A DNA stretch of 64,000 bases from Williamsia faeni (GTDB taxonomy: Bacteria > Actinomycetota > Actinomycetes > Mycobacteriales > Mycobacteriaceae). Shown piece by piece: positions 1-64,000 of the stretch. The position numbers were made by a program, and so were the translations under genes. The stretch lies in assembly GCA_003202005.1 (NCBI GenBank), contig QJJF01000001.1, forward strand, positions 155,099 through 219,098, read 5' to 3'. The notes under the pieces were generated by a model. That model was not told the origin of the DNA and ran no database searches. It saw nothing but the letters and a program-made list of their open reading frames with translations. Position 1 is the stretch's first letter, and each line of letters starts with the position of its first letter.

Positions 1-636
1 GCACAGCGCACCATCGCCGAGGGCCAGGACTTCTACCGCGACCTCAAGGGTCGGTTGGCACGCTACGGCCGGGGTCAGGAAGATCTGCAGATCCTTCCGG
101 GCATCGTGCCGTTCATCGCAAGCACGGAGAAGGAAGCCCTCGCTCTCGAGCGGGAGTTCACCGATCTCATCTCCCCCGACTACGCACTCCGCCAGATCTC
201 GAACATCTTCAATGTCGACCTCACCGGCCTCTCGCTCGACGCACAGCTCCCCGAGCTGCCGCCGGAGTCGGAGATCGAGGGTATGAAGAGCCGGTCGACC
301 CTGGTGCGTCAGCTCGCCGCCGACGGCAACCTGACCATTCGTGAACTCATCGGACAGCTCGGCGGTGGTCGCGGTCACCGCAGCATCGCCGGCACACCCG
401 AGCAGATCGCCGACGACCTCATCGCCTGGGTCGACGCCGGCGCAGCCGACGGCTTCAACGTGATGCCGCCGTACCTGCCCGGTGGTCTCGAGGACTTCGT
501 CGATCACGTGGTGCCGATCCTGCAGGCCCGCGGCCGGTTCCGTGAGGACTACACCTCGTCGACGCTGCGTGGGCACTACGGGATCGAACTGCCGACAGAC
601 AGCGGTGCTGTTCATAAGGAGACGGCCTCCGTATGA
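1..636 (+). CDS. LLM-class FMN-dependent monooxygenase, C-terminal part (5' end outside window)
   Basis: The reading frame is open from base 1 and ends at 636; a TTG at 55 is internal, so the true start lies upstream of the window. The visible ~211 residues match the C-terminal half of the NtaA/SnaA/DszA branch of bacterial luciferase-like monooxygenases: a GRGHRSIAGTPEQIADDL segment, then a DGFNVMPPYLPGGLEDFVDHVVPIL segment split over about residues 150-178, and a terminal FREDYTSSTLRGHYG. Such enzymes use FMNH2 from a partner reductase to oxidise sulfur, nitrogen or carbon substrates. It overlaps the MFS gene by 4 nt, so the two are probably cotranscribed and the transporter may handle its substrate or product. 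Family assignment is firm; the substrate is unknown. Confidence 0.9.
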   Translation, partial: AQRTIAEGQDFYRDLKGRLARYGRGQEDLQILPGIVPFIASTEKEALALEREFTDLISPDYALRQISNIFNVDLTGLSLDAQLPELPPESEIEGMKSRSTLVRQLAADGNLTIRELIGQLGGGRGHRSIAGTPEQIADDLIAWVDAGAADGFNVMPPYLPGGLEDFVDHVVPILQARGRFREDYTSSTLRGHYGIELPTDSGAVHKETASV

Positions 637-1850
637 CGTCGCTCGACGACCCGAAACCGGGCTCCGTCGAACGACCACTGCGGTCGCTGGCCGGCACCGT
701 CTATTTGCCGGCAGCCGCATACGGGATCGGGCAGGGGGCGGCAGCACCGGTCATCGTGCTGGCCGCCCTCGAACTCGGCGCGTCGGCTGCGGTCGCCGGG
801 TTGATGGTGGCGATCGTCGGGCTCGGTCAGGTCATCGGTGACACGTGCTCCGGGCAGATCGTCGCCCGGCTCGGCGAGCGCCGGTCGATCATCGGGGCCA
901 GTACGGTTGCCGCGACCGGCGCCCTGGCCTGCCTGTTCGCCGTCGGGGTCTGGATGCTGTGCCTCGGAATCCTGGCGGTGGGCCTGGCCAACGCGGTGTG
1001 GGGTCTGGCCCGTCAGAACTATCTGTCCCTGGCGGTCCCGTTTGAGTGGCGTGCCCGGGCGATGTCGCTGTTCGGCGGCGCCATGCGGCTCGGATTCTTC
1101 ATCGGGCCTCTGATCGGGGCTGCCGCGATCTGGCTGATGGGTATCCGTGGCGGGTTTGTGGTGCAGCTCGTCGCGATCATCGCTGCCGGACTGATGATGG
1201 CCCGCCTCCCGGACCCTCCCGGCGCCGGTGCGGTGCCACAGCCGATGAGCCTCCCAGCGGTGTTCGCGCGCCATCGGCGGTTGCTGTCCACGCTCGGAAC
1301 CGGATCGCTACTTCTCGGAGTCGCGCGAAGTGCGCGAGACGCGATCCTGCCGCTCTGGGCCATCCACATCGGGCTCTCCCCCGCGATCGCCAGTCTCCTC
1401 TTCGGCATCGGTGCAGCTGCCGACGTGTTGTTCGCGTACCCGGCCGGACATCTCATGGACCGGTTCGGCCGGACCGTCGTCGCGGTCCCGTCCATCTCCG
1501 TGCTGGGACTGTCGTATCTGCTGATCCCTTTCACCACAACGGCTTTCACGTTCACCGCCGTTGCCGTGCTGATGGGGATCGGCAACGGCTTCGGCAACGG
1601 GGTGATCATGACGATCGGGGCCGACGTCGCCCCGGAAACCGGACGAGCCGAATTCTTGGCGTCCTGGCGATTGACCCATGACGCCGGCTTCCTCGCCGGC
1701 CCACTGTCAATTGCCGTCTGCGCCGCGTTCTTTCCGCTGTCGGTGGCGGTGTTCGCGGCTGCCGGATTGTCCGCCGTCGGGGCGGTTGTTTTGAAGAAGT
1801 ACGTACCGGAATACACCGGGAAGCGTTCTGCAACTACGAAGGATGGATAA
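633..1850 (+). CDS. MFS transporter
   Basis: A 405-residue, very hydrophobic protein with the length and spacing of a 12-helix major facilitator permease. A loop near residues 85-95 (ARLGERRS) fits the conserved motif between helices 2 and 3, and a related loop (HLMDRFGRT) appears in the second half. The ATG overlaps the stop of the monooxygenase (ATGA), and the SDR gene starts directly after its stop, so the three form one transcription unit. It probably imports or exports a compound handled by the flanking oxidoreductases. The substrate cannot be read from the sequence. Confidence 0.88.
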   Translation: MTSLDDPKPGSVERPLRSLAGTVYLPAAAYGIGQGAAAPVIVLAALELGASAAVAGLMVAIVGLGQVIGDTCSGQIVARLGERRSIIGASTVAATGALACLFAVGVWMLCLGILAVGLANAVWGLARQNYLSLAVPFEWRARAMSLFGGAMRLGFFIGPLIGAAAIWLMGIRGGFVVQLVAIIAAGLMMARLPDPPGAGAVPQPMSLPAVFARHRRLLSTLGTGSLLLGVARSARDAILPLWAIHIGLSPAIASLLFGIGAAADVLFAYPAGHLMDRFGRTVVAVPSISVLGLSYLLIPFTTTAFTFTAVAVLMGIGNGFGNGVIMTIGADVAPETGRAEFLASWRLTHDAGFLAGPLSIAVCAAFFPLSVAVFAAAGLSAVGAVVLKKYVPEYTGKRSATTKDG

Positions 1851-2648
1851 ATGGATCTCGGATTGACCGACAAGCGCGCACTCGTGACCGGTGGCAGCAA
1901 AGGCATCGGCCTTGCCATCGCCCACCAACTGGCGGCCGAAGGTGCCGATGTTGTCATCGCCGCACGTGATCTCGAGGCGCTGAAGCTGGCGGCCGACGAC
2001 ATCGCCGCGAAGTCAGGACGCAAGGTGGTCGGTATCTCCGTCGACACCGGCGACGAGGCCTCGGTCCAGGAGCTGGTGGCCCGCACGGTCACCGAACTCG
2101 GTGGGATCGACATCCTGGTGAACTCGGCGGCGACGCCGTGGAGTGCCGGGAGTCCGACCGATTTCGCGAGTACCACCGACGACGTCGTTCGCCGCGAGGT
2201 CGAGATCAAGGTCCTCGGCTACCTGCGCACCGCACGAGCGGTTGCGCCGCATCTCATCGAGCAGGGATGGGGCCGCATCATCAACATCAGCGGACTCGGT
2301 GCGCGGCACGCGAATTCGATCGCCCAGACCATTCGGAATGTGAGTGTGTCCGCGCTGACCAAGAACCTCGCCGACGAACTGGGGCCGCTGGGCGTCAACG
2401 TCACGGTTGTCCATCCCGGACTCACCCGGACGGCAAAACTGGACGAGCGACTGGCCGCGCAGTCGGCCGAATCCGGTACCCCCGTCGCCGAACTCGAAGA
2501 GGCCCTGGCCACCAACTCCATCCGGCGGATCGTCAACGCCGGAGATGTCGCGGACGTGGTGGCGTTCCTGGCCTCCCCGCGCAGCATCGGGATCACCGGA
2601 GATGCCATCGCGGTCGGTGGAGGCATTCCGGGGCCGGTGTTCTACTGA
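1851..2648 (+). CDS. SDR-family oxidoreductase with degenerate catalytic motif
   Basis: A 265-residue classical short-chain dehydrogenase/reductase fold. The nucleotide-binding TGGSKGIG motif is at residues 13-20, an NSAA motif at about 91-94 and the active-site serine segment NISG at about 145-148. The usual Tyr-x-x-x-Lys pair is missing: the aligned positions read Gln159 and Asn163 (QTIRN), followed by the standard SALTKNLADELGP helix. NAD(P) binding is likely, but normal hydride-transfer chemistry is doubtful. The ATG directly follows the MFS stop codon, so it is the third gene of that operon. It converges on the SnoaL-like gene with only 10 bp between stop codons. Confidence 0.85.
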   Translation: MDLGLTDKRALVTGGSKGIGLAIAHQLAAEGADVVIAARDLEALKLAADDIAAKSGRKVVGISVDTGDEASVQELVARTVTELGGIDILVNSAATPWSAGSPTDFASTTDDVVRREVEIKVLGYLRTARAVAPHLIEQGWGRIINISGLGARHANSIAQTIRNVSVSALTKNLADELGPLGVNVTVVHPGLTRTAKLDERLAAQSAESGTPVAELEEALATNSIRRIVNAGDVADVVAFLASPRSIGITGDAIAVGGGIPGPVFY

Positions 2649-2658
2649 CGTTTCGCCG

Positions 2659-3114
2659 TCAGATCTGTCCGGTGGCGTCGTACATCCAGGACATGTCGGA
2701 AGCGGCCAGCGTTTCCATCCAGTCCGGCGGGGCTGTGGATGCCAGGCCACCGAAGTCCCAGTAGTCCTTCCAGAGCGTGATCTTCCCGTCGATGACCTTG
2801 TGGACGGTCACGAAGGCGAGTGTCGCGCTCTCACCGGTGGTCCAGGTCCAGGTTTCGCTGTGCTCGTACATCACATCGGTTCCGTTGGAGATCAGGAGCC
2901 CGTCGTAGTTGATGTAGTCGGCCAGTGGCTCAATACCCACTTTGAGCCGTTTGACGATGTCCTCGGGCCCGCGCGCTGCTGCGGCGGGCCCGAGCGGCAT
3001 GTCGACGTAGATGCAGTCGTCCGACACAAATCCCTTGATCCCCTCCCAATCCCGCTTGCTCAACGCCGCCCAGAGACCCAGGACTATGGACTTGTTGTCA
3101 TCTGACACTCTCAT
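2659..3114 (-). CDS. SnoaL-like / limonene-epoxide-hydrolase-like protein
   Basis: A 151-residue NTF2-fold protein. The helix DNKSIVLGLWAALSKRDWEG, the acidic FVSDDCIYVDMPLGP strand and the C-terminal GKITLWKDYWD strand match the SnoaL/limonene-1,2-epoxide hydrolase group. The last Asp of the epoxide hydrolase Asp-Arg-Asp triad is present in DYWD, but the central Arg region reads MYEHSET, so epoxide hydrolysis is not assured; an isomerase, cyclase or binding role is possible. The ATG at 3114 was chosen because the family fold begins there; a longer open frame upstream has no family resemblance. The start lies inside the 3' end of the amidohydrolase gene (17-nt overlap), which implies translational coupling. 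Confidence 0.75.
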   Translation of the reverse strand: MRVSDDNKSIVLGLWAALSKRDWEGIKGFVSDDCIYVDMPLGPAAAARGPEDIVKRLKVGIEPLADYINYDGLLISNGTDVMYEHSETWTWTTGESATLAFVTVHKVIDGKITLWKDYWDFGGLASTAPPDWMETLAASDMSWMYDATGQI

Positions 3115-4867
3115 ACCTCGTTTCAGTTGTTCGTGCCGGCAGGAATCGGCCGATTCGTTTGTGCCCGAGCTCATTTGCCGGGCGTCCGCCGGTGAACACG
3201 GTCTCGCCGTTGACCATGACGGTGCGGACGGTGTTGTCGTTGCGGTTGACCATCCGCGACAGACCGCCGAACTGCTCGACCTCGGCCTCTCGGTAGTCCT
3301 CGAGCGAGGCGTCGAGATACTCCGGATCGAGCAGGAACAGGTCGGCCCGATCACCGACGCGTAGATGCCCGGCGTCGATGCCGTACCAGTCGGCGAGTTC
3401 GCCGGTCAGGCGATGCACCGCGTGTTCGACAGTCATGAACGGCTCGCCGGCCTCGGCAGCCGAATGCACGTGCCGCAGTAGGCGCAGTCCGAAGTTGTAG
3501 AACGCCATGCTGCGCAGGTGCGCGCCGGCATCGGAGAATCCGATCTGGATCCCGGCGTCCTTCGCGAGCTTCTTGAGAAGTTCGGGCCGATGGTTGGAAA
3601 TGGTTGTGCGCCAACGCACCTTGGTCCCGTGCTCGAGAAGCAGATCGAGGTACGCGTCGACCGGATGGAGGCCGCCGCGGTCGAGACCGACCTGACCGAA
3701 GGTCTTCCCGACCACGGCGCTGTCCGGGCACTCGACGATCTCGGCATCGAAGAAGTCCCGATGCCAGACCCGTGGTCCGTACTTCTTGTCGTAGTCCTTA
3801 CGGAACGCGCGGCGATAATTCTCGTCGCGCATCAGCTCGTTGCGATCGATCTCGCCCTGCAGGTGCAGCGCCGCGGCGCCGGACCCGAACTCCTCGAACA
3901 CGGCGAGTTCCATGCCGTCGGCATACACCTCGAACGGAACCGGCAGGTGCTGCCACCGGAAGTCGGCGCCGAGCCGATTGACTGCCCGCGCAATGGGACC
4001 CATCGCGTGGATCACCTCCGGACGAGCCTTGATGTCGGCCGCGGAGAGCAGGCTCGTCTTCAGTTTCGGCCGTCCCAAACCCAGCGACGTGAGCACCTGC
4101 GACAGCACATTGAGCGGGCGTGAGATGTCCGGACCGGACTGCAGCACTCGCGACCGCTTCCGCAGAATCGCGTTGAGCCGGCGCAACTCCCGGCGCTTCG
4201 CATACGTCGACGGGAGCGTCCGCGACCGGCAGACGTCACCGTCGAGCTTGTCGAAGAGGAGTTGCTGCGACGACAACCCCAGGAAGCCCGCATCCAGCGC
4301 CTCGGTGAGCAGGCGTTCCATCCGGAGTTGCTCCACCGCCGTGGGCGTGACGTCATCTCGGGTGGCGCGGTCGAGGCCCATCGTCGCGGCACGGATGTCG
4401 GAATGGCCGATGAAGGCCGCAATGTTAGGGCCCAGTGCCAGCGACTCGAGCGCTTCGACGTACTCGCCGGCGTTCCCCCACGTCTTGTGTTGTTCGACGC
4501 CGCTGATGACATGCTGCCGCGGGATCGCCTCGACGCGTCCGAACAGGTCACCGGCGACATCGGCGTCCACGTGGATCGTCGAGAGCGAGCAGGATCCCAG
4601 CAGCACCGTGGTGACGCCGTGGCGCAGCGATTCGCTCAGGCCCGGACCGCCGAGCACCTCGATGTCGTAGTGCGTGTGGATGTCGACCATCCCGGGCAGG
4701 ACCCACAGATCCGACGCATCGACGACGTCGGTGCAGCCTTCGGTGTCGAGGGGCTCTGCAGAGATCTCCACGATGCGGCCATCGCGGATCCCGATGTCGC
4801 GGACGTGCGAAGGGGCGCCGGTGCCGTCAAACCATCGCCCGCGACGGATCACTGTGTCGTAGCTCAT
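3098..4867 (-). CDS. Amidohydrolase, N-acyl-D-amino-acid deacylase family
   Basis: A 589-residue amidohydrolase of the D-aminoacylase type. The N-terminal beta-sandwich (DTVIRRGRWFDGTG) leads to the metal-binding VLPGMVDIHTHYD segment near residue 60 with the HxH pair, then GVTTVLLGSCS, and a late GFSDAGAHL motif (about residue 470) that supplies the catalytic Asp. A C-terminal composite sheet carries VGDRADLFLLDP and TVMVNGETVFTGG. Members remove acyl groups from N-acyl-D-amino acids or related amides in the cytoplasm using zinc. It precedes and overlaps the SnoaL-like gene and lies downstream of the flavoprotein reductase on the same strand. Actual substrate unknown. Confidence 0.85.
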   Translation of the reverse strand: MSYDTVIRRGRWFDGTGAPSHVRDIGIRDGRIVEISAEPLDTEGCTDVVDASDLWVLPGMVDIHTHYDIEVLGGPGLSESLRHGVTTVLLGSCSLSTIHVDADVAGDLFGRVEAIPRQHVISGVEQHKTWGNAGEYVEALESLALGPNIAAFIGHSDIRAATMGLDRATRDDVTPTAVEQLRMERLLTEALDAGFLGLSSQQLLFDKLDGDVCRSRTLPSTYAKRRELRRLNAILRKRSRVLQSGPDISRPLNVLSQVLTSLGLGRPKLKTSLLSAADIKARPEVIHAMGPIARAVNRLGADFRWQHLPVPFEVYADGMELAVFEEFGSGAAALHLQGEIDRNELMRDENYRRAFRKDYDKKYGPRVWHRDFFDAEIVECPDSAVVGKTFGQVGLDRGGLHPVDAYLDLLLEHGTKVRWRTTISNHRPELLKKLAKDAGIQIGFSDAGAHLRSMAFYNFGLRLLRHVHSAAEAGEPFMTVEHAVHRLTGELADWYGIDAGHLRVGDRADLFLLDPEYLDASLEDYREAEVEQFGGLSRMVNRNDNTVRTVMVNGETVFTGGRPANELGHKRIGRFLPARTTETRYESVR

Positions 4868-4974
4868 TGTCGGATTACAACCCAGCCCGGCGGGTCACGT
4901 CAGTCGAATCACCAAGCCGGCGGAAAGTTGCCGAAGCTTGTTGGCATAGTGCAAATAATCCTGAGGTCCGGTCG

Positions 4975-6129
4975 TCAGGCCGGTGCCGGTTTGTGGTCGG
5001 CGACGAGCTTTTCGGCCAGCTCGTAATCGTCGTCGCTGTTGTATGTCAGGCCGCCGACGGTCACCCCGGCACTCTGGTACCAGACCACAAAGCCGCCGTC
5101 CCGTTCGACGAGGTGCGCGGTGTCGAAGCCGTCACCCCAGGCGGCGTACTTGAGCGTGTGATCGCCGATGGTCGTAAAGAAACCCGGCACCGCATCCCAC
5201 GATCGTGAGACCCCGGCAGCGGTCGCGCCGGCGATCTCCCCCTGGTCCACGGCGTCCTGCCAGTGCTCGGTCGCGATCCGGCGCCCGGCCGTCGAGTTGT
5301 GGGCGATGGCCACATCGCCGACTGCAAGTATCGCGTCGGAACTCGTGCGCATGTGCTCGTCGACGACGATGCGGCCATCCTCCAGATCCAACCCCGCGGC
5401 CTCTGCGATGTCGGTGCAGGGAGTGATGCCGGTCGCCGCGAGAATCAGGTCGGAGTCGATCCGGACACCGTCATCGAGGGTCACGGCGTCCGGTTCCATC
5501 CGTGTGACAGCGGGACCACCGACATACCGGACACCGGCGTCGTCGAGCATCGTGAGAATGCGCGCACCGGCGTCAGGGCCGAGTCGAGGAGCCTGCGGAA
5601 CCTGCTCGGGAGCAACCACAGTCGTGGCAACACCACGAGCGGCCAGCGACGCCGCCGCCTCGCAGCCGATGAATCCGGCTCCGATGACCACGGCCGAACT
5701 GGCCTGGCTCGCCGCGGTGCGCAGAGTCGCCGCCTCGGCGAACGACCGGAGCAACAGTGCGTGCTCGCCACCGGGGACCGGTAGCGGCGTCGGGCGAGCA
5801 CCCGTCGCGATGATCGCGGTCTGGAAGTCGATGGTCTCGCTCGTCGAGAGTCCGGCAGTCCGGGCGCCGGAATCAAGGCCCACAACTGTTGTGCCGGTAT
5901 GGATCTCGATGTTGCGTTCGCTGTACCAGTCCGGTGGATGCTGGGTGATGTCGTCGAACTCGCTCTCGCCCCGGAGAAAGTCCTTGCTCAGCGGCGGCCG
6001 GAAGTACGGCGCATCCGTGTCGGTCGTGACGATCAGGACCCGTCCACCGCCGCCGTTGTCGCGGTAGCTTTCCGCCGCCGAGATCGCTCCAGGCCCGCTG
6101 CCGATGATCAATACCTCGCAACTGTCCAT
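4975..6129 (-). CDS. FAD/NAD(P)-dependent oxidoreductase, ferredoxin-reductase-like
   Basis: A 384-residue pyridine nucleotide-disulfide-type flavoprotein. The FAD dinucleotide motif IGSGPGAISAAES lies at about 9-21, a PYFRPPLSK segment typical of ferredoxin/putidaredoxin reductases at about 41-49, the NAD(H) motif VVIGAGFIGCEAAASLA at about 147-163, and the second FAD motif AVGDVA near 270. It lacks the full-length C-terminal reductase domain of about 400-residue relatives. It would transfer electrons from NAD(P)H to a ferredoxin or rubredoxin feeding an oxygenase. No ferredoxin gene is adjacent. It is divergent from the VOC gene and upstream of the amidohydrolase. Confidence 0.82.
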   Translation of the reverse strand: MDSCEVLIIGSGPGAISAAESYRDNGGGGRVLIVTTDTDAPYFRPPLSKDFLRGESEFDDITQHPPDWYSERNIEIHTGTTVVGLDSGARTAGLSTSETIDFQTAIIATGARPTPLPVPGGEHALLLRSFAEAATLRTAASQASSAVVIGAGFIGCEAAASLAARGVATTVVAPEQVPQAPRLGPDAGARILTMLDDAGVRYVGGPAVTRMEPDAVTLDDGVRIDSDLILAATGITPCTDIAEAAGLDLEDGRIVVDEHMRTSSDAILAVGDVAIAHNSTAGRRIATEHWQDAVDQGEIAGATAAGVSRSWDAVPGFFTTIGDHTLKYAAWGDGFDTAHLVERDGGFVVWYQSAGVTVGGLTYNSDDDYELAEKLVADHKPAPA

Positions 6130-6146
6130 GTCTGTGGCGTACCCGA

Positions 6147-6215
6147 TTCACCCGGCGGTGAACATTGAGGACCGTCTGTGTCCGCAATAGTTGCGACAGT
6201 GGTGAAAGACACCAC
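6147..6215. promoter_or_regulatory. Two inverted repeats in a divergent promoter region
   Basis: The 110-bp space between the divergent flavoprotein and VOC genes holds two short dyads. TTCACC and GGTGAA arms with a 4-nt spacer are at 6147-6162. GTGGTG and CACCAC arms with a 5-nt spacer are at 6199-6215. Their place between two divergent starts fits regulator binding, but the regulator is unknown and no regulator gene lies in this cluster. Confidence 0.35.
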
Positions 6216-6239
6216 AACAACCGATCACGAGGAAGAATC

Positions 6240-6611
6240 ATGGACTGGACACTCGAATTGGTCATCTTGCCCGTCACCGACGTCGACCGGGCGAGGGATT
6301 TCTACAAGAAGGTCGGCTTCAACGTCGACTTCGATCAGGTCGTCTCCGACGAGGTTCGATTCGTCCAGATGACCCCGCCCGGTTCGGCTTGTTCCATCGC
6401 CTTCGGCAACGGCGTCACCGACGCCGAACCCGGCTCGGTGAAGGGCCTGCAGATCTGCGTCTCCGACATCAATAAGGCCCACGATCACCTGGAATCGGTG
6501 GGCATCGACCCAGGTGATGTGGACATCCAACCATGGGGTCACTTCGTCCGATTCGCCGATCCTGACGGAAACACCTGGGCGGTGCAGTATGTGCCCGCAC
6601 GCTATGCCTGA
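6240..6611 (+). CDS. VOC-family (glyoxalase/dioxygenase-fold) protein
   Basis: A 123-residue single-module vicinal oxygen chelate protein: LELVILPVTDVDRARDFYKK at the N terminus, a central GLQICVSDINKAHDHL, and a terminal GHFVRFADPDGNTWAVQYVP. Two such beta-alpha-beta-beta-beta modules form a metal site in glyoxalase, fosfomycin-resistance and extradiol dioxygenase families; the C-terminal DPDGN turn is a hallmark. The ATG at 6240 was chosen over an upstream GTG because a good ribosome binding site (GAGGAAGA) precedes it and the fold starts there. It is divergent from the flavoprotein gene and followed 54 bp later by the glutamine-synthetase-like gene. Substrate unknown. Confidence 0.82.
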   Translation: MDWTLELVILPVTDVDRARDFYKKVGFNVDFDQVVSDEVRFVQMTPPGSACSIAFGNGVTDAEPGSVKGLQICVSDINKAHDHLESVGIDPGDVDIQPWGHFVRFADPDGNTWAVQYVPARYA

Positions 6612-6665
6612 CCCGACTGACCCTGTTCCACACCGCGCGAGTGTTGTCCGGCGCAAACTGGTTGC

Positions 6666-7979
6666 ATGGCAGCTTTCGCATATGACTTCGTCATAGGCAC
6701 CGTCGTCAACCCGGCCGGCCTCATCCTCGCCAAGACGATTCCGGCGTCGCGGTTGACGGCGTTTTCCGAGGCCGGGCTCGGGGCCGGCCTGAGCTGGCAC
6801 GGGTTCGCCATCGACCAGGTCGGTATCGCCTTCAACGACGACATCGGGGTGGTCGGCGATCACCGGATCCTGGCCGATCACGATGCGCTGCGGACCCTTG
6901 GCGACGGGGTCGCCTGGGTGCCCGGCTCGTTCTACGACCAGCAGACCCGGCCCGTTCTCAGCTGCAGTCGCGGCACGCTGCGCCGGATCGAAGACCGACT
7001 GGCGGACACCGGATTGACCGCCCGAATCGGGCACGAGATCGAGTTCTTCCTGGTCGGACCGGACGGCGCCCAGTTACCATCCGCGTTGTGGGCGCAGTAC
7101 GGCCTGGCCGGGGTTCTCGAACACGAGACATTCATTCGCGATGTGACCACCTCCGCCGGTCTCGCCGGAATCGGCATCGAACAATTCCATCCCGAGTACG
7201 GACCCAATCAGTTCGAGTTGTCGCTCGCCCCACAGTCGCCGGTGGCGGCGGCCGATCAGCTGGTGCTGACCAAACTGGTGCTCGGTCGGACCGCACGCAA
7301 GTACGGTCTGCGGGTCAGCTTCTCCCCGGTCCCTTTCGCGGGCACGGTGGGTTCGGGTGCACACCAGCACTTCTCGCTGTCCGACGATTCCGGTTCATTG
7401 TTCGAGGGTGGTGACGGACCGTCGGGGATGACGCGACGGGGCCGGCATATCGTGGCCGGTCTGGTGGACGGGCTACCGGAAGCGCAAGCGATCCTCTGCG
7501 GCTCTGTGGTCTCGGGGCTGCGCATGAAGCCCGGCCATTGGGCAGGCGCATACACCTGTTGGGGCACCGAAAACCGTGAGGCGGCCATCCGGTTTCTCCC
7601 CGCCGGACCAGGAAAACCGCACGGCGCCAACGTCGAAGTCAAAGTCATCGACCCGTCGGCGAACCCCTATTTCGCCTCGGCGGCCATCCTCGCGCTCGCG
7701 CTGGACGGACTCGATCGAGAATCCGCGTTGCCCCCGGAAACAACGGTCGACCCGGCCACCCTCACCGCGGAAGAACGCGCCGCCGCGGGCACCGCGCTCC
7801 TGCCATCCGACCAGGGATCGGCGCTCGCCGCGCTCGACGGTTCGACGCGGTTGCGGGCCGCCCTCGGCGACCAGGCCGTCGATGCCATTCTCGCCGTCCG
7901 CCGCTACGAGAACGACAACTTCGGCGACCTCCCACCCGAGGCACTCACCGACCGCTTCCGCATGGCGTGGAGCGTCTGA
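6666..7979 (+). CDS. Glutamine-synthetase-family ligase (probable gamma-glutamyl-amine ligase)
   Basis: A 437-residue member of the glutamine synthetase superfamily. Metal/glutamate ligands are recognisable: GHEIEFF at about 122-128, EYGPNQFELSL near 177-187, GSGAHQHFSL near 229-238, KPGHWAGAYTCWGTENREAAIRF near 290-312 (given here only as the landmark KPGHW...ENREAAIRF), and VIDPSANPYFA near 325-335. It is not the housekeeping GlnA: the N terminus is divergent and it sits in a catabolic patch. Relatives gamma-glutamylate amines, polyamines, aniline or isopropylamine for degradation; that role here is inferred from the neighbouring reductase, VOC protein and amidohydrolase. It likely shares a transcript with the VOC gene. 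Confidence 0.8.
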   Translation: MAAFAYDFVIGTVVNPAGLILAKTIPASRLTAFSEAGLGAGLSWHGFAIDQVGIAFNDDIGVVGDHRILADHDALRTLGDGVAWVPGSFYDQQTRPVLSCSRGTLRRIEDRLADTGLTARIGHEIEFFLVGPDGAQLPSALWAQYGLAGVLEHETFIRDVTTSAGLAGIGIEQFHPEYGPNQFELSLAPQSPVAAADQLVLTKLVLGRTARKYGLRVSFSPVPFAGTVGSGAHQHFSLSDDSGSLFEGGDGPSGMTRRGRHIVAGLVDGLPEAQAILCGSVVSGLRMKPGHWAGAYTCWGTENREAAIRFLPAGPGKPHGANVEVKVIDPSANPYFASAAILALALDGLDRESALPPETTVDPATLTAEERAAAGTALLPSDQGSALAALDGSTRLRAALGDQAVDAILAVRRYENDNFGDLPPEALTDRFRMAWSV

Positions 7980-8032
7980 CGGTGGCTCCGGTCACCGCAA
8001 CGTGAAGCCGCTCCCTTGACCCCCAAACGAGA

Positions 8033-8110
8033 AATTCGCTCCACGTGTTTCGATTCGCTCCACTTCCTGCACACTGGAAATGGAGCGAATCGAAATAGGT
8101 GGAGCGGATT
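8033..8110. repeat. Palindromic repeat family E, copy 1
   Basis: An imperfect inverted repeat of about 78 bp. The left arm contains TTCGCTCCAC and GATTCGCTCCA; the right arm returns TGGAGCGAATC and GTGGAGCGGAT, with a short loop around 8067-8076. It can fold into a cruciform or hairpin with arms of about 33 nt. It ends 4 bp from the stop codon of the AbiEi-like gene. A second copy in the same orientation is at 9153-9238, just beyond the gene's 5' end. Confidence 0.85.
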
Positions 8111-8114
8111 CGGC

Positions 8115-9071
8115 CTAGCTAGCCAACTGTCCGGCGTTGCCGAGCGCCTCACGCAAGATTCGGTGCAGGCGGGCTGGCGTCGTGAGATCTTTCCAGCACC
8201 ATCGAATCACTATGATGCCGAGGCGGGCAATGCGTTGCTCCCGCAATTTCTCGCGTTCAAGAGCCTGCTCCTTGGTTTCGCCCGGGCGAAGATAACGGAT
8301 GTACTTGGCATATCCGTCGAACTCACCGACAACGACGCCGCCCCAGTCAAAATCCGTGCGGGCGACGAAGTCGCCTTCTGCGTCGCGGAAAACCTGTTGC
8401 AACCGGGGAATTGGGATATCCCCGTACGAATACATCAGCGCCCTCGAGTAGGATTCGCCGACGCTCTCGGCGGCCCCATCCGCAATCGCAAAAGCTCGGC
8501 CGGCCATCGCAATCCCCGTCCGACCACGACTCGACATCAGCACCCTTGCCAACTCATCGTGAGCCACACCCATCCGCAACGCTCCGTCCAATGCGCACAC
8601 GGCTTGCACAAAGCTGCCGCTCCTGGCCACATCGACAGCAGTTCGCGCCAGCGACGTCACCAACAGACCATCGATCACAACTGTCTCGCCTGATCGCCAC
8701 GGCGTCGAATGCAGCACGCTGGCGCGGCCCCTCCGGCGACCACCCGAGGTGCGGTTCGCGGTGAAATGCACGCGCGTGAAATCGCCATACAAGACCGGAA
8801 GTCCGTGCAGGACTGCCGCCGAGTAGTGGCTTATGGCTTTGGAGCCATCACCGGAATCTGCGGCCGCGAGGACCGTCCGACGGTAGGTCTCGCGTTGCCG
8901 CTCGTACTCGTCGAGGTCCTTGAGATCGCAACTATAGGTGTATACGCCGCGGTACAGGCGCTTGAGCTCTCCACTCTTCACCCGCTGTCGCAGCGCTGCG
9001 TCGGGCTGGCCGATCGACACTGCGTCTCGTCGTCGAAACAGGCCGTTGTCTTCAGAAGTGTTGTCCCCCAT
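8115..9071 (-). CDS. Solitary AbiEi-like protein with Vsr/DUF559-type nuclease-fold C terminus
   Basis: A 318-residue protein with an N-terminal winged-helix-like segment (about 10-45, ending LYRGVYTY) typical of AbiEi antitoxins, a middle region with SHYSAAVLHGLP and SLARTAVDVAR, and a C-terminal PD-(D/E)xK-like module: Asp240/Asp242 in RTDFDW, Glu250-Asp252 and Lys256 in GEFDGYAKY, then the helix EREKLREQRIARLG and strand IIVIRWCW. No AbiEii toxin gene is next to it, so it is not half of an intact type IV toxin-antitoxin operon. Copies of palindromic family E lie immediately 3' and 82 bp 5' of it. Function unknown; DNA binding or nicking is plausible from the fold. Confidence 0.8.
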   Translation of the reverse strand: MGDNTSEDNGLFRRRDAVSIGQPDAALRQRVKSGELKRLYRGVYTYSCDLKDLDEYERQRETYRRTVLAAADSGDGSKAISHYSAAVLHGLPVLYGDFTRVHFTANRTSGGRRRGRASVLHSTPWRSGETVVIDGLLVTSLARTAVDVARSGSFVQAVCALDGALRMGVAHDELARVLMSSRGRTGIAMAGRAFAIADGAAESVGESYSRALMYSYGDIPIPRLQQVFRDAEGDFVARTDFDWGGVVVGEFDGYAKYIRYLRPGETKEQALEREKLREQRIARLGIIVIRWCWKDLTTPARLHRILREALGNAGQLAS

Positions 9072-9152
9072 GGGTCAAGCATCGCGGGACAAGCGGTCGT
9101 CGAGTACGAGCCAGCGCCAAATTTTGGATGGAACCAGGAACTGTGGATAACC

Positions 9153-9238
9153 CAATCCGCTCCACCTGTTTTGATTCGCTCCACTTGCAGTGCGCTGGAA
9201 GTGGAGCGCACGTCGGCAAGTGGAGCGAATTTGATTGG
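9153..9238. repeat. Palindromic repeat family E, copy 2
   Basis: About 86 bp, same orientation as the copy at 8033. The left arm aligns with copy 1 with about five mismatches over 35 bases (AATCCGCTCCACCTG, GATTCGCTCCACTT) and the loop keeps the TGC..CTGGAA core. The right arm is partly degraded by an insertion-like segment (CACGTCGGC) but still ends AAGTGGAGCGAATTTGATT. It lies 82 bp upstream of the AbiEi-like start and just beyond the rpoC terminator. Confidence 0.82.
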
Positions 9239-9248
9239 CGGGGAACGC

Positions 9249-9284
9249 AAAAGCGGGCACCCCCCGAAAGGGATGCCCGCTTTT
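9249..9284 (-). terminator. Intrinsic terminator after rpoC
   Basis: A strong hairpin: AAAAGCGGGCA pairs with TGCCCGCTTTT around a loop near 9263-9272. It lies 11 bp beyond the rpoC stop codon and fits termination of the rpoB-rpoC transcript. Confidence 0.85.
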
Positions 9285-9295
9285 GTTGCGTTTAC

Positions 9296-12200
9296 CTAGC
9301 GGTAGTCGCTGCTGAAGCCGTAGTCGTCCAGCGGGACAGCCGCACCCGACGGGGCACCGAAGGTGCCGTCCGGGCTGTAGTAGGTGTCGTCGTAAGACGG
9401 CACCGCGTACGCGGCTGCACGTGCTTCTTCGGTCGGCTGCACCTGGATGTTCCGGTACCGGTTGATACCGGTTCCGGCCGGGATGAGCTTACCGATGATC
9501 ACGTTCTCCTTGAGGCCGACGAGCTTGTCGCTACGGCTGTTGATGGCCGCATCGGTGAGCACGCGAGTGGTCTCCTGGAACGACGCCGCCGACAACCACG
9601 ACTCGGTTGCGAGCGATGCCTTGGTGATACCCATGAGCACCGGACGTCCGGCCGCGGGCTCGCCGCCCTCGGCGACGACGCGACGGTTGGCCGCCTCGAA
9701 GTCGGCGCGCTCGGTGAGCGAACCGGGCAGGAACTCGGTGGCACCGGAATCGATGATCGTCACGCGACGCAGCATCTGACGAACGATCGTCTCGATGTGC
9801 TTGTCGTGGATCGACACACCCTGGCTCCGGTAGACCTCCTGGACCTCGTTGACCAGGTGGACCTGCACCTGACGGGGACCCATGACACGCAGCACCTCGT
9901 GCGGATCGGCAGCACCTTCCATGAGCTGCTGGCCGACCTCGACATGATCGCCGTCGGCGAGCAGACGCTCGCTGCCGTCCTCATGCTTGAACACGCGCAG
10001 ACGCTGACGCTTGGAGATCTTGTCGTAGACAACCTCTTCCGAGCCGTCGTCCGGGATGATCGTCATCTTGTAGAAGCGATCATCATCCTCGAGACGGATG
10101 CGTCCGGAGACCTCGGCGATCGGGGCCTTGCCCTTGGGGACACGGGCCTCGAACAGCTCCTGAACACGCGGCAGACCGCCCGTGATGTCGTCACCGACAC
10201 CACCCTGGTGGAACGTACGCATGGTCAGCTGGGTACCGGGCTCACCGATCGACTGGGCCGCGACGATACCGACGGCCTCGCCGATGTCGACGAGCTTGCC
10301 GGTGGCCATCGACCGTCCGTAGCAGGTGGCGCAGACGCCGGTGCCGGTGGCACAGGTCAGGACCGAACGGACCTTGACCTGCGAGATGCCGGCCGCGAGC
10401 AGTGCCTCGATCGCGGGATCACCGAGATCGAATCCGCGCTCGATGATGACCTTGCCATTCGCGTCGACCGCGTCGGTGGCCAATGTCCTTGCGAACGTTG
10501 ACGTTTCGACGTGAGCGTCGCGGATGAGCGAGCCGTCCGCCTGCTTCTCGGCGATGATCGTGTTGATGCCACGCTCGGTGCCACAGTCGGTCTCACGCAC
10601 GATGACGTCCTGCGACACGTCCACCAGACGACGGGTCAGGTAACCCGAGTCAGCGGTACGAAGCGCGGTGTCGGCCAGACCCTTACGGGCACCATGCGTG
10701 TTGATGAAGTACTCGGCGACGGTCAGACCCTCGCGGAACGAGGACTTGATCGGACGCGGGATGAACTCACCCTTCGGGTTGGTCACCAGACCCTTCATGC
10801 CCGCAAGCGAGCGGATCTGGGTCATGTTGCCCGCGGCACCGGACTGCACGATCATCGGAATCGGGTTGTCGTCGGGGTAGTGACGCTCCATATCGGCGCC
10901 AACCTCTTCGGTTGCCTGCTTCCAGATCTCCACCAGAGCGTCACGACGCTCGGCAGCGGTCAGGGCACCACGCTGGAACTTGCGCTCCAGCCCGTCTGCC
11001 CGATCCTCGTACTTGTCGAGGATGGCTGCCTTGTCCGGCGACACGAGCACGTCGGACATGGCGATGGTGACACCCGAGCGGGTGGCCCAGTAGAAACCGG
11101 CGTCCTTGAGCTTGTCGACGGTCTGCGCGACGACGATCATCGGGTAGCGCTCGGCCATGTCGTTGATGATCGTGGCCTGACGCTTCTTCGGCATTTGCTC
11201 GTTGACGAACGGGTAGTCGTTCGGCAGCAGCTCGTTGAACAGCACGCGACCAAGAGTGGTCTCGATGGTCCACGGGGTACCGAACTTCCAGCCCTCGGGG
11301 AACTGCTCCCGCTCGATCGCCCGGGTCGGACGCTGGTGCGTCAGCCGGACCTTGATCGGAGCCTGAACACTGAGCACGCCACGGTCGACTGCCATCTGGG
11401 CTTCGGACGGCGTGGAGTACACGCCGCGCTCGATGTCGTCGTCGGTCGAGGCCGTGTAGGCACCGACCGCCTGCTCCTTGAGCGTGGTGAGGTGGAACAG
11501 ACCGGTCACCATGTCCAGACGGGGCATGGCCAGCGGTCGACCCGAAGCCGGCGACAGGATGTTGTTCGACGACAGCATCAGGATGCGGGCCTCGGCCTGC
11601 GCCTCGGCGGACAGCGGCAGGTGGACTGCCATCTGGTCACCGTCGAAGTCGGCGTTGAAGGCCTCACACACGAGCGGGTGGAGCTGGATGGCCTTGCCCT
11701 CCACGAGCTGCGGCTCGAATGCCTGGATACCCAGACGGTGCAGCGTGGGCGCACGGTTGAGCAGCACGGGATGCTCGGCGATGACCTCTTCGAGGACGTC
11801 CCACACGGCCGGACGCTGACGCTCGACCATCCGCTTGGCGGACTTGATGTTCTGCGCCTGGTTCAGGTCGACGAGTCGCTTCATCACGAACGGCTTGAAC
11901 AGCTCGAGAGCCATCAGCTTGGGCAGACCACACTGATGCAGCTTGAGCTGCGGGCCGACGACGATGACCGAACGGCCCGAGTAGTCGACGCGCTTGCCGA
12001 GCAGGTTCTGACGGAAACGACCCTGCTTGCCCTTGAGCAGATCGCTCAGGGACTTCAGCGGGCGGTTACCCGGTCCGGTGACCGGACGGCCACGACGGCC
12101 GTTGTCGAACAGTGCGTCGACGGACTCCTGCAGCATCCGCTTCTCGTTGTTGACGATGATCTCGGGCGCACCCAGATCGATCAGTCGCTTGAGGCGGTTG

Positions 12201-13252
12201 TTGCGGTTGATCACGCGGCGGTACAGGTCGTTCAGGTCGGAGGTCGCAAAGCGGCCACCGTCGAGCTGGACCATCGGACGCAGCTCCGGCGGGATCACCG
12301 GCACGGCGTCGAGAACCATGCCCAGCGGCGAGTTGCCCGACCGGTGGAACGCAGCGACGACCTTGAGACGCTTCAGTGCACGGAGCTTCTTCTGCCCCTT
12401 GCCGTTACGAATCGTGTCGCGCAGGATCTCGGCCTCGGCAGCGATGTCGAAGTCCTCGAGCAGACGCTTGATGGCCTCGGCACCCATGGCTCCGGTGAAG
12501 TACTCGCCGTAGCGGTCCTGGATCTCGCGGTAGAGCTTCTCGTCGATGATCATCTGCTTGGGAGCAAGCTTGACGAACTTGTCCCAGATCTCGTCGAGAT
12601 CGTCGAGGGCACGCTGCGCGGTGTCGCGGATACGGCGCATCTCGCGCTCGCCGGCATCCTTCACCTTGCGGCGGGCATCGGCCTTGGCGCCTTCGCGCTC
12701 CAGCTCTGCCAGGTCCTCTTCGAGCTTCTTGGCGCGCTCTTCGAGGTCGGAGTCACGGGTATCGGCGACACCCTTCTTCTCGACCTCCATCTCGGCCTCG
12801 AGAGTGGACTTCTCGTTGTGACGCATTTCGTCGTCGACAGCGGTGATGACGTAGGCGGCGAAGTAGATGATCTTCTCGAGATCCTTCGGCGCCAGGTCGA
12901 GCAGGTAGCCCAACCGGCTCGGCACACCCTTGAAGTACCAGATGTGGGTGACCGGTGCGGCCAGCTCGATGTGACCCATCCGCTCACGACGCACCTTGGC
13001 GCGAGTGACCTCGACGCCGCAGCGCTCGCAGATGATGCCCTTGAAGCGGACGCGCTTGTACTTGCCGCAGTAGCACTCCCAGTCCCGGGTGGGACCAAAG
13101 ATCTTCTCGCAGAACAAGCCGTCCTTCTCTGGCTTGAGCGTGCGGTAGTTGATCGTCTCCGGCTTTTTGACCTCACCGAACGACCAGTTGTGGATGTCGT
13201 CGGCGGTGGCCAGGCCAATCTTCAGTTCATCGAAAAAGTTGACGTCGAGCAC
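9296..13252 (-). CDS. rpoC: DNA-directed RNA polymerase subunit beta'
   Basis: A 1318-residue beta' subunit of the actinobacterial type. Landmarks are the start [19 protein letters not shown], the N-terminal zinc site ([23 protein letters not shown], about residues 60-82), the absolutely conserved catalytic [14 protein letters not shown] near residue 535, the trigger-loop region [16 protein letters not shown], and the second zinc cluster [13 protein letters not shown]. With beta, alpha and omega it forms the RNA polymerase core. It starts at GTG 13252 behind an AAAGGT ribosome binding site, 40 bp after rpoB, and is cotranscribed with it. Confidence 0.99.
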
Positions 13253-13292
13253 TATTTACCTTTCAGTAGCTCAGTCAGGAGTAGCAAGTGGG

Positions 13293-16781
<3,489 letters not shown>

Positions 16782-16932
16782 GATATGTCCTTCCAACACG
16801 AATTACTCGTTGTGCCCTAGTGGTGTTCGCTGCTGTTCGGCCTGATCAACGGCGATCACCCAGGACGCCACAAGCTCTGTGGTCGGAAGGTGAAATCGTG
16901 AGGTGGACAGGACGCAGCCAGCGCAACGTCCA

Positions 16933-16963
16933 ACTGTACCAGAAAATGGGCGCACGTAAACAA
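16933..16963 (-). promoter_or_regulatory. Candidate rpoB promoter
   Basis: On the minus strand a good -10 hexamer, TACAGT (16938-16933), follows possible -35 sequences TTGTTT (16963-16958, 19-bp spacing) or TTTACG (16960-16955, 16-bp spacing). The predicted transcript leader before the rpoB TTG is about 145 nt. Only consensus matching supports this. Confidence 0.45.
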
Positions 16964-17038
16964 CCTCATTTGGTTACTGCGAACAGACTGCAACCAAGAA
17001 GGCCTCGCGTCAAGAGGAACGCGCGTTTTTTGCGGTTA

Positions 17039-17300
17039 AAAATCAGAGATGCGGCTGATCAGCCACTGACCGTCCACTTTTTGCAGTCCGAGTTCGGTCG
17101 GCGCCTGGCCGGGTCCGGTCAGGACCCGCCGCACGCGGCTGGGTGCCGCTGACCACCAGCGATGTGATGGCGGTCGCATTCGAGTCTCCCGAGTGGCCAC
17201 CATCGCGGCGTCCACGATACCTCCCGACCTCCATCCGGTCGATCCATCACGACGACCGATTCGCTTCAACCCGGCTTGGAACGCGGCCGATCTCGAAACG
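17039..17300 (-). pseudogene. Broken copy of the Mce-associated membrane protein gene
   Basis: The minus-strand sequence from about 17215 down to 17039 is a near copy of the 3' end of the Mce-associated gene at 18291. The last 28 residues (VLTGPGQAPTELGLQKVDGQ, then WLISRISDF) differ by one residue from that gene's end. Upstream, GDSNATAITSLVVSGTQ matches its DSNATVIATLIISGTQ but in another frame, so there is a frameshift near 17135. Weaker similarity near 17255-17300 resembles the AAFKPGVTAAES region, which suggests an internal deletion. No intact start is present. It is a direct-repeat partner of the intact gene, with the DUF4352 gene between them. Confidence 0.8.
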
Positions 17301-17503
17301 GCAATCTCACGCCTTCGCCCTGCCAGATCGGGCGCGCGCGCCCGGTGAACCAATACGTGTAGTCCGTTCAGATGAACGGCTACGCGGTCGCTAGCATTCG
17401 GAATTCCGTTCCGGCACAGGCCTCGCCAACGCACCCGCCACCGCGAGTACTGATCAGACCGTGCTGGATCGGTGGGTAATAGTTGATCGACACAAGGACA
17501 AAA

Positions 17504-18217
17504 ATGACATTCCCACCCCAGGCTCCTGTCGGAGGCAACAACTCGCAGGGTGTTCCCGGGCAGCAGCCTCAACAGCCATATCAGGGCGGTGCACCCAACT
17601 GGGCGCCTCCGCCTCCCCCGCAAAAGAAGCGCAAGAAGTGGCCGTTCATCGTTGGCGGAATTGTTGCCGTCATCGTCATCGCCATTGCTGCCGGAGGCGG
17701 CGACAAGAAAGACGAGGACTCCACTGCTGCGGCGACCACGACTCAGCCGGCCGATGCCGGCTCCAATCAGCAGGCCAACGAACCCCAGAACGATTCCGCT
17801 CCCGCAGCGGACACGACCGCGGGACTGAACACTCCGGTACGCGATGGCAAATTCGAGTTCGTCGTCGCCGGTGTTGAAGCCGGCGTTGCCGACGTCGGCG
17901 ACAATCCCTACCTCAATCAGCAGGCTTCCGGACAGTTCGTTCTGGTGAATATCACGGTGAAGAACATCTCCGACAAGCCTGAGTCATTCAGTCCCCTGGA
18001 TCAAAAATTGTTTGACGTCCAGGGACGCGAGTTCGAGGCCGACACGACAGCGATGATCGCCGCGACAAGTTCGGACATCCCGGTTTGGGACAAAATCAAT
18101 CCCGGTAACAGCGTGAACATTCAGCTGGTCTTCGACATGCCTGCTGACGCCACACCGTCAAAGGTTGAACTGCACGACTCGATTTTCTCAGGAGGAGTCG
18201 ACGTCAAGCTGGCCTAA
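17504..18217 (+). CDS. Membrane-anchored DUF4352 protein
   Basis: A 237-residue protein. A Pro/Gln/Gly-rich cytoplasmic N terminus ends in a basic KKRKK stretch (about 41-45), followed by one membrane segment ([20 protein letters not shown]), a low-complexity Thr/Ala/Gln/Asp linker, and an immunoglobulin-like DUF4352 domain ([20 protein letters not shown]) that would lie outside the membrane. The ATG at 17504 has AAGGA 5 nt upstream and is preferred over TTG 17483. It is transcribed away from the mce operon and ends at a strong hairpin. It sits between the broken and intact copies of an Mce-associated gene, so it may have been inserted or trapped by a duplication. Function unknown. Confidence 0.8.
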
Positions 18218-18226
18218 AGCTCCGAC

Positions 18227-18266
18227 AACAAGGCCGCGATCTCGCTTTCGAGATCGCGGCCTTGTT
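18227..18266. terminator. Bidirectional hairpin terminator
   Basis: A perfect 18-bp stem (AACAAGGCCGCGATCTCG with its complement) and a CTTT loop. It lies 9 bp after the DUF4352 stop and 24 bp beyond the end of the mce operon on the other strand, so it can serve both converging transcripts. Confidence 0.85.
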
Positions 18267-18290
18267 GGCTGTCTGCGCGCAGTTCTGGGG

Positions 18291-19061
18291 TCAGAAATCA
18301 GAGATGCGGCTGATCAGCCACTGACCGTCCACCTTCTGCAATCCGAGTTCGGTACGCGCCTGGCCGGGTCCGGTCAGGACCGCGACACCCTGCTGGGTGC
18401 CGCTGATGATCAAGGTTGCGATGACGGTTGCATTCGAGTCGTCCAGGTAGCTCACGGCAACCATGTCGACCTTGCACTCGGCACCCTGCCCGCTCTGTGC
18501 GGCCAGGTCCCTGGTGGTCTTCTGATACTCGTTGAACTGGGTCAATGCCTCACCCGTGAGACCGGTCTTGGCCTTGTTCGCCCAGTCGTCGAACTTGGTG
18601 GGATCGACCGACAGCACTGCACAGATCCGGTCGCCGGCCTGCGCCTTGAGCGCACTCGTCGCCGAGGCCTCGGTGAACGCGAGGTTCGATTCGGCGGCCG
18701 TCACCCCGGGCTTGAATGCGGCGACGACCGCAAACACCCCGACCACCAGTGCAATGGCCGCAACAATCAGAACCTTGCGCCAGGTCAGGAATCCGGACCC
18801 GGAATCCGCGGGCGCCGCACCGGGTTGCGGGGACTTCTCAGTCGGTGCGGACTTTTCCGCCGGCGCGGATTTGTCCGCAGACACCGACTTCTTCAAGGAA
18901 ATCGATTTGGCGGTGGAGACGGGCTTCGCGTCGGACACCGGCTTCGCAGTGGTCTCCTCGGCTGGTTCACCGGTCACCTTGCCGCTGGTCGGACTGCTGC
19001 CGGCAACCCGGATCTTGCCGCGCGGCGCGCTGGGACGGGCCGGTTTACGTGGGCCTGTCAT
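18291..19061 (-). CDS. Mce-associated membrane protein (second, last gene of the operon)
   Basis: A 256-residue protein with a long Lys/Ser/Ala/Pro-rich cytoplasmic N terminus (residues 1-90, repeated EKSAP/KSVS units), one membrane helix (VLIVAAIALVVGVFAVVAAF) and an extracytoplasmic domain ending ARTELGLQKVDGQWLISRISDF. This matches the Mce-associated (Mas) proteins found at the 3' end of mce operons, which are thought to stabilise the Mce lipid importer. It overlaps the upstream mas gene by 1 nt. A degraded duplicate of its 3' end lies at 17039. Confidence 0.85.
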   Translation of the reverse strand: MTGPRKPARPSAPRGKIRVAGSSPTSGKVTGEPAEETTAKPVSDAKPVSTAKSISLKKSVSADKSAPAEKSAPTEKSPQPGAAPADSGSGFLTWRKVLIVAAIALVVGVFAVVAAFKPGVTAAESNLAFTEASATSALKAQAGDRICAVLSVDPTKFDDWANKAKTGLTGEALTQFNEYQKTTRDLAAQSGQGAECKVDMVAVSYLDDSNATVIATLIISGTQQGVAVLTGPGQARTELGLQKVDGQWLISRISDF

Positions 19062-19678
19062 CAGTTACCCCCTGTGGTCGGGGCGGTGGTCGTGCCGGCC
19101 GGATCCTGCAATCCGATCGCGTCGATCGACTGGATGTCCGTGGCCTTCCAGCCGCCGTCCTCGTGGACCACATCCACCGAGAAACCCATGTTCGACGTTG
19201 TCGGCTGGGCTCCGGGGACCGTACTGGTGACATCGACGTACACGAGCACTTTGGCGGTCTTGTCGTCTTCGTTGAACTCGACCACACCACTGCGCTTGAC
19301 CACGGACGTCAGCGTCGCCGTCTTGTCACCATTTGCATCGACCTGCTTGGTGAGCGTCTCGAAGTCTTCCGCGGTGATCTGCGTGCGGGCGTTGCCGGTC
19401 AGCGACGAGTCCACCTGCTCACGAAATGCCGTCAGGTTCTTCGGGTCGATGTTGGTGACGTTGAGGATCACCTGCTCGGCGCCGTCCTGGGCCTCGTCCC
19501 GGACCTCCTGCGTGTCCTGGACACCGAAGAATGCGGCGTCGATCCATCGGTAACCGTAGATGCCGGCGAACACCACCGCAGCCACGAGAGCGACCACCGC
19601 GAGGGCAGCACAAACTCGTAGCCACAGCTGCTGCGAACCTAGATGTCGCTTACCGCCGGGCTGAGAAGTCGTAGTCAT
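19061..19678 (-). CDS. Mce-associated membrane protein (first)
   Basis: A 205-residue single-pass protein: membrane segment VCAALAVVALVAAVVFAGIYG near residues 20-40, then an extracytoplasmic NTF2-like domain (FREQVDSSLTGNARTQI, VVEFNEDDKTAKVLVYVDVT, GWKATDIQSIDAIG) typical of Mce-associated proteins. The ATG at 19678 overlaps the stop of the 36-codon small gene (ATGA). A GTG at 19696 would add six residues but lies inside that small gene. It is part of the mce operon and probably supports assembly of the MceA-F importer. Confidence 0.85.
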   Translation of the reverse strand: MTTTSQPGGKRHLGSQQLWLRVCAALAVVALVAAVVFAGIYGYRWIDAAFFGVQDTQEVRDEAQDGAEQVILNVTNIDPKNLTAFREQVDSSLTGNARTQITAEDFETLTKQVDANGDKTATLTSVVKRSGVVEFNEDDKTAKVLVYVDVTSTVPGAQPTTSNMGFSVDVVHEDGGWKATDIQSIDAIGLQDPAGTTTAPTTGGN

Positions 19679-19785
19679 CGCCCGCCCAAGGTACACACTT
19701 TTGTCATTACCAAGTCGAGCTCCACCTTCGGCTTCATCTCCAGCTCCAAGGCGAGCTTCGCCTTGGGCTTCGTCTTCGTGATCAT
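19675..19785 (-). CDS. 36-codon small gene between mceF and the mce-associated genes
   Basis: A 36-residue ORF whose ATG overlaps the mceF stop (ATGA, 19785-19782) and whose stop overlaps the next gene's ATG (ATGA, 19678-19675). Both junctions use the overlap style seen elsewhere in this operon. The peptide begins MITKTKPKAK and has alternating hydrophobic and charged residues (LALELEMKPKVELDLV), suggestive of a short amphipathic beta strand, with no membrane helix. The coding DNA includes a 9-bp hairpin (CCAAGGCGA with its complement) at 19747-19767. No family is recognised. Without it, mceF and mas would be separated by about 100 bp, unlike the tight spacing of the rest of the operon. Confidence 0.6.
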   Translation of the reverse strand: MITKTKPKAKLALELEMKPKVELDLVMTKVCTLGGR

Positions 19786-21023
19786 TGCGGGCGCACTCCG
19801 AGCAGGAACGCCATCTGTCGTGCGATGGGGTTCAGGTTCAGGGTGTCCGGCATCTTCTTCGGGTTGTCGTCCCACGGCTGAGGTGTGTTCGGATCAGCGA
19901 ACTGAGCTCGTTCCGCGCTTCGCACACCGGTCGGATTACCCTGTGCCACTTGACAACTGGCCTCGGTGTTGAATGGGAAATCGTCGTAGTTGACGTCGAA
20001 GTCGGGGTTCTTGGCCTTCTCCGCGGCGATGATCGCCTCGGTGCTCTCGTAGCCCACCGTGCACGCGGGTGGATTGTTGATCTCGAGCACGATGCCGAAG
20101 TGGATGGTGCCGTCACCGGGTGCCGGGCTATAGCTGCCGCTCGACAGCGCGGAGAGCAACGCCAGCGCCGGGCTGATGCCATAGAACGTCGGTGCGATCG
20201 TGTTGACCGTCTCGGCGAGGTTGTGGACCACCGTGGTGATGTCGCCGCCGCTGTCCTGCAGCAATTTCGAGATCTGGGTGGCACTGGCGGTACCGGTGGT
20301 CAGCAATCGCCGGATGGCCGGATCAGAGGCCTGCAGCGTCTCGGTCACCAGTTCCAGATTGTGTGACCACGCCAGGATCTCGTCCGACTGCTCGGCCTGG
20401 GTACTGAGCACGGTGTTGCTGTTCTGGATCAGTGAAATCGTCTGCGGCAGATTGTCGAGACCTGCCTTGGACAGATTCGCCAGCGAATCGACCAGCGACT
20501 CGAGGTTGTCGGCATTGCCGTTGAACGCCTTGCCGAGCTCGGTCACCACGGTCCGCAGATCGTCCACCGGGATCGAGTCGGTGAAATCGACCGCCGACTT
20601 CAGCACATCCTGCAGCGGTGGCGGGATCTTCGTGTCGGTGATGACCGACCCATCCTTCAGATACGGCCCCGAGTTGTTCGGCGGCCGCAGATCGATGTAC
20701 TGCTCGCCGATCGCAGAGCGGTTCGCGACCACCGCGATGGCCGAATCCGGGATGTCCGGACCACCGGAATCGAGGTCGAGTTCGACCTGGACACCGTCCG
20801 GTTGCAGCGTCAACGGTCCGACTCGTCCGACCGGCACACCGCGGTACGTCACCTCACCGTTGGTGAAGATGCCGCCGGAATCGGCGAACTGGGCCTTGAC
20901 CGTGTACGAACCGACACCGACAAACCGATCCAGCTTCGCATAGGTTGCACCGACATAGACCAGCGCCACCACGCCGACGACAACGAATACGATCAGCTGC
21001 CACTTCACAACCTTGGAGGTCAT
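19782..21023 (-). CDS. mceF: Mce family protein MceF
   Basis: A 413-residue Mce protein. It has an N-terminal membrane anchor (LIVFVVVGVVALVYVGATYA), then the MCE/MlaD domain (YTVKAQFADSGGIFTNGEVTYRG at about 38-60, with GEQYIDLRPP near 108), and a long helical segment (about 140-270) that builds the periplasmic lipid tunnel. It is the sixth paralog in the order, overlaps mceE by 4 nt and overlaps the downstream small ORF by 4 nt. Mce hexamers shuttle lipids such as sterols or fatty acids to the YrbE permease. The substrate of this operon is not evident. Confidence 0.9.
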   Translation of the reverse strand: MTSKVVKWQLIVFVVVGVVALVYVGATYAKLDRFVGVGSYTVKAQFADSGGIFTNGEVTYRGVPVGRVGPLTLQPDGVQVELDLDSGGPDIPDSAIAVVANRSAIGEQYIDLRPPNNSGPYLKDGSVITDTKIPPPLQDVLKSAVDFTDSIPVDDLRTVVTELGKAFNGNADNLESLVDSLANLSKAGLDNLPQTISLIQNSNTVLSTQAEQSDEILAWSHNLELVTETLQASDPAIRRLLTTGTASATQISKLLQDSGGDITTVVHNLAETVNTIAPTFYGISPALALLSALSSGSYSPAPGDGTIHFGIVLEINNPPACTVGYESTEAIIAAEKAKNPDFDVNYDDFPFNTEASCQVAQGNPTGVRSAERAQFADPNTPQPWDDNPKKMPDTLNLNPIARQMAFLLGVRPQ

Positions 21024-22336
21024 GACCCACCTCCCGAATCAGGTCTGGTTGCTGCAGCTGCGTTGGCATTGGTCAGCAGATTCAACGGACTCTTGATGAA
21101 GCTCTGCTGACCACGTTCGTCCGGCATCAGCGCATACTGCCCACCCGACGGCGGGGTGTTCGGCCCCGGCTGCGCGTTGGGCAGCGGCAGCAACGTGATC
21201 GTCGGCCATCCCAGGCGCGGTCCGTTGCCGTTGTAGTACGGATTCTGCGGATCGATGATCGGTGTGGGCCCGGTCTTCGGCGGGCTGTACACCGGTTCAC
21301 CCTGCCCGACGCCAAGCGCTTCGAGCTGATTGAGCAGCCGCAGGTCGAGGTCGCCGAACAGGTTGGTCGAATCACCGATGACCGCGGGCAACAGGCTGTC
21401 CGGGAACGGATAGGTGAACAGCAGCGGCGCCGCGGTGATGATGTCCGGAGCGGCCTGCGCCAGCGACTGCAGCACCGGGCGCAGGGCCTTGAGATCGGTG
21501 ATGATCGCGTCATGTGCGGTTCCGAGAACTGCAACGCCGGCCTCACCGAGGCGGTCGAGTTGCTGAAGCATCGTCACGAACTGCGGCCGTTGCTCCTCGA
21601 GAACCTGGATACCCTTCGGCAGCTCGTCGAGCACCCGATTGATCTGGTCGGTCTGGGCGCGGGCCCGGGTCGACAGCGCGTCGAGTCCGTCGAGCGCGGT
21701 GACGATGTCGTCCTTCTGATCATCGAGACCGTCGATCAGACGCGCGGTCTCGTTGAGCAGTCCCTTGACCTCGGTCTGACGACCTTCCAGCGCTTTGTTC
21801 AGCTCATCGACGATCGGCTTGATCTGGGCCACACCGCCACCGTTCAGCAGCAGCGACAACGCACCCAGAACCTGTTCGATGTCGGTTGCGGTCCGGGTGC
21901 GGCATTCGCCGCCCCCGGCGCTCGGACAGCCGATGACCTCATCCGGATTCTGCCGGGGCAGGTCAGCGTTCTCCTGCGGATCTTCCAGCGCGACGTACTT
22001 CTCACCGAGCAGGTTGGTCTGCTGGATCTCGGCGCGCGCCTCGTCGGAGAGGTCGACGCGGTCCTGCACCTCGATGGTGACCTCCGCCGTCCACTGATCG
22101 GGCGCGACCTTGATCTCCTGGACCCGCCCGACCTCGATGCCGTTGAACTTGACCGTCGACTGCGGCACCAGATCGAGGACGTCGAGGAACTGGAGTTTGT
22201 ACGTCCGCGGGTTGTCCCCCAGCGGCGCACCGCCGGGGAGCGGGACCGACTGGAGTCCCTGACTACCGCAACCACCGACCGCGATCACCGCGGCTCCGAT
22301 CAGCGCGGCAGCGCCTGCCTTGCTCCACCGGCTCAT
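21020..22336 (-). CDS. mceE: Mce family lipoprotein MceE
   Basis: A 438-residue Mce protein with a lipoprotein signal: basic start MSRWSKAGA, hydrophobic run, and lipobox AVGGC with Cys at residue 23. That identifies it as the lipidated MceE (LprK-type) member. The MCE domain covers about 45-125 (YKLQFLDVLDLVPQSTVKFNG, LLGEKYVALEDP), then a helical tunnel segment, and a Pro/Gly-rich tail. It lies between mceD and mceF with overlapping junctions. Confidence 0.9.
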   Translation of the reverse strand: MSRWSKAGAAALIGAAVIAVGGCGSQGLQSVPLPGGAPLGDNPRTYKLQFLDVLDLVPQSTVKFNGIEVGRVQEIKVAPDQWTAEVTIEVQDRVDLSDEARAEIQQTNLLGEKYVALEDPQENADLPRQNPDEVIGCPSAGGGECRTRTATDIEQVLGALSLLLNGGGVAQIKPIVDELNKALEGRQTEVKGLLNETARLIDGLDDQKDDIVTALDGLDALSTRARAQTDQINRVLDELPKGIQVLEEQRPQFVTMLQQLDRLGEAGVAVLGTAHDAIITDLKALRPVLQSLAQAAPDIITAAPLLFTYPFPDSLLPAVIGDSTNLFGDLDLRLLNQLEALGVGQGEPVYSPPKTGPTPIIDPQNPYYNGNGPRLGWPTITLLPLPNAQPGPNTPPSGGQYALMPDERGQQSFIKSPLNLLTNANAAAATRPDSGGGS

Positions 22337-23595
22337 CAGTTGCCCCCCAATCCCGGCGCGGGCGTACCGGGCACGGTGCCCGGAACGGGTCCGGCGTTCT
22401 GGAGGTTCTCGTTGCTCATGATGCCGAACGGCAGGACCAGATTCGGCGGGATGTGTGAGTTGATCTCATCGGCCGCGTGCTTGCACGCATCGACGATCGG
22501 CTGGACGGTCGAGCTGAACTGCTCGAACGCCGGATCACCGGGCTTGAGCTTGCCCAGATCCAGGAATCCACACTGCGCGCCGAGCAGATTCTGCAAGTCG
22601 GGCAGCGTCAGATGCAGGTCGAGTGTCCCCGATTCCGCGTTGTAGGCGTTGACCAGGTTCGACAGGGTCACCGGGAGCACTTCGAGGATTTCCTTCGAGT
22701 ACTGTTTCGTGTCCACCAGCATCTGAGTGGTCGGGATCAGGCCTTCGACCGCGTTGTCGAGGGCCTCGCGGTTGTCCTGCACAAATCCCGCGACATCACC
22801 GAGTGCCACCGACAACTTGTCCAGCGCGGTCCCGAGCTGTTCACGTTCGCCGGCCAGGAAAGTGTTGAACGACGCCATCTGCGTATTGAAGCGGCGCACC
22901 TGCTCATCGTTCTTGGCCAGCATTCCGACAAAGCTGTTGAGATTCTTGATCGTGTCGACGAGGTTGCCGCGCGACTCGCTCAAGGTGTTGGCCGCCTTCG
23001 ACAATCCGCTGATCGTCTCCCCCAGCGCCTCACCGTTGCCGGCGAGGTTCTCGGCACCGGTCGTCACCAGTTCGGAGACGGCTCCGTCCTTGTTGGCGCC
23101 TTGCGGTCCGAGGGCGGTCGACAGCTTCTGGACGCTGGCGTAGAGCTCGTCGACCTCCACCGGGACCATCGTCTTCTCGACGGGCAGGGTGAAACTCTTC
23201 GGCGCCTTGGGGCCGTCGATATAGACCGGGGTCAGCTGCACGTAGCGGTCGGCCACCACCGACGGAGTGATCTGCGCGGCACCGACGTCGGCGGGCAGAT
23301 CGACGCTGCCGTCGACGCGCATCTTCACCCGGACTTGATCACCCTGAGGGGTCACCTCGGTCACCTGACCGACTCCGACCCCGAGCACCCGGACATCGCT
23401 GCCGTCATAGATGCCGACGCTGCTCCGGAAGTATGCGGTCACCGTGGTGCTGGTGACGCGCTTGAAAACCCACCACAAAGAGCCGGCGATCAGTAGCGCC
23501 AAGATCAGCCCCACGACGATGAACACGATGTGTTTGGGAGTGAACCAGCGCCCGGGTCCCCGGGTGCCCTGGAGGTCGCGTGCCGTGGTCATCAT
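22336..23595 (-). CDS. mceD: Mce family protein MceD
   Basis: A 419-residue Mce protein with an N-terminal anchor ([20 protein letters not shown]), an MCE domain ([29 protein letters not shown]) and a long helical segment to about 330, followed by a Pro/Gly-rich tail ending PAPGLGGN. Its start overlaps mceC by 4 nt and its stop overlaps the mceE start by 1 nt. Confidence 0.9.
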
Positions 23596-24626
23596 CCGCC
23601 GGCCTCCGTTCCGCCGCTGTTGAGTGTGGTGTTGTTCATGACCGGCGGCCGCGTGGTGTTCTGCTGCGGCAATGCCGGCGGCAAGATGTTGGTCACGACG
23701 GATTCGAACCAGCGGCCGTTACCGAGCACGTTGGCGTAGAGCCGGTAGAACGGGGCCATATAGGTCAGCGACTGCCGCAGGTTCTCGTTCTGGTCCTGCA
23801 GGATCGCGATCACCTGGTTGAGGGTGTTGAGCGTCGGACCGATCTGTTCCTGGTTGTCTTTGACGATCCCCGACAACGCGTCCGACAGCGTGATCGTGCT
23901 CGACAACAGCGTCGAGATCGACTGCTGGCGGTTGTTGAGTTCGGTCAGCAACTCCCCCGCCCCGGAGATCAGGCGCTCGAACTCGTCGTTGCGGTCGGCG
24001 AGGAGCTTGGACGTGTCCTTGGTGGCCGCCAGCAACTCCTGCACTTTCTGATCGCGGCTGGCGATGGTCTCCGAGAGCCGGGTCAGACCATCGAGCGACG
24101 ACCGCAGGTCGGCGGGTGTTCCAGAGAACGCGTCCGAAAGGGTGCGCATACTCGTCGCCAGCTGGGTGGTGTCCATGTCGTCGATCTGGTCGGCGGCATC
24201 GGAGAACGCCTCGATCACGTCGTATGGCGACGTGGTGCGACTGAGCGGGATCACTTCGTCGGGATCGGCGATCTTGGTGCCCTGCGGATCGAGCGCGACA
24301 TATTTCTGTCCCAGAACGGTTTTGATCTGGATGGACGCCTTGGTCTGGTTTCCGATCCAGGCGTTGGTCACCCGCATCTCGACCCGGACCTTGTCACCGT
24401 CGAGGTCGACCGTTCGGACATCGCCGACCTTGACGCCGGCCACGCGCACTTCGGCGCCGGGTTTGAGCCCGGCTGCCTCGGAGAAGTTCGCGGCATAGGT
24501 CACACCCGCCCCGAGGAGCGGCAACGAACTGAGGAAGAACGCGGACGTCGCCACCATCAGGAGGATCAGGATGCCGAGGAATCCCACGGTCACCGGGCTC
24601 CTGCCCTCACCTGGTCGATCACTCAT
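23592..24626 (-). CDS. mceC: Mce family protein MceC
   Basis: A 344-residue Mce protein: membrane anchor [23 protein letters not shown] domain ([33 protein letters not shown]), and an extended helical region. A near-ideal ribosome binding site GGGAGGTGAT lies 4-5 nt before the ATG. This gene has the widest gap to its upstream neighbour (43 bp after mceB), so initiation here is independent rather than coupled. Confidence 0.9.
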
Positions 24627-24669
24627 TGCATCACCTCCCTACGTTGTGCCTGCCGGCGGATTGTCATGC

Positions 24670-25737
24670 TCACGGTGGATCCTCGTTTGCCCAGCAGCGC
24701 GTCGCAGCGCTGGTGTAGAGCACGTGATTGATGTCCGGGATCGGAACCAGCGGCTGCGTCAGCAGCACACTCGATCCGTTTCCGGTCGTCACGTCCAATC
24801 CACAGAGATAGAACTGGAACCACGAACCGAATGTGGCGGCCCGGCCGATCTTCTGGAGCTTGATGGGCAGGTTGGTCAGCGTCTGCTTGATCGAGTCCTG
24901 CTGCTCCACGACCGTCGTTCCCAGATCGTTCAGTGCCGCGATCGAACCCTGGATCGATGACCGTGTGGGTTGCAGGATCGAGGCCGTCACCGCGGTCAGG
25001 TTCGACAGCGACGTGATGGCGGACCCGATCGAGTCCTTTTGTGCGGCAAGGCCGGTGACGAACTTTTCGGTGTTGGTCAGCAGGGCCGAGAACTGGTCGT
25101 CGTGTGCGTTGAGGTTGCCCAGCACTGCGTTGAGGTTGTCGATCAGGCTGCCGATCACGGCGTCTTTGTCGGCGATCGTGTTGGTCAGGCTCGCGGTGTC
25201 GCGGACGAGTTCGGAGATCGTGCCGCTCTCGCCCTGGAAGACCTGGATGATCGACGCCGACAGCTTGTTCACGTCCTCGGCCGTCAGCTCCTGGAACAGC
25301 GGCTTGAATCCGTTGAAGAGCTCTGTGAGGTTGATCGCCTCGACGGTGTTGGGCAGTCCGATGGTGGATCCGCTGCCGATGGTCTGCGTCGCATCGCCCG
25401 GCCCCTGCTCGAGCGACAGGTATCGCTGCCCGGTGAGGTTACGGAGCTTTATCACCACTCGTACGCCGGCGGGTAGCCGGTCGCGGTCGACCGAGAAGCT
25501 GACCTTGGCCTGGGAGCGATCGTGGATCTCGACGCCGCTGACCTGGCCGACCTTGACGCCGGCGATCCGGACATCGTCGCCGGGGGCAACCTGGGTCGCG
25601 TCCTCGAAAATCGCGTTGAAGTCGGTACCGCCCCCGCCTCCGCCGTTTGCCACGGCAAAAGCCAGCACCGACGTCGCGAACACGGTGACCACCGCGAACA
25701 CAATCAGTTTGATCAGTGGCGCAATCAAGCCCTTCAT
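24670..25737 (-). CDS. mceB: Mce family protein MceB
   Basis: A 355-residue Mce protein: membrane anchor LIKLIVFAVVTVFATSVLAF, a Gly-rich turn, MCE domain (DFNAIFEDATQVAPGDDVRIAG, LTGQRYLSLEQGPG) and a helical tunnel region, ending in a short Cys-containing tail (about 310-345). The ATG overlaps the mceA stop (ATGA). Confidence 0.9.
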   Translation of the reverse strand: MKGLIAPLIKLIVFAVVTVFATSVLAFAVANGGGGGGTDFNAIFEDATQVAPGDDVRIAGVKVGQVSGVEIHDRSQAKVSFSVDRDRLPAGVRVVIKLRNLTGQRYLSLEQGPGDATQTIGSGSTIGLPNTVEAINLTELFNGFKPLFQELTAEDVNKLSASIIQVFQGESGTISELVRDTASLTNTIADKDAVIGSLIDNLNAVLGNLNAHDDQFSALLTNTEKFVTGLAAQKDSIGSAITSLSNLTAVTASILQPTRSSIQGSIAALNDLGTTVVEQQDSIKQTLTNLPIKLQKIGRAATFGSWFQFYLCGLDVTTGNGSSVLLTQPLVPIPDINHVLYTSAATRCWANEDPP

Positions 25738-27083
25738 TTGATGCTCACCTGCGCTCCCTGCACGGTGGGCGCCGCGAGCAGCGTGATCCAGCCCGGGACC
25801 TCGGAGGGATCCTTACCGGCCGACGCAGCCACGATGGCCTGCATCTGGAGCTTGTTCCGCGGGTCGTTGTAGTTGACCGGCGTCTGCTCGGTGGCGGTTC
25901 CCGCGGGCATGGTCGAGTACTGCGCGGCCGGCAACTCGGGAACATTGCGCGGTCCGGCATTACGGGACGGTGGCTGGTAGGAACCGTCGTTCACCGAACC
26001 ACCCGGGTACTGCGGGAACGGCCGGCCGTTGGTCGCCAGGGGGTAGCAGGTCGGTCCACGCTCATCGAGCAATCGCGGTTCGTCCTGGTTCGGCAGGTAC
26101 CGGCCACGCGGGTTGACGAACCGCAGGCTCACCCGGACACCGGGATTCTCGGTGCCCGCGCCGGTGATGACGTTGGCCTCCGGCACGAGTCCGGCGAAGT
26201 TCTTGAATGTGCAAGGAAACGCCGGTGACTGCTTGGCCAGGGCCGTGAGCAGCGGTTCGGACTCGATGGCCAGATCGACCAGGTCCTGCCGGTTGGTCAC
26301 CAGGAAGTTGGTGCCGTCGATGGCGACCTGGGTGACCGCGGCGATCGTGGTCTTCAGGTCATCTTGCTTCTCGTACAGCGTGTTGGTTGTCGTGCGCAGG
26401 TTGTCCAACGAATCCACAAGGTCGGGCAGCGCCTCGGTGTAGGTCTGGGAGAAACTCGCCAGCCCACGCAGAGTGCCCTGCAGTTCGGGCATGTTCTGGT
26501 TGACCTCTTTGAAGATGGTGTTGAGCTCGGAGAGGCTCGTCCCCAACTTGTCGCCGTTACCGGTCAACGCCTTCGACAACGCCGACAGTGTCACGTTGAG
26601 GTCGGCGGGCGGGATCGCTTCGAGGACCGGGAGCAGTTTGTCGAACAGCTCCTGGAGTTCGACGGCGTTACCCGACGTGTCTTCGTCGATGGTCGATCCG
26701 CCGGACAGATGATCCACCGAGGAGGCCTCCTGGCCTTCGGGGATCTGCAACGCCACATACCGCTCGCCGAAAAGGGTCTTCGGGAGGATGCGCGCCGTGG
26801 TGTCGGTGGGCAGCAACTCGGCCTTGTCCGGCTGTAGTGACAGGGTGACGGTGACCGAGCCGTCTTCGATGTTCGGTTCCACCCCGGTGACCTCACCGAC
26901 GATGAGGCCGCGGGCCTTCACATCGGCGTTGGAGGGCAGCGCGTTGCCCGCTGAAGTGGTCGTGAGCTTCACATCCACCGTGCTGGTGAACGACTTGTTG
27001 TACTGCATGATCGTCAGCGTGAAGAACAGCGCGACAACGATGAAAAACACCAGACCGAGGGCCCGGCGCCGTAGTCCCTGCAT
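25734..27083 (-). CDS. mceA: Mce family protein MceA
   Basis: A 449-residue Mce protein, first of the six. It has an N-terminal anchor (LGLVFFIVVALFFTLTIMQY), an MCE domain (VDVKLTTTSAGNALPSNADVK, FGERYVALQIPEG), a helical tunnel region, and a Pro/Gly/Asn-rich C-terminal domain. It follows yrbEB with a 4-bp gap. Confidence 0.9.
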   Translation of the reverse strand: MQGLRRRALGLVFFIVVALFFTLTIMQYNKSFTSTVDVKLTTTSAGNALPSNADVKARGLIVGEVTGVEPNIEDGSVTVTLSLQPDKAELLPTDTTARILPKTLFGERYVALQIPEGQEASSVDHLSGGSTIDEDTSGNAVELQELFDKLLPVLEAIPPADLNVTLSALSKALTGNGDKLGTSLSELNTIFKEVNQNMPELQGTLRGLASFSQTYTEALPDLVDSLDNLRTTTNTLYEKQDDLKTTIAAVTQVAIDGTNFLVTNRQDLVDLAIESEPLLTALAKQSPAFPCTFKNFAGLVPEANVITGAGTENPGVRVSLRFVNPRGRYLPNQDEPRLLDERGPTCYPLATNGRPFPQYPGGSVNDGSYQPPSRNAGPRNVPELPAAQYSTMPAGTATEQTPVNYNDPRNKLQMQAIVAASAGKDPSEVPGWITLLAAPTVQGAQVSIK

Positions 27084-27087
27084 CGGG

Positions 27088-27945
27088 TTAGCCCCCCACT
27101 CGTACGGAGGTCGTGGTGCCCCAGATCGCCAGGCCGAGGAAGAAGTCGAGGATCGCGATGATCACCAATGCCGCACGCACGGCGTGCCCGACCGCCACGC
27201 CGACGCCGGCGGGACCGCCGGTGGCGTAGTACCCGTAGTAGCAGTGCACGAGGATGATCACGAAGGCAAAGATCAGCACCTTGCCGAACGACCAGAGCAC
27301 GTCTTCCGGGGGCAGGAACAGGTTGAAGTAGTGGTCGTAGGAACCGGACGACTGACCGGTGAATTGCGTGGCTATCAGTCTCGACGCGAAGTAGGCGGAC
27401 AGCAGCCCAAGAACGTACAGCGGGATGACCGCGACAAATCCGGCGATGACGCGGGTGGTCACGAGGAACGGGATCGACGGCACCGCCATCGTCTCGAGGG
27501 CGTCGATCTCCTCCGAGATCCGCATGGCACCGAGCTGCGCGGTGAAGCCACAGCCGACCGTCGCCGACAACGCGAGACCGGCGACCAGCGGCGCGACCTC
27601 ACGAGTGTTGGCATATGCCGCGAGGAATCCGGTGAGGGCCTGTGAGCCGAGCTGGTCGAGCGCGTTGGCGCCCTGCAGCCCGACGACCACGCCGGTGAAG
27701 CCGGACATCAGCACCATCACGCCGATGGTGCCGCCGATGACGGCGAGTCCGCCCGAACCGAAGGCAACCTCGGCGAGCAGCCGCAGCACCTCTTTCGGGT
27801 AGCGGCGGATGGTGCGCGGCGACCAGCCGATGGCGCGTCCGTAGAACGACATCTGGTCGCCCGCGCCATCGAGGACGCGCAGCGGGACACGCGCGATCTT
27901 GCCTGCGCGGTAGCCGAGATCTCCTCGGCCTTTGGCGATCGTCAC
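27088..27945 (-). CDS. yrbEB: YrbE/MlaE-type permease B of the mce operon
   Basis: A 285-residue MlaE-family permease with about five membrane segments and the EExDA coupling motif (ISEEIDALETMAV, about residues 140-152) that contacts the ATPase. It starts at GTG 27945 behind GGAGAA. With YrbEA and MceG it forms the inner-membrane ABC core that takes lipid from the MceA-F tunnel. Confidence 0.92.
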   Translation of the reverse strand: MTIAKGRGDLGYRAGKIARVPLRVLDGAGDQMSFYGRAIGWSPRTIRRYPKEVLRLLAEVAFGSGGLAVIGGTIGVMVLMSGFTGVVVGLQGANALDQLGSQALTGFLAAYANTREVAPLVAGLALSATVGCGFTAQLGAMRISEEIDALETMAVPSIPFLVTTRVIAGFVAVIPLYVLGLLSAYFASRLIATQFTGQSSGSYDHYFNLFLPPEDVLWSFGKVLIFAFVIILVHCYYGYYATGGPAGVGVAVGHAVRAALVIIAILDFFLGLAIWGTTTSVRVGG

Positions 27946-27953
27946 CTGTTCTC

Positions 27954-28760
27954 CTATGAACCCTTGGCCGGAACGATCTGCAGGTAAACCGCAGTGATGA
28001 TCAAGTTCGCGAAGAACAACAACAAGAAGGTGATGACAACACCCTGATTGACTGCATCACCCACACCCTTGGGACCGCCCTTGGGATTCAGTCCCTTGTA
28101 CGCCGCCACCACGCCGGCGATCACACCGAATACGGCGGCCTTGACCTCGGCCACGTATATGTCCGGCAACTGCGCAAGTGCGCTGAACGACGCCAGATAG
28201 GCACCCGGCGTTCCGTCTTGCACGATCACGTTGAAGAAATATCCTCCGGCGATACCGACCACCGAAACCAGACCACACAGCAGCGTGGCCACCAGGATCA
28301 TGGCCAGCACTCGGGGAACCACCAGTCGCTGAATCGGATTGATACCCAGCACCTTCATCGCGTCGATCTCTTCGCGGATGGTCCGGGAACCGAGATCTGC
28401 GGTCACCGCCGAACCAGCGGCACCTGCCACCAGCAGCGACGTCACCAGCGGTGCGCCCTGCTGGATCACCACCAGCACGCTGGCGGCACCGGTGAACGAT
28501 TCGGCACCGAGCTGCCGGATCAACGATCCGGTCTGCAGCGACACGATCGCGCCGAACGGGATGGCGACAAGCGCAGTCGGCAGGATGGTCACACTGGCGA
28601 TGAACCAGGCCTGCTGGATGAACTCACGCCACTGAAAAGGGCGCACGAAAGTCTGGCGTGCGACATCGACGAACAGCTGAACAATGTTGCCGGTTTGGGC
28701 TAGCGCGCCCGTACCGGCCTTTGCAACCCGATCGACACCACGCGTGGTGGCACTGGTCAT
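27954..28760 (-). CDS. yrbEA: YrbE/MlaE-type permease A of the mce operon
   Basis: A 268-residue MlaE-family permease: IREEIDAMKVLGINP (about 142-156) is the EExDA coupling motif, with hydrophobic helices on both sides. Its ATG directly abuts the mceG stop codon (TAG), which ties the ATPase and permease into one transcript. It pairs with YrbEB. Confidence 0.92.
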   Translation of the reverse strand: MTSATTRGVDRVAKAGTGALAQTGNIVQLFVDVARQTFVRPFQWREFIQQAWFIASVTILPTALVAIPFGAIVSLQTGSLIRQLGAESFTGAASVLVVIQQGAPLVTSLLVAGAAGSAVTADLGSRTIREEIDAMKVLGINPIQRLVVPRVLAMILVATLLCGLVSVVGIAGGYFFNVIVQDGTPGAYLASFSALAQLPDIYVAEVKAAVFGVIAGVVAAYKGLNPKGGPKGVGDAVNQGVVITFLLLFFANLIITAVYLQIVPAKGS

Positions 28761-29984
28761 CTAGAGAGCCTTGTCTCCGGGCCGGTATGCGGGGAACTGT
28801 TCGGTTTGAGCGTCCGAATCTGCGTACTGGGGTTGGGTCTGGTCGTGTCTGCCCTGATCGTACGACTGCGTCTGGTCGTGTCTGCCCTGATCGTACGACT
28901 GGGTCTGGCCGTGGTCGTCGTACGACTCGTTGTCCTCGAAACCCGGGGCACCGGACGAGGCCATCCGGTGAGCGGCCCGACGCTGGTTCTCCTGCGCTTC
29001 ATCTTCCTGCTGGAACGACTCTTCGATGGCCTGCTGGGCCGCCGGCGGCAAGGTGTGCAGGATCTCCCGAACGCGGGCCTGACGACGAGCGACCGCCTTA
29101 CGTTCGGGCATACCCGGGGTGGCCTGCAACTGCGGCACAATGCCCCGCACATCTTCGGCGGTACCGCCGTCGTGATGGCCGGCGTCGACGAGCTCCTGCT
29201 CGAGCTTTTGCTGCGCGTCGTCCTTCTCCTCGGACATACCGATCGGTCCGATACGACGACCGTTGAGGAACTGATCGACCACCGGCTCATCCGAGGTCAG
29301 CAGGACCTCGCGCGGGCCGAACATGACCAGTTCTTTGCGGAAGAGCATGCCGATGTTGTCCGGGACGGTCCGGGCGACCTGGATGTTGTGGGTCACGATC
29401 AGGATCGTGGCGTCGATCTGGGCGTTGATGTCGATCAGCAGCTGCGACAGATACGCGGTACGCACCGGATCAAGACCCGAGTCCGGCTCGTCACACAGGA
29501 TGATCTGCGGATCCAGAACCAGGGCGCGGGCCAGGCCGGCACGCTTACGCATACCACCGGAGATCTCACCCGGAAGCTTGTTCTCGGCACCGGTCAGACC
29601 GACCAGCTCGATCTTGTCCATCACGATCTGACGGATCTCGTCTTCCTTCTTCTTCGTGTGTTCACGAAGTGGGAAGGCGATGTTGTCGTACAGGCTCATC
29701 GACCCGAACAGGGCACCGTCCTGGAACAGGACGCCGAACAACTTGCGGATCTCGTAGAGCTCACGCGAGGAGCATTTGGTGATGTCGGTGCCGTCGATGA
29801 TCACCGATCCCTGCTCCGGATGCAGCAGCCCGATCAGCGACTTGAGGAACACCGACTTACCCGTACCCGAGGGACCGAGCAGAACACTCACCTCACCCTG
29901 CGGCAAGGTCAGCGAGACATCACGCCAAATATTCTGCGACCCGAAGGACTTGGTAAGTCCCTCGACACTGACTTCAACACCCAC
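28761..29984 (-). CDS. mceG: Mce ATPase MceG (Mkl) with repetitive C-terminal tail
   Basis: A 407-residue ABC ATPase for Mce import. Walker A GPSGTGKS is at 37-44, the signature SGGMRKRAG near 143 and Walker B ILCDEPDSGLDP near 161-172. After about residue 250 there is a charged extension with a Mce-system-specific helical region, then a Gln/Tyr/Asp/His-rich tail that contains two exact 11-residue repeats (encoded by 28837-28902). In Mycobacterium tuberculosis the mkl gene stands apart from its mce operons; here it heads one. It lies downstream of the rplL terminator and a dyad at 30163. Confidence 0.93.
   Translation of the reverse strand: MGVEVSVEGLTKSFGSQNIWRDVSLTLPQGEVSVLLGPSGTGKSVFLKSLIGLLHPEQGSVIIDGTDITKCSSRELYEIRKLFGVLFQDGALFGSMSLYDNIAFPLREHTKKKEDEIRQIVMDKIELVGLTGAENKLPGEISGGMRKRAGLARALVLDPQIILCDEPDSGLDPVRTAYLSQLLIDINAQIDATILIVTHNIQVARTVPDNIGMLFRKELVMFGPREVLLTSDEPVVDQFLNGRRIGPIGMSEEKDDAQQKLEQELVDAGHHDGGTAEDVRGIVPQLQATPGMPERKAVARRQARVREILHTLPPAAQQAIEESFQQEDEAQENQRRAAHRMASSGAPGFEDNESYDDHGQTQSYDQGRHDQTQSYDQGRHDQTQPQYADSDAQTEQFPAYRPGDKAL
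28837..28902 (-). repeat. 33-bp in-frame tandem repeat in the mceG tail
   Basis: Two 33-bp units (28837-28869 and 28870-28902) differ at only one base and encode an 11-residue motif of the type QTQSYDQGRHD. A degraded third unit follows to about 28930. Because the unit is a multiple of three, copy-number change keeps the frame. Confidence 0.9.
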
Positions 29985-30162
29985 TGAAATGTCCCTCCAA
30001 ATGAAGTCCGCCCCCGCCGCGGAACCGTGTGGTTCGGCTCACTGTAACCCACGGACCGCTATGAATAAACGCGCTGTCCAGGTTTCGCAGACGTGAATAC
30101 ATCCAGGCGGGAAGTCAGTTGGAGGGGTCGGTCGCAGTTGTCGCTGGTAGAGGAAAAATTCT

Positions 30163-30178
30163 GTTACCGGTGAGTAAC
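30163..30178. promoter_or_regulatory. Dyad operator candidate upstream of the mce operon
   Basis: GTTAC and GTAAC arms separated by 6 nt (GTTACCGGTGAGTAAC), 180 bp before mceG and between it and the rplL terminator. The shape resembles operators of TetR-type lipid-metabolism regulators in actinobacteria. The rest of 29985-30225 shows no ORF; the promoter could not be fixed by eye. Confidence 0.4.
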
Positions 30179-30224
30179 TTCCCTTCCAGTAAGTTCTCAC
30201 CAAAATATTTTGAGGCGAAAACAA

Positions 30225-30254
30225 AACGACCCCCAGCCGAAGCCGGGGGTCGTT
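30225..30254 (-). terminator. Intrinsic terminator after rplL
   Basis: Hairpin AACGACCCCC...GGGGGTCGTT, followed on the minus strand by a T-rich stretch (TTTTGTTTT). It lies 48 bp past the rplL stop and separates the ribosomal operon from mceG. Confidence 0.9.
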
Positions 30255-30302
30255 GTGCGCTCTGATCCGGATCTGGCGAACCGGACCGGGATCAGATCAG
30301 AA

Positions 30303-30686
30303 TCACTTGATGGAGACCTTGGCGCCGGCCTCTTCGAGCTTGGCCTTGGCTGCCTCGGCGGCATCCTTGTCGACCTTTTCGAGCAGTGCCTTGGGGGCAG
30401 ACTCGACGAGATCCTTGGCTTCCTTCAGACCCAGTCCGGAAACGACCTCGCGGACGACCTTGATGACCTGGATCTTCTTGTCGCCGGCCGACTCGAGGAC
30501 GACGTCGAACTCGTCCTGCTCGACAGCAGCTTCAGCAGCGGCCGGTGCACCGGCAGCGGCGACAGCGACGGGAGCAGCAGCGGTGACCTCGAAGACCTCT
30601 TCGAACTTCTTCACGAAGTCGCTGAGTTCCAGCAGGGTGAGTTCCTTGAACTGATCGATGAGCTCGTCAGCGGAGAGCTTTGCCAT
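30303..30686 (-). CDS. rplL: 50S ribosomal protein L7/L12
   Basis: A 127-residue L7/L12: N-terminal dimerisation helices ([20 protein letters not shown]), an Ala-rich hinge (about 38-53) and the C-terminal factor-binding domain with [20 protein letters not shown] and the end [12 protein letters not shown]. It forms the stalk that recruits elongation factors. It follows rplJ by 63 bp. Confidence 0.98.
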
Positions 30687-30749
30687 GGTGGCAATCCTTT
30701 CTGTCTTTCCCGGTCCACGCGAAGACGGCGACCGGGAGGTTTTGGGGGT

Positions 30750-31289
30750 TTATTCGGCCGCTTCTGCGGGTGCGCCCGCGGCTTGCTTTTCTTGGAGTGC
30801 GGCCGCAAGACGCGCGATCTGCGAAGCGGGCTGAATGAACAGACCCGCGGCTTTTGCCAGGTTGCCCTTCATGGCACCGGCGAGCTTTGCAAGGAGTACC
30901 TCACGTGTTTCAAGATCGGCGATCGATTCGACCTCGGCCACAGACAGCGCGCGGCCGTCCATGAACCCGCCCTTGATGACGAGAGCCTTGTTGTCCTTGG
31001 CGAAGTTCTTGATCGCCTTGGCCGCCACAACCGGCTCACCTTCGATGAAGGCAATAGCGGTGGGGCCAGTGAACAGCTCGTCCAGACCGGTCACGCCCGC
31101 ATCAGCTGCGGCGCGCTTGACCAGGGTGTTCTTGGCGACGGAGTAGACGGCGCCGTCGCCGAGTGAACGACGCAGTTCAGAGATCTGCTTGACCGACAGG
31201 CCACGGTATTCCGTGACAACTGCTGCGGTGGCTCCCTTGAACTGCTCGGTGATCTCCGCAACTGCGGTGACCTTTTCGGTGTTTGCCAT
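30750..31289 (-). CDS. rplJ: 50S ribosomal protein L10
   Basis: A 179-residue L10 starting [20 protein letters not shown]; a long open frame upstream of 31289 is the untranslated leader. GAGGAGG lies 6 nt before the ATG. Landmarks are [18 protein letters not shown] and the Ala-rich C-terminal helix that binds L7/L12 dimers. L10 anchors the stalk to 23S rRNA and represses its own operon by binding the leader in related bacteria. Confidence 0.97.
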
Positions 31290-31561
31290 ACTTCGCCTCC
31301 TCTCATGACGTGTCGGTTGGCACGTAGGAGCGCGATTTCCTCGAATGGCCGGGGGCCCCACCAACGACAAACGCCCCGGCACAGGGCACGGGGCGCACAC
31401 GAGCGAAGCGGCAAAATGCCACCTCACGGCGATACCTCGTTCTCCCTGCGTGGGCCGCCGACGTAAAGTCGGGCCTTCGGCCGATTCGCGACAAGCGCGC
31501 ACCGGTAACCAACGGTCTCTGGTTGAACTGACGTTCGCAGGCATATGACCCACGAACACCA
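31290..31561 (-). promoter_or_regulatory. rplJ mRNA leader (probable L10 leader autoregulatory RNA)
   Basis: A 272-nt untranslated region between the predicted transcription start and rplJ. It contains several stable hairpins, for example CGCCCCG with CGGGGCG at 31372-31395 and a TCGGGCC/GGCCGA stem near 31468-31483. Position and structure fit the L10 leader used for feedback by the L10-L7/L12 complex. The call rests on context and visible stems, not on a covariance model. Confidence 0.55.
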
Positions 31562-31568
31562 AGTGAAA

Positions 31569-31597
31569 ACAGTACATGTTGGGTCCCCCGGTCACAA
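31569..31597 (-). promoter_or_regulatory. Candidate rplJ promoter
   Basis: On the minus strand, -35 TTGTGA (31597-31592) and -10 TACTGT (31574-31569) are separated by 17 bp, a sigma70-type arrangement. The rest of 31600-31824 contains no supported gene; it should include the promoter of the divergent hydrolase gene. Confidence 0.55.
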
Positions 31598-31824
31598 ATC
31601 GGCCACATACAGGTCAATTTGTGAAGCCGGATCAACCTCACTGTGGAGACCGAACGCCCGCTCGGCTACATTGGTGCAACCAATCCAGTGTGAGACCGGT
31701 CACGAATACCGGGTAGCACTGGCCAGCAACACGATGGAGTGTTGCCGCGACCTGCAATCCCTGGGTCACCACCCTGGGTACTTGTCGGCTACGGCATCCC
31801 TCCCGGCAGTGGAGAGGGAGCGCC

Positions 31825-33753
31825 ATGGTCTATCAGTTGAGCTCGTACGATTCCGCGGTGAGGCGTGGGGTCAGCCGGACCGCTCCCACACTCCCCCTCG
31901 GAGATCCGACCGGCGGCGCGAATGGACGCTGGTGGCGCGAACTGGTCGACGGCGAGACCGAATTCACTTCGGTGTCGATCACCCGGGACGTTGATCTCGA
32001 GATGAGCGACGGAGTCCGGTTGCGGGCCACCCTCGTCCGGCCGGTCGACGCCTCCGGTGTTGTCGTCACCACTGCACTGCCCACAGTCGTCTCGATCAAT
32101 CCCTACAACCGCGCTGTGCTCGACCTCATCGATCAGGTCACCCATCACCTGCCGTTGCCACCGCTGTCCGGCGGCATCCTCGATGTTTTCGGCATCAACC
32201 GCAAGCTTGTCCAGAGCGGATACGTTCAGCTGGTCGTCGATGTTCGTGGCACCGGAGCTTCCCACGGCCGGTGGCAGATCCTCGGAGAGCGCGAACAGCG
32301 CGACTCGATCGAGGTCATCGACTGGGCCGTTGCCCAGGAGTGGTGCGACGGCAATGTCGGAATGACCGGATGGTCCTACTCGGCGATCAACTCGCTGCAG
32401 GCCGCGGGCAACGGGTCGCCGCACCTCAAGGCCGTTTTTGCGGTCGAAGGTTGCGAAGACATCGTCCGCGACATCTACATCACCGGTGGTGCGCCGTCGG
32501 CGTTCATCCCGATCTGGCTGGCCGGGGTGAACCTGCTCAAATGGCTTCCCAACCCGTCCACCGCATTCGGTGACCTGATGGGCACCAACGCGCTGAAATG
32601 GCTCAAGGACCGCCTGGCGTCCCCCGCGACCGAGATCGGCTCGCTGGCAACCGGATTCCTCACCGGCACCGATCCCCGGATGTACGACGATCCCTACTTC
32701 GACGAGCGCGACCCGAACATCGATCAGATCACCGCGCCCACCTTTGTATTCGGTGGTTGGCACGATCTGTTCGGACGCAGCGCAACTCGCATCTACAACC
32801 AATTGGACCTGCCGCCCGGCCAGAAGCAGCTGGTCATGGCCGACGGCTATCACATCGACGCCGGACTCGGATTCGGTAGACGGGTCTCACCGCCGCGGGT
32901 CGACGTCCTCGAGCGGGCCTGGTTCGACCGCTGGCTCAAGGGCATCGACAACGGGGTCGACGAGTACGGTCCGGTGACCCTGCAGCAGCAGGGCGGTTCC
33001 TGGACGTCGGGACAGTCGTTCCCGCGCAACGAATCCCGCGTACAGCGCCTCTACCTGTCAGCGGCAACCTCCGACACCTCGAAGCACAGCGTTCACGATG
33101 GCAGCCTGGGGAGCTCGGTCAACACCGATTCGCAGGCGTTGGCGGTCCGCCCGGACGCCCGGGGTCTGGTGTCACGGGACATGACTCAGGTGACCGCCGG
33201 CGCGACGCGGATCCTGGGCAAACGGTTCACCACAGACGCCCGGTTCCAGGAACGTGGGGCGTTGTCGTTCACCACGACCCCGGTGTCCGAGCCGGTCCAG
33301 ATCTCCGGATCGATCAACCTGCATCTGCGCACCACGTGTAAAGGAACCGACGCGCTGTGGGCGGTGACTCTCAATGATGTTGCGCCCGACGGAACCTCGA
33401 CGGTCCTGTCGAACGGAGCACTGACCTCGTCCAATCGCTCTCTCGATCCGGGGTTGTGCGAATACGCCGAGGACGGGTCGCTGCTCATGGCCCACCACCC
33501 ACTGAGCCACAAGCGCAAACTCAAGGTGACACCGGGCGTGCCGGTCGACCTCGACATCGACCTGGTCCCCACCGACGCCATCCTCGAGCCCGGACATCGA
33601 CTGCGCGTCGACGTGTACGCCGCGAGCCTGCCCCGCTTCCTGGCGGTCCTCCCCGACTTGATCAAAGCCGGATTCCGCACGCAGAAAATCGTTCTCGACC
33701 CGTTCCATCAGAGCTACCTGACCTTCCAGGCGGTCGGCACCCACGACTGGTAA
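31825..33753 (+). CDS. CocE/NonD (peptidase S15) family hydrolase
   Basis: A 642-residue X-Pro-dipeptidyl-peptidase/cocaine-esterase-type hydrolase. The nucleophile is Ser184 in GMTGWSYSA, preceded by VVDVRGTGASHGRW (oxyanion region). A candidate catalytic Asp lies in FGGWHDLF near residue 312 and the His in GYHIDAG near 345. The last 200 residues form the jelly-roll domain (VQISGSINLHLRTTC, GHRLRVDVYA). No signal peptide is evident, so it is probably cytosolic and hydrolyses an ester or acyl-amide. The stop is followed 4 bp later by a 21-bp tandem array. Confidence 0.88.
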   Translation: MVYQLSSYDSAVRRGVSRTAPTLPLGDPTGGANGRWWRELVDGETEFTSVSITRDVDLEMSDGVRLRATLVRPVDASGVVVTTALPTVVSINPYNRAVLDLIDQVTHHLPLPPLSGGILDVFGINRKLVQSGYVQLVVDVRGTGASHGRWQILGEREQRDSIEVIDWAVAQEWCDGNVGMTGWSYSAINSLQAAGNGSPHLKAVFAVEGCEDIVRDIYITGGAPSAFIPIWLAGVNLLKWLPNPSTAFGDLMGTNALKWLKDRLASPATEIGSLATGFLTGTDPRMYDDPYFDERDPNIDQITAPTFVFGGWHDLFGRSATRIYNQLDLPPGQKQLVMADGYHIDAGLGFGRRVSPPRVDVLERAWFDRWLKGIDNGVDEYGPVTLQQQGGSWTSGQSFPRNESRVQRLYLSAATSDTSKHSVHDGSLGSSVNTDSQALAVRPDARGLVSRDMTQVTAGATRILGKRFTTDARFQERGALSFTTTPVSEPVQISGSINLHLRTTCKGTDALWAVTLNDVAPDGTSTVLSNGALTSSNRSLDPGLCEYAEDGSLLMAHHPLSHKRKLKVTPGVPVDLDIDLVPTDAILEPGHRLRVDVYAASLPRFLAVLPDLIKAGFRTQKIVLDPFHQSYLTFQAVGTHDW

Positions 33754-33757
33754 CCCC

Positions 33758-33862
33758 GCCGTCGAGCGTGCCCAAACCACCGCCGACCGTGCCCAAAACA
33801 CCGCCGAGCGTGCCAAAGCGACCGCCGACCGGGCCCTTATCGCCGTCGACCGTGCCCATCAG
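33758..33862 (+). repeat. 21-bp tandem array H1 (five units)
   Basis: Five 21-bp units of the form ACCGCCGAcCGTGCCCaaaac. The array begins 4 bp after the hydrolase stop and ends over the stop codon of the convergent metallopeptidase gene. The unit matches arrays at 42245 and 59993. Since 21 is divisible by three every frame stays open, giving spurious heptad-repeat ORFs. Confidence 0.85.
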
Positions 33863-34374
33863 CCGACCCGAATCCCGCTGTCGCCGAAGGTGACCCGGTA
33901 AACCAGTGCCGCCTCGGGGCCGAGTACGAGACCGACCAGGTCGATCAGGGTGCCGGCGAAGCGCGGTCCGTGTTTGTCGAGCGCCGAACCGGGACTCAGG
34001 TGGTGGGCCAGCTCGTGCAGCACCACCAGTTCGCGCATGGCCCAACGTCCATGCGTCGCAACCGGAACGGCGATCACACCCGGACCACCACCGGGGTCGT
34101 ATTCGTAGTGCGCCTGGGTCTGCCCGCGACGGGTTCTCACGGTGACGGGTGTGCGGGCGCGCGCGAAACGGTCGGCCACGCTCTCCATACCGAGGACCCG
34201 GTCGACGTAATCGCGGACCGAGTCCACCGAACCGAACCTCGCCTCCGGCGGCAGGGTGACCGTGGTCCCGGCGATGGCGAGGACGTTTGCACCGCTTGCG
34301 GACCGTTCAAAAACATTGTGGACCAGACGTTCTGCCGCGTACAGCGCCGACCGCTGGCTGTCACGCTCGGTCAA
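33859..34374 (-). CDS. Putative zinc metallohydrolase (TIGR04338-like)
   Basis: About 171 residues. A zinc-protease-like HELAHHLS motif (about residue 120) follows WAMRELVVL; the N-terminal segment ERDSQRSALYAAERLVHNVF and the substrate-side GQTQAHYEYDPGGGPGVIAVP fit the small actinobacterial family TIGR04338. The start is uncertain: TTG 34374 gives the family-like N terminus, while GTG at 34413 or 34431 would add 13 or 19 residues and overlap the DUF2786 gene. It is coupled to or directly downstream of that gene, and the two often occur together in actinobacteria. Function unknown. Confidence 0.7.
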   Translation of the reverse strand: MTERDSQRSALYAAERLVHNVFERSASGANVLAIAGTTVTLPPEARFGSVDSVRDYVDRVLGMESVADRFARARTPVTVRTRRGQTQAHYEYDPGGGPGVIAVPVATHGRWAMRELVVLHELAHHLSPGSALDKHGPRFAGTLIDLVGLVLGPEAALVYRVTFGDSGIRVG

Positions 34375-34384
34375 CGGGACGCGC

Positions 34385-35206
34385 TCATGCCTCGAGTGCC
34401 CCGCGAGGGCCACCGAGTGCGATGTCTTCACCGAGACGGGCTCGCCGTCCGGCCCGATCGCCCGCCCGGCGTGCGCCCTCCGAATATCCGGCCGACGCAC
34501 TGTGCGAGCGCCACGTTCCCCGAGCGGTCGAGACCTCCCGATGGAAGTCCCGGACCTCGATCTCCTTGTTACGCAGCACCAATGCGGTCCCGGTGTCGGG
34601 ATTGCCGCCGTCCGCGGCGACAGCCTGCTCCCGCGCCTCGTCGCGCGCCTGAACCAGCCGCTTACCAATCCGCTCGGCAAAGGCCGACTGGAAGTTCAGG
34701 CGGGCCGTGATCGGCGACAACGGCTTCTCCTCGACAACCCGACGCGAGAACCGGCCTCTTCGCTGCGTGACAACGCGGGCGAACGTTTCGCCCTTGTAGT
34801 CCCCCGACTTCAGGTATCCGTCGCTGGCAGCGACCATCTGCACCACCAGCGAGCTGTACAACGCCTCGCAGGAGTCGATGTCGCCGGGGAATCCGTACGC
34901 GTAGACAAATGTCGAGTTGCTCGCGACGTCGCAGGTGATGTCGTTGGCGCGGGCAATCGCGACGAACAGCTGCACGTAGGTGCGCAGGCCGCGTTTGCCC
35001 GCCTCCCCGATTGCAATGTTGCGTTGTTCCGGGGCCACGCGCTGGTTGCCGTTGCCATGCGCGCGAGCGACGGCCAGGTCGATGGACGCCGCGGTCGCCA
35101 GCCGCTGGGCCGCCTGCATGAATGCCTGCGCCTCGTGTTCGTTGTCTGTGCCCTCGGCTTGGCGCAGCAGACCCGCGATCTTGGTCAGAAGTTTGTTGTC
35201 CTGCAC
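34385..35206 (-). CDS. DUF2786 domain protein
   Basis: A 273-residue protein whose N-terminal 40 residues (QDNKLLTKIAGLLRQAEGTD, NEHEAQAFMQAAQRLAT) are the DUF2786 signature. The middle (RTYVQLFVAIARANDITCDV, DIDSCEALYSSLVVQM) fits longer members found in actinobacteria. GTG 35206 was chosen because the domain begins there; upstream in-frame ATGs give a low-complexity extension. The C-terminal 45 residues are Arg/Ala/Gly-rich. It lies next to the metallohydrolase gene. Function unknown. Confidence 0.72.
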   Translation of the reverse strand: MQDNKLLTKIAGLLRQAEGTDNEHEAQAFMQAAQRLATAASIDLAVARAHGNGNQRVAPEQRNIAIGEAGKRGLRTYVQLFVAIARANDITCDVASNSTFVYAYGFPGDIDSCEALYSSLVVQMVAASDGYLKSGDYKGETFARVVTQRRGRFSRRVVEEKPLSPITARLNFQSAFAERIGKRLVQARDEAREQAVAADGGNPDTGTALVLRNKEIEVRDFHREVSTARGTWRSHSASAGYSEGARRAGDRAGRRARLGEDIALGGPRGALEA

Positions 35207-35318
35207 CCGACCAACCCTAGGCGTTGGCAGCGACCTCGCCATTTCACGTGGCCGCATTCTGTGGACCGCCGCCCTTCGTGTGGACAACCTCGATGACCAC
35301 CTGCACATCCGGCAGCGT

Positions 35319-35954
35319 TCAGCCGGTGAAGATTCCGGCGACAAGACTGATGGTGGTCGCAAGGATGACTGCACCGAAAACATAGGCGAGAAGGCAATGC
35401 CGCAGCGCAACAGCACGAATACGGGAGTCGGAGACAGAGGTGTCGGAGACCTGGTAGGTCATGCCGAGGTTGTAGCTGAAGTAGAAGAAGTCACGGTAGG
35501 CGGGCAACTCCTCGGAGTTGAAGTCGATACCGCCGGGTTTGCCGCGGTAGAAGAGGTGTGCGTAGCGCACGGCATACATCAAGTGCGGGCATGCCCATGC
35601 CCCGAACACCCCGGCGAGCGCCATTGTCGCCGGAAACCAGCCGGCCCCTCTGCCACCGTCGATGAGCAGCGCGACGATCCCAGCGAGCGCCGCGAGCGCG
35701 GCGCTCACCACGAGGAGTTCGTCGACGCTCGGCCGGAAGTCCTCACTCTGCACGGTGGATTTCGTTGCCGCAGCGTCCATCGGCCAGAGCGCCACCTAGC
35801 CGGCTACGACAAAGGCGGTGCCGGTGATCGCGATACCCACGAGTACACCGCGACCCCCATGGTCGGACAAGACACCGAAAAGCAGACCGCCGATCACCCC
35901 GATTGCCAGCGAGCCCGCCAACCGAGGAATGGCCGGTACCAGAATCGAACGCAT
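35319..35954 (-). pseudogene. DUF1345 membrane protein gene interrupted by an amber codon
   Basis: One continuous frame runs from ATG 35954 to 35319 (about 211 codons, the usual DUF1345 size) but is cut by TAG at 35798-35796. The reading is AFVVAG[17 protein letters not shown]; relatives have a hydrophobic/aromatic residue before the WPMD motif, so TGG to TAG is the simplest explanation. Downstream regions remain intact: [57 protein letters not shown] and a final membrane helix. The lack of further decay suggests a recent lesion, a sequencing error, or suppression. It is divergent from the tetR gene. Confidence 0.75.
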
Positions 35955-35994
35955 GGCACATTGTGGCTCACGAACGCAGCGACCACTCTTCGCC

Positions 35995-36018
35995 GTTAGG
36001 AAATTGTGATTTACTAAC
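35995..36018. promoter_or_regulatory. Operator candidate at the tetR start
   Basis: A 24-bp dyad, GTTAGGAAAT and ATTTACTAAC around TGTG, with one mismatch between arms. It ends 3 bp before the tetR ATG and leaves no Shine-Dalgarno sequence, so the tetR mRNA may be leaderless and autorepressed by occlusion of its promoter. Confidence 0.6.
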
Positions 36019-36021
36019 TCC

Positions 36022-36597
36022 ATGGCCCGACCCCGCCTAACCACCGACACCGCACTTCTCGACGCTGCCGCAGCGGTGCTCGCCCAAACCGGCTCGGCGG
36101 GCTTCACCCTCGAACTCGCTGGTCAACAGGCCGGGGTGTCGGCGGCAACGTTGGTCAAGCGCTTCGGATCCAAGCGCGGGTTGCTCATTGCCTCGTCGCA
36201 GCGCTGGATCGATTCCATCGACCCCGATCCCGGGTCATTGCCCGGCGAAACACCACTGGCGACGCTGCGCCGCCTGTCGGTGCGGTCATATACCGACCAT
36301 TCGCGTCCCGACGATGCCGCCAATCATGTGTCGTCGCTGGCTGCCGATCTCGGCGATCCCGAGCTGACGCGGCTGCTCGCGCTGGGCTGGCATCGCAAAC
36401 GCTCGCAGCTCGAACGCCTGATCAGCCGCGCTATCGACGCCGGCGAACTCCCCAACGCTCCCACTCCCGCCACCGCCGCACGAACGCTGTTCTCCCTCCT
36501 CGAGGGCAGCTTCCTGGGCTGGACGGTCGACCCGGACGGAGCACTCCTGTCGATCCTCGACACCGAGTTCGACAACCTCATCGCCTCTTGGACCTAG
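36022..36597 (+). CDS. TetR-family transcriptional regulator
   Basis: A 191-residue TetR-type repressor. The helix-turn-helix lies in residues 8-55 (LLDAAAAVLAQTGSAGFTLE, VSAATLVKRFGSKRGLL); the rest is an all-helical ligand domain with a conserved SLLEGSFLGWTVDP segment near the C terminus. A dyad operator adjoins the start codon. The DHFR-like gene follows after 12 bp, so it probably controls itself and that operon. Confidence 0.88.
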   Translation: MARPRLTTDTALLDAAAAVLAQTGSAGFTLELAGQQAGVSAATLVKRFGSKRGLLIASSQRWIDSIDPDPGSLPGETPLATLRRLSVRSYTDHSRPDDAANHVSSLAADLGDPELTRLLALGWHRKRSQLERLISRAIDAGELPNAPTPATAARTLFSLLEGSFLGWTVDPDGALLSILDTEFDNLIASWT

Positions 36598-36609
36598 AAG
36601 GGAAGCACC

Positions 36610-37161
36610 ATGACTTCGACCACCATCACCGGCGCAGTATTCATCGCCACCAGCGTCGACGGCTACATCGCCCGCGAGGACGGCGGCATCGACTGGCTGA
36701 CCAGACGCGATGACGACTTGAGTGAAACCGGCTACGACGACTTCGTCGCAACCATTGATGCAATTGCCATGGGGCGCAACACCTATGAAGTCGGTCTGAC
36801 ACTCGAGCCGTGGCCCTACACGGGGATGCGGGTCCTCGTGGTGAGTTCACAACTCGACCCCGACGCCGACGACCGCGTCACCGTGCACCGCAGCATCGAC
36901 GACCTCCTCGATGTGGCACAGAGCGAGGGCGCACAGCATCTGTATGTCGATGGCGGGCAGCTGATCACCAGTTTCTTGAATCGGGGACTCATCACCGAGC
37001 TCACCATCACGATGGTTCCCGTCATCCTCGGTTCGGGGTTGCCCCTGTTCGGGCTCATCAACGACGACATCTTCCTCGAGCACCAGCGAACCAAGACACT
37101 CAGCAAGGGCCTGGTCCAGTCCGTGTACCGCGTGAGCCCGGATGCCATGCTGGAAGGGTGA
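36610..37161 (+). CDS. Dihydrofolate-reductase-like (RibD C-terminal) protein
   Basis: A 183-residue protein with the RibD-C/DHFR fold: FIATSVDGYIAREDGGIDWL at the N terminus, AIAMGRNTYEVG at about 55-66, an NADPH-site region LVVSSQLDPDADDRV, and LYVDGGQLITSFLNRGLI near 115-132. Such proteins are NADPH-dependent reductases of uncertain substrate, distinct from FolA. AGAAGGGAAGC precedes the ATG. Part of the tetR operon; its stop overlaps the flavin reductase GTG (GTGA). Confidence 0.82.
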   Translation: MTSTTITGAVFIATSVDGYIAREDGGIDWLTRRDDDLSETGYDDFVATIDAIAMGRNTYEVGLTLEPWPYTGMRVLVVSSQLDPDADDRVTVHRSIDDLLDVAQSEGAQHLYVDGGQLITSFLNRGLITELTITMVPVILGSGLPLFGLINDDIFLEHQRTKTLSKGLVQSVYRVSPDAMLEG

Positions 37162-37778
37162 ATCGAGACCTGGACCCGAACGCCGCGCAGCGGACACTCT
37201 TCGACGAAAGCAACACCACCGCGGGAGGGTTCTACAAACTGCTCACCGCATCAGTGGTGCCTCGGCCGATCGCGTGGGTTTCCTCACGCAGCGCCGACGG
37301 CGTCGACAATCTGGCGCCGTTCAGCTTCTTCTCGGTCAGTTCGACGAATCCGCCGATCGTGCAGTTCACCACGGTGGGCGGCTTCAAGAACAGTTCCGAC
37401 AACGCCAGGGCCACCGGCCAGTTCGTCATCAACATCGCGACCGAGTCGATGATCGACCTGGTCAACGCCACGTCCGCCGGATTCGACGAGGATGTCAACG
37501 AGTTCGAGGCGGTGGGTGTGGCGTCCGAGCCGGCTGCGGTGGTCGACTGCCTACGGGTGAGGGACAGCCCGGTGTCCATCGAATGCGTTCTGCACCAGAT
37601 CATCGAGGTGGGGAACTCGCAGGTGGTGATGGGACGCGTCGTGGCGGTCAGTGTCGCCACCAGTGTCGCGGCCGCGGACGGACATCCCGATTTCGCCAAG
37701 CTGGCCCCGCTGGCCCGGCTCGGACGTACCGAGTGGGCCCTGCCCGGCGAGGTCGTCGAACGCGCCCGCCCTCGCTGA
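37158..37778 (+). CDS. Flavin reductase family protein
   Basis: A 206-residue flavin reductase-like FMN-binding protein: LTASVVPRPIAWVSSRSADG at about 27-46, NLAPFSFFSVSSTNPPIVQF at about 48-67, and a C-terminal FAKLAPLARLGRTEW. The start is GTG 37158, overlapping the upstream stop by 4 nt; it gives the expected family length. It may supply reduced flavin to a monooxygenase such as the luciferase-like enzyme at 41242, though that is 3.5 kb away. It ends directly before a perfect 20-bp palindrome. Confidence 0.82.
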   Translation: MNRDLDPNAAQRTLFDESNTTAGGFYKLLTASVVPRPIAWVSSRSADGVDNLAPFSFFSVSSTNPPIVQFTTVGGFKNSSDNARATGQFVINIATESMIDLVNATSAGFDEDVNEFEAVGVASEPAAVVDCLRVRDSPVSIECVLHQIIEVGNSQVVMGRVVAVSVATSVAAADGHPDFAKLAPLARLGRTEWALPGEVVERARPR

Positions 37779-37798
37779 CGTCAACCGATCGGTTGACG
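37779..37798. promoter_or_regulatory. Perfect 20-bp palindrome upstream of the carotenoid oxygenase
   Basis: CGTCAACCGATCGGTTGACG is a perfect dyad with no loop, which suits a repressor dimer better than a terminator. It begins one base after the flavin reductase stop and ends 57 bp before the oxygenase ATG. TetR-type binding is plausible; the regulator is not known. Confidence 0.6.
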
Positions 37799-37855
37799 CC
37801 GGCCGTCAACTGGTCGGGGGTGTCGGCGAGCAGGCGCGCCGCGAATGATCGTCCT

Positions 37856-39343
37856 ATGGCCCTGCAGACGTCGCACACCGGTTCCGATCACCCCTTCCTC
37901 ACCGGGAATTACGCACCCGTCAACCGCGAGCTCACCGAGTACGACCTCCCAGTGACGGGCACCATTCCCTGCCATCTCGACGGAAGGTATGTCCGGATCG
38001 GCCCGAATCCGATGGGCGCGGTGGACCCGGACCAGTACGAGTTGTTCCTCGGCGACGGCATGGTGCATGGGCTACGGATCTCCGACGGGCGTGCGCACTG
38101 GTACCGCAACCGCTGGGTCCGGTCGGCCGATGTGTCCCGGCGGCTCGGTGAACAGCGCGACACCAGCCGCCGCAGCGGGGGTGTGGACTTTGCTGCGAAC
38201 ACCTATGTGCTGCGGCATGCCGGGCGCACCCTCGCCTTGGCCGAGGGCGGCACCACCCCCTACGAACTCACCGACGAACTCGACACAGTCGGGCCGTTCG
38301 ATTTCTGCGGAACCCTGCGCGGCGGGTATACCGGGCATCCGAAGACCGATCCGGTGACCGGCGAGATGCACGCCATCGCTTACTCTCCCGTCTCCGGACC
38401 ATCGGTTCGGTACTCGGTGACCGGTCTGGACGGTCGGATCAGGCGAGTGGTCGACATCGATGTGCCCAACACGATGATGCACGACTTCGCACTGACGGAG
38501 AACAACGTCGTCATCTTCGATCTTCCAGTGGTGCTGGATCTTTCGGTGCTACACCCGTCTCGGCCATTTCGCATCGCCGGCCCGCTCGTCAACAGGTTCG
38601 CCCGCACTCACGCGATGCCCGCGCCGCTGGCCGGTCTGCTCGAATTCGGATCGAAGCGGGTCCGGCCCCACGTCGCCTGGCCGTATCGCTGGGATCCGAA
38701 GTACCAAGCCCGCTTCGGCGCGATGCCGCGCGGCGGCGGCGCCCACGATCTGCGCTGGTTCCCGATCGACCCCTGCTTTATTTATCACACGCTCAACGCC
38801 TACGAGGTGGGCAACACCATCGTCTTGGAGGCTCCGGCGCATCCCACCACCTACGATGGCAACTCGATGCCATTCAATGCCCCACCCACACTGGAGCGTT
38901 GGATCATCGACCTCGAGGCCGGGTCGGTACGAACTGAGCGGTTGGACGATCGCGGCCAGGAGTTTCCGCGGTTCGATGAACGAATCGCCGGCCGCAAACA
39001 CCGGTTCGGTTACACCGTCGGATTCGAAACAAACATGGTGGACAACGGCTATCAGTTGCAGGTGCTGTTCAAGCACGATTTCGTTCGGCAGACGACGCTG
39101 ACCGCCGACTTCGGTCCCCGAACGGTGCCCGGCGAGTTCGTCTTCGTGGCTTCGGCACCCGACTCCGGCGAAGACGACGGGGTGGTGATGGGCTTTGTCT
39201 ATGACGGGATGACCGACCGGAGCGATCTGGTCATCCTCGACGCCGCCACCCTCGAGCAGATCGCCCGGGTACACCTGCCGACCCGGATACCGAGCGGTTT
39301 TCATGGCAATTGGATTCCGACGGAGACTAAAGTCGACGCATGA
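37856..39343 (+). CDS. Carotenoid / apocarotenoid cleavage oxygenase family protein
   Basis: A 495-residue seven-bladed propeller oxygenase. The four iron-ligating histidines are recognisable: GYTGHPKTDP (about 155-164), MMHDFAL (about 205-211), PCFIYHTLNAYE (about 305-316) and GFHGNWIP near residue 484. HLDGRYVRIGPNP near the N terminus is a family hallmark. It would cleave a polyene or stilbene double bond with O2. ATG 37856 is chosen by family alignment. Its stop overlaps the sensor kinase ATG (ATGA), linking it to a two-component system. Mycobacterium tuberculosis has a family member beside mkl and rplL, so the neighbourhood is partly conserved. Confidence 0.9.
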   Translation: MALQTSHTGSDHPFLTGNYAPVNRELTEYDLPVTGTIPCHLDGRYVRIGPNPMGAVDPDQYELFLGDGMVHGLRISDGRAHWYRNRWVRSADVSRRLGEQRDTSRRSGGVDFAANTYVLRHAGRTLALAEGGTTPYELTDELDTVGPFDFCGTLRGGYTGHPKTDPVTGEMHAIAYSPVSGPSVRYSVTGLDGRIRRVVDIDVPNTMMHDFALTENNVVIFDLPVVLDLSVLHPSRPFRIAGPLVNRFARTHAMPAPLAGLLEFGSKRVRPHVAWPYRWDPKYQARFGAMPRGGGAHDLRWFPIDPCFIYHTLNAYEVGNTIVLEAPAHPTTYDGNSMPFNAPPTLERWIIDLEAGSVRTERLDDRGQEFPRFDERIAGRKHRFGYTVGFETNMVDNGYQLQVLFKHDFVRQTTLTADFGPRTVPGEFVFVASAPDSGEDDGVVMGFVYDGMTDRSDLVILDAATLEQIARVHLPTRIPSGFHGNWIPTETKVDA

Positions 39344-40527
39344 CTGGGCTCGAGTCCGCCTCCGGCGACACCGCACCCGGTGCTGCGGTGTCGACTCGCG
39401 TGTGGGACGCGTATGTCGCGTCGGTGGCGGTGACCGTGCTCGTCCTCCTCTTCGTACTCGACGATCGTTATCCCGGAAGCGGATTCGCCGCCGGCGTCGT
39501 CATCATCACGCTCACGCTTGGCGCCATGATCGTTGGCGGCCGGTGGGAGGGAGTGCACAAGTACAGTGCGGGTTCGGTCACCTTCGCGGCCGTGGTCGTC
39601 ATCGCGTTCGCCGTGGCACTGTGGTTGGCACCTGCATCGATCGCTCTGCTGCCCGCCCTTTTTCCGATGTTCTTCCGGTCCTTGCCGATCCCGGGCGCCG
39701 TCGTCGGAAGTGCTCTGGTGAGTCTGACGCCGGTCGCACTGTCGGTGGTCGTGGGCGACGTCGACACCGAACAATTCACACTTGCCCTGGTGATCTCCCT
39801 GATCTCACTGGTCGTCGGACCGGTGATCGGTGTGTCGATCACGTGGGTGACCGACAACAACTTGGCCCAGGCGACTCTGCTGCACGAACTCGAAGCGAGC
39901 CGGGTCGAGGTGGAACGACTATCCCGCGCGAGCGCAACCGCGCTCGAACGGGCTCGCCTCGCCCGCGAGATCCACGACACCATCGCCCAGGGATTCACCT
40001 GCATCGTCGCGTTGGCGCAGGCCGTCGAACCGGATGTTCCACCGGGTCCGCCGCGCCGCCGCATCGGGCTGATCGAATCCACTGCCCGCGAGAACCTGGC
40101 GGAAGCCCGGGTGATGGTGGCCGAATTGACCCCGTCTCTCGATGCCGGGGACTCGCTGACCGAGGCCATCGAACGCCACGGTGAGCGGGTGGCCGCGGCC
40201 ACCGGGATGACGGTCACCGTCACCTCGACCGAACTGCCGCCGTTGACCACCGCAGTCGAGGTTGCCCTGCTGCGCGCCGCGCAGGAAGGCCTCAGCAATG
40301 CCCGCCGCCACGCGGCCGCCACCACGGTGGACGTCGCCGTCGTGGCCGAACCGGATGCCGTCTCACTTCGTTTGGCGGACAACGGGATCGGCTTTGATCC
40401 CGATCGGGTCCACCCTGGTTTCGGGCTGCGCGGGATGCGCGAGCGGGTGGCACAGGTCGGCGGTTCGGTGGCCGTTGAGAGTGTCGTCGGCGCGGGGACC
40501 ACGCTCTGCCTCACGGTGCCACTGTGA
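39340..40527 (+). CDS. Two-component sensor histidine kinase (NarL-type)
   Basis: A 395-residue membrane kinase with 5-6 N-terminal membrane segments (residues 25-172), no large periplasmic domain, then a short coiled segment and the HisKA_3 dimerisation domain with phosphoacceptor His212 in AREIHDTIAQGF. The ATPase domain has EGLSNARRHA (N box) and DNGIGFDP...GFGLRGMRERV (G boxes). It probably senses a membrane state or hydrophobic signal. The partner response regulator starts 13 bp downstream. Confidence 0.92.
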   Translation: MTGLESASGDTAPGAAVSTRVWDAYVASVAVTVLVLLFVLDDRYPGSGFAAGVVIITLTLGAMIVGGRWEGVHKYSAGSVTFAAVVVIAFAVALWLAPASIALLPALFPMFFRSLPIPGAVVGSALVSLTPVALSVVVGDVDTEQFTLALVISLISLVVGPVIGVSITWVTDNNLAQATLLHELEASRVEVERLSRASATALERARLAREIHDTIAQGFTCIVALAQAVEPDVPPGPPRRRIGLIESTARENLAEARVMVAELTPSLDAGDSLTEAIERHGERVAAATGMTVTVTSTELPPLTTAVEVALLRAAQEGLSNARRHAAATTVDVAVVAEPDAVSLRLADNGIGFDPDRVHPGFGLRGMRERVAQVGGSVAVESVVGAGTTLCLTVPL

Positions 40528-40540
40528 ACGAGACGCCGCT

Positions 40541-41161
40541 GTGATCGGGGTCCTCACCGTCGACGACCACCCGGTTGTCCGGGAAGGCCTGCGCGGCATG
40601 CTCGAAGCCGAACCCGACCTCGAGGTGGTCGGCGACACCGGATCCGGCGCCGAGGCTGTCGAACTCGCGGATCACCTGCGACCCGACGTCGTCCTGATGG
40701 ATCTGCGCATGCCGGGCACCGACGGCGTCGCGGCCACGGTCGCGATCAAGGCCCGCGCGCCGGAGATCAATATCGTGGTCCTGACCACGTACGACTCCGA
40801 CGCCGACATCCTGCGCGCCATCGAGGCGGGCGCCGAGGGCTACCTCCTCAAGGACACCTCCCGCGAGATCCTCGCCGACGCCATCCGGTCCGCGTCGCGA
40901 GGCGAGACGGTGCTCGCGCCCACCGTCGCCTCGCGGCTCGTGCAGCGCAGTCGTGCCGCGTCGCGGCCGGCGCTCACCGAGCGTGAGGTGGGAGTGCTCG
41001 ACTGTGTGGCCCGCGGGCTGACCAACGCCGACATCGGCGTGGCACTGCACATCAGCGAGGCCACCGTGAAAACACATCTGATCCGGGTCTTCAACAAACT
41101 CGACGTGTCCGACCGGACCGCAGCCGTCACCACCGCCATGAGCCTGGGCTACCTGTCCTGA
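40541..41161 (+). CDS. Two-component response regulator, NarL/LuxR type
   Basis: A 206-residue regulator: receiver domain with phospho-accepting Asp54 (VVLMDLRMPGTDG), conserved Thr and Lys in VVLTTYDSD and GYLLKDTS, and a C-terminal LuxR helix-turn-helix (LTEREVGVLDCVARGLTNAD, then ISEATVKTHLIRVF). GTG 40541 matches the receiver start. It is the partner of the preceding kinase; the targets are unknown but could include the carotenoid oxygenase promoter. Confidence 0.92.
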   Translation: MIGVLTVDDHPVVREGLRGMLEAEPDLEVVGDTGSGAEAVELADHLRPDVVLMDLRMPGTDGVAATVAIKARAPEINIVVLTTYDSDADILRAIEAGAEGYLLKDTSREILADAIRSASRGETVLAPTVASRLVQRSRAASRPALTEREVGVLDCVARGLTNADIGVALHISEATVKTHLIRVFNKLDVSDRTAAVTTAMSLGYLS

Positions 41162-41241
41162 CCACCGGGGAAGCTACACGGGGTACCTCGCGTTGAGCTA
41201 TATGAACGAAATATTTCCGAAATCAGCAGTGAGGTATCCGC

Positions 41242-42240
41242 ATGCCCCCGACCCTGTCCATTCTCGACTTGGCCCCAATCGCCCCGGGGCAGAGTGCTCG
41301 CGAAAGTTTTGCAGGCAGTGTGAAACTCGCCCGCGCCGCGGAACGGCATGGTTACAAACGCGTTTGGTACGCCGAGCACCACAACATGGCGACAATCGCG
41401 TCATCGGCGACAAGTGTGCTGATCGCGCACATCGCCGCCCATACCGAATCCATCCGTCTCGGTGCCGGTGGCATCATGCTCCCGAACCACGCGCCCCTGA
41501 CCATCGCCGAGCAGTTCGGCACGCTGGAAACCCTGCATCCGGGGCGGATCGACCTCGGATTGGGCCGGGCTCCCGGTAGCGATCAGGCGACGATGCGAGC
41601 CCTGCGCCGCGACAACAGCTCCGCCGACCGTTTTCCCCAGGATGTCCTGGAACTGCAGGGTTTCCTGGGCGACGAGTCCCGGATTCCCGGGATCAGCGCG
41701 GTCCCCGGCGCCGGCACCCACGTGCCGCTGTACATCCTCGGTTCGTCGCTGTTCGGAGCCCAACTCGCCGCGCATCTCGGTCTGCCCTACGCGTTTGCCT
41801 CACACTTCTCCCCCGACGCCCTTCAGCAGGCGGTCACCCTCTACCGCCGCGACTTCAAGCCGTCGGAACAACTGTCCGAGCCGTACGTCATCGCCGGTGT
41901 GAACATCGTTGCCGCAGATGATCCGGCGGTCGCCACCGAAGACTTCGAGGCGCTGCGACGAATCCGGGTGCGGAGCTTGATCTCCCGCGGGCCTGCGACC
42001 CCCCACTACAGCGATGAAGAGATCGATGCGTTCCTGACCACCCGCGAGGGCCATCAGCTCGCATCGATGATGAAGTACACCGGGATCGGAACCGGGGACG
42101 ATGCGCGGCGTTATCTGGAGAATTTCGCCGAGATCGCACAGGCCGATGAACTGATGGTCTGCCATCAGTCGGTGACCATCGAAGGTCGTTTGCGCTCACT
42201 GGAACTCACCGCCGACGCGATGAAAGCCGCTCAGGTCTGA
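41242..42240 (+). CDS. LLM-class flavin-dependent oxidoreductase (MsnO8-like)
   Basis: A 332-residue luciferase-like protein: [18 protein letters not shown] at the N terminus, [19 protein letters not shown] at about 35-53, [22 protein letters not shown], and [17 protein letters not shown] near 98-114. These are the hallmarks of the MsnO8 group, which use reduced FMN or F420-like cofactors. Its stop is followed 4 bp later by a 21-bp tandem array, then the rplA terminator. Substrate unknown. Confidence 0.87.
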
Positions 42241-42244
42241 CGAC

Positions 42245-42370
42245 TTCGGCCCGCTCGACCGTCAGTTCGGCACGGTCGGCGGGCATTTCGGCCCGCTCGA
42301 CGGTGATTGAGGCCCGCTCGGCGGTGATTAAGGCCCGCTGGGCGGTGATTAAGGCCCGCTCGGCGGATAT
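42245..42370 (-). repeat. 21-bp tandem array H2 (six units)
   Basis: Six 21-bp units; on the minus strand the unit reads ATCACCGCCGAGCGGGCCTTA, matching arrays H1 and H3. It starts 4 bp after the stop of the luciferase-like gene and ends 5 bp from the rplA terminator hairpin. Confidence 0.88.
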
Positions 42371-42375
42371 GACAA

Positions 42376-42406
42376 AGGCCGGGACCCCCGAAGGGAGTCC
42401 CGGCCT
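42376..42406 (-). terminator. Intrinsic terminator after rplA
   Basis: Hairpin AGGCCGGGAC with GTCCCGGCCT around a CCCCGAAGGGA loop, followed by TTTGTC on the minus strand, 20 bp past the rplA stop. Confidence 0.88.
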
Positions 42407-42425
42407 CATGTCAGATCAGAAGCGC

Positions 42426-43139
42426 TCAGGCTTCTTCTTCGACGTAGTTGCGGTTGACCGAAGGATCCACCTGGATGCCCGGTCCGGAGGTGGTCGAAAC
42501 GGTGACCTTCTTCAGGTACCGGCCCTTGGCCGCAGACGGCTTCGCGCGCAGGATCTCGTCCAGCGCAGCACCGTAGTTCTCGGCCAGCTTCTTCTCGTCG
42601 AAGGAAGCCTTGCCGATGACGAAGTGCAGGTTCGCAGCCTTGTCGACGCGGAAGTTGATCTTTCCGCCCTTGATCTCGTTGACGGCCTTGGTCACGTCAG
42701 TGGTGACGGTGCCCGTCTTCGGGTTCGGCATCAGGCCACGCGGTCCGAGGACGCGGGCGATGCGGCCGACCTTGGCCATCTGATCCGGGGTGGCGATGGC
42801 GGCGTCGAATTCGAGCCAGCCTCCCTGGATCTTCTCGATCAGGTCCTCTGCGCCGACCTCGTCAGCTCCGGCGGCGAGGGCCTCATTGGCCTTGTCGCCG
42901 GCGGCGAAAACGATCACACGGGCGGTCTTACCGGTGCCGTGCGGAAGGTTGACGGTGCCGCGCACCATCTGGTCGGCCTTACGAGGATCAACACCGAGAC
43001 GGACTGCAACCTCAACGGTTGAGTCGGTCTTGGCCGAAGCGGTCTCCTTGGCCAGCTTTGCAGCCTCCAGCGGACTGTAGAGCTTGGACTTGTCGACCTT
43101 TTCAGCTGCGGCCTTGTATGCCTTGCTGTTCTTGCTCAT
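42426..43139 (-). CDS. rplA: 50S ribosomal protein L1
   Basis: A 237-residue L1 starting [16 protein letters not shown]. The family signature is in [20 protein letters not shown] near residues 122-141, with [18 protein letters not shown] later. L1 binds 23S rRNA at the E-site stalk. It follows rplK by 82 bp and shares its transcript. Confidence 0.98.
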
Positions 43140-43221
43140 AGTTGCTCTGTCTTTCTCCGCAGCACATGCGGTTTGGTGGTGCGGACCGAGCCGGCCCTCC
43201 CACGATTGCTTGGTTGGAAGC

Positions 43222-43659
43222 TCAGGCCTCGACCGTGATGCCCATGGAGCGGGCAGTTCCGGCGATGATCTTGGCAGCCTGCTCAACGTCGTTGGCGTTG
43301 AGATCTTCCTGCTTGGTCCTTGCGATCTCACGGACCTGGTCCATGGTGACCTTGCCGACCTTGGTCTTGTGCGGCTCTCCCGAGCCCTTCTGCAGACCGG
43401 CGGCCTTGAGCAGCAGCTTGGCGGCCGGCGGGGTCTTCAACTTGAAGTCGAAGGAACGATCTTCGTAGACGAAGATCTCCACGGGCACGACATTGCCGCG
43501 CTGGCTTTCTGTCGCGGCGTTGTACGCCTTGCAGAACTCCATGATGTTCACACCGTGCTGACCAAGTGCCGGACCCACGGGAGGTGCCGGGTTGGCGGCG
43601 CCTGCCTGGATCTGGAGCTTGATGATCCCGGTGATCTTCTTTTTCTTCTTCGGGGGCAT
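43222..43659 (-). CDS. rplK: 50S ribosomal protein L11
   Basis: A 145-residue L11: [40 protein letters not shown] and [20 protein letters not shown] are standard. It forms the GTPase-associated centre with 23S rRNA and is the thiopeptide target region. A poly-lysine start is typical of actinobacteria. AAAAGG precedes the ATG. Confidence 0.98.
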
Positions 43660-43763
43660 CCTTTTCCCTGTTTCTGATTGATGTCGCTTGGGCTGTGATC
43701 TTGATTCAGCCCGGTTTCACGCCCGCTGGAGACGTGAAAGTTGTCGGGACGGCGAACCGTCCG

Positions 43764-44600
43764 CTAAATCTTTTCGACCTGGTTGAAGGCGAGCTCGACC
43801 GGGGTCTCACGACCGAAGATCGAAACCAGCACCTTCACCTTGCGCTGCTCCGCGTTGACCTCGCTGATCGACGCCGGCAGCGTTGCAAACGGTCCATCCA
43901 TGACGGTGACCGATTCGCCGACGGTGAAGTCGACCTCGATGACCGGGGCATTGGTCGCGGCCAGGTCTGCTCCACCTTCGGAGCCGGCTTTGGCAGCCTT
44001 CTTGGGTTCGGTGCGCGGCATCAGGAACTTGAGCACGTCGTCCATCGACAACGGGGACGGACGCGAGGTCAGTCCCACGAAGCCGGTGACACCGGGCGTG
44101 TTGCGCACTGCGCCCCACGACTCGTCGTTGAGTTCCATGCGAACGAGGATGTAGCCGGGCAGCACCTTGCGGTTGACCTTCTTGGGCTGGCCGTTCTTGA
44201 TCTCGGTGACCTCTTCGGTCGGAACCTCGACCTGGAAGATGTAGTCGCCGACATCGAGGTTCTGCACGCGGGTCTCGAGGTTGGCTTTCACCTTGTTCTC
44301 GTACCCGGCGTAAGAGTGGATCACGTACCAGTCGCCGGCAGCCTTCTTGAGAGACTTCCGCAGCGCCTCGACCGGGTCTTCTTCTTCCTCGGGCTCGACA
44401 ACCTCAGCGGCGTCGGCAGCCTCGTCGAGGGTCTCTTCGGCGGCGACGTCGTCGCTGTCGGTCGCCTCGGTGTCGGGGGCCTCGTCGGTCGGTTCGGAGT
44501 CGGAGATGCCACTGTCGACAGCGCCCGAATCACCGACCGCCTGATCGATGGTGTCGGTTTCGGTCTCGCTGAAATCAGCGTCGTTCTCGGGGGTGCTCAC
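43764..44600 (-). CDS. nusG: Transcription termination/antitermination factor NusG
   Basis: A 278-residue NusG. The first 85 residues are a very acidic, low-complexity extension ([19 protein letters not shown] at its end), longer than in Mycobacterium tuberculosis. The NGN domain starts at [20 protein letters not shown], with [13 protein letters not shown] in it, and the KOW domain ends the protein ([20 protein letters not shown]). It binds RNA polymerase and couples it to Rho or ribosomes. GTG start at 44600; 43 bp after secE. Confidence 0.96.
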
Positions 44601-44643
44601 TGCAGCCCACGCTCCCTTTCATCGAAGCGGCCGTTCGGGTTGG

Positions 44644-45123
44644 TTACCCGAACAACCACAAAACTCCCTTTGCAAAGGCAAGGTCCAGTACCGAGATCAA
44701 CGTGACCATGATGACCACGAAGATCAGCACGATGATCGTGTACTGGATCAACTGCTTCCGCGTCGGCCAGATGACCTTCTTGAGTTCAGCGACAACTTGT
44801 GTCAGGAACACATAGAGCCGCTTGAACGGATTCCGGCTGTCATCCGACTTGGCCCGCTTGCGCGCGCCATCCTTCTTCTCGGCTTTGCCCGCCTCTTTGG
44901 TTGAGACGGCCGAAGTCGCGGAATCGGCGTCGTCGTCCTTGGTGAGGTTGGTTCGTTTGCCACGCGGCGAACGCTTGCCCGTAGGACGTGCCTGCGTAGC
45001 GGTGTCACCGCTGGCGGCTTCGTCCACCGAATCCGTTGCGGAGTCCACAGAAGCGTCGAGCTCGACCTCATCGGTCGACTCGCCCGCGTTCTTGGCGCGT
45101 TCGGCACGGTCGCGCTTGCTCAA
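44644..45123 (-). CDS. secE: Preprotein translocase subunit SecE
   Basis: A 159-residue SecE with a long charged N-terminal extension and the conserved C-terminal membrane helix region (FLTQVVAELKKVIWPTRKQL, then IVLIFVVIMVTLISVLDLAF). TTG 45123 is preferred: GAGAGGA lies 6-7 nt upstream. The longer open frame would run through the tRNA-Trp gene. SecE is essential in the SecYEG channel. It is cotranscribed with nusG. Confidence 0.93.
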   Translation of the reverse strand: MSKRDRAERAKNAGESTDEVELDASVDSATDSVDEAASGDTATQARPTGKRSPRGKRTNLTKDDDADSATSAVSTKEAGKAEKKDGARKRAKSDDSRNPFKRLYVFLTQVVAELKKVIWPTRKQLIQYTIIVLIFVVIMVTLISVLDLAFAKGVLWLFG

Positions 45124-45228
45124 CTTGATCCTCTCGTGGCTGAAGTCCGTTGCTCTGTGTGGGCCTGGGCCCTGCCACACAACAACTGACATCGGTTGCC
45201 CTTCCGGTGTGAAACACACCGCCAAGGG

Positions 45229-45301
<73 letters not shown>

Positions 45302-45516
45302 TTGGGTCGTCTCGGCTTCGCTGACCACGTGATGGCCCTCGAGTCCTCGTCGACCCGGCGTCTGGACTACACAAAACCAACGCGCCACCCTTAGGGCAGC
45401 GCGCAAGTTTGAGTAAATCTCAGACTTTAGAAGTGTACGTCACCAGGTGGGTCGAACTCCAACCAGCTCTGTGAGCTGGGCTTTGTCCGTGAATTACCCG
45501 GGTCGGTACGAGAGAT

Positions 45517-46602
45517 TCAGTTGAACTGCACGGTGGCGAGCGCGCGTCCGAAGATCTTGCGCTCACCTTGTTTTGCCACCATCGAGATCTGCCCGCGCCG
45601 GGTTTCCGGATCGAGCGACTTCACCTTGCCGGTGAAATCGACGGCCGCGAAGTCGTCTGCGGGCACGTACACGGGGCTGGTGAAGCGCACGTTGTACTCG
45701 CAGATCGCGGCTGGATCACCGATGAACTCTCCGAGGAAACTTGCCCCGAGACCCATCGATTGCATGCCGTGGGCGACCACATCGTCCAGGCCGGCGACCT
45801 TGATGACCTCATCACTGTAGTGGATGGGGTTGGGGTCGCCTGCAACGCCCGCATAGTTGATCAGGTTGCCGCGGGTCAGCTTGAAGGTCCGCGGCGGGAG
45901 TTCCTGGCCGACGGTCAGTTCATCGAAGTTGATGGCACCGTAGGCCTGGGGGGACGTGGTGGGGTCCGGCTCGTCGTACCGGGCGAACGGTCCCTCGACC
46001 GTCTTACCCGGGTTGATGTCCACGGGTTCCTGCATCATCACGTGCTCGAGTTTGTCGACCAGCGCCGGATCCGCTTCCACCGCGGCGCGTGCGGCCAGGC
46101 TGGTGAAGGTGGTCATCACCGGTTCGCCCCGCTGATTCCAGATGACGTTCTTGGTGACCATCAGGTCGGTGCCGGACATCTGCCGGAAGGACTCCAGGGA
46201 GACGTCGCACACGAGCTGGTCGCCGACTTTGATCGGCTGATGGAAGACGAGCCGCTGATCGCTCTGCATGATCTGCCAGAGGTCGTAGCCGGTGACGACG
46301 TCTTCGAACAGACGGCGCTGAGCGATGATTCCGAGGACCGAGACGAACGTGGGGGCGGCGACGAGGGTGTCATGACCCATTTCACGGGCCTTCTCCTCGT
46401 TCCAGTGCACGGGGTTGGTGTCCTGCACGGCGCGGGCATGCTCGCGCACCTTCTCGCGTCCGACCTCGTAGTAGTCGTCGACGGTGTACTTGAAGCCGAC
46501 CATCGTCTGGGTGTGCGCCGCGATCTGTTCGGGAGTTTGCTTCGGAACGTCCCGGAGCGCTTCGGCGCGCTGCCCGACCTGTGTTTCGCTCACATTCGTC
46601 AC
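45517..46602 (-). CDS. hadAB: Fused (3R)-hydroxyacyl-ACP dehydratase HadA-HadB
   Basis: A 361-residue protein made of two hot-dog domains. Residues about 30-175 match HadA (KYTVDDYYEVGREKVREHAR, AVQDTNPVHWNEEKAREMG), and residues about 215-361 match HadB (QELPPRTFKLTRGNLINYAG, GDPNPIHYSDEV with the catalytic Asp/His of MaoC dehydratases). In mycobacteria hadA and hadB are separate and hadC follows. Here they are one polypeptide and no hadC lies before tRNA-Trp. The enzyme dehydrates 3-hydroxyacyl-ACP in FAS-II elongation of mycolic acid precursors. It lies downstream of rpmG as in mycobacteria. Confidence 0.92.
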   Translation of the reverse strand: MTNVSETQVGQRAEALRDVPKQTPEQIAAHTQTMVGFKYTVDDYYEVGREKVREHARAVQDTNPVHWNEEKAREMGHDTLVAAPTFVSVLGIIAQRRLFEDVVTGYDLWQIMQSDQRLVFHQPIKVGDQLVCDVSLESFRQMSGTDLMVTKNVIWNQRGEPVMTTFTSLAARAAVEADPALVDKLEHVMMQEPVDINPGKTVEGPFARYDEPDPTTSPQAYGAINFDELTVGQELPPRTFKLTRGNLINYAGVAGDPNPIHYSDEVIKVAGLDDVVAHGMQSMGLGASFLGEFIGDPAAICEYNVRFTSPVYVPADDFAAVDFTGKVKSLDPETRRGQISMVAKQGERKIFGRALATVQFN

Positions 46603-46762
46603 TCGACCGACCTCAACTTTCGACTATCAATTTTCGGGCGCCGGCGACTGACCGTCGAGCCGTGTGGGCGCCGCCCGATCGTTCTGCTTCAACACCAAAG
46701 ACCGGGAACACTTGCGCGTCCCCGGTCGAATAGGCAGTCAGCGACTGACCACCAGATGGTGG

Positions 46763-46930
46763 CTAGCGCGATTCCTTGTGGTTCTGGTGAGTTCCGCAGT
46801 TCGGGCAGAACTTCTTGATCTCAAGACGATCGGGGTCGTTACGCCGATTCTTCTTGGTGATGTAGTTGCGGTGTTTGCAAACCTCGCAGGCCAAGGTGAT
46901 CTTGGGGCGCACGTCTGTTGAGGAGGCCAC
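46763..46930 (-). CDS. rpmG: 50S ribosomal protein L33
   Basis: A 55-residue L33, starting at GTG 46930 with AAAGG 8 nt upstream and reading [20 protein letters not shown]. Two CxxC pairs (CEVC near 14-17 and CPNC near 42-45) make it the zinc-binding form. It ends [10 protein letters not shown]. Gene order rpmG-hadAB-tRNA-Trp-secE-nusG is as in mycobacteria. Confidence 0.95.
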
Positions 46931-46992
46931 GGGATTGCCTTTCAGGTGGATCGTCTGGTGTGCCTCCGGGAAGGAGACACTCGGTGGTCATC

Positions 46993-47034
46993 GCCGGAGC
47001 GATACTGGTAGCGCGTTGCCGGAGGCGACACTGG

Positions 47035-47039
<5 letters not shown>
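46993..47039 (-). repeat. Short tandem duplication at the 3' end of tRNA-Met
   Basis: Two units of 21-22 bp (46993-47013 and 47018-47039) share GCCGGAG..CGA.ACTGGTAGCG; the second includes the last bases of the tRNA-Met gene plus CCA. It looks like a slipped duplication of the tRNA 3' end. Confidence 0.6.
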
Positions 47040-47108
<69 letters not shown>

Positions 47109-47173
47109 ATGGCCCGGAATCGACGACGGCGGGGCGGCGTACGCAGTCCCACCGCTCGATCCTGAGTCCAGCG

Positions 47174-47246
47174 AGCCCCCTGACGGAATCGAACCGTCGA
47201 CCTTTTCCTTACCATGGAAACGCTCTACCGACTGAGCTAAGGGGGC
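47174..47246 (-). tRNA. tRNA-Thr (GGT)
   Basis: A 73-nt cloverleaf: acceptor GCCCCCT/AGGGGGC, D-arm TAGCTCAGTCGGTAGAGC, anticodon GGT in TTCCATGGTAAGGAA, T-arm GACGGTTCGATTCCGTC. CCA is not encoded. It precedes tRNA-Met on the minus strand, as in mycobacteria. Confidence 0.96.
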
Positions 47247-47405
47247 GTGGCTCTTCGCTCCGGCGCCTTGCGGCACCCTTGCGTTAGGGCCTCATCGAGA
47301 TTACACAGCGCGCCCGGTTGGTGCCAAATCCGCTGTTCATCTCTCCTTTTCGCACCAAACGGCCTCTTACTGAAACTTCCAGTTCGAGACCGTCTTGTGG
47401 CGCAG

Positions 47406-47486
47406 TGGCAGGTATAGGATTCGAACCTATGTAGCTTGCGCGGCGGATTTACAATCCGCTCCCTTTGGCCGCTCGGGCAACCTGCC
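47406..47486 (-). tRNA. tRNA-Tyr (GTA)
   Basis: An 81-nt class II tRNA: acceptor GGCAGGT/ACCTGCC, anticodon GTA in GGATTGTAAATCC, long variable arm GCCGCGCAAGCTAC, T-arm ATAGGTTCGAATCCTAT. CCA is not encoded. Confidence 0.96.
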
Positions 47487-47647
47487 ATGCCACTTTCCGG
47501 TGTCTTTTGGACCGTCGGAAAGCAACGCGGGAAACATTACCTGCAGTACCCCCCATATTCACAAATGCGCTGCTCAGGGGCGCTGAATTCGCCGCTTTGG
47601 GCCAGGATGCAACGTTTCGGACAGGCACCGGACTACCCTTGTCGGTT

Positions 47648-48139
47648 ATGGCAGATTCCAGTTTCGACGTGGTCAGCAAACTCGACCGCCAAGAAGTCGA
47701 CAACGCGCTGAACCAGGCCGCCAAAGAGCTGTCTCAGCGCTACGACTTCCGCGGCACCAACACCACCATCGAGTGGTCCGGCGAAGAGAACATCGTGATC
47801 ACCTCCGACGCCGAGGAGCGGGCCCAGGCCGGGCTCGAGGTGTTCAAAGAAAAGCTCATCCGCCGCGACATCTCACTCAAGGCGTTCGACGCCGGTGACG
47901 TGGTGGGCTCGGGCAAGACCTACAAGATCACCGGGTCCCTCGTCCAGGGCATCGACTCGGAGAAGGCCAAGAAGATCACCAAGGCCATCCGCGACGAGGG
48001 CCCCAAGGGCGTCAAGGCACAGATCCAGGGCGAAGAGCTCCGCGTCTCCAGCAAAAAGCGCGACGATCTCCAGGAAGTCATCAACCTTCTCAAGGGCAAG
48101 GACTTCGAGATCGCCCTGCAGTTCGTCAACTACCGCTGA
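47648..48139 (+). CDS. YajQ-family nucleotide-binding protein
   Basis: A 163-residue YajQ/UPF0234 protein: [20 protein letters not shown] at the N terminus, [17 protein letters not shown], and [20 protein letters not shown], ending [12 protein letters not shown]. Relatives bind cyclic di-GMP or nucleic acids in some species; no such role can be inferred here. ATG 47648 gives the family N terminus. Its stop is 12 bp from a palindromic element. Confidence 0.92.
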
Positions 48140-48151
48140 CTCACCACCGAG

Positions 48152-48212
48152 TTCGTCCCCCTGAGTGCCTGCCGAGGGCATATTGCCCTCCGGCACCAGC
48201 CAGGGGGACGAA
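48152..48212. repeat. Palindromic repeat family P, copy 1
   Basis: A 61-bp near-perfect inverted repeat: TTCGTCCCCCTG...CAGGGGGACGAA outside and TGCCGAGGGCA...TGCCCTCCGGCA inside, around a TAT turn. It lies in the convergent space between yajQ and the exporter permease gene. Related copies bracket the gene at 62087. Confidence 0.85.
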
Positions 48213-48232
48213 TTTGGCGACACTCGCCGACG

Positions 48233-49840
48233 TCAATCCAAGTCGCGGCGCTTCAGCCCGACGGCTCCGGCAGCGGTGAGTAACACCACCGCCGCCGTGA
48301 GCCACAACAACGGCACCAGGTCGACGTCGACTGCCGGCACCTGCGGCACGTGCGAGAACGGTGAGATGTTGGCCACCCATTCCGGGAAATGCAGGATAGG
48401 TCCCAGGACATAGATCGTGACGGCGAACACCAGGCCGATCCAGGTGATCGGGGTGTAGCGATTCGCCCAGCCGTAGACCACGGCGACCACACCGGCGAGG
48501 CAGAGCACCGCCGGCAGGTAGGTGATCGGGGCACCGACGAGTGCCCCCGTCCCGGACCAATCCCCGGTGAACGTCCCGTAGCCCAGTTCGAGCCCGATTC
48601 CGGTCGCCACGAGTGCCAGCAGTGAACCGATCACGGTCATCAGTCCGTGAGCGCCGGCCCATCGCAGTCGGGTGAGTCTCGTCGCGAGCAGCGTCTCGGT
48701 GCGGCCTTCGCTCTCTTCCCGATGTGGTCGCATCGCGGACGACACCGCGAACCCGGAGGCGATCAATGCCAGCATCAACACCGACGACGCATAGAACGAG
48801 TCGGTCAGCGACGGCCCGGCTTGCGCGAAAAGGTCATTGGCATAACCGGAATCGCCGATGACCGGCTCCACATCGTCGCCGATGGTCCCGTATGCGAAGC
48901 CGGCCAACAGCATTCCGAAGGACCACCCGATGATCGAGCCCCGCTGCAGGCGCCAGGCGAAACCGACGGGCCCGGACAGTGTTTTGCCGGCATTCGACGG
49001 GCCTGGCCCCGGGGTCCACAGGCCGGCACCTTCGTCTCGCCGGTCGAACATCAGCACCACCAGCACCGCCGAGACGACCACCGCCGCCACCGACAGCAGC
49101 GCCGGCCACCAGATCTCGTCGGCATAGGGGCGCATCGCCTGGCCCCATCCGATCGGCGAGAGCCACGACAACACACCGTTGCCGACGTCGCCGATGGCGC
49201 GCAGGACGTAAGCGGCACCGATGAGCCCACCCGAGGCGGCGTACACGCCTCGGGTGGTCGGAAAGACCTGCGCCATCACGGCAGTGGCCGAGCCGAACAC
49301 CATGCCCGCGAGGGCGGCCGCCAATCCCAGCGACACCGACCCGGCAACCGGTAGCCCGAAGATCACCAGACTCGCGGTGATCAATGCGCCGGCGAGCACT
49401 GTGGCGCCGGCGGTCAGGATCGCGGCTGCCGTGGCGGTCGCCAGACGCCCGACCGGAGCCGCGAGCACCAACTCGCTTCGGCCGCGTTCCTCGTCCTCGC
49501 GGGTGGTACGCCCGACCAGGAACATCGCCATCAAGCCCATGGTGACCGCACCGAATGCCGATGCCTGCCAAGCCGTCTGCCCGCCAACGGTGTTGAGAGC
49601 CCGCGCCGGTCCGGCCATCGCGATGAACGCGTTGTTGGCGCCCATCGTCGCGGCGGCCGAGTCCAGGTCGGCCTGTGTCGGATACAGCGATTCGATGCCG
49701 GCGGCCGTCGAATAGTAGAGCGCAACGATTCCGATGGTCCACCACATCACCATCGTGCGGTTGCGGCGGAGATGGAAGCGCAGCAGAGTTCCGGTGCGGG
49801 CCGTGACCGACGGAGTCGAAAGTGTTGCGGCAGAGCTCAT
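48233..49840 (-). CDS. ABC exporter permease (antibiotic-exporter type)
   Basis: A 535-residue integral membrane protein with about 12 hydrophobic segments and internal duplication ([20 protein letters not shown] in the first half, [20 protein letters not shown] in the second), as in polyketide-antibiotic exporter permeases such as TnrB. Its ATG overlaps the ATPase stop (ATGA). It exports an unknown hydrophobic compound with the ATPase encoded upstream. Confidence 0.85.
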
Positions 49841-50736
49841 GACGACACTCTGGCGGGATCTTCGTAGTGCCGCAGGAACAGTTCTTCGAGTGTGGGCGGC
49901 GAACTCGTCAGGGTGCGGATGCCGAACTGACCGAGTACCGCGAGTGCCGGTCCCAGCTGATCGGCGTCGACCTGAAACTTGATCCGGGTACCGTCCACCA
50001 CCAGGTCTTCGACCGTCGCGCGGTTTCCGAAATCGGTCGGCGCAGTGACCAGTTCGGCACTCACAGCCGTCCTGGTGAGGTGCCGGAGTTCTGACAGGGT
50101 GCCGGTGTCGACCGTCCTGCCGTCACGAATGATGGTGACCCGATCACAAAGGTGTTCCACCTCTGCGAGGATGTGACTCGAGAGCAACACACTGCCACCG
50201 GCGTTCCGGAAATCATTGACCAACCCCTGGAATCTGGATTCCATGATCGGGTCGAGGCCGGAGGTGGGTTCGTCGAGGATCAGCAGTTCCACATCCGATG
50301 CCAGTGCGGCGACCAGTGCGACCTTCTGCCGATTCCCCTTCGAGTAAGCCCGCGCCCGCTTGGTCGGGTCCAGCGCGAACAGTTCGATGAGCTCATCGCG
50401 CTTGCGCTGGTCCACTCCCCCACGCAGACGGCCGAACAGATCGATCACCTCACCGCCGGTCATGTTCGGCCACAGGTTCACATCGCCCGGAACGTAAGCG
50501 ATCCGCGTGTGCAGCGCGGCGGCATCTCGCCACGGATCCGCACCGAGCATCGAGATGGCTCCCTCGTCCGCCCGCAGCAGCCCCAGCAGCACTCGGAGCG
50601 TGGTGGATTTTCCGGCCCCGTTCGGCCCGAGGAATCCGTGCACTTCGCCCGGTGCGACGTCGAGGTCGAGGTGGTCGAGCGCGGTGAACCGCCCGAATCG
50701 TTTCACCAATCCGCGGATCTCGATGACACTGTCCAT
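49837..50736 (-). CDS. ABC exporter ATP-binding protein
   Basis: A 299-residue DrrA-type ATPase: Walker [10 protein letters not shown] near 37-45, signature [11 protein letters not shown] near 130, Walker [15 protein letters not shown] near 150-163, and a C-terminal domain (about 225-299). ATG 50736 has GGAGG 5 nt upstream; the in-frame GTG two codons earlier is less well placed. It is the partner of the downstream permease. Confidence 0.92.
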
Positions 50737-50807
50737 GAACACCTCCGAAAGTCGCTGCAGTTCAGACTTCGATGGTGAGCGTATCCCCCGCGGGTGACCA
50801 GAACGGG

Positions 50808-51665
50808 TCAGCCGCGTCCCCGGGACATGTCCTCGAGCCGCTTGATCCGGTCCTCCATGGGCGGGTGCGTGGCGAACAACCTGCTCATTTTCTCGCCGGT
50901 CCGAAATGGGTTGGCGATCATCAGGTGGGACTGCGCGGTGATCTCGGGGCTCGGGGGCAGCGGGGCCTTCTGGACGCCACCGGAGATCTTGCGCAGCGCC
51001 GACGCCAAAGCCAAAGGATCACCGGTCAATTCGGCACCGGACGCATCAGCCTGGTACTCGCGTGACCGGGACACCGCCAGTTTGACCACCGTCGCCGCGA
51101 TCGGACCGAGGATCGTGATCAATAACAGCACAACGGGATTCGCGCCGCCGTCGCGGTTGCCACCGAAGAAGAAGGCAAAGTTGGCGATACCGCTGATCGC
51201 CGCTGCCATCGCGCCGGCGATGGAGGAGATCAGGATGTCGCGGTTGTACACGTGCGAGAGTTCATGACCGAGAACGGCTCTGAGTTCCCGCTCGTCGAGG
51301 ATCTGGAGGATCCCGGATGTGCAGCAGACGGCCGCGTTCTTGGGGTTACGGCCGGTCGCAAACGCGTTGGGCGCCTCGGTGGGGCTGATGTACAGCGCCG
51401 GCATCGGCTGACGGGCGTTGGTGGCCAGTTCGCGCACGATGCGATAGAGCACCGGGGCCTGAACCTCGGTGACCGGCTGCGCGTGCATGGACTTGAGCGC
51501 CATGCGGGCGCTGTTGAAGTAGACGTACCCGTTGAAGCCGATGGCCAACAGGATCGACAGCAGCAGAATCGCCGGACTCTGGAACAGCGCACCGATACCC
51601 ACGATGATCGCCGACATCAGGCCCAGCAGCAGAACCGTCTTCAGTCCGTTGGCGTGGCTGCCCAT
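50808..51665 (-). CDS. htpX: Zinc metalloprotease HtpX
   Basis: A 285-residue HtpX: two N-terminal membrane helices ([37 protein letters not shown]), the zinc motif HELSH at about 134-138, a further helix pair, and the third-ligand region [12 protein letters not shown] near 190. It cleaves misfolded membrane proteins. ATG 51665 has GGAGGGA upstream; a longer open frame is not supported. As in mycobacteria it follows the polyprenyl synthase, here with a 67-bp repeat between. Confidence 0.95.
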
Positions 51666-51744
51666 TGGTCCCTCCTGTTCCGTCGCACTAGAGCTGTCAA
51701 CGAATGAACCACACGTGGCAGTTCCCGAAGCGCGCCCGCCGCAC

Positions 51745-51811
51745 CCCGATGATGTGGCCTTTTGGCGCACAAAACCCCAGGTGAGCACCGCCAGAAGGGC
51801 ACATCATCGGG
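51745..51811. repeat. 67-bp hairpin element Q1
   Basis: A 67-bp element with terminal inverted repeats (CCCGATGATGTG and CACATCATCGGG) and a conserved loop containing CAAAACCCCAGGTG. It lies 10 bp from the stop of the polyprenyl synthase gene and upstream of htpX. Same size and strand as Q2 and Q3. Confidence 0.9.
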
Positions 51812-51821
51812 TCAGGAAGGC

Positions 51822-52832
51822 TTAGCCGACGCGGGCGATCGTGTATCGCACCAGCGAGCTCATCGCGTCGTGGGCGGGACCTTCCGGGAGGAGGGCCAAT
51901 TCCTTGTCGGCGGCATCGGCGTAGCCCTGCAGGGTGGCCTTCGCCTTCACCAGACCGTCGGACTTGTTGAGCAGTTCGAGGGCCTCGGCGACCTCGTCGT
52001 CCGAGGTGAGGGCGCGAGGAGTGCCGTCGGCCGCGACCACCAACTCGCGCAGGCGGGTCTCTGCCGGATCGGCCAGCGCGTAGAGCACGGGCAGGGTGTG
52101 CACCCCTTCACGCAGGTCGGTACCCGGGTTCTTGCCCGAGTCGCCGGCTGCCGAGCTGATGTCGATGATGTCGTCGGAGACCTGGAAGGCCACACCGACG
52201 GCGTCGCCGAGACGCGAGAGCCGTTCGATCTGCTCGGTGTCCGCGCCCGACGCCATGGCGCCGAAACGGCCACTGGCCGCGATCAGCGAACCGGTCTTCT
52301 CCCACACGACCCGCAGGTAGTGCTCCACCGGATCGACCTTGCCGCGGGCGCCGACGGTTTCGCGCATCTGGCCGGTCACCAGTTCCGCGAAGGTGTCGGC
52401 GATGATGAGGACTGCGTGCGGCCCCAGCGTCGAGACCAACCGCGAGGCGCGGGCGAATAGGAAGTCGCCGGCCAGGATGGCCACGCTGTTGCTCCACCGG
52501 CTGTTGGCGCTGAGCGCACCGCGGCGCAGCTCGGCTTCATCCATCACGTCGTCGTGGTACAGCGTCGCGAGGTGGATCATCTCGACAACGGTCGCCGACG
52601 TGATCACCTCATCGGCGTGCGGCTGTGGACCGAAGTGCGCCGACAAGATCGCGAAGATGGGGCGGAACCGCTTGCCCCCGGCCTTCGCAAGATGTGTGGC
52701 GGCCTCGGTCAGGAAATCCTCCCCGGAGGAGAGTTCCTTGAGCAACAGCTCCTCGACACTCACCAGCGACTGCGCCACGTCCTGGGCGAAAGCCTCGGAT
52801 CCCATTTCAAGACCTGCGAACGTTGTCTTCAC
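51822..52832 (-). CDS. grcC1: Polyprenyl diphosphate synthase (menaquinone side chain)
   Basis: A 336-residue trans-isoprenyl diphosphate synthase: GGKRFRPIFAILSAHFG near 53-69, first Asp-rich motif DDVMD at 94-98 with LRRG after it, GDFLFARAS near 124-132, second motif DDIID at 221-225. It makes the long isoprenoid tail for menaquinone. GTG 52832 gives the family N terminus. It is divergent from menJ (32 bp between starts), matching the mycobacterial grcC1-menJ pair. Confidence 0.9.
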   Translation of the reverse strand: MKTTFAGLEMGSEAFAQDVAQSLVSVEELLLKELSSGEDFLTEAATHLAKAGGKRFRPIFAILSAHFGPQPHADEVITSATVVEMIHLATLYHDDVMDEAELRRGALSANSRWSNSVAILAGDFLFARASRLVSTLGPHAVLIIADTFAELVTGQMRETVGARGKVDPVEHYLRVVWEKTGSLIAASGRFGAMASGADTEQIERLSRLGDAVGVAFQVSDDIIDISSAAGDSGKNPGTDLREGVHTLPVLYALADPAETRLRELVVAADGTPRALTSDDEVAEALELLNKSDGLVKAKATLQGYADAADKELALLPEGPAHDAMSSLVRYTIARVG

Positions 52833-52864
52833 GCCTGACCTGCTCCCGTCATAGCAAGAGCCTA

Positions 52865-54139
52865 ATGGTGCGGGATACTTGCCGGGTGAGTGCACCCATT
52901 CGCGTTCCCGCGCGCACCGAGGTTCTGGTCGTCGGCGCAGGTCCTGGAGGTTCCGCGGCAGCCGCTGCCGCAGCGTCTGCCGGCCGCGAGGTCACATTGC
53001 TCGATTCGGCGGTGTTTCCGCGCGACAAAACCTGCGGTGACGGGCTGACCCCACGCGCTATTACCGAACTCGACCGACTCGGACTCGGCGACGCCTTCAG
53101 CGGCCCCCGGATCGAGGGCCTCGACCTCCAGGGGTGGGGCGGACGCCAGCGGGTGCGATGGCCACAGAAGTCCGGGCATTTCCCCGCGTACGGCAGCGCG
53201 GTCACCCGAACCGAGCTCGACGACCGCATCCGGCGCCACGCCCTCGACGCGGGAGCCCAGATGGTGTCCGGGGTCAAGGCCGTCGGCGCCACCATCATCG
53301 GCGGCAAAGTGACTGCGGTACAGGTCAATACGCCCGACGGTCCGGCGCAGATCGAGGTCGGCAAGGTCATCGTCGCTGACGGTGTCCGCTCGGCGCTCGG
53401 CACGTCCCTGGGCCGTAGCTGGCATCGGACCACCGCCTACGGCGTCGCGGCGCGGGCCTACGTGGAGTCGGACCGCTGCGACGACACCTGGATGGGATCA
53501 CACCTCGAATTACGCGACGGCGCAGGCGAATTGCTGCCCGGGTACGGCTGGGTCTTCCCGCTCGGCAGAGCGTCCGGGCTGGTGAACATCGGGGTCGGCG
53601 CCCTCGCGACCGAGAAGCGCCCGGCCAACATGGCGCTGCGGCCGATCATCGAGCACTACACCAACTCCCAGCGCGACGACTGGCAACTGCGCGGCAAACC
53701 CCTGCGCATCGCGTCGGCACTCCTGCCGATGGGCGGGGCCGTATCCGGGGTGGCCGGCGCGAACTGGATGTTGATCGGCGATGCCGCAGCTTGCGTGAAC
53801 CCCCTCAACGGCGAGGGCATCGACTACGCCCTGGAAACCGCCCGGCTGGCCGTGGAAGTGCTTGGTGAGAAAGACTTTTCGACGCTGTGGCCGGACCTTC
53901 TCCGGTCGCGATACGCATTGGCGTTTTCGGCCGCCCGCCGTCTCGCCGCTGTGCTGACGGTCCCCCGGGTGGTCCCGATTCTCGGACGTCCAGGTATCCG
54001 ATCGGCCGCACTGATGTCGATGGTGGTCCGGGTGATGGGCAATCTGATCACGGAAGACGATTCCGACCTGATCGCCCGCGCCTGGCACCTCGCCGGCCTC
54101 ACCAGCAACAAACTCGACACCCGCCCGCCCTTCACCTGA
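52865..54139 (+). CDS. menJ: Menaquinone reductase (geranylgeranyl reductase family)
   Basis: A 424-residue FAD-dependent reductase: dinucleotide motif VLVVGAGPGGSAAAAAAAS near 19-37, FPRDKTCGDGLTPRAITELD, LLIGDAAACVNPLNGEGIDY-type site near 310-330. The relative in Mycobacterium tuberculosis (Rv0561c) partially saturates menaquinone-9. ATG 52865 (AAGAG upstream) is chosen; GTG 52886 is also possible. It is divergent from grcC1 and followed by Q2. Confidence 0.9.
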   Translation: MVRDTCRVSAPIRVPARTEVLVVGAGPGGSAAAAAAASAGREVTLLDSAVFPRDKTCGDGLTPRAITELDRLGLGDAFSGPRIEGLDLQGWGGRQRVRWPQKSGHFPAYGSAVTRTELDDRIRRHALDAGAQMVSGVKAVGATIIGGKVTAVQVNTPDGPAQIEVGKVIVADGVRSALGTSLGRSWHRTTAYGVAARAYVESDRCDDTWMGSHLELRDGAGELLPGYGWVFPLGRASGLVNIGVGALATEKRPANMALRPIIEHYTNSQRDDWQLRGKPLRIASALLPMGGAVSGVAGANWMLIGDAAACVNPLNGEGIDYALETARLAVEVLGEKDFSTLWPDLLRSRYALAFSAARRLAAVLTVPRVVPILGRPGIRSAALMSMVVRVMGNLITEDDSDLIARAWHLAGLTSNKLDTRPPFT

Positions 54140-54162
54140 CCCCGACTACCCGGACCCCTAGA

Positions 54163-54229
54163 CCCGATGATGTGCCCTTCTGGCGAACAAAACCCCAGGT
54201 GGGCACCGCCAAAACAGCACATCATCGGG
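54163..54229. repeat. 67-bp hairpin element Q2
   Basis: Second 67-bp copy, CCCGATGATGTG...CACATCATCGGG with the CAAAACCCCAGGTG loop, 24 bp after the menJ stop in the convergent space with the helicase gene. Confidence 0.92.
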
Positions 54230-54251
54230 AGCCTGGGGTGGGGAGGTTCGG

Positions 54252-57200
54252 CTACTCGAGCATCTTGCGGATGTCGTCGGCCTCGACGGCGGTCGAGAAC
54301 ATCTCGCCGTCGTCGATCACCGCATTGAACAATGCACGTTTGCGTTCCTGAAGGTCAACGACCTTCGCTTCGATGGTGTCGGCGGACACCAGTCGGTAGA
54401 CGGTCACCGGGCGGGTCTGGCCGATGCGGTGCGTGCGGTCGATGGCCTGGGCCTCGGCGGCCGGATTCCACCACGGGTCGCAGACGAAGCAGTAGTCGGC
54501 CTCGGTGAGGTTGAGTCCGAATCCGCCGGCTTTGAGACTGATCAGGAAGACCTGGGTCTCACCCGACGTGAACTTCTCGATGGCAACTGTCCGGTCCTTT
54601 GCCGATAGCGACCCGTCGAGGTAGCTGTACTGGATACCGTCCGCTTCCAATGACTTTCGCAGGATCCGGAGGAAGCCGGTGAACTGACTGAAGACGAGGG
54701 CGCTGTGTCCTTCGGCGATCAGTTCCGGAAGTTGTTCGCGGATGAACTCGACCTTGGCCGAGGCGACGTCGCTGTCGGCTGGGTCGACAAGTCCGGCATG
54801 CAGACTCAGTTGCCGGAGCATCGTCAGCGAGCGGAAGATCTGGAAGCGGTTCTTCTCCCAGTCGCCGAGCAGCCCGAGTACCACCTCGCGTTCCCGAACC
54901 AGCCGGGTGTCGTAGATCTTGCGGTGCCTGGGCGACAACTCGACCTGCATGACCTGCTCTTGCTTGGCCGGCAGATCCCGCGCTACCTGGTCTTTGGTTC
55001 GGCGCAACATCACCGGCTTGATCCGTTTGCGCAGCACCGGCAATCGTTCGGGATTCTCGCCCTTTTCGATGGGTTTGCGGAAGAATTCGGTGAACGACCT
55101 CGGACTGGGGAACAGACCTGGCACGGTGATCGACAGCAAGGACCACAGCTCCATCAGGTTGTTCTCCATCGGCGTTCCGGTGATGGCGAGTTTGAACGGT
55201 ACCTTCAGGCGTCGAGCACACTGATGCGCCTTGGAGTTGTGGTTCTTCACGAACTGCGCCTCGTCGAGAAGCAGTGCTGCCCAAGGCAGATCGTCGTAGG
55301 TGTCGAAGTCGATCCGCAGGAGGGCGTACGTGGTGATCACCACATCGGCGTCGGCGATCTGTTCGGCGAGCGACGTGCGACTTCGTGCCTGCGTGGCGGC
55401 GACGGTCACGGCCTTCATATCTGTGAAGCGGTGGCACTCCGACGCCCAGTTGCCGACCACACTGGTGGGCGCGACCACCAGAAACGTTCCGGTCTCCCCG
55501 TTTTCGCGGGCCCGCGCGAACAGCGCCAGGGTCTGCAGGGTCTTGCCGAGCCCCATGTCGTCGGCGAGGACCCCGCCTAGTCCGTTGTCCCACAGGAACG
55601 ACAGCCAATTCAGGCCGTCTCGTTGGTAGTCGCGCAGGGTGGCATGCAGCGTCGACGGCGGTTCGATGTGCTCTGGAGGTCGTGCCGCACTGAGCTTCTC
55701 GACGCGCTCCTGCCACTGCCCGAGTTGCTCGTCGACCACACCGAGTTGCAGAAGCTCTTCCCACAACGTCACGTTCGCCGGCACCGATGGAACCCGTCCG
55801 AAGTCCAACTCCCCCAAGGTTTCGGCTTCGGTCATCAGTTCTCTGAGCTTTTTCAGCTCAGGGGTGTCCAGCGGAAAGTAGACTCCCGACGGCAACAACA
55901 TATGCGTTGCACCAGTGGATAATTCGGCCAGCACCTCGGCCACCGGAACCTGTTCGCCGTCGACATCCATCGTGATGGCGAGGTCGAGCCAGTCCGAGTC
56001 CCCCGAGCCCGCGGCGCTGAACCGGAGTTGCGCAGGCGCAGTGACCGGCCGGTAGTTCGCACTGACCTCGGCGATGTCGAGCACCAGGTCGTCGCGGCCT
56101 GCCAGGTCGGGCAGGATTTCGGCAAACAGGCGCGCAGTCTCCACCGGCGTCAACTGCAGGTCGCGCCGCAACGTTCCGATCGTGGCATCCTGCGAGATGG
56201 AGGCGACAGACCCCATCACGCCGCGAAGTCCTTCCCACAGAAGGTGTTCGGCGCTCATGTCGCGCCACAGCAGCCCGGTCCCCGCGAGATCGTCGAAGTC
56301 CTTGACCTTGTCGTTGACCAAATAGCGCATGGCCCAATGGGTGTGGGCGACGTCGTGAATGATCCGGACGGTGAGAACGGCAACCGGCCCCGTGATGACG
56401 GGCGGCGTGAACACCGTCTCGTCCACGCGCACCGGCACCGATTCGCGCAATCGCGGCAACATCTCTTCGGCAAACGCGGCGGCATCGGCGGCGGGTATGA
56501 CAATCGGTGGACCGTCGAGCAGTTGCGCAATGGCACCGTTGTCGGGGTCGAACGGAGCCAGCGTGAGCAAACCATCGTCATCGATATACGAAATACCGTG
56601 CGGTGCAGCACTTCCTAGTATCTCGGCTCCGCCCGACGGCAGTGCCACGCCATCGACATCGATCTCGACCTCGACCCGCGCGTCATCGCCGATCTCGCCA
56701 CCGACGATGTCCAGGGTGAGCCCGGCGCGCTTGCCGATCTGCACGGTGTCGATTCCGGCCGCGCCGTCACCGAGTATCGGGATTCCGGCAGCAACCGCAG
56801 CTTCCAGGTGCCTCCAGATGGTGGGCGGTGCCGTCGTGAGGATCAACCCGTACGGGAGCCCGAATCTGATCGTCCGCATGGCATCGCGCGCCATCGCCTG
56901 GAGCACCGAGACCTGGTCCGTCTCGAAACGTTCGGGTGCGAGCCCGACGATCGTCGGCCAGTCGATACCCGACCTGATCCATGGCGTCCGCGTCCCAGGT
57001 CGCAGTGGCCGCAATGCGAGCTGCGACGGTTTGGGCCGGCGACCTCGGGTGACGCCCTCGCTGTAGAAGACCTGCAACGCCAGCGGCTCGGACGGTTTGG
57101 GCCTGTTTTCCGAAAGCAGCGGCCGCAACCGGCGGTCCCACTGCGGAACCTGCCCGGCGGGTGAACCCGGCAAGCCGGCCTCTTGGGCGAACGTGAGCAA

Positions 57201-57479
57201 CAGCGCCACAGCATGTTTGCAGAAGTAGCCGACCGGACATGTGCAGGACGCATCCGCAATTTTCCAGTCGATACCCAGACTGCTGAAAACAACGTCCACG
57301 TCGTACGTGGAGATCCCAGAGCCCACGCAGCGTCCGGTCAACCGGTGTTTCGGGTCATCCCAATTCACCGCGTTGACCCGCCGCTGCTTGGCATACGACG
57401 ACCCACGACTGAGCGACCCGGGGTCGAAGTCGCTCATCAGCGACGCCGGGGTGATCAGGTGCGCCCAGTCGGTGGTCAT
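54252..57479 (-). CDS. SNF2-family helicase with SWIM zinc finger
   Basis: A 1075-residue protein. The SWIM zinc motif (ASCTCPVGYFCKHAVALLL) is near residues 75-95; the SNF2 ATPase starts near 620 with NGLGGVLADDMGLGKTLQTL (Walker A) and LLLDEAQFVKN (motif II); the C-terminal helicase half has FLISLKAGGFGLNL and QAIDRTHRIGQTRPV. These are Swi2/Snf2-type DNA translocases, but bacterial targets are unclear. ATG 57479 is chosen over TTG 57497; neither has a clear ribosome binding site. It separates menJ from menG, and its 5' end abuts Q3. Confidence 0.9.
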   Translation of the reverse strand: MTTDWAHLITPASLMSDFDPGSLSRGSSYAKQRRVNAVNWDDPKHRLTGRCVGSGISTYDVDVVFSSLGIDWKIADASCTCPVGYFCKHAVALLLTFAQEAGLPGSPAGQVPQWDRRLRPLLSENRPKPSEPLALQVFYSEGVTRGRRPKPSQLALRPLRPGTRTPWIRSGIDWPTIVGLAPERFETDQVSVLQAMARDAMRTIRFGLPYGLILTTAPPTIWRHLEAAVAAGIPILGDGAAGIDTVQIGKRAGLTLDIVGGEIGDDARVEVEIDVDGVALPSGGAEILGSAAPHGISYIDDDGLLTLAPFDPDNGAIAQLLDGPPIVIPAADAAAFAEEMLPRLRESVPVRVDETVFTPPVITGPVAVLTVRIIHDVAHTHWAMRYLVNDKVKDFDDLAGTGLLWRDMSAEHLLWEGLRGVMGSVASISQDATIGTLRRDLQLTPVETARLFAEILPDLAGRDDLVLDIAEVSANYRPVTAPAQLRFSAAGSGDSDWLDLAITMDVDGEQVPVAEVLAELSTGATHMLLPSGVYFPLDTPELKKLRELMTEAETLGELDFGRVPSVPANVTLWEELLQLGVVDEQLGQWQERVEKLSAARPPEHIEPPSTLHATLRDYQRDGLNWLSFLWDNGLGGVLADDMGLGKTLQTLALFARARENGETGTFLVVAPTSVVGNWASECHRFTDMKAVTVAATQARSRTSLAEQIADADVVITTYALLRIDFDTYDDLPWAALLLDEAQFVKNHNSKAHQCARRLKVPFKLAITGTPMENNLMELWSLLSITVPGLFPSPRSFTEFFRKPIEKGENPERLPVLRKRIKPVMLRRTKDQVARDLPAKQEQVMQVELSPRHRKIYDTRLVREREVVLGLLGDWEKNRFQIFRSLTMLRQLSLHAGLVDPADSDVASAKVEFIREQLPELIAEGHSALVFSQFTGFLRILRKSLEADGIQYSYLDGSLSAKDRTVAIEKFTSGETQVFLISLKAGGFGLNLTEADYCFVCDPWWNPAAEAQAIDRTHRIGQTRPVTVYRLVSADTIEAKVVDLQERKRALFNAVIDDGEMFSTAVEADDIRKMLE

Positions 57480-57498
57480 TGGTTGCAGGTTAGCCAAC

Positions 57499-57565
57499 CC
57501 CGAAGATGTGGGCTTTTGGCGAACAAAACCCCAGGTGGGCCCCGCCAGAACAGCACATCATCGGG
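57499..57565. repeat. 67-bp hairpin element Q3
   Basis: Third 67-bp copy, CCCGAAGATGTG...CACATCATCGGG, same loop and strand. One base separates it from the menG stop codon; the helicase start is 20 bp away on the other side. Confidence 0.9.
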
Positions 57566-57566
57566 A

Positions 57567-58256
57567 TTAGGCAGGCTTGACGCCCCGATGGAGGGCGGTG
57601 ATGCCGAAGGTGAGGTTGCGCCAGCGGACCTGTTCGAAGCCGGCGTCGCGCATCTGCTGGGCGAGTTCGGGCTGGTTCGGCCATTCGCGAATCGACTCGG
57701 CGAGGTAGACGTAGGCCTCGGGGTTGCTCGACACCTTGGTCGCCACGGCGGGCAACGCCTTCATCAGGTACTCCATGTAAACCACCCGCATCGGCTCGAA
57801 AACCGGGGTGGAGAACTCGCAAATCACCACGCGCCCACCGGGTTTCAGAACCCGGAAAAGTTCGGCAAAAGCAACGTCGACGTCGTTGACGTTGCGGAGT
57901 CCGAAGGAGATGGTCGCGGCGTCGAAGGTGTTGTCGCCGAACGGCAGGTGCAATGCATCGGCAGCGACCTTCGGTACCGGACGCTTCGCCCCTGCCTTGA
58001 GCATGCCGAGGGAGAAGTCCGCGGCAATGCACTCGGCGCCTGACTTCGCGAGCTCGACGGTCGACACCGCGGTGCCGGCCGCGAGGTCGAGCACAACATC
58101 GCCGGAGCCCAGCGCCAGCGCCTTACGGGTGGCCACCCGCCAGCCGCGATCCTGGCCGAAGGAGAGCACCGTGTTGGTGAGGTCGTAGCGTCCCGCGACA
58201 CCGTCGAACATGGCCGCGACGTCTTTGGGATTTTTGGCCAGCGATGCACGTGACAT
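57567..58256 (-). CDS. menG: Demethylmenaquinone methyltransferase
   Basis: A 229-residue UbiE/MenG methyltransferase: [23 protein letters not shown]-binding [20 protein letters not shown] near 53-72, [15 protein letters not shown] near 107-121 and [16 protein letters not shown] near 135-150. It adds the ring methyl in the last step of menaquinone synthesis. It lies 24 bp downstream of the mannosyltransferase gene. Confidence 0.95.
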
Positions 58257-58280
58257 GACCGCAACCGTACCGGCTGCGTC

Positions 58281-59441
58281 TCAGGCCGCTCGTCGCCGCG
58301 TGGCTCGATCTAGTCCGAGTACTGCGTTGTAGTGCGCGAGGAGCTGGTCGGTGATCGCCGACCACGTCCGGCCTTGCACACTCCGATGCGCGGCGGCGCC
58401 CATCTCGGCGCGCACCGACGCGTCGCCGAGGGTGGTGATCGCATCGGAGAGTCGCGCTGAGAAGCCGTCCAGACCGAGTAGATACCCGGTTCGGCAGTGG
58501 CTGATGAGATCGCGGGGCCCGCCGGCGTCCGGTGCGATGGCGGGGACACCGCTGGCGAGGGCTTCCTGGACTGCCTGGCAAAACGTTTCGTGCTCGCCGG
58601 CGTGGACGAACACGTCCAAGCTCGCATAGGCCCGCGCGAGCTCGAGGCCGCCGAGTTCACCGGCGAATACCGCATCGGGCATCAGTTGTTCGAGCGCTCG
58701 GCGCTGCGGTCCGTCGCCGACGATCACCAGCTGCACGTCGTCGCGGCCGGACAGCACCGCCAGCCGTTCCACATGCTTTTCCGGTGCTAGCCGGCCGACG
58801 AATCCGACGATGAGTTTGCCCTCCGGGCTCCAGCGGGCGCGCAAGGTGTTGTCGCGGCGGGAGGGGTGAAAGCGGATGTCGTCGACGCCGCGGCCCCAGT
58901 GATGAACACGTGGAACACCCCGATCCCGAAGGGCTTTCACCGAGACCGACGACGGGGCCAGGGTGCGGTCGCAGGCAGTGTGGAGTTTCCGGGTCCAGGC
59001 CCAGGCGGCCCGGGTGCCGAGTTTCATCCCGTAGCTGGCGGCGAACCCGGCGACGTCGGTCTGGAAGACAGCGACCGTCGGGACATCGAGCCGTCGAGCG
59101 CAGGCGGCTCCCGCCGCACCGACCACAAACGGCGATGCGAGGTGGACGATGTCGGGCTGGAAGTCGGCCAGCTCTCGATACATCGACAGCGCCGGTACTC
59201 CGATCGGCAGCGAGCTGACCTTGGGAACCATCACCGACGGTAGGTATTTCACCGTCGCCCCCGACACCTCTGCCGGTCCCGATGCCTGCCGCCCCGACCG
59301 CTTCACCGACCACGGGATGTCGGGCGCGATGATCAGGACCTCATGTCCGTGGCGCTCGAAGTTCTCGGTCACCCGCAGGACCGAGTTCACCACGCCGTTC
59401 ATGTTCGGGAGGAAGCTCTCCGCAACAATTGCCACTCGCAC
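58281..59441 (-). CDS. mgtA: GT4 mannosyltransferase (MgtA/PimB-like)
   Basis: A 386-residue GT-B glycosyltransferase: [20 protein letters not shown] at the N terminus, [34 protein letters not shown] (about 205-220), and [20 protein letters not shown] near 300 with the catalytic E-x7-E region. Position between menG and a DUF3592 gene matches mycobacterial mgtA, which mannosylates a glycolipid precursor of lipomannan-like glycans. GTG 59441 gives the family start; the longer open frame has no support. Confidence 0.88.
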
Positions 59442-59466
59442 ACAGCCAGTGTCGGACGTGAAGTTG

Positions 59467-59937
59467 TCAGGCTGTGTTCGACGCCGTGACGGGGGCAGAA
59501 ACCGCAGATGAACGTCCATTGCGCTGCCTCCGGTTGATCTCGGCGAGTAGCACCATGATCCCGCCGATGACCAGCCACGAATACACGATTACCGACAATG
59601 CCGGCAGAATCGCCAAACTCGCGTGACGACCGGTGACGCGGACGAGTTCAGGGTCCGACTTCGAGTAGTCGACGCTGATGCGCTGACCCTCTGTCAGTCC
59701 ACCGGGATAGAAGACACCGAGGCGTGGGTTGTGGAACATGCCGTCGGGTGTGGAGAAACTGACCGACGCCTTGGTCGGGCCGGCATTGACCACCTCGGCC
59801 ACCGTGGTCGCCTTGTCGGAGTTGATCAACGCGTCGTTCCGGTAGGGTCCGGCAACCATGATCGCCATCATCGTGGTGATGATGATCCCGACCGTGAGCA
59901 GCCCGATCTGAACACGGCGCAGCACGGTCGGAGACAT
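59467..59937 (-). CDS. DUF3592-type membrane protein
   Basis: A 156-residue protein with two membrane helices ([20 protein letters not shown], and [20 protein letters not shown]) around an extracytoplasmic domain ([30 protein letters not shown]) typical of DUF3592. It corresponds in position to Rv0556 between menD and mgtA. ATG 59937 is chosen; TTG 59967 is less likely. Its upstream region is the H3 tandem array. Confidence 0.8.
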
Positions 59938-59992
59938 TCCGCCACAATAGTCACCCGGCAACGACACCCCAATTTCTCAAGCCACCCCCACC

Positions 59993-60334
59993 CCGCCGAG
60001 CGGGCCGAACGAACCGCCGAGCGTGCCCACATCACCGCCCAGCGTGCCCATATCACCGCCGAGCGGGCCCTCGTTACCACCGAGCGGGCCCTCGTTACCA
60101 CCGAGCGGGCCCTCGTTGCACGCAACAGGACGAGCTGACGACAACTTCGGCACGGTCAACGGCCCGATGAGCACGGTCAACGGCGCGATGGGCCCGCTCG
60201 GCGGTTCGTTCGGCCCGGTCAACGGCGCGATGGGCACGGTCAACGGCGCGATGGGCCCGCTCGGCGGTTCGTTCGGCCCGGTCAACGGCGCGATGCGCAC
60301 GGTCGGCGGTCCGATGGGCACGGTCGACGGTGGT
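59993..60334. repeat. 21-bp inverted tandem array H3 (15 units)
   Basis: Six 21-bp units on the plus strand (59993-60118; CCGCCGAGCGtGCCCatatca type), a 27-bp spacer, then nine units in the opposite orientation (60146-60334; ggGCCCGCTCGGCGGttcg and GGCACGGTCAACGGCGCG types). A 63-bp higher-order unit repeats twice (60188-60250, 60251-60313). It fills the space between the menD stop (2 bp away) and the DUF3592 gene. The two halves can pair into a long hairpin. Confidence 0.92.
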
Positions 60335-60336
60335 GG

Positions 60337-61974
60337 TCAGAGGCGGGTTTTGATGGATGTGTGGAGGGATCGGAGTGTCGAGCGGTCGGTCCGGACTTCG
60401 ATCACTTCGATGCCTTCGCGGGATTCGTTCAGCGCGGCGGGAAGCTCAGCAAGAGTCACCAGGCGGTGTGGGGTTTTGAAACCGGCGCAGACCGCGGCGA
60501 GGTCGGTCTGGTGTGGTGTGCCGAAGACCCGTTCGTAGGCGCCGAGGTAGTCGGGCCCGGAAAAGCGTGGGTCGCCCTGTTCGAGAAGGCCGAAGATGCC
60601 ACCGCCGTCGTCGTTGGCGACAACGATCGTCAGCCGATCCGGACGTGGTTCGGCGGGACCGATCAGCAGGCCGGTGGCGTCGTGCACAAATGTCAGGTCG
60701 CCCATCAGCGCAACAGTGCGGACACCGGTCGCCAGTGCCGCGCCGATGGCAGTCGAGACGTTTCCGTCGATACCGGCGACACCGCGATTCGACAAGACGC
60801 GCACATCAGGTCCGACCCGACCTGCCAATGCAACGTCACGAATGGGGTTGGACGCCCCGACCACCAGTTGTTCGCCGGGTGCCATCGCCGCGCTGACGAC
60901 CTTCGCGACGTGCAGACCGGTGACCACCTCGGTGGCATCGAGTTCCAGGTCGACGGCGTTGACGGCACGTTGGTGCGCTTCCGCACAGGTCTTGAGCCAG
61001 ACCTCGTCCGCTTCCCCGACAACCTCAGCGCGCGACCCGGTGGCCAGCACATTGCCGGAGACGTCGGGCCAGCGTGGACCGGTGGTCAGTGCATACACCT
61101 GGACGTTCGGGTCCGCGAGCAGCGACGACACCTCGCGGTGAAGCGTCGGACGACCACAGATGATGGCTTGGGTGGGACGCAGCGCCGACAACGCCAGCGG
61201 ATGCAGCGGGTTCTCAGGGGCCGGGGCGGTCGGCTCTGCCACCGTCGGCAATGCGGCCAATTCGGGCCGATGCCCGGCGCCGTGGCCGGAGACGACCACG
61301 GTCGGTTCGGTGATGTCGATGTCGACAGGGACGTCCAGCTTCCCGACAGCTGTCACGGTCCAGGGCGCACCGCCCGGCCGGCCGGAGAAGACGCCGAGAT
61401 CGTCGCTGGGTGCGGTCCCCGGGTCCGGGACCAGCGGCTCACGTAGTGGAATGTCGAACTGGACCGGTCCGGCATTGCCGGTTCGGGCTCCGCGCGCCGC
61501 AGCGAGCACGCGCCCGGTCGCGGACCGCCACTGACTGTTGGTATCGAGATCCTGCTCGGCCAGCCCGAGACTGATCGCCGCACGCACCTGGGTTCCGAAG
61601 ATCCCGAACTGTTCGATGGTCTGATTGGCACCCGACCCCAGCAGTTCATACGGCCGGTTGGCACTGATCACGACCAGCGGAATCCGGGCGTAGTTCGCCT
61701 CGAATACAGCCGGACTCATGTTGGCGACCGCGGTACCGCTGGTCATCACGATCGGGACGGGCTGCCTGGACGCCGCGGCCAACCCCAGCGCCAGATATCC
61801 GGCGGTCCGTTCATCGACCCGCACGTGCAGTCGCAGACGCCCGGCCGCATCGGCGGCATGCAGCGCGAACGCAAAGGGGGCATTTCGTGAGCCGGGACAC
61901 AACACGGCTTCCCGGACGCCCCCGCGAATCATCTCGTCGACGATCACACGCGCCTGCAGGGTCGAAGGGTTCAT
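60337..61974 (-). CDS. menD: SEPHCHC synthase MenD
   Basis: A 545-residue thiamine-diphosphate enzyme: [20 protein letters not shown] start as in mycobacteria, [32 protein letters not shown] with the catalytic Glu, [14 protein letters not shown], and [12 protein letters not shown] near 430 for Mg-ThDP binding. It adds 2-oxoglutarate to isochorismate in menaquinone synthesis. AAGGA directly touches the ATG, an unusual zero spacing. Confidence 0.95.
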
Positions 61975-62046
61975 TCCTTCAGGCTAGCGGCGCGGCAAAA
62001 AACCGGCCTCATGACGTATCCAACATTCGACCTCACTCCAACTTCA

Positions 62047-62100
62047 CCCCCCTCAGCGGTCGTCGAGGGCAGATTTCCCTTCGCTGCTACTCAGGGGACC
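62047..62100. repeat. Palindromic repeat family P, copy 2
   Basis: A degraded 54-bp inverted repeat: CCCCTCAG...CTCAGGGG outside and CGAGGGCAGATTTCCCTTCG inside, the same core as the copy at 48152. Its right arm overlaps the stop codon of the AbiEi-like gene. Confidence 0.65.
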
Positions 62101-62926
62101 GTTTGTGACGGCGGATTCGATGGCGATCGGTCCGGGTGATCGACCGGATGTCGGCAAGTACCTCATCCCAGCCGTAGAGGACGTCGTCGTAGGTGATCCG
62201 CATGGTCAGCCACCTGTCCACCAACGCCTTGCGGTCGCGGCGACGATCATTCTGATAGTCCGCCAGAGATGTGTGGTGGGCTTTGCTGTCGCACTCGATC
62301 AACAACCTGCCCACGCGCAGGTCCACCCGCCCGACGTGAGAGATCCCCGGCTGGACCTCGACAGCGAATCCCGCTGCGCGCAAACGTAATCGCGTGATCG
62401 ATTCGGTACCCGACTGCGACGACTGATCGCACTTGGCCATCAACTCTCGAAGCCTCACCGGCAGCACCCCCATCTGCGCCTGCAGGGTCGGCACATCCAC
62501 TTCGGTGGTGTTCAGCACCGAATCACACACCACAATCCAGTCTTCGTCGCCAAGGCAGCGCGCCGCACACCCCAAGGCCACCGGGATCGGATCGACCGCT
62601 GTCGTGACCGGAACCGGCCGGCCGTAGCCCTGACAGGACCGACTCCCCGCCTTTTTGCCGTGCCTGCTGACACGCACGTGTACCTGCCCAGGACCAGGCG
62701 GAACCCAGATCTTGTGAAACCGCAGCGCCGACACACAACTCAATGCGCCGCCGCGTCTGACGGCCTCCGCAACAACCACATCCGCCACCGGCGTCGCGTA
62801 CCAGCCTGGACACAGCATGATCAGCGAGCCCCGACTCAACCGCCGACGCAGACCGGACCGATCACACCCCAACTGCCGCAGCTCGGACGTGCTGAATACT
62901 CCTGTCTCCACGCGTATGAGACGCAC
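62087..62926 (-). CDS. Second solitary AbiEi-like / DUF559 protein
   Basis: A 279-residue protein. The N-terminal 45 residues (STSELRQLGCDRSGLRRRL, LCPGWYAT) form an AbiEi-type winged helix; the C-terminal DUF559/Vsr-like nuclease fold has Glu175 in SGTESITRLRL, Asp202 in GRVDLRVG, Glu211 and Asp213 in LLIECDSKAHH, and a closing LTMRITYDDVL. No AbiEii gene is adjacent. Palindromic family P copies lie at its 3' end (overlapping the stop) and 34 bp upstream. Similar in plan, not in close sequence, to the gene at 8115. Confidence 0.8.
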   Translation of the reverse strand: MRLIRVETGVFSTSELRQLGCDRSGLRRRLSRGSLIMLCPGWYATPVADVVVAEAVRRGGALSCVSALRFHKIWVPPGPGQVHVRVSRHGKKAGSRSCQGYGRPVPVTTAVDPIPVALGCAARCLGDEDWIVVCDSVLNTTEVDVPTLQAQMGVLPVRLRELMAKCDQSSQSGTESITRLRLRAAGFAVEVQPGISHVGRVDLRVGRLLIECDSKAHHTSLADYQNDRRRDRKALVDRWLTMRITYDDVLYGWDEVLADIRSITRTDRHRIRRHKRSPE

Positions 62927-62960
62927 CAGATCGTGCCACGGCTCAATGCCGCCACAATCG

Positions 62961-63014
62961 GTCCCGTGAACCCCTACCGAGGGTGCATTCCCCTCGGTGA
63001 CCCCTGTCGGGGAC
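62961..63014. repeat. Palindromic repeat family P, copy 3
   Basis: A 54-bp dyad with GTCCC...GGGGAC outside and ACCGAGGG...CCCTCGGT inside around TGCATTC. It shares the CGAGGG-N-ATT-CCCTC core and the GGGGACGA edge with the copy at 48152. It lies between the AbiEi-like and marR genes. Confidence 0.65.
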
Positions 63015-63028
63015 GAGAATGACCACGC

Positions 63029-63496
63029 CTAGCGGCGCACCGTGTCGTTTCGGTCCGGGTGATCGGCCAAGTGGCTCAGAACCGGGATGCACAGCATCAA
63101 CAGTCCGCGTTCGGTCTCGGTCAATCCGGCCATCGCCGCGGCGAGCCATTCGTCGCGCTGCCGCCGATCCTCTTCGAGAAGGGGCCCGGCGATGGTGGTC
63201 AATTCGACCATGACCCGACGACGATCCGTCGGGTCCGGACGTCGGGTGATCAGTTCCAGTTCTTCGAGCCGATTCAAACTCAACGTCAACGATTGCACCT
63301 TGACCTGTGCCCGTTCGGCCAGGTCGACGACGGAACTCGCACCGTGGCGTTCCAGGTCGCCGAGGAGGGCCACCTGTGTCATCGTCAGGCCATGTGCGGG
63401 CCGCTGTCGGCGGGCGCGTCGTGACACCGCGACCATCGCCTCCCGAAGTCGGGTGGCCTGCTCAACATCGATCGGCTGGGTTTCATCCCCGGTCAT
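63029..63496 (-). CDS. MarR-family transcriptional regulator
   Basis: A 155-residue MarR regulator: winged helix-turn-helix at about 38-100 (LTMTQVALLGDLERHGASSV, LTLSLNRLEELELITRRPDP, TDRRRVMVELT). It is divergent from the AbrB-like membrane protein gene with 78 bp between, so it likely represses that gene and itself. Confidence 0.88.
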   Translation of the reverse strand: MTGDETQPIDVEQATRLREAMVAVSRRARRQRPAHGLTMTQVALLGDLERHGASSVVDLAERAQVKVQSLTLSLNRLEELELITRRPDPTDRRRVMVELTTIAGPLLEEDRRQRDEWLAAAMAGLTETERGLLMLCIPVLSHLADHPDRNDTVRR

Positions 63497-63506
63497 ACCA
63501 AGACTG

Positions 63507-63560
63507 TACTTGTGTTCTAGCCGGATATCACCAGCTCGGCAGATTTAATTCACAAGAGTA
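63507..63560. promoter_or_regulatory. Possible MarR half-sites in the divergent region
   Basis: TACTTGTG at 63507-63514 and its near complement CACAAGAGTA at 63551-63560 face each other across 36 bp between the divergent marR and membrane protein genes. Too far apart for one dimer; two sites or looping would be needed. Confidence 0.3.
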
Positions 63561-63574
63561 GGATTGCCAAAGTG

Positions 63575-64000
63575 ATGCGTTGGATCGGATTGGTCGGACT
63601 CACCACCGCGGCAACACTTGCTCTCTCCGCGGTGGGCATTCCCTCTGCGGCATTGTTTGCCGGGTTGGTGGTGGCAGCAGCGTTGGCGCTCGCCGGCCGG
63701 GCGCCGCTGCCCCGCGGCGACAAGCCGCCCATGCCCCGCGCCTTCGGACTGGCCGCACAGGGTGTGCTCGGCGTCTACATCGGAACGCTGATCTCCCCCG
63801 ACACCCTCTCCGGCCTCGGATCGCACTGGCCGGCCGTGGTGGCGGTTTCCTTTGGCACACTGGCACTTTCAGTGATCGGCGGCGCCCTCCTCGGGCTCCA
63901 TCGACAGGTGGATCCCCTGACCGGCTCTTTGGCCCTGGTCGCCGGGGGCGCTTCCGGATTGGTGGCGCTGACTCGCGAACTCGGCGGCGACGAACGGGTT
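63575..64000 (+). CDS. AbrB-family (ammonia-monooxygenase-like DUF) membrane protein, 5' part
   Basis: The first 142 codons of a gene that runs off the window. Alternating hydrophobic helices (LVGLTTAATLALSAVGIPSA, ALFAGLVVAAALALAG) and the pattern FGLAAQGVLGVYIGTLISPD and GGASGLVALTRELGGDERV match the AbrB duplication family of membrane proteins. ATG 63575 is chosen; a GTG one codon earlier is possible. Divergent from marR. Function unknown. Confidence 0.72.
   Translation, partial: MRWIGLVGLTTAATLALSAVGIPSAALFAGLVVAAALALAGRAPLPRGDKPPMPRAFGLAAQGVLGVYIGTLISPDTLSGLGSHWPAVVAVSFGTLALSVIGGALLGLHRQVDPLTGSLALVAGGASGLVALTRELGGDERV

Follow-up and report, generated by a model that had tools for sequence, protein, structure and literature searches.

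Results

The window gene and its predicted product

The window (the whole stretch of DNA that was analyzed, 64,000 nucleotides from Williamsia faeni) carries a gene for a predicted two-part protein, and this gene is bracketed by two long palindromes. The features of the locus are listed below in the order of their coordinates.

8033..8110, no strand: downstream palindrome (palindrome 1) of family E, with four CGCTCCAC boxes at no more than 1 mismatch; 35-nt arms, 89% complementary
8037-8044(+), 8056-8063(+), 8080-8087(-), 8099-8106(-): boxes of palindrome 1, paired 19 nt apart
8115..9071, minus strand: window gene for a predicted AbiEi_4 winged helix-turn-helix (wHTH) plus Vsr/PD-(D/E)xK-like protein, 318 aa, from the ORF, Pfam, PADLOC and homologs
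8142..8471, minus strand: C-terminal nuclease-like region, residues 201-310 (E206, R210, Q225, D240, E250, D252, K256, R277), from the alignment, with the fold predicted via distant relatives
8934..9047, minus strand: wHTH (AbiEi_4) segment, residues 9-46, from Pfam; putative reader of the box
9142..9150, minus strand: DnaA-box-like motif TTATCCACA, beside the upstream palindrome on its start-codon side
9149..9236, no strand: upstream palindrome (palindrome 2) of family E, with four CGCTCCAC boxes at no more than 1 mismatch; 42-nt arms, 71% complementary
9158-9165(+), 9177-9184(+), 9201-9208(-), 9220-9227(-): boxes of palindrome 2, paired 19 nt apart

The neighbors of the gene are an ORF at 6666-7979, which from its translation we take to be glutamine-synthetase-like, and an ORF at 9296-13252, presumably rpoC. 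No AbiEii-like (nucleotidyltransferase toxin) ORF was found beside the gene in the ORF list at the window locus. The earlier note had described the gene as solitary, and this description holds. The rpoC stretch of genome G008, which is placed in the window's genus, is 97% identical to that of the window. In the window's own genome (G000), a VOC-like gene and the element flank the glutamine-synthetase-like gene; in the other genomes of the genus, the VOC-like stretch aligns directly beside the element.

The N-terminal part of the window protein matched AbiEi_4 in Pfam (E 5e-9, residues 9-46), and the AbiEi models of PADLOC matched the protein with E values down to 6e-16. No Pfam match of its own was found for the C-terminus. 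In a Pfam scan of the window protein up to E 1, AbiEi_4 was accompanied by one sub-threshold match and by no transposase, and Y1_Tnp was absent from eight relatives scanned up to E 5. NCBIfam gave no match for the window protein, and the search against solved structures returned three chance-level matches only.

PD-(D/E)xK nucleases are expected to carry conserved acidic and lysine active-site residues of the kind present in the C-terminal region. R210, D240, E250, D252 and R277 were 100% conserved in the 73 aligned homologs (the 74 loci L010-L083 minus L017, where the gene is cut by a contig end), and E206 and Q225 (99% each) and K256 (97%) were near-invariant. DUF559 and the Vsr-REase model MTES_1575 were matched by two distant bracketed relatives, namely the L112 gene at the rpoC site of genome G003 and the L014 gene of the window's own genome. 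The invariant residues and these matches are the reason for the PD-(D/E)xK-like label, and the distant relatives suggest that the C-terminus may adopt a Vsr-type restriction fold. The winged helix named in the earlier note was thus recovered directly by AbiEi_4, and its PD-(D/E)xK-like part, lacking a Pfam match in the window protein, rests on the invariant residues and the distant relatives.

Two palindromes bracket the gene

Palindrome 1 starts 4 bp past the stop codon, and the palindrome-1-like part of palindrome 2 begins at 9154, 82 bp before the start codon. Both distances agree with the bracketing claimed in the earlier note. In direct orientation the two palindromes share 84% identity across 55 nt, close to the likeness of about 85% given before for the left arm, and they are also 82% complementary over 82 nt; the direct orientation is uninformative because each copy is itself a palindrome. 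Folding of the plus strand as ssDNA gave z = -9.6 for palindrome 1 and z = -5.8 for palindrome 2, and none of 200 shuffles was as good for either. A 30-nt family E pattern with up to 3 mismatches was searched in the window's own 5.5-Mb genome. Three hits were obtained (control, 0), only at the two bracketing places, and BLAST with palindrome 1 in the same genome returned the same two places only.

The motif beside the upstream palindrome, which resembles a DnaA box, belongs to a TTRTCCACA type. This type was found within 200 bp upstream of 34 of 71 homologs, on the start-codon side of the upstream palindrome, and downstream of none of the 71. Its density was about 2.7 per kb upstream vs 0.03-0.04 in far flanks and genes. 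The motif might tie expression to DnaA, or it might be part of the promoter.

The bracketed layout recurs among homologs

Homologs were found in 49 of the 61 genomes searched, the window's own genome included. The match between the upstream and downstream flanks of the same gene was scored and compared with mismatched pairs. The mean was 39.0 for own flanks vs 14.9 for mismatched pairs over 70 loci, a set that equals the 73 aligned homologs minus three more loci with short flanks. When the loci were grouped by flank similarity into 31 site clusters and the first usable locus of each was taken, 22 clusters lay above the 99th percentile of mismatched pairs, with an own mean of 35.6 vs 14.4. The nine clusters without a flank match include the short genes L072 and L078 as well as L015, where the start is apparently set too far upstream; some of the nine may be annotation artefacts and some may simply have no palindromes.

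Five copies of the gene are present in G000, each with at least one adjoining palindrome. At L050 in genome G001, a gene of the GCACACC group, the downstream palindrome has been lost and the upstream one is partly kept. Tandem palindrome arrays with a 72-bp period and up to 7.4 copies occur on both gene sides at L061 (G008) and L063 (G004), and L056 has a repeat array with a 142-bp period. None of 50,697 phage records carried a homolog. Four of 72,556 plasmid records did, three from Tsukamurella and one from Collinsella; no palindrome pair was found at the three Tsukamurella copies, one of which has a single weak hairpin at the 3' end of the gene.

Box geometry recurs and box sequence is group-specific

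In the clearest flanks, an 8-nt box occurs as two direct copies followed by two inverted copies, and the spacing within an arm is 19 nt whatever the sequence. A box occupying all eight sites was found at 21 of 70 loci and in none of 70 control stretches. When a single locus was taken from each cluster, an exact 8-mer repeat at lag 19 was present in 31 of 62 flanks vs 5 of 62 control flanks, and at lag 20 in 9 vs 0 (62 flanks each). The counts at lag 19 over all loci were 84 of 140 flanks vs 5 of 140 controls.

The box sequence varies by paralog group: CGCTCCAC belongs to the group of the window gene, and CAAACCCA, GCACACC, TCCTCCGA and others are found elsewhere. The palindromes of the distant L014 family, judged by eye, have no inner box repeat. 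It had been suggested that each paralog subgroup might have its own palindrome family. This was borne out, as the groups carry their own palindromes with differing boxes and the flanks match in the 22 clusters described above.

Co-variation between the wHTH and the palindrome gave rho 0.21 over 69 loci, compared with 0.11 for the C-terminus. With one locus per cluster, the partial r was 0.09 and 42 of 500 permutations were as high, which is not significant. The idea that wHTH and box co-evolve is weakened by these values. Stem covariation was 0.158 vs 0.088 in shuffled sets (0 of 500 as high) among 41 copies of the CAAACCCA family, a value that is favored by the choice of 41 of 46 solo loci, five weaker-matching ones being left out, and that can also be inflated by relatedness of the copies.

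Palindromes are dispersed in genomes that carry the gene

Nine genomes of the genus (G000-G008) were searched for palindromes of each family. One query for the CAAACCCA family found 66 places, all in G000, G001, G002, G003 and G007, and a gene of that group or its sister group is present in all five. The same query found no places in G004, G005, G006 and G008. Another CAAACCCA query added further places, plus one weak match each in G005 and G006. Genome G002 has 17 CAAACCCA places, and only the sister-group gene was found there. The number of CAAACCCA places away from a gene ranged from 3 to 17 per genome in the five genomes.

A single query for the GCACACC family found 70 places, 69 of them in G001, G002, G003 and G007 and one in G006. 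The four genomes with the gene have 12-23 places each, and those without it have 0, 0, 0, 0 and 1. The totals of 66 and 70 include short partial matches and gene-side copies (8 per family).

For the TCCTCCGA family the figures are matches rather than places, so that one palindrome may count twice. Among the matches listed, there were 58, 57, 50 and 44 in G006, G004, G008 and G005 and 11 in G007, and the gene is present in all five. Also among the matches listed were 16 in G002, 6 in G001 and 4 in G003, where the gene of that group was not found; none of those listed were in G000.

Family E copies were not scattered randomly among the genomes; a random distribution with respect to AbiEi-like paralogs is what the earlier note had named as evidence against its proposal. 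When matches were merged by hand, 27 family-E-type places were counted in the nine genomes, and 25 of them lie in the five genomes that have either the window gene (G000) or its nearest relatives, those at site B (G001, G002, G003 and G007). The remaining 2 are in the other four genomes, three of which have a more distant rpoC-site relative and one a remnant. Nineteen family E loci were fetched. A homolog was found within 1.5 kb in five of them (in four, the window gene itself) and in none of the rest.

The co-occurrence of gene and palindrome amounts to nearly one phylogenetic contrast, because G004, G005, G006 and G008 are close kin, and shared descent could produce it. Among 80 solo loci, only 28 best matched a gene flank of their own genome. 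Across species, the sites of these 80 loci formed 19 shared clusters and 34 singletons.

Most placed solo palindromes lie between convergent genes

The position of solo copies was determined for 40 of the 120 CAAACCCA and GCACACC places that have no gene beside them, from G001 and G003 only, with ORFs called by a simple G+C rule; 38 were placed. Thirty of the 38 are tail-to-tail, 5 head-tail, 3 tail-head and 0 head-head, mostly within 20 nt of both stops. By comparison, 8 of 51 neighboring gene pairs in the window are tail-to-tail (Fisher p 2e-9). At one convergent site, G002 has a CAAACCCA palindrome, G001 a GCACACC palindrome, G007 a AAACCCAG palindrome and G003 none; in G000 the site is occupied by an ordinary terminator carrying a T-run. 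Neither end of the CAAACCCA consensus carries a T-run.

De novo scanning over 464 kb of the window's own chromosome yielded 16 long palindromes, compared with 0 centres in one block-shuffled copy. For four of the 16, one of three family genes is no more than 250 bp away, compared with 0.05 expected (p 2e-7). Six belong to the L014 family, and two of these are beside the L014 gene, a bracketed DUF559-type gene at G000:C1 near 304.5-305.3 kb, which belongs to the same contig and lies some 85 kb past the window. A solo palindrome at C1:487445 is family-E-like by eye, so family E is not wholly absent elsewhere in the own genome. Long de novo palindromes at G000:C1 367067, 429752, 521665 and 588943 have no assigned gene and are candidates for further families.

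Three solo copies of the sister L014 family lie within the window.

51745..51811, no strand: solo palindrome CCCGATGATGTG...CACATCATCGGG, 67 nt
54163..54229, no strand: second solo copy, between the convergent ORFs 52823-54139(+) and 54252-57497(-)
57499..57565, no strand: third solo copy, with both arms found, one with a mismatch

An inverted repeat at 48147-48217, with 34-nt arms that are 74% complementary, lies between the convergent ORFs 47465-48139(+) and 48233-49840(-) and is perhaps a solo palindrome of yet another family. An Rfam scan of the window found four tRNAs only.

Genes stay at their sites and are flipped or replaced there

Phylogenetic analysis was performed on 41 proteins of the genus. 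In the best tree, every one of the ten sites came out as one clade, and the number of label changes (10) was the minimum possible. Clade support by site ranged from 76/54 to 100/100 (rpoC 90/87, G 93/70, C 76/54). One clade per site indicates that the genes were inherited in place within the genus. The window protein is 68-72% identical to site-B proteins and 59-65% identical to other rpoC-site proteins. Hopping of genes between sites was suggested by the site-B identities and was rejected by the best tree.

At 5 of the 10 sites (rpoC, C, F, H and J), species differ in the orientation of the gene. At site J the flanks are 94-98% identical, and similarity within the reversed gene (77%) is confined to 307 nt. 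The flanks of the rpoC site are 88.7% and 98% alike between G001 and G003; the nuclease-type genes that they enclose are very distant from one another, and each is accompanied by palindromes of its own. The rpoC site of G005 holds a decayed gene remnant with palindromes on both sides. Four states were seen at site D, the last three by eye: the gene is present, the gene is gone between two palindromes, one decayed palindrome is present, or there is nothing. The site without the gene carries remnant-like bases.

The search for empty sites in relatives, which the earlier note had proposed, gave a divided answer. Presence and absence of palindromes at orthologous sites were observed. The three orthologous sites inspected where the palindrome is absent, all in G003, keep right-arm-like bases by eye and look like deletions with small remnants. 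No pristine target was observed, which weakens the case for such empty sites.

Discussion

Comparison with known systems

REP/REPIN-RAYT systems are the closest parallel, and REP/RAYT is the known example of a bacterial gene accompanied by many small palindromes. In the available text of PMC2817692 (Nunvar 2010) and PMC3116915 (Bertels 2011), a Y1-HuH transposase gene is bracketed by two copies of a palindromic repeat and each gene type has its own repeat. The repeats are dispersed extragenically and their presence tracks that of the gene, and the resident gene is not self-mobile and evolves faster than its neighbors. On how REP sequences spread, the text of PMC3116915 indicates that much is still to be found. 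The system described here shares several of these properties. The window gene is flanked by two repeats of its own type, a layout found likewise in 22 of 31 site clusters, and repeat arrays stand beside some genes. Three families, plus family E in relatives, are dispersed with exceptions in the extragenic space of gene-carrying genomes; this likeness is limited in that the window's own genome shows no dispersal of the E pattern as spelled. At site J the flanks are far more alike than the gene, which recalls the fast-evolving RAYT.

The differences are in the enzyme and in the repeat. No Y1/HuH domain match was found here, and a wHTH plus Vsr/PD-(D/E)xK-like protein is predicted instead. The palindrome is 60-80 nt long with four boxes at 19-nt spacing. 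The two families counted have 5-23 places per gene-carrying genome, compared with 37-427 perfect copies per genome reported for Stenotrophomonas in the available text of PMC2817692. We take the system to work like REP/RAYT without being a member, the likeness being convergent. The earlier note had seen a REP/RAYT-like layout with a different enzyme fold. The layout and the lack of a Y1 domain agree with it, and the other fold is predicted from the conserved residues and the distant relatives.

Two further comparisons were made. The AbiE type IV system, as far as the text of PMC3985639 goes, shares the N-terminal wHTH family, and its AbiEi binds inverted repeats at its own promoter; the window gene differs in having no AbiEii partner, a nuclease-like C-terminus, a second palindrome after the stop codon and dispersed copies. 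MTES_1575_REase is presented in PMC3710099 as a novel Vsr-REase. MTES_1575 itself is a multidomain HEPN/transglutaminase/Vsr-REase/wHTH fusion that the available part of that paper does not describe as part of a repeat system, and the likeness lies in the MTES_1575 and DUF559 models matched by the distant bracketed relatives.

Alternative explanations

The strongest rival is a regulatory reading, in which the protein would be a DNA-binding regulator of the AbiEi type. The palindromes would serve as its operators and, where they lie between convergent genes, would be maintained by selection as bidirectional terminators or protein roadblocks; the nuclease-like domain would play a secondary part, and copies would arise slowly and survive where termination helps. 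In Streptococcus agalactiae, according to the available text of PMC3985639, AbiEi binds two inverted repeats and so represses its own promoter. The upstream palindrome of the bracketed genes stands beside a promoter-region motif in 34 of 71 homologs, the placed solo copies are mostly (30 of 38) between convergent genes about 20 nt from both stops, and at one site palindromes replace the canonical T-run terminator of G000. However, this explanation does not account for the second palindrome just past the stop codon, for nuclease-type residues invariant in 73 of 73 homologs, or for long, similar palindromes at unrelated sites, which require copying, and the CAAACCCA consensus ends without a T-run. 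We consider it unlikely, if still a serious contender. A degenerate or orphan AbiE toxin-antitoxin locus, in which the antitoxin keeps operators at both ends, would agree with the PADLOC AbiEi matches. It is very improbable in view of the glutamine-synthetase-like and rpoC neighbors that stand where an AbiEii-like gene would be expected, and of the invariant nuclease-type residues in the C-terminus.

Homing provides a different account of the palindromes. A homing-type selfish gene with a Vsr fold could use palindromic ends as polarity-free homology arms: a break at a resident palindrome would let an incoming allele replace the gene in either orientation, and solo palindromes would be scars. 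In Vsr-like (EDxHD) homing endonucleases a Vsr-type fold is used by a selfish gene, a likeness drawn by description only, and we know of no flanking palindromes in them. The flips at 5 of 10 genus sites fit homing, as do site J (flanks 94-98% identical, gene reversed and 77% alike over only 307 nt), the very distant genes with their own palindromes between shared flanks (88.7% and 98%) at the rpoC site of G001 and G003, and the series at site D from gene to gene-less palindromes, decayed palindrome or nothing. On the other hand, one clade per genus site means no hopping between sites here, and as scars, the 3-17 CAAACCCA places per genome that lie away from a gene would be numerous for a gene found only once or twice. 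Homing is judged improbable. The alternative offered in the earlier note, that the gene was trapped by chance between common repeats, is scarcely credible. A chance pair is conceivable, given that relatives carry such palindromes at other places. The alternative fails because the spelled E pattern matches the 5.5-Mb genome only at the two bracketing places; the same layout, with a sequence specific to the group, is also seen in 22 of 31 site clusters, and three genes have 4 of the 16 de novo palindromes at their sides, where 0.05 were expected.

A proposed resident keeper of a palindrome family

The reading that we favor, and hold to be somewhat more likely than not, is that a family of extragenic palindromes has its resident "keeper" in this gene, in a design convergent with REP/RAYT that uses another enzyme. 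We infer that the protein binds the boxes, cuts DNA and thereby copies the palindromes. The wHTH domain would read the box of about 8 nt. Each palindrome offers four boxes, in inverted arms that hold two apiece at a distance of 19 nt, and several protomers could assemble on these, perhaps when the palindrome is extruded as a hairpin. The Vsr/PD-(D/E)xK-like domain would then nick or cut at the palindrome, and repair would copy or convert palindromes elsewhere in the genome. Repair between the two bracketing palindromes may occasionally flip or exchange the gene.

The earlier note had proposed a repeat-maintaining or mobilising role. The REP/RAYT-like reading survives most tests, but the gene itself is fixed at its site and vertically inherited in the genus; "mobilising" can therefore be said of the palindromes, or of local flipping and replacement, and of nothing else.

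In a wider form, the keeper reading would add a second class of palindrome-keeping systems, one of independent origin, in Actinobacteria. Each family would have a resident nuclease of the wHTH/Vsr type, which would read and cut the four-box palindrome and drive its copying between convergent genes, and the palindromes would double as transcription barriers. Several keeper-palindrome pairs would coexist per genome and displace one another at the same site. This wider form could well be right, at slightly less than even chances. Neither the enzyme nor the repeat belongs to the REP/RAYT system, and only the layout is already known. In the open-licence PMC literature, covered in part and at the level of titles and abstract starts, no such nuclease-palindrome system was recognized.

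If this interpretation is true, the arrangement known from REP/RAYT has been reached with an unrelated enzyme, which would make the arrangement itself a stable solution. It would offer an independent system for testing how such repeats spread, and it would account for many of the long palindromes at convergent gene ends in these bacteria. It would also suggest a function for proteins now labelled "AbiEi antitoxin domain" or "hypothetical".
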